A stretch of 26,692 bases of DNA from Acidobacteriota bacterium (GTDB lineage Bacteria > Acidobacteriota > Terriglobia > Terriglobales > Acidobacteriaceae): the NCBI GenBank assembly GCA_021841795.1, contig JAKCDN010000003.1:1-26692 (forward strand). The letters are read 5' to 3'. The position numbers and the translations under genes are program-made. Below the pieces are notes generated by a model, which saw only the letters and a program-made list of their open reading frames with translations, made no database searches and was not told the DNA's origin. Shown here piece by piece: positions 1 to 26,692 of the stretch. The stretch's first letter is position 1. Each line of letters begins with the position of its first letter.

Positions 1-169
1 CGCCATCTTCGACGAAAAGGCCATTCGCCGCGCCGCCGTGCTCGCTCGCGTTCCCTCCATTACCACTCTGGCAGCCGCTCAGGCCGCGGCCGAGGGCATC
101 GCCGCCATGCAAAAACATCAGGCCACTGTCTTCGCCCTCCAGCAGTTGCACGCCTCCAGGGCGGAATAG
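1..169 (+). CDS. carB: Carbamoyl-phosphate synthase large subunit, C-terminal fragment
   Basis: The window opens inside a reading frame (first full codon at base 2) that runs 55 codons to TAG at 167-169. The visible peptide contains [17 protein letters not shown] and ends [12 protein letters not shown]. This is the pattern at the end of the large subunit of carbamoyl-phosphate synthase: the MGS-like allosteric domain, where a (V/I)P-x-x-TTL-xx-A stretch is followed by a helix and a final strand near Q-x-xH. The enzyme makes carbamoyl phosphate from glutamine, bicarbonate and ATP for pyrimidine and arginine synthesis. Only the last part of the allosteric domain is present, so the catalytic halves cannot be checked. 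The identification comes from motif recognition in a short fragment; another MGS-fold protein is the main alternative. Confidence 0.75.
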
Positions 170-197
170 CAGGCCCGAAGTTCTTCGCCATCCCGGT

Positions 198-218
198 GCC
201 GGCGTACCCATCGCCGGC
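198..218. terminator. Hairpin between convergent genes (possible bidirectional terminator)
   Basis: GCCGGCG (198-204), a 7-base loop (TACCCAT), then the exact complement CGCCGGC (212-218). It lies in the 55-base gap between the carB stop and the stop of the convergent membrane-protein gene. There is no T-run on either side, so intrinsic termination is uncertain; the position is the main argument. Confidence 0.4.
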
Positions 219-224
219 CGCCGC

Positions 225-707
225 CTACTCGGCCCGACGGAAGCCCAGCTTCGCGCCCAGCGAGTAGCCCACCAGCGCCGCCGCCGGCCAGGTTCCCAGA
301 AATGGTCCGTCATTGTCGGCCAGGCCGCTGGGGCGGGGCAGGCTGAAGAACGTGCGCGTAATCTTTTCCACGGCTTCGCAATGAAAACACTGGTTCGGCC
401 CCGTGGGAAGATCCATCACCACAATGCACGCAATCAGGAACCAGATCACCCCAAGCAGCCACACCAGCCCCGCCATCTCTGAGGAGTGAATCCTCGCCAC
501 CAGGAAACCCGCGATCAGCGGTGCCGCGAACGAGCCCAGCAGGATCAGCAGTTGCGGCACACCCACCGGATGCGCGGCATAACCGGCCAGCATCAGCCCC
601 ATCCAGATCGCCAGCGCCAGCAGGGAATGAAGTAAAAACGACAGCGCCTGACCGGCCAGCGTCGATCTGCTCCCGTCTTCCATCTCAGTGCGTACGGTTG
701 AAACCAT
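225..707 (-). CDS. Hypothetical small integral membrane protein
   Basis: A 160-residue protein that I do not recognise. It has four hydrophobic stretches long enough to span the membrane, at about residues 21-44, 50-72, 78-99 and 138-153, with a short charged N-terminus. The loop between the third and fourth segments carries a CFHC motif (Cys107 and Cys110), which could bind metal or form a disulfide; this is only a suggestion from the spacing. The start is well supported: GAGGAG lies 8 bases before the ATG at 707. It is convergent with carB and divergent from the aldolase gene at 852, so it is probably transcribed alone. No function is proposed. Confidence 0.7.
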   Translation of the reverse strand: MVSTVRTEMEDGSRSTLAGQALSFLLHSLLALAIWMGLMLAGYAAHPVGVPQLLILLGSFAAPLIAGFLVARIHSSEMAGLVWLLGVIWFLIACIVVMDLPTGPNQCFHCEAVEKITRTFFSLPRPSGLADNDGPFLGTWPAAALVGYSLGAKLGFRRAE

Positions 708-838
708 TCGTTCGGCTCCTCGAGTACATCAACGGCTGCAGGACTCAGAATTGCGGTAAACACCCAAAATACACCGGACGCTCCTCACCGCACAATCGCC
801 GCCCGCTGCCGCCGTTTCGATGGGGCCCGCCCGGGTTC

Positions 839-844
839 TACAAT
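839..844 (+). promoter_or_regulatory. Candidate -10 box giving a leaderless transcript for the aldolase gene
   Basis: TACAAT at 839-844 ends seven bases before the ATG at 852, which is where transcription would be expected to begin. The -35 region is poor (TTTCGA, 18 bases upstream). If this box is real, the in-frame ATG at 843 lies inside it and cannot be the start codon. Confidence 0.35.
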
Positions 845-851
845 GGAGAAC

Positions 852-1907
852 ATGCTGCTCGAAGGAATATTTGCTGCAGTGACTACGCCGTTCTATCCCG
901 ACGAGCGGGTCTATTACCGCAAACTTGAAGCCAATATCGCGCGCTATTCGCGTTCGCTGCTCGCCGGCATGGTGGTCCTCGGGTCCACCGGCGAGGCACC
1001 CATGCTCGACGATGCCGAATCCAGTGAGGTGCTCGCCGTCGCGGCTCAGGCCGCTGCGCCGGAAAAGATTCTCGTTGCCGGCGTGGGTCGCGAAAGCGTC
1101 AAGGCCACTCTCTCCCTGGCTGAAGCCGCCGCGCGCTTTCGCTACGATGCCGTGCTGGTTCGCCCCCCCAGCTACTACGCCGGGCAGATGTCTTCCGCCG
1201 CCGTGCTCCACTATTTCCGCACCGTTGCCGACCGCTCGCCCTTGCCCGTCATCCTCTACAACATCCCCAAGTGCGTCCCCTACCAGATTCCCGTCGAGGT
1301 CGTGGCCGAGCTGGCCCATCACCCGAACATCATCGGCATCAAGGATTCCTCCGGCAAGCTAGATCGCATCGCCGCCCAGGTGGCCGCAACCAGCCACGCT
1401 CCCCGCCGCACGGTTCCCGTCACCCAGGTCTTTGAGGCTGTCACCGCCCGGATGCTCGATCCCCAAACCGACGCCGAGGCAAGCTTCATCTCCGCCGGCC
1501 ATCTGGCTGAAGGCGCCGCCGTAGCCACCGCCGCGCCCGCCACATCGATCAAAACCCGGAGCAGGGAAGTCGGCTTCCAGGTTCTCTGCGGCTCCGCAGG
1601 CGCGGTCCTCGGCTCACTCCAGGCCGGCGCCACCGGAGCCATTCTGGCTCTGGCAGCCTTCGCGCCCCAGGCCGCCCAGGAGATCTATATTGCCTGGAAG
1701 GATCACGATCTTCCCCTGGCCACCCAGAAACAGACCAGCCTCCTCAAGGCAAGCCTGCGCATCGTGAGCGATCTCGGCATCCCCGGCGTCAAATACGCCT
1801 GCGACTTCAATGGCTACTTTGGAGGCCCCGGCAGAGCGCCGTTGCTCGGATTAACCGCCGCCGAGAAGGCCGAGATCGAGGATCTGCTCACCGAGATCCG
1901 CCACTAA
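852..1907 (+). CDS. Dihydrodipicolinate synthase/N-acetylneuraminate lyase family aldolase with an internal insertion
   Basis: A class I TIM-barrel aldolase of the DapA family. Numbered from the upstream ATG at 843, it shows GSTGEAP (48-53, the family's G-T/S-T-G-E turn), the catalytic Tyr139 in YNIP, and the Schiff-base Lys167 in IKDSSG. The typical reaction is pyruvate condensation or cleavage, as in lysine synthesis (4-hydroxy-tetrahydrodipicolinate synthase), but the substrate cannot be assigned from sequence. At about 350 residues it is longer than the usual 290-300. The extra length sits after the lysine strand: about residues 181-243 form a Pro/Ala-rich, Arg-containing insertion before the barrel resumes at QVLCGSAGA. 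I chose ATG 852 because the family begins at MLLEGIF-like sequence; 843 is possible. It is a single gene with no partner lysine genes nearby, so calling it dapA would be a guess. Confidence 0.8.
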   Translation: MLLEGIFAAVTTPFYPDERVYYRKLEANIARYSRSLLAGMVVLGSTGEAPMLDDAESSEVLAVAAQAAAPEKILVAGVGRESVKATLSLAEAAARFRYDAVLVRPPSYYAGQMSSAAVLHYFRTVADRSPLPVILYNIPKCVPYQIPVEVVAELAHHPNIIGIKDSSGKLDRIAAQVAATSHAPRRTVPVTQVFEAVTARMLDPQTDAEASFISAGHLAEGAAVATAAPATSIKTRSREVGFQVLCGSAGAVLGSLQAGATGAILALAAFAPQAAQEIYIAWKDHDLPLATQKQTSLLKASLRIVSDLGIPGVKYACDFNGYFGGPGRAPLLGLTAAEKAEIEDLLTEIRH

Positions 1908-1965
1908 TCCGTCACCGGCTTCACCGGGCCCCGCGTTCGTCCCGTCACCAACCTCGCATTGCGCA

Positions 1966-1982
1966 GGAGAGATCGAATCTCC
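1966..1982 (-). other. tRNA T-arm-like sequence (possible tRNA 3'-end or attachment-site remnant)
   Basis: On the minus strand this reads GGAGA-TTCGATC-TCTCC: a perfect 5-bp stem around a 7-base loop that fits the T-loop consensus TTCRANY. It is preceded by GGGTC, a typical variable-loop sequence. No matching acceptor or D-arm can be found upstream, where the sequence turns AT-rich, so it is not an intact tRNA. A leftover integration site near the toxin-antitoxin pair is one reading; coincidence is another. Confidence 0.3.
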
Positions 1983-2141
1983 GACCCCGCGTCTATGTGG
2001 CCGGTATTTCTCTGTATAAATATATTATTATCAAATACATAATCCTTAAATTCAAGAATCGGCATTGTGCGTTGGTTCCCGTCCGATTTGTCGCTCGGTG
2101 CTCGGGATAATCCAACAACCATCTTGCAGTAGCCGGCTATC

Positions 2142-2161
2142 TTAGCTAACCTGTATTTAGC
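2142..2161. promoter_or_regulatory. Candidate autoregulatory operator of the toxin-antitoxin pair
   Basis: A perfect palindrome TTAGCTAA (2142-2149) is followed 7 bases later by another TTAGC (2157-2161), so that GCTAA and TTAGC also form an inverted repeat. It lies 16 bases before the antitoxin ATG. Phd/YefM antitoxins normally bind such palindromes in their own promoter. No convincing -35/-10 pair was found around it. Confidence 0.35.
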
Positions 2162-2177
2162 AGGATTGAGGGTATGC

Positions 2178-2423
2178 ATGGCCCAGGCAACGATGTTTGA
2201 AGCCAAAACCCAGTTGTCCAATTTAGTGCGCCGGGCGCAGCGCGGCGAGAAGATTGTCCTCACATCAGGCCGCGGCAAGGTGCCGGTAGCCGAGATTGTC
2301 GCCATCAAGCCGATGACCAGGCGCGCCTTCGGCCAGTTCTTGCAGCCGAACTTCCGCATCCCCGACGATTTCGACGAACTTCCTGAGACCGAGTTGGCAT
2401 GGTGGCTGGGTAAAGGGGAATGA
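2178..2423 (+). CDS. Type II antitoxin, Phd/YefM family
   Basis: An 81-residue protein starting MAQATMFEAKTQLSNLV, followed by an RAQRGEKIVLTSGRGKVPVAEIVAI segment. This is the Phd/YefM fold pattern: an N-terminal strand, a helix with the (E/D)AK-x-x-LS-x-LV core, then 'GE-x-(I/V)-x-(I/L)T-x-x-G-x-PVA-x(I/L)'. The N-terminal part binds DNA as a dimer and the acidic C-terminal tail (PDDFDELPETELAWW) would wrap the toxin. The start is ATG 2178: GAGGG lies 5 bases upstream, while the TTG at 2166 has no such site. Its last four bases overlap the toxin start (ATGA), the usual arrangement for coupled translation. It is expected to neutralise the PIN toxin encoded next and to repress the shared promoter. 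Confidence 0.85.
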   Translation: MAQATMFEAKTQLSNLVRRAQRGEKIVLTSGRGKVPVAEIVAIKPMTRRAFGQFLQPNFRIPDDFDELPETELAWWLGKGE

Positions 2424-2830
2424 GAATTCTCATCGACACGCACTACGTTCTCTGGGCCGCACTCAATCCCTCTGAAATGAAGCCATGGGCTCACCAGTTG
2501 CTGGCGGATCTGAAAAACGAGATCATGGTTTCCTCGGCTTCCGTCTATGAGATCAGCCTGAAGGTTCGGCTCGGCAAGCTTCCTGAGGCCTCTGAGTTTG
2601 AAAGTGACCTCGTTGCCAACATCGAAGAGAAGCTCGGATTCGCGCTCCTGCCGATCGACGCGCAGTCCATGTACCGGGCTGCCCGGTTCGAGGACAAGCA
2701 CGCAGACCCGTTCGATCGCATGATCGCAGCCCAGGCCATCCAATACGATCTGCCCCTGCTTAGCGTTGATCCCAGGCTCGACGTTTTCGGCGTGCGCCGG
2801 GTGAGGAAGCCCTTGGCCGGCCGCAGCTGA
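2420..2830 (+). CDS. PIN-domain ribonuclease toxin, VapC type
   Basis: A 136-residue PIN-domain protein. The expected acidic metal-binding residues are all visible: Asp6 in ILIDTHYVLW, Glu44 in SVYEISLK, Asp96 (with Asp99) in HADPFDRMIAAQA, and Asp117 in LLSVDPRL. These four carboxylates coordinate Mg/Mn in VapC enzymes, which cleave tRNA or rRNA when free of antitoxin. Length and motifs are normal, so it appears intact. It overlaps the antitoxin by four bases. A Phd-type antitoxin paired with a PIN toxin is a common mixed combination. The pair is flanked by AT-rich sequence unlike the neighbouring genes, which fits arrival by transfer. Confidence 0.87.
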   Translation: MRILIDTHYVLWAALNPSEMKPWAHQLLADLKNEIMVSSASVYEISLKVRLGKLPEASEFESDLVANIEEKLGFALLPIDAQSMYRAARFEDKHADPFDRMIAAQAIQYDLPLLSVDPRLDVFGVRRVRKPLAGRS

Positions 2831-3109
2831 TCCTCAATCCACAGCCAAAAGCATTCAAGCGAGAAGCTGCCTTAAGTACTGCACGTTAAACGGTCTTTGA
2901 AGGCTTCGAAAGCAACGCCAAAGCAGTATCACAATGTCTGATAACGTATATTCTGTATATAAGCGCCCAGATAACCTCATCCTGCCGCCCTTCACCCTCA
3001 ACCAGGCCCGTTCACGCCCTCACAGGATGCCACCCTGCCCGTTCCCGGTGTCCGCGCTCCATTCCCCGCTGCCGAACCCGTAGGAAATCCAGCGTAACCC
3101 TCTGCGCAC
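2831..3109. other. Intergenic stretch with no gene seen
   Basis: Non-coding by inspection between the toxin stop and the convergent nuclease gene. It includes a short AT-rich patch around 2940-2962 (GTATATTCTGTATATAAG), which looks promoter-like but has no gene positioned to use it. No terminator hairpin with a T-run was found. Confidence 0.5.
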
Positions 3110-3598
3110 CTACATCTTGTAGCGGCCGAGATCTTCGTCGTTCAAGCCCTCCAGCCAACCCCGCAGTTGCTCCGCCGACGGGCCTTCCACCGCGCCGCTT
3201 GTGCTCACCCGCGCGCGCTCCATCACCTTCTCATTCACGAAGATGGGACAATCGGCGCGCAGCGCCAAAGCAATCGCGTCCGAGGGCCGCGCATCGATCG
3301 TCACCTCGTCGCCGTTCTGGCTCAGCCACAGAACCGCGTAGAACGTGTCATCCTTAAGCTCTGTAATCACAACACGATTGAGCTGAGCGTTAAGGTTTCG
3401 GATGAGCTTTCGCGTCAGATCATGCGTCATCGGCCGCAGCGCCGCCGTCTTCTCAATCTCCAGGGCGATGGCATTGGCCTCAAAGATACCCACCCAGATC
3501 GGCATCACGACATCGGAGGCCACGTCCTTCAGCACCACGATGGGCATGTTGGTTGTCGGGTCCATCATCAGGCCGCGAATCCTCACTTCAATATCCAT
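3110..3598 (-). CDS. Bifunctional nuclease domain protein (DUF151 family)
   Basis: A 162-residue protein of the BFN/DUF151 family. Recognisable elements are the N-terminal MDIEVRIRGLMMDP, the central MPIWVG (32-37) with the following EANAIALE helix, and the signature DARPSDAIALALR (102-114). Plant and bacterial members are reported to have DNase and RNase activity, but their cellular role is uncertain. I place the start at ATG 3598, not at 3625, because GGAGAGGGAG lies directly upstream and the family begins at this M-(x)-E-V sequence. It follows miaB on the same strand with a 29-base gap, so the two are probably co-transcribed. This pairing suggests an RNA-related role, which is inference only. 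Confidence 0.87.
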   Translation of the reverse strand: MDIEVRIRGLMMDPTTNMPIVVLKDVASDVVMPIWVGIFEANAIALEIEKTAALRPMTHDLTRKLIRNLNAQLNRVVITELKDDTFYAVLWLSQNGDEVTIDARPSDAIALALRADCPIFVNEKVMERARVSTSGAVEGPSAEQLRGWLEGLNDEDLGRYKM

Positions 3599-3627
3599 CG
3601 CTCCCTCTCCATCCGCCGCTGCCATCT

Positions 3628-4947
3628 TTAGACGGCCACGCCCACAAGGCTGTTCGGAAACGCCCCTGTGATCTTCACCCCAAGATAACTCCCCGTCGCC
3701 GGCGCAATCGCATGGCCCCAGGCAAAATTCACCGTCTTGTTTTGCGTGCTGCGCCCGGCAATCTGGCCCCGGGCCGGATTCACGCCCTCCACCATCACTT
3801 CAAGTACTTCTCCTATGTGGTTGGAATAATTTACTCTCTGTATCTCGCGCTGCCGATCGAGCAGCACCTGCAGCCGTTGCGACTTCTCCGCCTCCGCCAC
3901 CGAATCGATCATCACCAGCGCCGGCGTATTGGGGCGCGCGGAGTATTTGAATGCAAACACGCAGTCATACTCCACCGTCGCCAGCAGATTCATGGTCTGG
4001 ATAAAGTCATCGGCCGTCTCCCCCGGAAATCCCACAATAATATCCGTCGACAGCGAGATCTTCCGCCGCGCCGCCTTGATCCAGGCAATGCGCTCTAAAT
4101 ACCACTCGGCCGTGTACTCCCGCGCCATCGCATGCAGAATCCTGTTCGAGCCGGATTGCACCGGCAGGTGCACATGATCGCACAGGGTGGGAATGCTGTC
4201 GATCGCCTCCACGATGTCGCGCGTAAAGTCCCGGAGATGGCTGGTCGTAAATCGTACCCGCCGGATTCCCGGCACCTGGCCCACCGCCGCCAGAAGATCC
4301 GCAAAGCTCAACTTCCCTTCCGGATCGCGGTAACTGTTCACGTTCTGCCCCAGCAGTTGGATCTCCGTGTAGCCGCTCTCCGCAATCCTCCGCGCCTCAT
4401 CGAGCACCGAACTCGAGGTCCGGCTGCGTTCCTTGCCCCGCGTGTACGGAACCACGCAGTAGGAACAGAACTTGTCGCACCCCTCGATGATCGTAATGTA
4501 GGCGCGATACGGATTCTGCCGCGCCGTAAACTCGGTCTCGAACGTCTCCTCCGTCTGCCGGTCGTCAAGACCCGTAATGCGCTCCTCGCCTGCCTCCAGC
4601 CGCGCCAGCATCTCCGGCAGCTTGCGATAGGAGGCCGAACCCGAAACCAGGGACACGTGCGGCGCCCGCTCGAAGATCTTCTCGCCTTCCTGCTGCGCCA
4701 CGCAGCCCAGCACCGCAAAGCGCTTCCCCTCCTTGCGTAAACGCTTGTAATCGTTCAGGCGATGAAAGACCTTCTGCTCCGCCTTATCGCGAATCGAGCA
4801 GGTGTTGTAGAGGATCAGACCCGCATCCTTCTCGTCCTCCACCTGCCGGTATCCCTGCGCAAAAAGCGTCCCGATGACCTTTTCCGTGTCATGCGCGTTC
4901 ATCTGGCAGCCGAAGGTCTCCAGATAAAATGTCTTTTCTTCTGCCAT
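3628..4947 (-). CDS. miaB: tRNA-2-methylthio-N6-dimethylallyladenosine synthase MiaB
   Basis: A 439-residue radical-SAM methylthiotransferase with all three domains. The N-terminal UPF0004 domain has three cluster-binding cysteines: Cys14 (TFGCQMN), Cys50 (YNTCSIR) and Cys82 (LGCVAQ). The radical-SAM domain has the CxxxCxxC motif at 157, 161 and 164 (CDKFCSYC, then VVPYTRG). The C-terminal TRAM RNA-binding domain covers roughly 372-435. MiaB adds a methylthio group to i6A37 of tRNAs reading UNN codons. The motif set TFGCQMN plus TSHL and the length fit MiaB better than MtaB or RimO. No miaA is present here. It probably heads a two-gene unit with the DUF151 nuclease. Confidence 0.93.
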   Translation of the reverse strand: MAEEKTFYLETFGCQMNAHDTEKVIGTLFAQGYRQVEDEKDAGLILYNTCSIRDKAEQKVFHRLNDYKRLRKEGKRFAVLGCVAQQEGEKIFERAPHVSLVSGSASYRKLPEMLARLEAGEERITGLDDRQTEETFETEFTARQNPYRAYITIIEGCDKFCSYCVVPYTRGKERSRTSSSVLDEARRIAESGYTEIQLLGQNVNSYRDPEGKLSFADLLAAVGQVPGIRRVRFTTSHLRDFTRDIVEAIDSIPTLCDHVHLPVQSGSNRILHAMAREYTAEWYLERIAWIKAARRKISLSTDIIVGFPGETADDFIQTMNLLATVEYDCVFAFKYSARPNTPALVMIDSVAEAEKSQRLQVLLDRQREIQRVNYSNHIGEVLEVMVEGVNPARGQIAGRSTQNKTVNFAWGHAIAPATGSYLGVKITGAFPNSLVGVAV

Positions 4948-4957
4948 AGGCCCTTAA

Positions 4958-4963
4958 AGTATA
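4958..4963 (-). promoter_or_regulatory. Candidate -10 box of miaB
   Basis: TATACT on the minus strand, separated from the miaB ATG by 10 bases (TTAAGGGCCT). This predicts an RNA leader of only a few bases. AAGGG in the gap could act as a weak ribosome site if transcription starts early. No good -35 box was found. Confidence 0.35.
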
Positions 4964-5071
4964 TCCTGACCCTCGCCGCGCACCGGTTCCCTCCCCGGCG
5001 CAGCCGCGCCACCGCTGCCCACGCGCCCTGATCACCGCACGAAGAGCGGATTCAGCCCCGGAAACCGCCCC

Positions 5072-5425
5072 CTAATAAACGTGCAGGTACGCCACCACCG
5101 CGTCCATCTGGCTGGCCGTCATCTGATAGGTAAAGGACGGCATCATGCCCTTGCCCGTTTGCAGAATCTGCTCCACCTCCGCATCGGTCGCGGGTGCGCC
5201 ATCCGGCAGCGCCGCGCGCCGGAAAACCCCATGCAGATCGGGAGGAACCTGCTTCAGCCGCAGATCGTTCAGCTCATGGCAGTGCGCGCAGCCCACGGCA
5301 AAAAGCCGCTGGCCCTCCGCCTGCTGCTGCAAAAGCTGCGACGGCGGCGCCGCCGAATGGCAGCCCGCCACCATGGCCGCCCCCATCAACGCCAGCACCC
5401 GTATTCCGCCATTTCGCTGAAACAA
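5072..5425 (-). CDS. Cytochrome c-type heme lipoprotein
   Basis: A 117-residue exported c-type cytochrome. The first 22 residues form a lipoprotein signal: positive residues Arg4 and Arg9, a hydrophobic LALMGAAMVA core and the lipobox VAGC with Cys22. The heme-binding CAHCH motif is at 46-50, and Met94 or Met95 in KGMMPSF is the likely distal ligand, followed by the C-terminal helix MDAVVAYLHVY. It is a class I mono-heme cytochrome, anchored to a membrane on the periplasmic side and likely to carry electrons. The start is a TTG at 5425; the next in-frame start, ATG 5386, would remove the charged part of the signal. It is on the same strand as miaB but 124 bases upstream, so co-transcription is doubtful. 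Confidence 0.82.
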   Translation of the reverse strand: MFQRNGGIRVLALMGAAMVAGCHSAAPPSQLLQQQAEGQRLFAVGCAHCHELNDLRLKQVPPDLHGVFRRAALPDGAPATDAEVEQILQTGKGMMPSFTYQMTASQMDAVVAYLHVY

Positions 5426-5562
5426 GATAATTTACGCCCTCTTCACCAGCCATCTGCCGCCCGGCGCGCCGCACCGGTCCGTACCCTCAGTCTGCGCGGC
5501 GCGCGGCGGGCAGGTCAAGAATCACTCCCCCGCTGCTCCGGCCGCCACTCGTCCCCAGCCGG

Positions 5563-5568
5563 TATTCT
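5563..5568 (+). promoter_or_regulatory. Candidate -10 box giving a leaderless transcript for the thioesterase
   Basis: TATTCT ends 6 bases before the ATG at 5575. That is the usual distance to the transcription start, and no ribosome-binding site is present. The -35 region is not recognisable. Confidence 0.3.
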
Positions 5569-5574
5569 GAAGCC

Positions 5575-6018
5575 ATGACACTCAACCCGGACCAGTCGCT
5601 TACACCCTTTGCCCATGCGGCGGGCAACCGCTGCTTCGGCTGCGGAGACGCGAACCCATCGGGCATGCGCCTGGAGTTCCTCCTGGCCCAGGACGGCTCC
5701 ATCGTCAGCCTCCCGTCCGTAGCGGAACGCTTTGAAGGCCGTCCCGGATTTCTCCACGGCGGCATCATCGCCACACTCCTCGACGAGGCCATGAGCAAGG
5801 CCGTCCGGGCCCTCGGACGCACATCGGTCACCCGCAAGATGGAAGTCGACTATCTGCGTCCCGTGCCCAGCGCCACCCCGCTCCGCCTTGAAGGCCGCGT
5901 GGTCCGCAGCGAAGAGCGAAAGCATTGGGCCGAGGCGGTCATCCTGGACGCCCAGGGTCAGGCCCTGGCGCGCGCGCAGGCCCTGTTCCTCGAGTTTCAG
6001 CTCCAGGCCGGCAGATAG
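5575..6018 (+). CDS. PaaI-family hotdog-fold acyl-CoA thioesterase
   Basis: A 147-residue single hotdog-domain protein. The N-terminus carries CFGCGDANPSGM (20-31), a motif common in this branch of PaaI-like thioesterases. The core motif is FLHGGIIATLLDEAM (60-73), where the HGG turn and the acidic residues Asp70 and Glu71 on the long helix form the catalytic site. TRKMEVDYLRPV follows as the central strand. Such enzymes hydrolyse acyl-CoA thioesters, often aryl- or short-chain forms; the substrate cannot be read from sequence. It is convergent with flgE, with a 50-base gap, and has no linked metabolic genes. A promoter-like TATTCT directly before the ATG suggests it is expressed alone. Confidence 0.8.
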   Translation: MTLNPDQSLTPFAHAAGNRCFGCGDANPSGMRLEFLLAQDGSIVSLPSVAERFEGRPGFLHGGIIATLLDEAMSKAVRALGRTSVTRKMEVDYLRPVPSATPLRLEGRVVRSEERKHWAEAVILDAQGQALARAQALFLEFQLQAGR

Positions 6019-6068
6019 GGCGGCCGCATCGCGCAGCCCTGCAGCATCCGCCTGCGCCTGAAACCGGC

Positions 6069-7373
6069 TCAATGCACCATGTTGATCGTGTCCTGGGTGA
6101 CGGTATCAAACGTCGTCACCGACTTGGCATTGGCCTCAAACGCCCGCTGCGCCACAATCAGATTCGAGAACTCCGTCGAGATGTTGACATTCGAAGCTTC
6201 AAGCGCCTGATCCTGCACCGTTGCCAGCCCCGCCGCACCCGAGGTGCCGATCACCGCCGCGCCGCTGGCCAGGGTGGTGGCGTAGTTGTCGCTCCCCAGC
6301 AACGACAGCCCCTGCAGATTGGCAATGTTCGCCAGCGCCAGTTGCCCTACATTCTGTTGCTGTCCGTTCGAGTAGGTCACCGTAACCGTCCCGTCGGAGC
6401 CGATGGCAAAGCTCTGATATTGCCCGCTCGGATATCCATTCTGCGCGGTCGCCGATACCGCCGAGGTGGTGTCCACCTGGCTGATCGTCGGCGTTCCCGC
6501 CGAGCTGAGCAGATTCCACTGCAGGTTCATTCCCGCAGCCCCGTCCGCCAGCGCCGAGCCCGCGGGCGTAAAATTCAGCGCCATCGAGGAAACGTCTCCC
6601 GTCGCCGTGCCCACGGTTTCGGCCGTGCCGCCCGTGGGCGTAATGCCGGTCAGCGCGCCGCTGGAGTTGAACTGCATGGTGCCCGTGATCGCCGCCGGAA
6701 CCGCGTTCCCCCCGGAGGTCGAGTAGTCGGCCGCCGGCAGCGCCACCGAGTAGCTCCAGGTGTTCGTCCCCGTCTGCTGGTATGTCACGGTGGCGACGTG
6801 GGACTGTCCCAGCGAGTCGTACACCGTTATCTCGGCGGGAAACTGCGTCGCGGCGCCCGAGGCCGAGTCCAGGTTCGTGGTCATGCTCATCGTCGTGCTC
6901 GCCTGCGGCTGCTGCACCGCCCCCACCGGAATGTTGATCGCCGTCAGCGGAGCATTGGTATTCACTACTCCGTTCACTGCCGGGTAGCCCATCACATTCA
7001 TGCCGCTCGAGGTCAGCAGCTCGCCCGTGGAACCGAGCGTGAAGTTGCCCGCGCGCGTGTACTCGTAGCTGCCCGTGCCGTCGCCCAGAACAAAGAACCC
7101 GTTCCCGTTCAAGGCCACGTCGGTCGAGTTTCCCGTGGCGTTGATCGAGCCCTGCGTAAAATCCGTCTCATTCGACGCCGCGCGCACTCCGGCTCCCACC
7201 TGGATCGGATCACCGGAGCCCGTGGTGCCGATCTGCTGGTAAAACAGATCGGCAAAGTTGGTTGTCTGCGACTTGTACGCCGTGGTGTTCATGTTGGAAA
7301 GGTCGTTCGCAATCGTGTTCAAGGCGGTCGAATCGGCCTCGAGCCCGGTCAGCGGAATGGAAAAACTGGCCAT
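6069..7373 (-). CDS. flgE: Flagellar hook protein FlgE
   Basis: A 434-residue hook subunit. Its N-terminal rod/hook helix contains the family motif NTIANDLSNMNTTAYKSQ, followed by the FlgE-type F(A)DLFYQQIG segment and the NGNGFFVLGDG and YTRAGNF strands. The middle part is Ser/Thr/Gly-rich variable hook domain. The C-terminus ends in the D0 helix LEASNVNISTEFSNLIVAQRAFEANAKS, present in all rod-hook-axial proteins. Several thousand-subunit assembly of FlgE forms the universal joint between the rod and filament. AGGAGGAG lies 6 bases before the ATG, the strongest ribosome site in the cluster, as expected for an abundant structural protein. It is the last gene of the block; the next gene is convergent and not flagellar. 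No clear terminator follows. Confidence 0.95.
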   Translation of the reverse strand: MASFSIPLTGLEADSTALNTIANDLSNMNTTAYKSQTTNFADLFYQQIGTTGSGDPIQVGAGVRAASNETDFTQGSINATGNSTDVALNGNGFFVLGDGTGSYEYTRAGNFTLGSTGELLTSSGMNVMGYPAVNGVVNTNAPLTAINIPVGAVQQPQASTTMSMTTNLDSASGAATQFPAEITVYDSLGQSHVATVTYQQTGTNTWSYSVALPAADYSTSGGNAVPAAITGTMQFNSSGALTGITPTGGTAETVGTATGDVSSMALNFTPAGSALADGAAGMNLQWNLLSSAGTPTISQVDTTSAVSATAQNGYPSGQYQSFAIGSDGTVTVTYSNGQQQNVGQLALANIANLQGLSLLGSDNYATTLASGAAVIGTSGAAGLATVQDQALEASNVNISTEFSNLIVAQRAFEANAKSVTTFDTVTQDTINMVH

Positions 7374-7488
7374 GATTTATCTCCTCCTGGCTTGAAACTG
7401 GCGGCTTGCATTGCATGGTTGCCACGCCTTCTGTGCCGGCGTGAAACGGGTCGATGGCGCGGGAGAAAACCGCCTGCGCCGAGAGCCT

Positions 7489-8034
7489 TCAGGAACGGCC
7501 GGCCAGCGCATGCGCAACCTGTTCGGCCGCCGGGCTGGCCTCCGGGATGCCGAGGTTGCCCGCACTGCGCGGTATCGTCCGGGCCTGCGCTGCGGGCAGC
7601 GCCGCGCCCGGTGAAGCGGAGTGCGAAGCCAGGCTCCGCGCTCCCGTGGTTAACGTTCCGCCCGCGGCCGGCGCCGGCGTGGTCACGCCCGCGGCCGGCG
7701 TCGATGTCCCGCTCCCAGAAGCGCTCGACGACGAGCCCAGATCCGTCGTCAGCGTCTGATTGATCGTGATCAGCTGCTCCAGGCTGTTCACCTCCACCAG
7801 CTGATTGATGTACTCGTTCGGATCGGTGGTCGATGTCGGATCCTGATTCTGCATCTCCGTCACCAGCAGGGTGAGAAAGTCGTTGGCGGAGATCGTGGTT
7901 GAATCGCTGCTCGAACTGGCGGCTCCCGTGCCGCTGCCGCCGGATGTTGAGCTGGCCATCGCTGCAGCCTTCTTGCCCGCGATCGCCTCGCTGGCGGCCG
8001 CCCGCTCATTGCGGAGGAACTCGACTGTTGCCAT
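7489..8034 (-). CDS. flgD: Flagellar hook cap/assembly protein FlgD, short form
   Basis: A 181-residue protein with the FlgD core at about 49-95: ISANDFLTLLVTEMQNQDP, then PNEYINQLVEVNSLEQL. This is the conserved 'FL-x-LL-x-x-Q(M/L)QNQDP ... QL-x-x-x-x-x-LEQ' block. FlgD caps the growing hook and lets FlgE subunits insert. The usual C-terminal Ig-like/Tudor-type domains are not seen: after residue 100 the chain is Ser/Ala/Pro-rich and low in complexity. The core-only form occurs in other bacteria and does not by itself mean loss of function. It lies 33 bases after fliK and 115 bases before flgE, consistent with a fliK-flgD-flgE hook unit. Confidence 0.88.
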   Translation of the reverse strand: MATVEFLRNERAAASEAIAGKKAAAMASSTSGGSGTGAASSSSDSTTISANDFLTLLVTEMQNQDPTSTTDPNEYINQLVEVNSLEQLITINQTLTTDLGSSSSASGSGTSTPAAGVTTPAPAAGGTLTTGARSLASHSASPGAALPAAQARTIPRSAGNLGIPEASPAAEQVAHALAGRS

Positions 8035-8067
8035 CTTCCCTTCCCTTCTCTTTACCGGCGCACCGGT

Positions 8068-9861
8068 TCATGCCATCACCGAGATCCGCGTGCCCCGCTG
8101 ATCCGTTGAAGATCGCGGACCGACCGGGATGCCGCTCCCGGCTGCCGCCGCCGCTCGCGCCCTGCCGGACGGCGGCGTCGCGCCCCCCGTACCGGCCTGC
8201 GGCCTGGGCTGCGCGCTGCCTTCCGAACTGCCCTCCCGGTTCTGCTGCATCGCCTCGCCGTATCCCTGCGCCAGTCCCGCGTGAGCCGGCGTCGCCAGCG
8301 ACAGCGAGGCCAGATGGGTATGCTGCTCGGCCAGATGAGCGCCAAGCCCGGCGAGATGACCGCTCAGCGCCTGCGCCGCCTCCAGCGAGCCGGGCACAAG
8401 CGAGGCGTGAATGCCGCCCGCATTCAGATCCGCGCGCACGCTCACCCAGCCCAGGGATGGATCGCGAAAACCGGCCTCGGCATGCTGCGCCGAAGCGTGC
8501 AACCACTGCGGCGCTGCGCGCGCCGTCCCGTTATCGAGCGCCGCAAAGGTCTCCTGGGCATTGGGCGCGGGATCGGCGGCGGCGTCACGCACGCGCGCTT
8601 CGGCCACGGCGATCCCCGGATGCCCGGCGTTCGCAGCCTGCATGCCCGACAGCGCGGCCGGGGATGCAGGCTGGGATGCTGAAGGCGGCGGCGAGACCAT
8701 CGTTGCCGGCCGCGCGGCCGCAGGCTTCGCGTCCTCCCGGGACAGCGCCGTCCGCTCGGGAGCAGGCCGCATCAGCGCCTCCGCGCTCTTCGCACCGCCC
8801 TGCGCGGGCCTCCCGGCGGCTGCCGGAAGCACAGGCCGCTCCACCGCCTCGCCAACAGCTTCGGCCGGGGCGAGCCCAGTCTGTGGCGGCACTGGATCGG
8901 ATGGGCGCACGCTCGCTTGCTCCTTGCCCGCTGCCCGCTCCCATCGCTCTGCAGGCTCTGCCACCGCTGCGGCCGCGTAGCCGCCATCGGCTCTGGATGC
9001 ACCGCCCAACTGCGCGGCGCCGTCGCTCGCATCTGTCGCGGAGCCGGTGACCGGCATCGCGCCCGCCGTCGGCCGCCCGCTGTCCGCGGCGGAGGCAGAA
9101 ACCGCCAGGCTCTGCCTGGCCCGCGTCCCTTGTACGCCAACTCCGTTTGCAGGCGGAGGCGGCGCTGTCACCACGGCCGCGCCCGGCGTGGGAACGCTCC
9201 CCGTCACCGCCTTCGTCTGAGGCTTCTTCGCCGCGCGATGCGCCGCTTCCGCCGCGGCCGCGCGGCGCGGCTGCGCGCTGCGGAGCGGGTCAGGCGCGGA
9301 ATCGGTTCGGCTTGCCGCCGGCGGCAGCGGAATCTTGGCCGCAGGCACGGCGTGCAGCCGCAGCGCGGCTGCCGTAGGCTCCGCCGCGCCCGGCGCATCC
9401 GCCGGCGCGCGACCGGCATCGATCTCCGCCTTGCCGCTGTCCGTGCCCGGCCCCGGATCGGGATGAGCCGCGCAGGCGCTGTTCTTGCCCGTGCTGGCAG
9501 ACGCAGGCTCGGACGCGGCCGCCGCATCCGGTCCGGCTCCGTCCAGATTCGTTCTGTCCAGATCCGTTCGGTTCAGGTCCGTCCCGTTCAGATCCATTCT
9601 GCCCCGGTTCATTCCGTTCTGGTCCATTCCGGCTCCATCTCCGGCTGCGCGGGCCTCCGGCCATCCGCTCACAACCGACTGCAGGCTGGAGCGAAAGCTC
9701 GGCGGGCCCGAGGCCGTCTCCGCCGCGCCGATCCCCTGTGTCTGCCCCGGCTCCGTTCCGCCGGCACGCCCATACAGGGCATCCGCCGCGCCGGCCTGCC
9801 CCGGCCCGCTCCAGCCGACGGCTTGTGTCTCCGCGCTCAGGTTGGCAACGGCAGCGTTCAT
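8068..9861 (-). CDS. fliK: Flagellar hook-length control protein FliK
   Basis: A 597-residue protein, mostly Ala/Pro/Gly-rich low-complexity sequence, as is typical for the FliK ruler region. The conserved C-terminal switch domain is at about 465-525: DPSLGWVSVRADLNAGGIHASL, then LSGHLAGLGAHLAEQ, matching the 'P-xx-LG-x-(V/I)-x-V ... L-xx-L-xx-L' FliK pattern. FliK measures the hook and switches export specificity from hook to filament proteins through FlhB. Residues 79-108 consist of six five-residue units (DLNR/TDLD type) encoded by a DNA minisatellite. The ATG at 9861 has no ribosome site; a sigma-54-type promoter 13 bases upstream would make an almost leaderless message. The call rests on the C-terminal domain plus position between fliJ and flgD. 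Confidence 0.83.
   Translation of the reverse strand: MNAAVANLSAETQAVGWSGPGQAGAADALYGRAGGTEPGQTQGIGAAETASGPPSFRSSLQSVVSGWPEARAAGDGAGMDQNGMNRGRMDLNGTDLNRTDLDRTNLDGAGPDAAAASEPASASTGKNSACAAHPDPGPGTDSGKAEIDAGRAPADAPGAAEPTAAALRLHAVPAAKIPLPPAASRTDSAPDPLRSAQPRRAAAAEAAHRAAKKPQTKAVTGSVPTPGAAVVTAPPPPANGVGVQGTRARQSLAVSASAADSGRPTAGAMPVTGSATDASDGAAQLGGASRADGGYAAAAVAEPAERWERAAGKEQASVRPSDPVPPQTGLAPAEAVGEAVERPVLPAAAGRPAQGGAKSAEALMRPAPERTALSREDAKPAAARPATMVSPPPSASQPASPAALSGMQAANAGHPGIAVAEARVRDAAADPAPNAQETFAALDNGTARAAPQWLHASAQHAEAGFRDPSLGWVSVRADLNAGGIHASLVPGSLEAAQALSGHLAGLGAHLAEQHTHLASLSLATPAHAGLAQGYGEAMQQNREGSSEGSAQPRPQAGTGGATPPSGRARAAAAAGSGIPVGPRSSTDQRGTRISVMA
9541..9630. repeat. 15-bp minisatellite within fliK, six copies
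   Basis: Six tandem 15-base units, plus strand: GTCCAGATTCGTTCT, GTCCAGATCCGTTCG, GTTCAGGTCCGTCCC, GTTCAGATCCATTCT, GCCCCGGTTCATTCC, GTTCTGGTCCATTCC. On the coding strand they give five-residue units of the type (M/T)(D/N)L(N/D)(G/R), reading MDLNG, TDLNR, TDLDR, TNLDG. The period is a multiple of three, so gain or loss of units would keep frame. Confidence 0.9.
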
Positions 9862-9873
9862 GCGCAGTGCAGG

Positions 9874-9890
9874 TGCAGATGGCGTGCCAA
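9874..9890 (-). promoter_or_regulatory. Sigma-54 (-24/-12) promoter before fliK-flgD-flgE
   Basis: On the minus strand: TTGGCACG-CCAT-CTGCA. This matches the RpoN consensus TGGCACG-N4-TTGCW at every position of the -24 element and all but one base of the -12 element, with the invariant GG and GC exactly 10 bases apart. It lies in the 155-base gap between fliJ and fliK. The predicted transcription start is about 9863, two bases before the fliK ATG. The window also encodes a sigma-54 activator at the head of the same cluster. Confidence 0.65.
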
Positions 9891-10016
9891 TGGGCCGCGG
9901 GAAGGGTTGGAAAATGTCAACGATGGCGGGACGGCCCGTTCTGCGTTCCTCCGCGCGGGCCGGATGCGGCGGCGTTGGCGGTCATCTCCCCGTTGCCCGC
10001 GCGGCATCCGGGCGCA

Positions 10017-10490
10017 TCACGAGCGCCGGCCGCCATCCCGGGAGCCAGGCTCATCCCCCGGCGCGCCGCGCCAGCCAAGGAACCAGTCGTCGAGATCGCG
10101 CTGCGTCCTTCGTTCCGCCTCCACTCTCGCCCGTGCGCCGGCCTCGTCGATCAGGGTCTGGGTCTGGCGGCGTTCGATGCGCCGGCGCAGAAACTCGCGG
10201 CGGACCGACTCCAGCATGCTCTCCGCCTGGGCGATGCGCTCGGCCACAACGGCGCTGTGCCGCCTGGCCAGGCGGGACTCTTCCAGACCTGCGATGCGCT
10301 GGCTCAGCTCGCCGCTCGCCACGCCCGCCCTGACCGATTCGCGGCCGTCCCGCTCCCGCTCCCCGTCCCGCGCCATCGACGCCCCCAGTTGCCGGATCTC
10401 GGCGCGAACCGACTCCATCGCCGCCCGGCTCCGCTCTTCCTGCATCTCCAGCACCTGCGCCAGGCGCCGCATGGCCCGCGATACGGACAT
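10017..10490 (-). CDS. fliJ: FliJ-like flagellar export chaperone
   Basis: A 157-residue, Arg/Glu/Ala-rich protein predicted to be a long two-stranded coiled coil (about residues 5-135), with a loose 'L-x-L-x-x-x-x-E' heptad pattern: RRLAQVLEMQEERSRAAM and later VAERIAQAESMLESV. The C-terminal part has the FliJ-like R-x-x-x-(D/E)-(D/E)-W motif, here RRTQRDLDDWFLGW. FliJ sits in the centre of the FliI hexamer and links it to FlhA during export. Sequence conservation in this family is low, so the assignment relies on coiled-coil character, length and position: only 3 bases after fliI and before fliK, the usual fliI-fliJ-fliK order. The tail (GAPGDEPGSRDGGRRS) is probably disordered. Confidence 0.75.
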   Translation of the reverse strand: MSVSRAMRRLAQVLEMQEERSRAAMESVRAEIRQLGASMARDGERERDGRESVRAGVASGELSQRIAGLEESRLARRHSAVVAERIAQAESMLESVRREFLRRRIERRQTQTLIDEAGARARVEAERRTQRDLDDWFLGWRGAPGDEPGSRDGGRRS

Positions 10491-10493
10491 CGG

Positions 10494-11798
10494 TCAAACC
10501 TCCGCCGCCAGCGTCTCCAGCCGGCCCACAGAATCGGCGAACTGCACCCGCTCGATCGAGGATTGGGTGAGAAAGCTCCGCATCAGGCTGCGGGCGCGCA
10601 GGGCGCGGTCGAGGTCGGCATCGCCCCCGGGCTTGTACGCCCCGATGCGCACGAGATCCTCGTTGCGGCTGTACACGGCCAGCAGCTTGCGCACCAGAGC
10701 TCCCTGCTCGCGATGCCGCGGCGTCGCCACGGCCGGCATCAGGCGGCTGATCGAGTCCAGAATCTGGATGGGCGGATACCAGCCTTCGGCCGCCAGTCCT
10801 CGCGCCAATACGATGTGACCGTCCAGCAGCGAGCGCACCGCGTCCACCAGCGGGTCCTGCTGGTCGTCGCCCTCCATCAGCACCGTATAAAACGCCGTGA
10901 TCGAACCCCGGCGGAAGCTGCCCGAACGCTCCACAAGCCGCGCCAGCCGCGTAAAAACCGAGGGAGTATAGCCCTTGGCCGTGGGCGGCTCTCCCGCCGC
11001 CAGGCCGATCTCGCGCGCCGCCATGGCGAAGCGGGTGAGCGAGTCCAGCACCAGCAGCACGTGCTTGCCCTCGGCGGCAAAAGACTCGGCCAGCGTGGTC
11101 GCGGCCAGCGCGGCGCGCATGCGCAACAGCGGCGACTGGTCGGAGGTGGAGACCACCACCACCGCCCGCGCCAGTCCCTCCGCGCCCAGCGAGTCGCGCA
11201 GAAACTCTCCCACCTCGCGGCCGCGCTCCCCGACCAGGCCCACGATCGTCACCTCGGCCTCGGTGTTGCGCGTCATCATCCCGATCAACGTGCTTTTGCC
11301 CACCCCTGAACCGCCGAAGATGCCCACACGCTGCCCTCTGCCCACGGTCAGCAAGGCATCGATGGCGCGGATTCCGGTCCCGATCGGCTCCGTGATGGCC
11401 ACCCGCTCCAGCGGCTGGCGCACCTTCCCGTCCAAGGGCAGCGCCGCCTCCACCGCCGGCGCGCCGCCGCCATCGATCGGCCTCCCTTCGGCATCGAGCA
11501 CGCGCCCCATCAGCGCCGGTCCCACCTCGATCTCCGGCGTGCCGCCCAGGGCCCAGACCGGATCGCCAAAGCGAATCCCCTCCGTCGTCTCCACCGGCAT
11601 CGACAGAACATTCGATCCCCTGAAGCCGACAACCTCGGCCGCATGCATGCGCCCGGCGCGGTCCTCGATCTGGCAACACTCGCCCACTGAGACCGGAGGC
11701 CCCGACGATTCGACGGTCTGACTCATCGATTCGATGACGCGGCCCCGCCAGCGCCAGGGCTGACGCTGCCGCAGCCGGGAGAAGTAGCGCTCCAGCAT
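10494..11798 (-). CDS. fliI: Flagellum-specific ATP synthase/export ATPase FliI
   Basis: A 434-residue F1-beta-like ATPase. Walker A is GGSGVGKST (162-170), the catalytic Glu191 lies in VGERGREV, and Walker B is HVLLVLDSLTRFA (Asp252). The SLLDGHIVLAR and TQSSIERVQFADSV segments are typical of FliI/SctN type III secretion ATPases. Within this gene neighbourhood FliI is the clear choice. It energises delivery of export substrates with FliH and FliJ. I choose ATG 11798: the upstream ATG at 11858 lies inside fliH and would add a Gly/Arg-rich tail not seen in the family, while GGGGGTG precedes 11798 and the gap to the fliH stop is then 5 bases. Translational coupling with fliH is likely. Confidence 0.95.
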   Translation of the reverse strand: MLERYFSRLRQRQPWRWRGRVIESMSQTVESSGPPVSVGECCQIEDRAGRMHAAEVVGFRGSNVLSMPVETTEGIRFGDPVWALGGTPEIEVGPALMGRVLDAEGRPIDGGGAPAVEAALPLDGKVRQPLERVAITEPIGTGIRAIDALLTVGRGQRVGIFGGSGVGKSTLIGMMTRNTEAEVTIVGLVGERGREVGEFLRDSLGAEGLARAVVVVSTSDQSPLLRMRAALAATTLAESFAAEGKHVLLVLDSLTRFAMAAREIGLAAGEPPTAKGYTPSVFTRLARLVERSGSFRRGSITAFYTVLMEGDDQQDPLVDAVRSLLDGHIVLARGLAAEGWYPPIQILDSISRLMPAVATPRHREQGALVRKLLAVYSRNEDLVRIGAYKPGGDADLDRALRARSLMRSFLTQSSIERVQFADSVGRLETLAAEV

Positions 11799-11803
11799 CG
11801 CGG

Positions 11804-12592
11804 TTACACCCCCGCCTCGGCCGCCTGCGCCTCGGCTCCCGTTGCAGCCTCGCCGCAACCGGCCGCAGAGCCGGCGCGGTCAAAGAAGCCGCGCTCGATC
11901 TCGCTCAGTTGCGCGCGAACTCCGAGATCGACGCTGCCAACCTCGCTTTCGATGGCGCAGTCCCCCAGCGCCATCCCCGCGTCCGCCACCACCTGCGGCC
12001 TTACGCCCAGATTCGGCAGCAGGGCCATCGTCTCCTGCCACAACTCCGCCTCGCCGGCCGGAACCCTCAGCCGGACCTCGGTAGCGCTGGCCAGTTGCCC
12101 CAGCGCCACCCGCACGGCGCCGGTCAGCAGAAGCGGGTCCATCTGCGCCTCGCGCCGCAGAATGCGCGCCGCCACCGCAAGCGCCAAACGCACCACCTCC
12201 TGCTCGATCTGGCCGAGAAACCGATCGCGGTCGCAGGCCAGACCCGCGGCCAGTTCAGCCGCCTGACGGCGTCCGCGCTCGGCAGCGGCCGTTGCCGTCG
12301 CCTCGGATCCCTCCCGCTCCGCGCGCCGTCCCTCTTCGACCCCGCAGGCGCGCCCGGCCTCGAACGCGCGCCGCGACTCCTCGGCAACCCTGCGCTCCAG
12401 GGCCTCCGGATCAACGGCCCGCCCGGCGTCCGGCGGCGGGGATACCGGCTCTGCCCCCACCTCGGCCCAGCCTTCGCATTCGGCCCTGGGCGGAGCCTCG
12501 GCCGAGGCGGCGTAATCATAGAGCACCACCCGCATCCCTTCGTCCCTACCGGTCCCGGCGACCTCATCGCCGCGCATCGCCCGCTCCGCCAT
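11804..12592 (-). CDS. fliH: Flagellar assembly protein FliH
   Basis: A 262-residue stator-like regulator of FliI. Features in order are an acidic/Pro-rich N-terminal region (1-65), an Ala/Glu/Arg-rich helix with small-residue spacing (about 66-115, including EAGRACGVEEGRR, where the FliH GxxxG-type pattern is expected), then the conserved C-terminal half with QEVVRLALAVAARILRRE and LRVPAGEAELW, and the final GDCAIESEVGSVDLGVRAQLSEI. The last motif, G-(D/G)-C-x-(I/V)-E-(S/T), is characteristic of FliH/SctL. FliH dimers hold FliI and dock it at the C-ring. The start at 12592 has GGAG six bases upstream. It lies between fliG and fliI in the standard order. Confidence 0.9.
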   Translation of the reverse strand: MAERAMRGDEVAGTGRDEGMRVVLYDYAASAEAPPRAECEGWAEVGAEPVSPPPDAGRAVDPEALERRVAEESRRAFEAGRACGVEEGRRAEREGSEATATAAAERGRRQAAELAAGLACDRDRFLGQIEQEVVRLALAVAARILRREAQMDPLLLTGAVRVALGQLASATEVRLRVPAGEAELWQETMALLPNLGVRPQVVADAGMALGDCAIESEVGSVDLGVRAQLSEIERGFFDRAGSAAGCGEAATGAEAQAAEAGV

Positions 12593-12684
12593 CGCCTGCT
12601 CCGCTCCTCGCGCCTCCGCGCCCGCCCCGCAATCCTCACCCGGCCGCGCGGCGCGGCCCTTCCCTCTGCGCCGCCGCGCACGGA

Positions 12685-13773
12685 TCAGGCCATCATCTCG
12701 TCGCCGGTCTCCAGCTTCAGAACCACCTTGCCCTCGGTCTCCAGCCGCCGCGCCAGATTGAGAATCTCCTGCTGCGCCTGCGCCACCTCCCGCGACCGGA
12801 CCGGCCCCAGAACCTCCATGTCCTCTTTCAGCATCTCGACCGCCCGCGAGCTCATGGCCTTGAAGACCTGCGCGCGCAGCTCCTCGTTGGCTCCGCGCAG
12901 CGCCAGCGCCAGCTGCCGCTTGTCCACGCCGGAGACGATCTCGCGAATCGAGGCCGGCGGAACCGCGATCAGGTCCTCGAAGGTGAACATCAGATTGCGG
13001 ATGCTCAGGGCCAGCTCCGGCTGCTTCTCTTCGATGGTCTCGAGAATCTTCTTCGACTCCTCGGCGTTGAGCCGGTTCAGCAGATCGGCAACGGCCTTGA
13101 AGCCGGAGTAGCTGCGGCGCGCCGTGTCGCCCACGCTTTCCAGGCGGCGATGCAGAATCAGCGCCACTTTCTGGGCCATCTCAGGGGAAAACTGCCGCAT
13201 CTCGGCCAGCCGCTGCACCGCCAGAACCTTGTGCTCCTCGCTCAGATTGTCCAGCACCGTCGAGGCCTTGCGCGGGTCAAGATGCGCCAGCACCAGCGCG
13301 ATCGTCTGCGGGTGCTCGGAGTCGAGCAGCTTGCCCAGCTGCTGCGGGTCGGTGCGCTGCAGCTTGGCCAGATTGCCCTGCGCCGCCTCCTGCGAGCGGC
13401 GCATCATCTGCAGCAGATCGTCGGCGCGGTCCTTGCCGAAGGCATCGATCAGCAATCGGCGCGCGTAGTCCAGGCCGCCGTGCACGATGATGTGATGCGT
13501 GTCCAGAAGCTGCCAGAACTCCTCCAGAATCTCGGCCGAGAGCTCCGGCGTCACCCCGCGAAGATCCGCCAGCTCCTCCGTAAGGCGCTGCACATCGGCA
13601 TCGGGCAGCGCGCGCAGCACCTCTCGCGCCAGATCCTCGCCCACGGCCACAAGCAGGATCGCGGCCTTCCGCAGACCGGAAAGATTCGCCGCCTGACGCG
13701 GCCGCTTGGCTGCTCCGCCATCATTGCCCTGTTCCGCCAAAACCGCCCCTTCCCCTCCGCGCTCCGGCGCCAT
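12685..13773 (-). CDS. fliG: Flagellar motor switch protein FliG
   Basis: All three FliG domains are present. The N-terminal domain that binds FliF begins at LSGLRKAAILLVAVGEDLA. The middle domain carries the signature EHPQTIALVLAHL with the following F(S)PEM segment. The C-terminal domain with the charged torque helix reads DLIAVPPASIREIVSGVDKRQLALALRG and then SSRAVEMLKEDMEVLGPVR. FliG turns ion flow at the stators into rotation. The ATG at 13773 overlaps the fliF stop as TGATG and gives 362 residues. A TTG at 13740 is a serious alternative (351 residues): GGAGGGGAAGGGG lies five bases before it, whereas the ATG has only GGAG two bases away. Coupling to fliF is likely either way. Confidence 0.95.
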   Translation of the reverse strand: MAPERGGEGAVLAEQGNDGGAAKRPRQAANLSGLRKAAILLVAVGEDLAREVLRALPDADVQRLTEELADLRGVTPELSAEILEEFWQLLDTHHIIVHGGLDYARRLLIDAFGKDRADDLLQMMRRSQEAAQGNLAKLQRTDPQQLGKLLDSEHPQTIALVLAHLDPRKASTVLDNLSEEHKVLAVQRLAEMRQFSPEMAQKVALILHRRLESVGDTARRSYSGFKAVADLLNRLNAEESKKILETIEEKQPELALSIRNLMFTFEDLIAVPPASIREIVSGVDKRQLALALRGANEELRAQVFKAMSSRAVEMLKEDMEVLGPVRSREVAQAQQEILNLARRLETEGKVVLKLETGDEMMA

Positions 13774-15314
13774 CACTCCGAATGGATCCAGCTCTGCAAC
13801 AGGCGTGAGCTTTGCGCAGGTTCGCGCTTCAGCTGCGCCGACACCTGATCGAAGATCTCCTGGGCGCGCATCCGCTCCGGATCGCTCGCGCCCGTCTCCG
13901 GCGTTCCCAGCGGCATCGCGGCCGCCGCCGGCGAGAGCTCGCGCGCCCCCGCTCTTGCGCTCGCCGGCGCCGCCAGCGCCAGCCCCACATTGCGCAGCGC
14001 CGGACGCAAACCGAAGGCGATCACCACCAGCACCCCCGCCAGCACGGTCAGGTATTTCATCAGCTCCGGCGACTCCTCCACCGTCTTCACCGATTGCTCC
14101 ACCAGGCCGGCCGGCGGCTGCGGACGATTCTCGGCAAAGGCCAGATCCTGCACCGTCACCACGTCGCCGCGGGCCGCATCGAAGCCAACCGCGGCCTCGG
14201 CCAGCGCGCTCAGATTGCGCAGCTCGTCCGCCGGGCGCGCCTGCCACACCGCGGCATGCGTCTTCGTGGCGGGCTGCAGCAGGCGGTCGTTGACGACAAT
14301 CGCGGCCGTAAGCCTGCGCACCCGGCCCGGTCCGTCAACGATATGGCGCACCGATTTGGAGACTCCATAGGTCGCCGACTCGGTGGTCGCCGACTGCGGC
14401 GGAGCCGTCTCGTGCGGATACACCGGCAGCGCCTGTGTGTTGGGCGCATTCGAGGCGCTGCCCGGCACTCCCGACGGCACCGCCTGGGCGCCGGTCGACT
14501 GCTGCGTGCGCTCCAGCGTCACCGTGGCCGTTCTTGCCGGATCGTAGCTCTCGTCGGTTTCGTCCGTGGATTCGGTGTCGTAGTCCAGGGTGACCGAGGC
14601 GCGGACGTTGCCTGCGCCCGTCACCGGCTCCAGCGTCGCCACCACCTTCTCCTCGAGCGCCTGTTCGGCGCTTAGTTGCAGGGCCTCGGCGGTCCGGGGA
14701 CCAAGCGGCAGGTTGCCCGCGGCATCCACCAGCACCACATGATCCGGGCTGAGGCCGTCCACCGCCGAAGCCACCAGGTTGCGGATGGCCTCCGGCTCGC
14801 CGTCGGCAAGCGACCGGCGCCGCAATTTGAGCACCACGGCGGCCTTGGCCGGACGCTCCTGGTCGCGAAAGAGCGAATCGTGCGGAAGCACCAGATGCAC
14901 GCGCGCCGAGGCGACATCGGATAACGTCCCGATGGTGTGCTCCAGCTCGCCTTCGAGCGCGCGCTGGTAGTTCACCTGCTCGTCAAACTCCGATCCTACC
15001 CAGTTCGGCTTGTCGAAGATCTCGAAGCCCAGACGGCCGCTCTTCACCCCGCCCTTGGCCGCCACCGCAAGCCGCGCCTCGTCCGGATCCAGCCCCGCAT
15101 AGAGCGTGCGCCAGTCCGGACGCATGCCCAGCCACGCGATCCCGCCCAGCAGCGCCGCCAGCAGCAGCGCCGCCGTCATCGCCCAGCCGCGCTGCCGGGG
15201 CGTCATCGCCGCCCAGCGCAGGCGCACCCGGCCCCACAATCCCGCCCACCGGCCGCCCGCGTCGAGTTGCCCCAGCGGCGCCGGAGCCTTTTCCATCTGT
15301 GTCCCCGTGGCCAT
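13773..15314 (-). CDS. fliF: Flagellar MS-ring protein FliF, shortened in ring-building domain 1
   Basis: A 513-residue MS-ring protein. The first membrane segment is at about 44-63. It is followed by DWRTLYAGLDPDEA (67-80) and then, abruptly, RLAVAAKGGVKSGRLGFEIFD. Normally about 33 more residues (helix, strand and VP-x-x-x-V) separate these two motifs, so most of ring-building motif 1 seems missing. RBM2 is intact (VNYQRALEGELEHTI, SARVHLVLPH), as is the beta-collar region with its Pro/Gly/Ser loop (VPGSASNAPN). The second membrane segment is at about 420-437, and the FliG-binding tail ends LLQSWIHSE. The ring houses the export gate and carries the rotor. ATG 15314 is used; ATG 15296, with GGGGA upstream, is also possible. 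Confidence 0.93.
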   Translation of the reverse strand: MATGTQMEKAPAPLGQLDAGGRWAGLWGRVRLRWAAMTPRQRGWAMTAALLLAALLGGIAWLGMRPDWRTLYAGLDPDEARLAVAAKGGVKSGRLGFEIFDKPNWVGSEFDEQVNYQRALEGELEHTIGTLSDVASARVHLVLPHDSLFRDQERPAKAAVVLKLRRRSLADGEPEAIRNLVASAVDGLSPDHVVLVDAAGNLPLGPRTAEALQLSAEQALEEKVVATLEPVTGAGNVRASVTLDYDTESTDETDESYDPARTATVTLERTQQSTGAQAVPSGVPGSASNAPNTQALPVYPHETAPPQSATTESATYGVSKSVRHIVDGPGRVRRLTAAIVVNDRLLQPATKTHAAVWQARPADELRNLSALAEAAVGFDAARGDVVTVQDLAFAENRPQPPAGLVEQSVKTVEESPELMKYLTVLAGVLVVIAFGLRPALRNVGLALAAPASARAGARELSPAAAAMPLGTPETGASDPERMRAQEIFDQVSAQLKREPAQSSRLLQSWIHSE

Positions 15315-15424
15315 GTCTGCTCAGTCTTGCTCTCCGCGCTCCATCGCGGCTCGCTCTGCCGGCGCCGCCGGCCCAACGCCATCCGCCCGGACCCAGTGCC
15401 CGCCGCTTCCAGCCGCAGCCGGGG

Positions 15425-15742
15425 TCAGAACTGCATTCCCATCACGCTCTGGTACGCCTGAACCGCCTTGTTGCGCACCGCCAGCGCCAGCTCGAAGGCC
15501 ATATCCGCCTTCTCGGTGGCGATCATCGCCTGGTGAACATCCACGCCGCTGCCCGTCATCAGTCCGGTCACCGCGCTCTCGGCCTGCTGGTCCAGTTGCT
15601 TCACCTGGCCCGCGGCGTCCGCCATCAGATCCGCAAAGGGCGCGGCAGGCGCACCCGTCTTCATCCCGGTTGCGGCCGCGCCCGATGCGCCGGCGGTCGA
15701 GGCCCCGGCGGCCGAGGCGACGGAATTGATTGCTGCCAGCAT
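15425..15742 (-). CDS. fliE: Flagellar hook-basal body junction protein FliE
   Basis: A 105-residue protein. After an Ala/Ser/Gly-rich N-terminus (MLAAINSVASAAG) it has the FliE pattern F-x-x-(L/M)-x-x-A(A)GQVKQLDQQAE, a 'GSGVDVHQAMIATEKADMAFELALAVRNKAVQAYQ' helix pair and the ending SVMGMQF. The motif D-(V/L)-H-x-(V/A)-M-(I/L)-A-x-(E/Q)-(K)-A-x-(M/L) is diagnostic. FliE forms the first rod layer that joins the MS-ring to FlgB and FlgC. I start at ATG 15742 because GGGAGGG precedes it and the length then matches the family; an upstream ATG at 15826 would add 28 Arg/Pro-rich residues. It lies between flgC and fliF. Confidence 0.92.
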   Translation of the reverse strand: MLAAINSVASAAGASTAGASGAAATGMKTGAPAAPFADLMADAAGQVKQLDQQAESAVTGLMTGSGVDVHQAMIATEKADMAFELALAVRNKAVQAYQSVMGMQF

Positions 15743-15836
15743 GGCATCCCTCCCTTGGCCGCCAGGGCTTTGCACTCCCCGCCGGCGCTCTCCCTGACTC
15801 GGTCCGCGTCGCGGCGGTTCCGGCATCGGCTTCCCC

Positions 15837-16334
15837 TCAGGACTTGGCGATCTCCAGCGCCGACGTGATCATGCCTTTCTCCGCCTGCACCGCCGATCCG
15901 TTCAGTCCGTATGCGCGCGTCGCCCCCATCAGATCGACCATCTCCGTCAGTGGATTGATGTCCGGATACGCAACATAACCATCCGCCCCCGCGTCAGGAT
16001 GGCCGGGATCGTAGCGTTTGAGCGGCGGGGATGGATCCTCCACCACCGCGGAGACGTGCACGCCGGAAGCAACCGCGGTCTGCCCGGGCATTGCCCGCAG
16101 CGCGAGCAGGCCGGATTGCCCCCCGGAGCTGTCCGACGATGCCTGCGCGATCGAAGCCAGAAAGCCCGGATCGCTGCGTCCGGCGGAAAAGACCACCTCC
16201 TGGCGGCGGTACGGCCCTCCGTCGGCGGTGCGCGTCGTCTCCGCATTCGCCATATTCGCGGCCACCACCTCGGCGCGCATCCGTTCGGCCTGCATCGCGC
16301 CGCCCGAGCTTTCCATCATCCCAAAGAGATTCAT
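15837..16334 (-). CDS. flgC: Flagellar basal-body rod protein FlgC
   Basis: A 165-residue proximal rod protein, beginning MNLFGMMESSGGAMQAERMRAEVVAANMANAETT. The ANMANAETT turn corresponds to the ANLANAxT motif of FlgC. The C-terminal helix follows the family signature YPDINPLTEMVDLMGATRAYGLN, where Y-P-(D/N)-(I/V)-N is nearly invariant. The segment 'GGPYRRQEVVF' is also typical. The start at 16334 has GAGGAG five bases upstream; a further upstream ATG at 16364 lacks support. The central part (about 65-95) is a somewhat longer Gly/Ser region than usual. It lies 57 bases after flgB and before fliE, the common flgB-flgC-fliE order. Confidence 0.94.
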   Translation of the reverse strand: MNLFGMMESSGGAMQAERMRAEVVAANMANAETTRTADGGPYRRQEVVFSAGRSDPGFLASIAQASSDSSGGQSGLLALRAMPGQTAVASGVHVSAVVEDPSPPLKRYDPGHPDAGADGYVAYPDINPLTEMVDLMGATRAYGLNGSAVQAEKGMITSALEIAKS

Positions 16335-16391
16335 CTCGACTCCTCGCCGGCTCCCGCCGCCCACCTGTCCCTCATGCCCGTTCCCGGCCGG

Positions 16392-16757
16392 CTATTTGTC
16401 GGCGTGGATGGCATCCAGCAGGCGCTGATACTCGCCGTGCAACAGGGCCACGCCGGTGCGGAAGCGGAGCTGGGCCTCGGCCAGACGCAGACTCTCGCGG
16501 TCGATCGACACGTTATTGCCGTCCGGGCGCGCAATCAGGCCATCGACATCGGCCACGCGCACGCTGTGCGCCGCGCGTCCTTTCTCCACGTCCTCGATGG
16601 CCTGGCGCATCTCGGAGCTGAACTCCATCCCCACGGTGCGGTATCCGGGCGTGTCCACATTGGCCATGTTGACCGCCGTCAGTTTGGCCTCGGCGGCGGC
16701 CAGGTCGAGATAGCGCTCCACCTGGTCGCTCATCCGGGTCGTGATCTCCATGTTCAT
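16392..16757 (-). CDS. flgB: Flagellar basal-body rod protein FlgB
   Basis: A 121-residue proximal rod protein. The key motif is the N-terminal helix and turn, LAAAEAKLTAVNMANVDTPGYRT, matching the rod protein consensus ANxxTPGYK/R. The C-terminal segment GNNVSIDRESLRLAEAQLRFRTGVALLHGEY is the FlgB 'GN-x-V-x-(I/L)-(D/E)-x-E' block. The start at 16757 is chosen because AGGGAG lies six bases upstream and the protein then has normal length. The ATG at 16826 would add 23 Ala-rich residues and another ATG occurs two codons later at 16751. It follows the sigma-54 activator gene by 79 bases and opens the structural part of the flagellar block. Confidence 0.93.
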   Translation of the reverse strand: MNMEITTRMSDQVERYLDLAAAEAKLTAVNMANVDTPGYRTVGMEFSSEMRQAIEDVEKGRAAHSVRVADVDGLIARPDGNNVSIDRESLRLAEAQLRFRTGVALLHGEYQRLLDAIHADK

Positions 16758-16836
16758 CGGCGCTCCCTTTGCGATTCCGTTCCGGCCCGCCGCGGCGGCC
16801 TCGCTCTGCGCCGCGGCAGCATCCAAAACCCGGAGC

Positions 16837-18108
16837 TCAGTTCACCGTCAGCCCGAAGTCGATCTCGCGCGAGCTCAGAACCGGGCTGTCCCCGGCCAGG
16901 ATCACGCCCCGTTCGAGCACATGCTCGAGCTCGCGTACGTTTCCCGGCCAAGGATGAGCCGTCAGCTTGTTCAGGGCGGCCTCGTCGAGCCGCTTCACCG
17001 GAATGTCGCGGCCCAGCCGTTCCAGAAAGTGCTCCACCAGCAGCGGCAGATCCTGGGCGTGCTCGCACAGGGCCGGGGTGCGGATGAGAAACACCGCCAG
17101 GCGGTAGTAAAGGTCGGAGCGGAAGCTGCCGTTCTGGGCGTGCTCGGCCAGCGGGCGGTGGGTCGCGGCCAGGATGCGCACATCCACCTTCACCGTCTCA
17201 TTGTCGCCAACCCGCTGCAGTTCGCCGCACTCGACGAAGCGCAGAAGCTTGGCCTGCAGGGCCAGCGGCATCTCGCCGATCTCATCGAGAAACAGCGTGC
17301 CGCCGTCGGCGGCCTCGATGCGCCCCACGCGGCCCTGCACCGCGCCCGTAAAGGCGCCGCGGGTATGGCCAAAGAGCTCCGCCTCCAGCAGGGCTTCGGG
17401 AATGGCCGCGCAGTTGATCGCAACCAGCGGCTTGCGGCTGCGGGTCGAGAGCCGATGCAGAGCCTCGGCCACCAGCTCCTTGCCCGAACCGGTGGGCCCT
17501 TCGATCAGCACCGGAGTAGTGCGCGGCGCCACCAGCCGGATGCGGCGGCTCACCTCCATCATGCACGGAGCGTTGCCGATCAGCTCGGGCAGGCGCTCGG
17601 CGGTCCGGTTCATCCCCGCCTCCGGAGCCGGGGATGGAATCGGCGCGGGCCAACGGACGGCGTCCCTTCCCGATGCCGTCCGGCCCTCCGCGCCGATGGC
17701 CGCCGGCAGCAAAGGAGCGGCGACAGCCGCACTCCAGGCCGCCGTGTCCGTCTCCTCGCAGGAGCGCAGCGCGTAGAGCAGCTCCTGACGATAGGGCCCG
17801 CGCCGGCTTTCCTGCGCGATCTGGCCCGATGCGGTCACAAGATCCACCTCGGGAAAACGCGCCTTGAAGTCGTTCAGGAACTCGTTGAGGTCAAGATCCG
17901 GCAGCCATGAGCCCAGAATCACCGCGTCGGGCAAAGCCGCCTCGGCTTCGCTCCACGCCTGGGCGCCGCCTTCGGCCTCCAGCACCTGCCAGCGCAGGCC
18001 CGCAAGCACCGCCGCAAGTCGTTGCCGGAAGCTGCGGTCGGCGCTGACTACAACCACCGTGCGCGGTCTTGCGCGCAGGGTCACGGGAAGAACGGGAATC
18101 ACTTGCAT
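16837..18108 (-). CDS. Sigma-54-dependent flagellar activator lacking a DNA-binding domain (FlgR-like)
   Basis: A 423-residue enhancer-binding-protein relative. Residues 17-115 resemble a receiver domain (VVVVSADRSFRQRL, later DAVILGSWLPDLDLNEFL), but the phosphoacceptor position is Gly66, so it is probably not phosphorylated. The AAA+ domain (about 172-410) is complete: Walker A GPTGSGKE with Lys210, GAFTGA at 251-256 for sigma-54 contact, Walker B TLFLDE with Asp275 and Glu276, and sensor II PWPGNVREL with Arg402. The chain stops 19 residues after this region (REIDFGLTVN), so the Fis-type helix-turn-helix is absent. The 79 bases downstream encode no lost domain. It probably activates RpoN promoters from solution; the site before fliK is the best target here. 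AAGGAG precedes the ATG. Confidence 0.88.
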   Translation of the reverse strand: MQVIPVLPVTLRARPRTVVVVSADRSFRQRLAAVLAGLRWQVLEAEGGAQAWSEAEAALPDAVILGSWLPDLDLNEFLNDFKARFPEVDLVTASGQIAQESRRGPYRQELLYALRSCEETDTAAWSAAVAAPLLPAAIGAEGRTASGRDAVRWPAPIPSPAPEAGMNRTAERLPELIGNAPCMMEVSRRIRLVAPRTTPVLIEGPTGSGKELVAEALHRLSTRSRKPLVAINCAAIPEALLEAELFGHTRGAFTGAVQGRVGRIEAADGGTLFLDEIGEMPLALQAKLLRFVECGELQRVGDNETVKVDVRILAATHRPLAEHAQNGSFRSDLYYRLAVFLIRTPALCEHAQDLPLLVEHFLERLGRDIPVKRLDEAALNKLTAHPWPGNVRELEHVLERGVILAGDSPVLSSREIDFGLTVN

Positions 18109-18140
18109 CTTGGGTCTCCTTGCATGTGGATCGGAGTGGA

Positions 18141-18157
18141 GCGCCCGCAGCGGGCGC
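18141..18157. promoter_or_regulatory. GC-rich inverted repeat between the response regulator and activator genes
   Basis: GCGCCCGC (18141-18148), one base, then its exact complement GCGGGCGC (18150-18157). It starts five bases after the response regulator stop on the minus strand. There is no T-run, so it may be a processing site, an attenuator or a protein-binding site, and not a full terminator. Confidence 0.4.
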
Positions 18158-18161
18158 GGGG

Positions 18162-18911
18162 CTACGACAGCGGCGCCGCCGGTGAGGGCAGGACCGCGCC
18201 TTTGGCCACGGGAAGAGCCGAAGCCGCATCCCCGGCCAGCTCCGCCTCAGACGGAATCATGTAGCCCCGTCCGCGCACGGTCCGGATCAGGCGGCCCGGC
18301 GGCGGGTCCATCAGCTTGCGGCGCAGATAGTTCACATACACATCGACGATGTTGGTCGTCTGCGCCTGCTCCAGATTCCAGATGGAATCCAGCAGATCGA
18401 CGCGGGTGACGCACTGGCCGCGATGCAGCAGCAGGCTCTCCAGCAGGGCGAACTCCTTGTTGGTCAGCGCGATGGGACGGCCCGCCCGCTGGGCCGTATG
18501 GTCCAGGCGGTCGAGTTCAAGATCGCCGGCCCGCAGCCGCAGGCGGGCCTCGCGCTTGCGCCGCAGCAGCGCCCGGCAGCGCGCGCGCAGCTCATGCAGG
18601 CTGAAGGGCTTGGTCATCAGATCGTCGGCGCCGCGATCCAGGCAGCGCACGCGCGCGTCCACCTCCTGTCGGCCCGTCAGCACCAGCACCGGCAGCTCGG
18701 TGTCGATGGCGCGCACCTCTTCGAGCACCTGTTCCCCGTCCTTCACGGGCATGTTCAGATCCAGGATGGTCAGGTCCGGCGGCTCGGCGCGGAACGCCTC
18801 CACAGCGGCCGCGCCATCGTGGGCCAGAAGCACGCGATGGCCGTCGGCCTCAAGCCCCCGGCTCAAAAACGCGCTCAACGATCGGTCGTCCTCGGCAATC
18901 AGTAGCCTCAT
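18162..18911 (-). CDS. OmpR/PhoB-family response regulator
   Basis: A 249-residue two-component regulator. The receiver domain (1-118) is complete: acidic pocket Glu7, Asp8 and Asp9 in IAEDDR, phosphoacceptor Asp51 in LTILDLNMPVKDG, Thr79 in VLVLTGR and Lys101 in LMTKPFS. The winged-helix DNA-binding domain (about 127-226) includes LTNKEFALLESLL, VDVYVNYLRRKL and the wing IRTVRGRGYMI. A tail of about 23 Ala/Pro-rich residues follows. No histidine kinase is encoded in the window. I start at ATG 18911: GGAGAGG lies six bases upstream, and the protein then begins MRLLIAEDD as the family does. The activator gene follows 53 bases downstream, so both may share one transcript. A 17-bp triple repeat lies just before it. 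Confidence 0.92.
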   Translation of the reverse strand: MRLLIAEDDRSLSAFLSRGLEADGHRVLLAHDGAAAVEAFRAEPPDLTILDLNMPVKDGEQVLEEVRAIDTELPVLVLTGRQEVDARVRCLDRGADDLMTKPFSLHELRARCRALLRRKREARLRLRAGDLELDRLDHTAQRAGRPIALTNKEFALLESLLLHRGQCVTRVDLLDSIWNLEQAQTTNIVDVYVNYLRRKLMDPPPGRLIRTVRGRGYMIPSEAELAGDAASALPVAKGAVLPSPAAPLS

Positions 18912-18937
18912 CTGCATCCTCTCCCCCAGCGCAATCC

Positions 18938-18988
18938 GCATCCCCGATTTCCCTGTATCCCCGATTCCATCGCATCCCCAATTCCATC
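18938..18988. repeat. Three tandem 17-bp repeats upstream of the response regulator
   Basis: Plus-strand units are GCATCCCCGATTTCCCT (18938-18954), GTATCCCCGATTCCATC (18955-18971) and GCATCCCCAATTCCATC (18972-18988). They differ at only a few positions and end 27 bases before the regulator ATG at 18911. They could be iterated binding sites, possibly for the regulator itself, or a simple tandem expansion in the leader. Confidence 0.85.
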
Positions 18989-19143
18989 GATCCGATGCCG
19001 GTTCCACGCCGCTCTCCGTCTTCCCGCCGGCCCGATTGTGCGAGCGGAAGATGGCACTCCTCCACCTTGGGGTATGGGGAAAAGGAACTCAACGGTTGCA
19101 TGAGGAAAAATCAAGGAGGAATGTTGCATCGGGAGTAAAAATG

Positions 19144-19168
19144 GGAAGCGTCCCAAAATGGAAGGCGC
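19144..19168. repeat. Shared sequence block, copy 1
   Basis: Plus strand GGAAG-C-GTCCCAAAATGGAA-G-GCGC. Almost the same sequence occurs at 20473-20501. This copy lies about 230 bases upstream of the response regulator start and just after the stop of the soluble cyclase gene. Confidence 0.7.
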
Positions 19169-19222
19169 AGCCGGCGGCGGATCGCGGCCAACTTCCCCAG
19201 CCCGCGCCCGCAACCCGCCCGC

Positions 19223-20278
19223 TCAGCCATGCCGGGCGCGCGCGGCGGCCTTCTCCGCGTACATGGCCGCGTCGGCCCGCGCCAGAAGCTCGTTCATCGT
19301 CTCGGCTCCCGTGCGCGCCGCCAGCCCGATGGAAGCATCGACATGAACCTTCAGCATTCCCCGCTGCGTGCTCAGGCTGTACAGGCCGCAGGCCCAGTTG
19401 CGCAGGCGCTCCACCTGCACCCGCGCCTCCTCGAGCCCAGCGTCGAACAGCAGCAGGAACTCATCGCCGCCCCAGCGCCCCACCACGTCCGTGGACCGGC
19501 AGGCGGAGCTCAACTCGCCCGCAAACTGCCGGAGCAGCGCATCGCCCGTCAGGTGGCCGTGCCGGTCGTTAATCTCCTTGAAGCGGTCGATATCGACGAT
19601 CGCCGCGCAGAAGCCCGCGCCGGCCTCGATCCGCTTCTGCATCTGCGCCTCCAGAAAGACCCGATTGCGCACTCCCGTCAGCACATCCCGCGACGCCAGC
19701 AGCTCGGCCTCTTCCAGCTTGGCCTGGTACTCGTTCAGCTTGGATTCAAGCCCGTGCAGCACCTCCTTGCCTTCGGCCGCCATGCGATCGATGGAGGCGC
19801 GCAGTTCCGCCGCGCTCTTGTCGATCGAAGCCCGGATCTCGCTCAGATCGTCCAGGGTCGCGATCGCCTTCAGCCGCTCCGTCACCGCGCTCAACCGCTC
19901 CGCGCTGTTCGCATCATGCGTGCTCACCGATTCGGCCGTACGCGCCACCGTCAGCAGAATCTCCTTCACCTCGCGCGCCTTGTCCTGATAGTGCCGCGCC
20001 ACCTCATGGCCCCATCCGCGCACGCGATCTCCCGCCCGTCTCCCGTGGGCCAGCAGATTCGCGCAACCCATCCCCGGCAGCAGCTCGGCTTCGAGCTCGC
20101 TCAGCTCCCGCTTCAGCCCTCCGCCCAGCCCGGGACACGCATCCAGGCTGCCGTCGCCGATCGCGCGCAGCGTCGCACCGTACGCCTCCAGCGCCGCCGC
20201 AACAGGATCCCCCGCCGCCGCGCTCCCCGCAACCGGCGCGGCCGCATTGGAGTCAAGATATTTCTTGAGCGAAATCAT
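19223..20278 (-). CDS. Soluble GGDEF-domain diguanylate cyclase
   Basis: A 351-residue protein with no membrane segment. The N-terminal 190 residues are helical, including a long stretch with heptad character (about 90-190) likely to form a dimer-making coiled coil; I recognise no sensor domain. The C-terminal GGDEF domain has DVLTGVRNR (198-206), the metal-binding Asp229 in IVDIDRFKEIND, the signature GGDEF at 270-274, and the allosteric I-site RSTD (261-264) five residues before it. It should therefore make c-di-GMP from two GTP and be inhibited by its product. It is divergent from the second cyclase and lies upstream of the flagellar regulators on the same strand, suggesting control of the motile-sessile switch. 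The ribosome site at its ATG is weak. Confidence 0.92.
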   Translation of the reverse strand: MISLKKYLDSNAAAPVAGSAAAGDPVAAALEAYGATLRAIGDGSLDACPGLGGGLKRELSELEAELLPGMGCANLLAHGRRAGDRVRGWGHEVARHYQDKAREVKEILLTVARTAESVSTHDANSAERLSAVTERLKAIATLDDLSEIRASIDKSAAELRASIDRMAAEGKEVLHGLESKLNEYQAKLEEAELLASRDVLTGVRNRVFLEAQMQKRIEAGAGFCAAIVDIDRFKEINDRHGHLTGDALLRQFAGELSSACRSTDVVGRWGGDEFLLLFDAGLEEARVQVERLRNWACGLYSLSTQRGMLKVHVDASIGLAARTGAETMNELLARADAAMYAEKAAARARHG

Positions 20279-20579
20279 CGTCTTTGCAAACGTTCACGGT
20301 CCGCGCCGGCACGCGGCGCCAGTCCACTGCCCTCATCGGCCGCCGTGACGAATGCCTGAAAGGTGTCGAAAAAACAGACAGCGGCTCGCGCCTCCAGCCC
20401 GCGCCGCAAGACCGGAGCCTGCCAAAAGGCCGCCGGCTCCCGCCCTCGCTCCGCGCCCGCGGCGATGGTAAAGGAAGAACTGTCCCAAAAATGGAATGCG
20501 CTCCAAAGATGAGAGTTAGAACGGATGCAGGGCATAGACCGGCGCGCCGGAATTGTGATAAGCAGTAGTCAATGATGCT
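20279..20579. other. Divergent promoter region between the two cyclase genes
   Basis: 301 bases with no convincing gene. It must hold the promoters of both cyclases. Visible content is the second copy of the shared sequence block (20473-20501) and an AT-richer part from 20490 to 20575. I could not find a clear -35/-10 pair for either gene. Confidence 0.5.
20473..20501. repeat. Shared sequence block, copy 2
   Basis: Plus strand GGAAG-AACT-GTCCCAAAAATGGAA-T-GCGC, matching copy 1 at 19144-19168 apart from 3 inserted bases in the spacer, one extra A and one substitution. It lies about 195 bases upstream of the soluble cyclase start on the minus strand, much as copy 1 lies before the response regulator. 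Confidence 0.7.
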
Positions 20580-21953
20580 GTGAAGGGATCGCTCGCGGAC
20601 CGAGGGCCGGGAGTTGAGGTGCGCCAGGTGGATTTGAGCAAACTACCCGATGTTGCGGCCGTTTCCCTGCTCACGCTGGCGTTCTTTTCCGTGGCGCGTT
20701 ATGGGGCCTTTACCCGCCACGAGCAGACGTCTTCCTCCGTCATCTGGCTCATCGGCTGGCTCACCATCGTTCTCCACTTCACCGCCTTCATCTTTCTGCC
20801 GGCGCAGGGATTTCTCGGCGTCGCCGCCATGGTCATCGGCACCTCCTCGCTGGCCTGGGCGGGCATTCTCTTCATGTGGGCCTCGCTGCCCTATCGCGGC
20901 CAATCCTCAAGCTACTGGCTGCTTCTGTCCCTGCTGGCCACCAACACCTTCTATTTCTTCGTTCTTTCCATCGCGCCGCACGGACATTGGCTCTTGCAGC
21001 CGGCCGCGGTTCTCATCGGAGCCTTGCCCCTGCTGGCTTCCATCAGCGCCCTGCGCGCAGACAGGCATCCGTTGCGCTGGACCATCGCTGCTCTCTACTC
21101 CGCGCTTTCGGTCTTCCTTCTGGTGTTTGAGAACAGGCCGGGAATCGGCCCCTACCTGGCCGTGAACGCGGTCCTGTTCACCGTCTACGCCGGCTGCTGC
21201 ATTCACTTCTGGATTGCCTACCGCCGCGCCACCACCGGCGCTTTTATCACCGTGGCCGGATTCTTTGCCTGGGCCAACGTCTTCACCGCCGCCCCTCTGA
21301 TCGACAGTTTCCTGCCCCGGGTTCAGATCGAGAGCGAGGTCTGGAACCTGCCCAAGTACGTCGTGGCCGTCGGCATGATCCTGCTCCTGCTCGAGGACCA
21401 GATCGAGCACAATCGCTTTCTTGCCCTCCACGACGAGCTCACCGGCCTGCCCAATCGCAGGCTCTTTCAGGACCGCCTGGCCTCTGCCCTGGAGCGCGCG
21501 CGCCGGTCCGGCTCCAAAGCCGCGCTGCTGCTCATTGACCTCGATCGCTTCAAGCAGGTCAATGACACCATCGGCCACCACGCCGGCGACGAGCTGCTCA
21601 AGCATATCGCCGCTCTCTTCCTGGGCAGGGTCCGCCGCAGCGACACCGTGGCCCGCACCGGCGGCGACGAATTTTCCGTGATTCTGGAGGAGCCCGTCAA
21701 TCGTGCGGATGCCATGAGCGTAGCCCGCAGCCTGACGCATTTTCTCGACGCTCCCATCGAGCTTGGCGATCAGGTCGTGCGCATCGGCGCCAGCGTCGGC
21801 ATCGCCATCTATCCCGAGGATGGAACCGACGCCGAATCCCTCTCCATCGCCGCCGATCTCCGCATGTACGACCACAAACGCTCCGGAACCGTTCGCAAAC
21901 ATCACTCCCCCGCCGCCAAAGCGATCGCGCAAACCTATCCGCTTGCGGATTAG
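20580..21953 (+). CDS. Membrane-bound GGDEF-domain diguanylate cyclase
   Basis: A 457-residue protein with about eight hydrophobic segments in residues 25-262 (for example 25-43, 53-74, 77-102, 112-133, 166-183 and 250-262), followed by a cytoplasmic GGDEF domain. That domain has DELTGLPNRRLF, DLDRFKQVNDTIGHHAGDE, the signature GGDEF at 361-365 and the inhibitory I-site RRSD (352-355) five residues upstream. It should be an active, product-inhibited c-di-GMP synthase. The membrane part resembles a MASE-like sensor, but I cannot name the type. The GTG at 20580 has no good ribosome site; in-frame GTG codons further downstream, before the first membrane segment, are alternatives. A terminator for the convergent pnp gene lies just beyond its stop. 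Confidence 0.9.
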   Translation: MKGSLADRGPGVEVRQVDLSKLPDVAAVSLLTLAFFSVARYGAFTRHEQTSSSVIWLIGWLTIVLHFTAFIFLPAQGFLGVAAMVIGTSSLAWAGILFMWASLPYRGQSSSYWLLLSLLATNTFYFFVLSIAPHGHWLLQPAAVLIGALPLLASISALRADRHPLRWTIAALYSALSVFLLVFENRPGIGPYLAVNAVLFTVYAGCCIHFWIAYRRATTGAFITVAGFFAWANVFTAAPLIDSFLPRVQIESEVWNLPKYVVAVGMILLLLEDQIEHNRFLALHDELTGLPNRRLFQDRLASALERARRSGSKAALLLIDLDRFKQVNDTIGHHAGDELLKHIAALFLGRVRRSDTVARTGGDEFSVILEEPVNRADAMSVARSLTHFLDAPIELGDQVVRIGASVGIAIYPEDGTDAESLSIAADLRMYDHKRSGTVRKHHSPAAKAIAQTYPLAD

Positions 21954-22011
21954 CCTCGGGCGCCTCTGCGTGCCGCGCCGCCCGGCCACGCTTCTCCCTC
22001 CGCGCACATGC

Positions 22012-22043
22012 AAAAAGGCCCAGGCTGTCGCAGCCCGGGCCTT
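22012..22043 (-). terminator. Intrinsic terminator of pnp
   Basis: A strong hairpin: AAGGCCC-a-GGCTG, loop TCG, CAGCC-c-GGGCCTT, with 12 base pairs around a single internal mismatch. On the minus strand it is followed directly by TTTTT (22016-22012). It starts 23 bases after the pnp stop. On the plus strand the T-run is weak, but the hairpin may also help end the convergent cyclase transcript. Confidence 0.9.
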
Positions 22044-22065
22044 CTACGCCGAATGCCGCAGGGAC

Positions 22066-24474
22066 TCAGCCCTGGCCGCCGTTCGGCCCACGTCCTCCGC
22101 GCCGGCGACGGCGACGGCGATTGGTATTGGCCGGGCGTCCTGCGCCGGCCGACTGCTGTCCGCCTGCCACCGGAGCCCCGTCCACGCGATTGAAATTCGG
22201 CTCGTTCTCCTCGTCGAACTCCACTTCGCCGTCGGCTTCGAAGTCATCGCCGCCCTCGATCAGAATCGTGCTCTGATTCGAGCTCGGCTGGCGCTCGTCG
22301 AACTCGTGCCGCGGACGCGCCGGCGCTGCCGGCGCCTGCTCGATTGCCGCCTCGCTCTGCGCGGGCTGCGCCAGCTTGGCCTTCTGCTCTCTGATCAGCG
22401 CCTTCCGGCTCAGCTTGATGCGGTTGCCTTCGATGGCCAGCACCTTCACCATCACCTGATCGCCTTCGCGCAGTTCGTCCTTCACTTCCTTCACGCGATG
22501 CTCTGCGATCTCGGAGATGTGCAGCAGCCCGTCGGTGCCCGGAAACAGCTCCACAAACGCCCCGAACTCGGCCAGGCGAACCACCTTGCCCAGGTACGTC
22601 TTGCCGATCTCGGGAACCGCCGTAAGATCGTTGATGATCGCCAGCGCCTTCTTCAGGCCTTCCGCATCGCTTGACGCCACGCTCACCTTGCCCGTGTCGT
22701 CCACGTCGATCTTGGCGCCCGTCTGCTCCACAATGCCGCGAATGGTGGCGCCGCCCTTGCCGATCAGATCGCGGATCTTGTCCGTCGGAATCATCACCGT
22801 CTCGATGCGCGGCGCGTACTTCGAGCGCTCCACGCGCGGGCCGTTCAGCTCTGCGTCCATCTTGTCCAGAAGGTAGAGCCGGCCGCGGCGCGCCTGTTCC
22901 ATCGCCTGCTGCAGAATCTCCCGCGTCAGCCCGCCGATCTTGATGTCCATCTGCAGGGCCGTGATTCCCTTCCGCGTTCCGGCCACCTTGAAGTCCATGT
23001 CTCCGTAGTGGTCCTCGGCTCCGGCGATGTCGGTCAGAATGGCGTAGTCGTCGCCCTCCTTCACCAGCCCCATGGCCACGCCGGCCACCGCGCCCTTCAG
23101 CGGAATCCCCGCGTCGAACAGCGCCAGGCTCGCGCCGCATACCGATGCCATCGACGACGATCCATTCGACTCCAGAATGTCGGAGACGATGCGTATCGAG
23201 TATGGCGACTCTTCCGCGCCGGGCAGCACCGCGCTGATCGCGCGCTCCGCCAGCGCCCCGTGACCCACCTCGCGGCGGCCCACGCCGGTCATGCGACCGG
23301 TCTCGCCCACGCTGAACGGCGGAAAGTTGTAGTGCAGCATGAAGCTCTTCCGCTGTTCGCCCTCATAGGACTCCAGCCGCTGGCTGTCGTCCATCGTGCC
23401 CAGCGTCGCCGTCACCAGCGCCTGCGTCTCGCCGCGCGTAAACAGCGCCGATCCGTGGGTGCGGGGCAGAACCCCGGTCTCAATCGAGATGGGACGAATC
23501 TCGTCGAACGCGCGCCGGTCCGGCCGGATCCGCTCCTTCGTCACCTGCTCCCGGAACAGACGCTCCCGCATCAGCTCGTAGTAATGCGCCAGCCGCTTCT
23601 TCGCCGCCGCATCCTCCGCCGGCAGCTCCGCCGCCAGCTCGTCCTTGATCGCCTTGACCAGCGCATAGCTCTCGGTCTTGCTATGCTTCTTGGTGTCCAG
23701 CGCATCCTTCAGACGCTCCCCGATCTTGGCCTTCAGCTCCGCATAATAGGTCTCGTCGCACTCGGGCGCGGCAAACTTCCGCTTCGTCTTGCCGCCCTTG
23801 GCCACCAGCTCTTCGATCGCAGCCACAATCTTCTTGATCTGCTCGTGCGCGAACTCGATCGCCGCCAGCACCACCTCTTCGGTCTCTTCCTTGGCTCCCG
23901 ACTCGATCATCACGATGCCGTCTTTGTGGCCCACCACCATGATGTTTACCGTCGTCTGCGCCCGCTCGGAGTAGGTCGGATTCACCACGAACTCTCCGTT
24001 CACGCGGCCCACTCGCACCGCGCCCACCGTGGCGCTGAACGGGATATCCGACAGGGCTACCGCCGCCGCCGCGGCATTGATCGCCACCACGTCCGGATCG
24101 TTCTCTTTGTCCGCCGAGAAAACCAGCGCAATCACCTGCGTCTCGTTGCGGAATCCATCGGGGAACAGCGGACGGATCGGACGGTCAATCTGCCGCGCCG
24201 TCAGAATCTCCTTCTCGCTCGGCCGGCCCTCGCGCTTGATAAATCCTCCAGGAATGCGGCCGCCGGCATACGTATACTCCCGGTAATCCACGGTCAGAGG
24301 AAAGAAATCGATCCCCTCGCGCGCTTCGGGTGAGGCCACCGCGGTAGCCAGCACCACCGATTCACCCGTGCTGACCAGTGCCGCGCCTGAGGCCTGCTTG
24401 GCCATGCGTCCCGTCTCAAACACAAGACGCTTGCCGCCGGCAAGCTCAACGGCTACTTCATGCTTCGTAGACAT
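22066..24474 (-). CDS. pnp: Polynucleotide phosphorylase
   Basis: An 802-residue exoribonuclease that degrades RNA 3' to 5' with phosphate and can add tails. Domain order is the first RNase PH-like core (about 10-145, with PLTVDYREYTYAGGRIPGG), the helical linker (about 245-315), the second RNase PH core (about 325-545), a KH domain with the GKGG loop at 572-575, and an S1 domain (about 624-690). The catalytic residues Asp488, Asp494 and Lys496 in AEDHYGDMDFK match Asp486, Asp492 and Lys494 of the E. coli enzyme. The tail beyond 710 is longer than in E. coli, with an acidic stretch (DEENE) and an Arg/Gly-rich end (RRRRRRRGGRG) that may bind RNA or partner proteins. GAGGA lies five bases before ATG. 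It follows rpsO, the classic rpsO-pnp pairing. Confidence 0.97.
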   Translation of the reverse strand: MSTKHEVAVELAGGKRLVFETGRMAKQASGAALVSTGESVVLATAVASPEAREGIDFFPLTVDYREYTYAGGRIPGGFIKREGRPSEKEILTARQIDRPIRPLFPDGFRNETQVIALVFSADKENDPDVVAINAAAAAVALSDIPFSATVGAVRVGRVNGEFVVNPTYSERAQTTVNIMVVGHKDGIVMIESGAKEETEEVVLAAIEFAHEQIKKIVAAIEELVAKGGKTKRKFAAPECDETYYAELKAKIGERLKDALDTKKHSKTESYALVKAIKDELAAELPAEDAAAKKRLAHYYELMRERLFREQVTKERIRPDRRAFDEIRPISIETGVLPRTHGSALFTRGETQALVTATLGTMDDSQRLESYEGEQRKSFMLHYNFPPFSVGETGRMTGVGRREVGHGALAERAISAVLPGAEESPYSIRIVSDILESNGSSSMASVCGASLALFDAGIPLKGAVAGVAMGLVKEGDDYAILTDIAGAEDHYGDMDFKVAGTRKGITALQMDIKIGGLTREILQQAMEQARRGRLYLLDKMDAELNGPRVERSKYAPRIETVMIPTDKIRDLIGKGGATIRGIVEQTGAKIDVDDTGKVSVASSDAEGLKKALAIINDLTAVPEIGKTYLGKVVRLAEFGAFVELFPGTDGLLHISEIAEHRVKEVKDELREGDQVMVKVLAIEGNRIKLSRKALIREQKAKLAQPAQSEAAIEQAPAAPARPRHEFDERQPSSNQSTILIEGGDDFEADGEVEFDEENEPNFNRVDGAPVAGGQQSAGAGRPANTNRRRRRRRGGRGPNGGQG

Positions 24475-24565
24475 AGAGTCCTCGTTTCATTTTGTTCATT
24501 TGGGAAACTTTGCGGGGAGTGCGCACCTCGTGCGCTGCCGATTCCAATACACAACGGCCGCCGGT

Positions 24566-24588
24566 TTTGTATATACCGCCAGCCGTTG
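24566..24588 (-). promoter_or_regulatory. Possible promoter -10 region and leader stem before pnp
   Basis: The minus strand contains TATATACAAAAC, a candidate -10, about 90 bases before the pnp ATG. The sequences CAACGGC (24552-24558) and GCCGTTG (24582-24588) could pair in the leader. A -35 box is not evident. In E. coli the pnp leader stem is cut by RNase III for autoregulation; the same here is only a possibility. Confidence 0.25.
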
Positions 24589-24616
24589 ATTGGTCCGGTG
24601 TTCCGCTTCGGAGTTG

Positions 24617-24637
24617 GACCGGGACCAGGGTCCGGTC
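24617..24637 (-). promoter_or_regulatory. Hairpin in the rpsO-pnp gap
   Basis: GACCGG-g-AC / GT-CCGGTC pair around a four-base loop, with one bulged G, about 34 bases after the rpsO stop. There is no T-run after it on the minus strand. It could protect the rpsO 3' end, attenuate readthrough or be a processing site, as in the rpsO-pnp junction of E. coli. Confidence 0.45.
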
Positions 24638-24670
24638 TTGGTGCTTCCGGTTCAATGTTTGCTTTCTGAA

Positions 24671-24937
24671 TTACTTGCGGATCCCGAGCTTGCCGATTAC
24701 TTCGCGATAGCGATCGGAATCATGCGTCTTCAGGTAGTCCAGCAGACGGCGGCGCTTGCTCACCAGCATCAGAAGTCCACGCCGGGAAGCATGATCCTTC
24801 TTGTGTGTCTTGAAATGCTCAGTCAGGTCGCCGATGCGCTCACTCAGAATGGCAATCTGGACCTCCGGCGAACCGGTGTCCGTGTCATGGGTTCGGAAGC
24901 GCTCAATCAGTTCGGTCTTCTTTTGGGTCGCCAGCAC
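24671..24937 (-). CDS. rpsO: Small ribosomal subunit protein uS15
   Basis: An 88-residue S15 protein: [34 protein letters not shown], then [33 protein letters not shown] and the ending GKLGIRK. The [10 protein letters not shown] and HKKDHxSRRGL blocks are hallmark 16S rRNA contacts. It binds the central domain of 16S rRNA early in 30S assembly. I place the start at a GTG (24937). This gives the standard length, and AAAGAGGAG lies 11 bases upstream, a rather long spacing. The in-frame ATG at 24973 has no ribosome site and would add 12 unusual residues ahead of the conserved start. It is followed by pnp. Confidence 0.95.
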
Positions 24938-25263
24938 GGCGTAGATTACTCCTCTTTTTTCTCTCAGATCCACATTAAAGTGTCTAGGGAAAGACTATCA
25001 CGAACGCCGCACTTAAGAAACCTTGAAGCGCACCAGCCGCAGGGCAATCGCATTTGGATTTCTCGCTCACTGATCGGCGGTCGTAAAGTTGATTCTGGCC
25101 GGATAAGCCGAATTGGCGATGCCGAAAGCCGCTATTTTGGAGGCTATGCGCACGCAAATTGACGCCTGAAGAAGTCGAAAGCTGGCAGGCCCGGGCATTT
25201 TCCGCAACTCGAATGTCAAGAAAACTCCAAACGCGATTACCCTGCCTCTGAACTACTTCTGAA
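24938..25263. other. Intergenic stretch upstream of rpsO
   Basis: 326 bases between the stop of the lipoprotein gene and rpsO, with lower GC than most of the window. It must carry the rpsO promoter, but no convincing -35/-10 pair was found; a TTGACA around 25218-25223 on the minus strand has no -10 at the right distance. No terminator with a T-run was found after the lipoprotein gene. Confidence 0.45.
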
Positions 25264-26523
25264 TCAGTACATCGTCCCCCCGTATGTGCCAGCCGTCCCG
25301 TATACGATTGTCGGGCCAAAAATCTCGCCTGCGGGCGCATTCAGCGTTGTTGCCGCGCCAACGATAAATACATTCGGCACGATAGCGCCGCTCGACATGA
25401 GTTGCGAACTGCCGTATATCCCAACGCCGAACGGGGCCGCGGAACTGACTGCGGAAAGATCGCCTGTCTTGTCGAAAGCGATCCCGTTCGGCGCGTTCAA
25501 GCTGGCATTGCCACTGACCATGGTGGAACTCAGGGTGATTGCAGGGGTCGGACTTCCACTGGCTGTCAAGCTGATTTTTGAGAATTGGACGACTGTGTTC
25601 GGAGCGTTGGCGTTGCTGGACCAAAGGTTCCCAGAACTGTCAAACGCCAACGCCCAAGGCCCCTGGATGGATTGCTTGCCATCGTCCGACAACATGATGT
25701 TGGGCGTAAGGGTCACGCTTCCGCTGGCCGTCGGGAGCGCGGCCGCATTGAATTCAAAGATTGTCGTAGTCCCATTGTTGGCGATCCACAAGTCTCCGGC
25801 CGTGTCGAACGCGATCCCCAGCGCACCGGTAAAGGCAGGGTTGGACTTGATTGTGATATTTGGCGTAACCGCAATCCCAGAAGCCATCAGTTGCGACGGC
25901 ATAAATTCAAAAACAGCATTGCTCCCGTTGTCGCTGACCCACAGGTCGCCTTTGCTGTCGAACACGGCCTGCTGGGGAAATGTGAACGCGGAAGAGTTGA
26001 TGGTCACATTGGGCGTGCCGGTGGCCGGAGACTGGAGGGCCGTGAGATTGGCGGAGGTGAACTGATACAGCGCGGGCTTGGCCTTGCCGCCTGTGCTGGT
26101 GGTGCCGCCATCGACCACCCACAGGTTGCCGGATGCGTCGAAGAGCACGCCTTGCGGAGCGGCAAACGCGCTGCTGTTCAGGATGAGCGTCGGCGCGGGC
26201 GCTGCACTCCCAGAGGTGGTCAACGCGGCGGAAGTGAATTCCAGCACATTGGTCCCATTTGCCACCCACAGGGCCGGGCTGCTGTTGGGCGTGGTTGGGG
26301 GCGTCATGTAGGTATTGCCGGAAGAGGAATAACCGCATCCGGCCAACGCGATTGCCAGCCATGCTCCGCAGCATGCTGTCGGCAGGTATCTACATGAATT
26401 GCTTTTGCACGGAGAAGAAATTGCTGCTGCACCGGAAGGCCCCATGCTATGGAATCCGGCGCAGGCGATGGATGTTGAAAGAGAAGAATGGAAAGGTAGG
26501 TCGCGTAGCTGTTCAAGCCTCAT
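25264..26523 (-). CDS. NHL/SMP-30-like beta-propeller lipoprotein
   Basis: A 419-residue exported protein. The lipobox is LAGC at 60-63, after the hydrophobic GAWLAIA stretch, so Cys63 is the likely lipid anchor. The mature part is Ser/Thr/Gly-rich and contains five repeats built on FD-xx-G-(D/N)-LW-V-(S/A)-(D/N)-N-G, such as FDSKGDLWVSDNG, FDTAGDLWIANNG and FDSSGNLWSSNAN, each followed by an FEF-xx-x-L-xxSG strand. These are propeller blades of NHL-like type; the last copy has decayed (FDKTGDLSAVSSA). Such proteins often bind ligands or other proteins at the cell surface; no enzymatic role can be assigned. AAAGGAG lies seven bases before ATG 26523, but this leaves a 48-residue lead before the signal core, which is unusual. 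Base composition is more AT-rich than in the flagellar genes. Confidence 0.72.
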   Translation of the reverse strand: MRLEQLRDLPFHSSLSTSIACAGFHSMGPSGAAAISSPCKSNSCRYLPTACCGAWLAIALAGCGYSSSGNTYMTPPTTPNSSPALWVANGTNVLEFTSAALTTSGSAAPAPTLILNSSAFAAPQGVLFDASGNLWVVDGGTTSTGGKAKPALYQFTSANLTALQSPATGTPNVTINSSAFTFPQQAVFDSKGDLWVSDNGSNAVFEFMPSQLMASGIAVTPNITIKSNPAFTGALGIAFDTAGDLWIANNGTTTIFEFNAAALPTASGSVTLTPNIMLSDDGKQSIQGPWALAFDSSGNLWSSNANAPNTVVQFSKISLTASGSPTPAITLSSTMVSGNASLNAPNGIAFDKTGDLSAVSSAAPFGVGIYGSSQLMSSGAIVPNVFIVGAATTLNAPAGEIFGPTIVYGTAGTYGGTMY

Positions 26524-26598
26524 GACGGTTCTCCTTTACTATGAAGTGGCCACATGTGCAGCCAGACTGGATAGGCAGGGACCGCTCCGCGGAATAAT

Positions 26599-26604
26599 AT
26601 TATA
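26599..26604 (-). promoter_or_regulatory. Candidate -10 box of the lipoprotein gene
   Basis: A perfect TATAAT on the minus strand, about 75 bases before the ATG at 26523. The best -35 is weak (GATTGT, 16 bases upstream). It overlaps the stop codon of the possible gene fragment upstream. Confidence 0.45.
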
Positions 26605-26692
26605 CTCTTTCTTGGTGAGAACAATCCTTGTCGATCATGATGCCGGCAGCCATCGCGGAATCGCCCTGCTTCACCTTCACGCGGCCTCTCCT
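26600..26692 (-). CDS. Possible C-terminal end of an unidentified gene
   Basis: On the minus strand a frame enters from beyond the window and ends in TAA at 26602-26600. It reads RRGRVKVKQGDSAMAAGI and ends IMIDKDCSHQERV. Codons use G or C at third positions in its first two thirds, as real genes here do. It is too short to identify, and the opposite strand also has an open frame from ATG 26638, so the strand is not certain. Confidence 0.3.
   Translation of the reverse strand, partial: RRGRVKVKQGDSAMAAGIMIDKDCSHQERV

Follow-up and report, generated by a model that had tools for sequence, protein, structure and literature searches.

Knowledge of flagellar sigma-54 tiers comes chiefly from Proteobacteria and Campylobacterota, and CtrA, one of the regulators concerned, belongs to the OmpR family. 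The flagellar hierarchy of Caulobacter uses CtrA and FlbD, with CtrA on top, early genes that include the sigma-54 activator FlbD, and hook genes that are expressed later, according to the accessible text of a review (PMC3930126). The same text describes the FlgS/FlgR-RpoN system of Helicobacter pylori, in which FlgR lacks a DNA-binding domain and need not bind DNA to activate the middle flagellar genes, among them FliK. FleT of Rhodobacter (Cereibacter) sphaeroides also lacks a DNA-binding domain and works through FleQ, in the accessible part of PMC11999139, and activators without this domain are listed as a type in the accessible part of PMC3162934. The string "Acidobacteri-" does not occur in the review PMC3930126. 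A literature query on sigma-54 or RpoN, Acidobacteria, and flagellar genes, which covered titles, the beginnings of abstracts, and few subscription papers, returned no description of such a system, and nothing was found when Terriglobus was included in the same query.

The window analyzed here is the whole 26,692-nucleotide stretch of DNA from an Acidobacteriaceae genome bin of 2.85 Mb in 380 contigs (∼71% complete, with contamination of 2.08%), and its nearest named relatives by FliI were Acidobacteria and Acidobacteriaceae bins, Terracidiphilus included. On the minus strand, genes were found in the order OmpR-type regulator, NtrC-type activator, flgB, flgC, fliE, fliF, fliG, fliH, fliI, fliJ, a gap, fliK, flgD, and flgE. 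A site in the gap very probably acts as a working sigma-54 promoter that starts a second tier, fliK-flgD-flgE, within this longer flagellar run, an arrangement that points to hook assembly as a second stage under separate control. The first tier would comprise the response regulator, the NtrC-type activator, flgBC, and fliE-J; a sigma-70-like promoter at 19092-19064 would read this tier and thereby make the activator, whose ATPase domain, with its GAFTGA loop, would open sigma-54 RNA polymerase at fliK. A sigma-54 hook tier is an already known kind of arrangement. What is new, as far as the literature was searched, is a family-wide activator lacking its DNA-binding domain, a fixed upstream box, near-leaderless spacing, and possibly a moving tier boundary, a pattern that yields precise testable predictions (start site, box, partner protein, and leaderless start) in a large soil family. 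The features are listed below.

19064 to 19092, minus strand: candidate early sigma-70-type promoter, TTGAGT-N17-CAAGGT (sequence; similar element in relatives)
18162 to 18911, minus strand: OmpR-type response regulator, opening the early operon (Pfam Response_reg and Trans_reg_C)
16837 to 18108, minus strand: NtrC-type sigma-54 activator, 423 residues (Pfam and translation; relatives compared)
10494 to 11858, minus strand: fliI, export ATPase (Pfam), the query used for fetching relatives
10017 to 10490, minus strand: fliJ-like gene, last of the upstream tier (identified by position and by tblastn in relatives)
9906 to 9920, minus strand: upstream box TTGACATTTTCCAAC (taken as TTGA-N6-CCAA), starting 31 nt ahead of TGG
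9874 to 9889, minus strand: predicted sigma-54 -24/-12 promoter TGGCACGCCATCTGCA (motif match, matrix score, and conservation)
9863, minus strand: predicted transcription start, 12 nt past the C of the -12 element, leaving a 2-nt leader
8068 to 9861, minus strand: fliK, hook-length control, opening the second tier (Pfam Flg_hook, 1.4e-05, under the curated cut-off)
7489 to 8034, minus strand: flgD, hook cap (Pfam FlgD)
6069 to 7373, minus strand: flgE, hook, last flagellar gene of the run (Pfam)

The identity of fliK was also indicated by its place between fliJ and flgD in relatives, and the fliJ-like gene had no match in Pfam or NCBIfam.

The minus-strand sequence from 9890 to 9874, TTGGCACGCCATCTGCA, had exact GG-N10-GC spacing and near-consensus flanks, with a single mismatch to the sigma-54 consensus used, TGGCACRN4TTGCW, as the initial annotation had proposed; the mismatch is a C in place of the first T of TTGCW. 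The site was located upstream of a gene start in a non-coding gap of 155 nt between the end of the fliJ ORF (10017) and the fliK ATG (9861), which bore out the proposed position ahead of the hook genes. The sigma-54 reading had been made to depend on rpoN, and this gene was detected in the genome together with at least one AAA+ activator. With an approximate scoring matrix, the fliK site had the top score in the window (16.3; runner-up, 12.4), and it was the only match with one mismatch or fewer in the 26.7 kb. Dinucleotide-shuffled windows contained a mean of 0.47 such matches, with at least one in 38 of 100 shuffles, so that a bare match in 26.7 kb is not significant. This frequency would fit a chance resemblance, in which the site is inert and fliK, flgD, and flgE are transcribed only by read-through from an upstream promoter; the lack of any terminator-like site in 9700-10300, and so between the tiers, would also fit.

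This alternative was weighed against the conservation of the site. The best 80 of 337 relatives by FliI were combined with the window into 81 sequences, from which one (L061) was left out because it ends too soon after fliI, and the best sigma-54 match 370 to 740 nt after fliI was scored in each of the remaining 80 (79 relatives and the window). Matches of at least 10 bits were obtained in 60 sequences, four of which are doubtful because the site lies away from the fliK start (L050, L070, L073, and L081), and matches of at least 7.5 bits were obtained in 68. In 37 of the 80, no match on either strand of the locus scored better than the post-fliI match, compared with ∼0.95 expected by chance, and in 52 it ranked among the top three. 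As the sites of relatives were chosen by best score, the complete or nearly complete invariance of GG and GC in the 60 is partly built in. The two T residues before TGG, which are outside the search matrix, were each present in 47 of 60, and in the ten columns after TGCA no base occurred in more than 31 of 60 sequences. Conservation of the site, the upstream box, and the start-codon spacing next to these variable columns counts against a chance resemblance, and we regard an inert site as highly improbable. The second transcription tier that had been suggested at fliK was instead supported by the clade-wide conservation, by rpoN, and by the separate sigma-70-like element before the first regulator gene, and its transcription as a distinct unit is what we infer from these features.

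A tree of FliI placed the window in a clade of 56 sequences with support of 98/97, the bootstrap being not fully settled. In this clade, a strong site with a start codon 11 to 13 nt downstream was present in 51 sequences and a weak one in 2 (53/56 by label). Among the others, L050 was found by eye to have an 11.3-bit site further on, followed by an ATG at 13 nt; L014 stops short of the site; and L003 has fliJ followed by unrelated genes, with neither fliK nor the site found. The fliK site was absent, by label, from 9 members of a sister clade of 10, the tenth being without data; that this clade manages without the site is a further point on the side of an inert match. At flgB, five of the eight sister-clade sequences read (L044, L051, L052, L055, and L063) had a weak -24/-12 match of 7.9 to 11.4 bits, accompanied by a Shine-Dalgarno site and a box of the TTAGA or TTAAA type, an arrangement that was not found in L058, L059, or L066. 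The 15 sequences outside both clades gave a mixed picture. The tier boundary may thus move, lying at fliK in the clade of the window and perhaps at flgB in the sister clade. In L003, a close relative, amino-acid biosynthesis-like genes on the other strand (11323-15560; named by eye) take the place of fliK-flgD-flgE.

A start codon followed TGCA closely in 56 of the 80 sequences, at 12 nt in 47, 13 nt in 6, and 11 nt in 3; it was ATG in 52 and GTG in 4, and the near-leaderless label is distrusted in two of the 56 (L067 and L070). In the cultivable relative Occallatibacter savannae AB23 (L078), the ATG follows TGCT by 12 nt. Recounting from the C of the -12 element at 9875 placed +1 at 9863, the same position that had been expected for the transcript. 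The message would then begin ∼2 nt before the ATG at 9861, and the fliK mRNA is predicted to be nearly leaderless. Alternatively, a leader exists, the ATG at 9861 is unused, and translation starts further downstream. A 2-nt leader leaves no room for a Shine-Dalgarno site before 9861, and longer leaders with Shine-Dalgarno-like motifs were present outside the clade in L042, L067, L074, L077, and L079 and, by eye, in L048; L043, which is outside both clades, has a GTG 12 nt after TGCA. This reading is improbable on two grounds: the ATG keeps a fixed distance to the promoter, and the third codon position was the most variable in 10 of the 11 codons from 2 to 12 (codon 7 was the exception), which indicates that the stretch from the fliK ATG onward is translated. 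Leaderless genes have also been predicted in the same phylum, at an average of 13.3% in three Acidobacteria genomes, as given in the accessible part of PMC3160421. The present case differs from those in that leaderlessness would come with a sigma-54 promoter at a fixed spacing, and the term "sigma54" is absent from that text. In the accessible portions of the literature on leaderless genes and sigma-54, no description of such an arrangement was found.

Upstream of the promoter, relatives have a box of the form TGAC-N6-CTAA, which a regular expression matched in 52 of the 80 sequences, at a distance to TGG of 31 nt in 34, 32 nt in 16, and another distance in 2. The window is outside these 52, as the left half of its box is off by one base of spacing and the expression misses it; its box is less canonical than those of relatives. 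The box was not part of the search matrix that had located the sites. A joint scan for the box and the -24/-12 pair over all loci (1.43 Mb, both strands) produced 54 matches in the fliJ-fliK region and 5 elsewhere; fliK boxes had served to train the box matrix, which makes the 54 partly circular but not the other 5. These five were before flgB (L042 and L060) or before a gene after flgE (L074 to L076), which is fliL-like in L074. The center of the box lies ∼50 bp upstream of the predicted start and would be the place of a possible DNA-bound helper.

The initial annotation had described the operon's own activator as sigma-54 dependent. This agreed with the protein found, which has a degenerate receiver domain and an AAA+ domain with GAFTGA and lid, after which it ends; the absence of a C-terminal DNA-binding domain is an addition to that description and sets the protein apart from the classical enhancer-dependent type. 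An AAA+ domain with GAFTGA and no C-terminal HTH is the make-up of FlgR-like activators. The protein scored 194.4 bits against the Campylobacter FlgR family NF049963 and 266.8 bits against the Caulobacter FlbD family NF050807, each with a cut-off of 750. The end without a visible HTH was shared by 63 of the 65 sequences read, the exceptions being L018, where the row is a paralogue, and L075, which is masked. Out of 7,999 homologues scored, the 120 that were listed, among them the protein of the window itself, had no HTH family in their precomputed domains, and five other full activators in the same genome (C56, C34, C330, C176, and C247) had, by eye, an HTH-like end. For a wider sample, 11 further loci were chosen among the results for 119 genomes of the phylum, and 10 gave output (L190 gave none): 8 activators ended without an HTH, 5 of them followed by a flgB-like ORF (L180 to L184), L193, from another family, ended in an HTH, and L188 was masked. 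In two family genomes, L173 (G030) and L174 (G038), a histidine kinase gene preceded by a composite promoter came after the domain-less activator; next stood an NtrC-type activator whose end is HTH-like, and basal-body genes lay beyond it.

Comparison with the described systems showed likenesses and differences. As in H. pylori, sigma-54 would serve hook genes including FliK, with an activator that has no DNA-binding domain (accessible text of PMC3930126). Unlike in H. pylori, the receiver here is degenerate (expected Asp absent by eye; Pfam score of 19.7 bits, below the cut-off of 30.2), the window ORFs submitted to Pfam included no recognized kinase, and a conserved box lies upstream at a fixed spacing. 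The likeness to Caulobacter lies in the order of regulator, early genes with the activator, and later hook genes, whereas FlbD, in the same text, binds ftr sites and the activator here has no domain for doing so. In R. sphaeroides, FleT needs a partner to switch flagellar promoter classes; that partner, FleQ, is another sigma-54 activator in the accessible part of PMC11999139, whereas the candidate partner here is the OmpR-type response regulator.

Of the 65 sequences with an identified activator, 63 also yielded the gene for this regulator. Its likely start in the window is one of two ATGs near 18911, with the ORF open to 19007, and it matched OmpR-type families of NCBIfam, those listed all being below cut-off. 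Upstream of the gene, 36 of 63 sequences had CTTGAGT, in most cases with an AAGGT-type element behind it, and the window has a variant of this promoter. A palindrome, TTAG-N6-YTAA, was detected behind the early promoter in 28 of the 63 upstream regions (∼0.011 expected per region) and lay 44 to 47 nt after CTTGAGT in 21 of the 28; it is a post hoc pattern, first spotted by eye and counted afterwards, and had 54 matches across all 1.43 Mb on both strands. It was absent from 35 of the 63 upstream regions, those of the window, L003, and L004 among them. Its format resembles that of the sigma-54 box (TNAG or TGAC, N6, CTAA), and the fliK box matrix gave a weak signal upstream of the OmpR-type gene, with only 2 of 63 at 13 bits or more. 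The regulator is an unproven candidate for binding both the sigma-54 box and the early-promoter palindrome.

Lacking a DNA-binding domain, the activator would act from solution or be aided by a helper that is bound to DNA at the box. If the promoter is real and activation is purely from solution, as with H. pylori FlgR, the box would serve a different protein, such as a repressor, a nucleoid protein, or a Fis-type activator with its gene elsewhere. We consider this a serious contender, falling just short of an even chance. It would account for the missing domain and would fit the absence of the palindrome behind the regulator promoter of the window, and in L173 and L174 the gene of the domain-less activator has a close neighbor that encodes an NtrC-type activator ending in an HTH-like region. 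The fixed distance between box and promoter argues against it, as does the near-constant presence of the OmpR-type gene beside the activator, and a complete activator alongside was noticed in L173 and L174 only, among loci that were read unsystematically. That the OmpR-type regulator is the DNA-bound helper of the activator at fliK is a guess, possible but rather doubtful. A joint reading as a split sigma-54 activator is tentative and, taken as a whole, unlikely. The regulator would bind the TNAG-N6-CTAA palindrome ∼50 bp upstream of flagellar sigma-54 promoters and recruit the NtrC-type ATPase that the next gene encodes and that no longer has a DNA-binding domain of its own. The regulator would also, in many relatives, damp its own early operon via the palindrome behind that promoter, and the fixed promoter-to-ATG spacing would make the second-tier fliK message nearly leaderless.

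The genome was scanned for further sigma-54 sites at flagellar genes, as the initial annotation had advised. The box and the -24/-12 pair, 31 nt apart, were present before both flgF copies of the same genome (contigs C198 and C151), the former with 12.2 bits and the latter reading CGGCCC at -24 and falling under the 10.5-bit listing; judged by these sites, the second tier in this genome would also take in flgF. The -24/-12 pattern by itself did not hold up: the loose form TGGCAYN5YTGCW had 6 matches in the genome compared with 9 in a reversed control and so defines no regulon there. Loose-pattern matches in four loci (L083 to L086) were set aside when their gene context was read. On contig C313 (G000; L087:1501-1516), a strong -24/-12 match, TGGCACGCAATCTGCA, was observed in an apparent gap, with no flagellar gene tied to it. 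The bin contains two different flgF-flgG pairs (G000 C198 = L128 and C151 = L127), each with the box and the -24/-12 pair, and these represent either two flagellar sets or a mixed bin.

Composite patterns of box and promoter were also counted. The first, which misses the window's own site, had 30 matches in 24 of 150 family genomes, compared with 48 in the reversed control; many of the 30 were not before flagellar genes, and their use as a regulon count was dropped. The second had 4 matches in the window's own genome, 3 of them flagellar, with 2 in the control, and 68 matches in 33 of 40 genus genomes compared with 39 in the control (counted from the table), gene context being judged on the 4 own-genome matches only. 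The fourth of these (C247) was inside an activator gene and was rejected as a flagellar site. The counts, set against their controls, make the box-promoter pair meaningful only by position. Composite matches in relatives preceded flgB, fliK, flgF-like, fliD-like, fliL-like, and fliN/FliY-like genes and a histidine kinase; having been read singly, they show where the pair occurs and not how often. The fliD-, fliL-, FliY-, and kinase-like proteins were below cut-off in NCBIfam, and the other names were assigned by eye or with tblastn. No composite was found upstream of the flagellin (C8 and C345) or fliD (C5) genes of the window's genome, and a composite before a fliD-like gene occurred in single relatives.

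Two observations concern the flanks of the flagellar run. After flgE, a minus-strand ORF of 185 amino acids (5515-6072) overlaps, in antisense, a thioesterase-like ORF of the plus strand (5575-6018; named by eye) and is probably not a gene, despite tblastn matches in relatives. At the other end, a GGDEF (diguanylate cyclase) gene at 19223-20278, in the same orientation, immediately precedes the early flagellar promoter, and this adjoining position makes a link between c-di-GMP and the flagellar operon possible.
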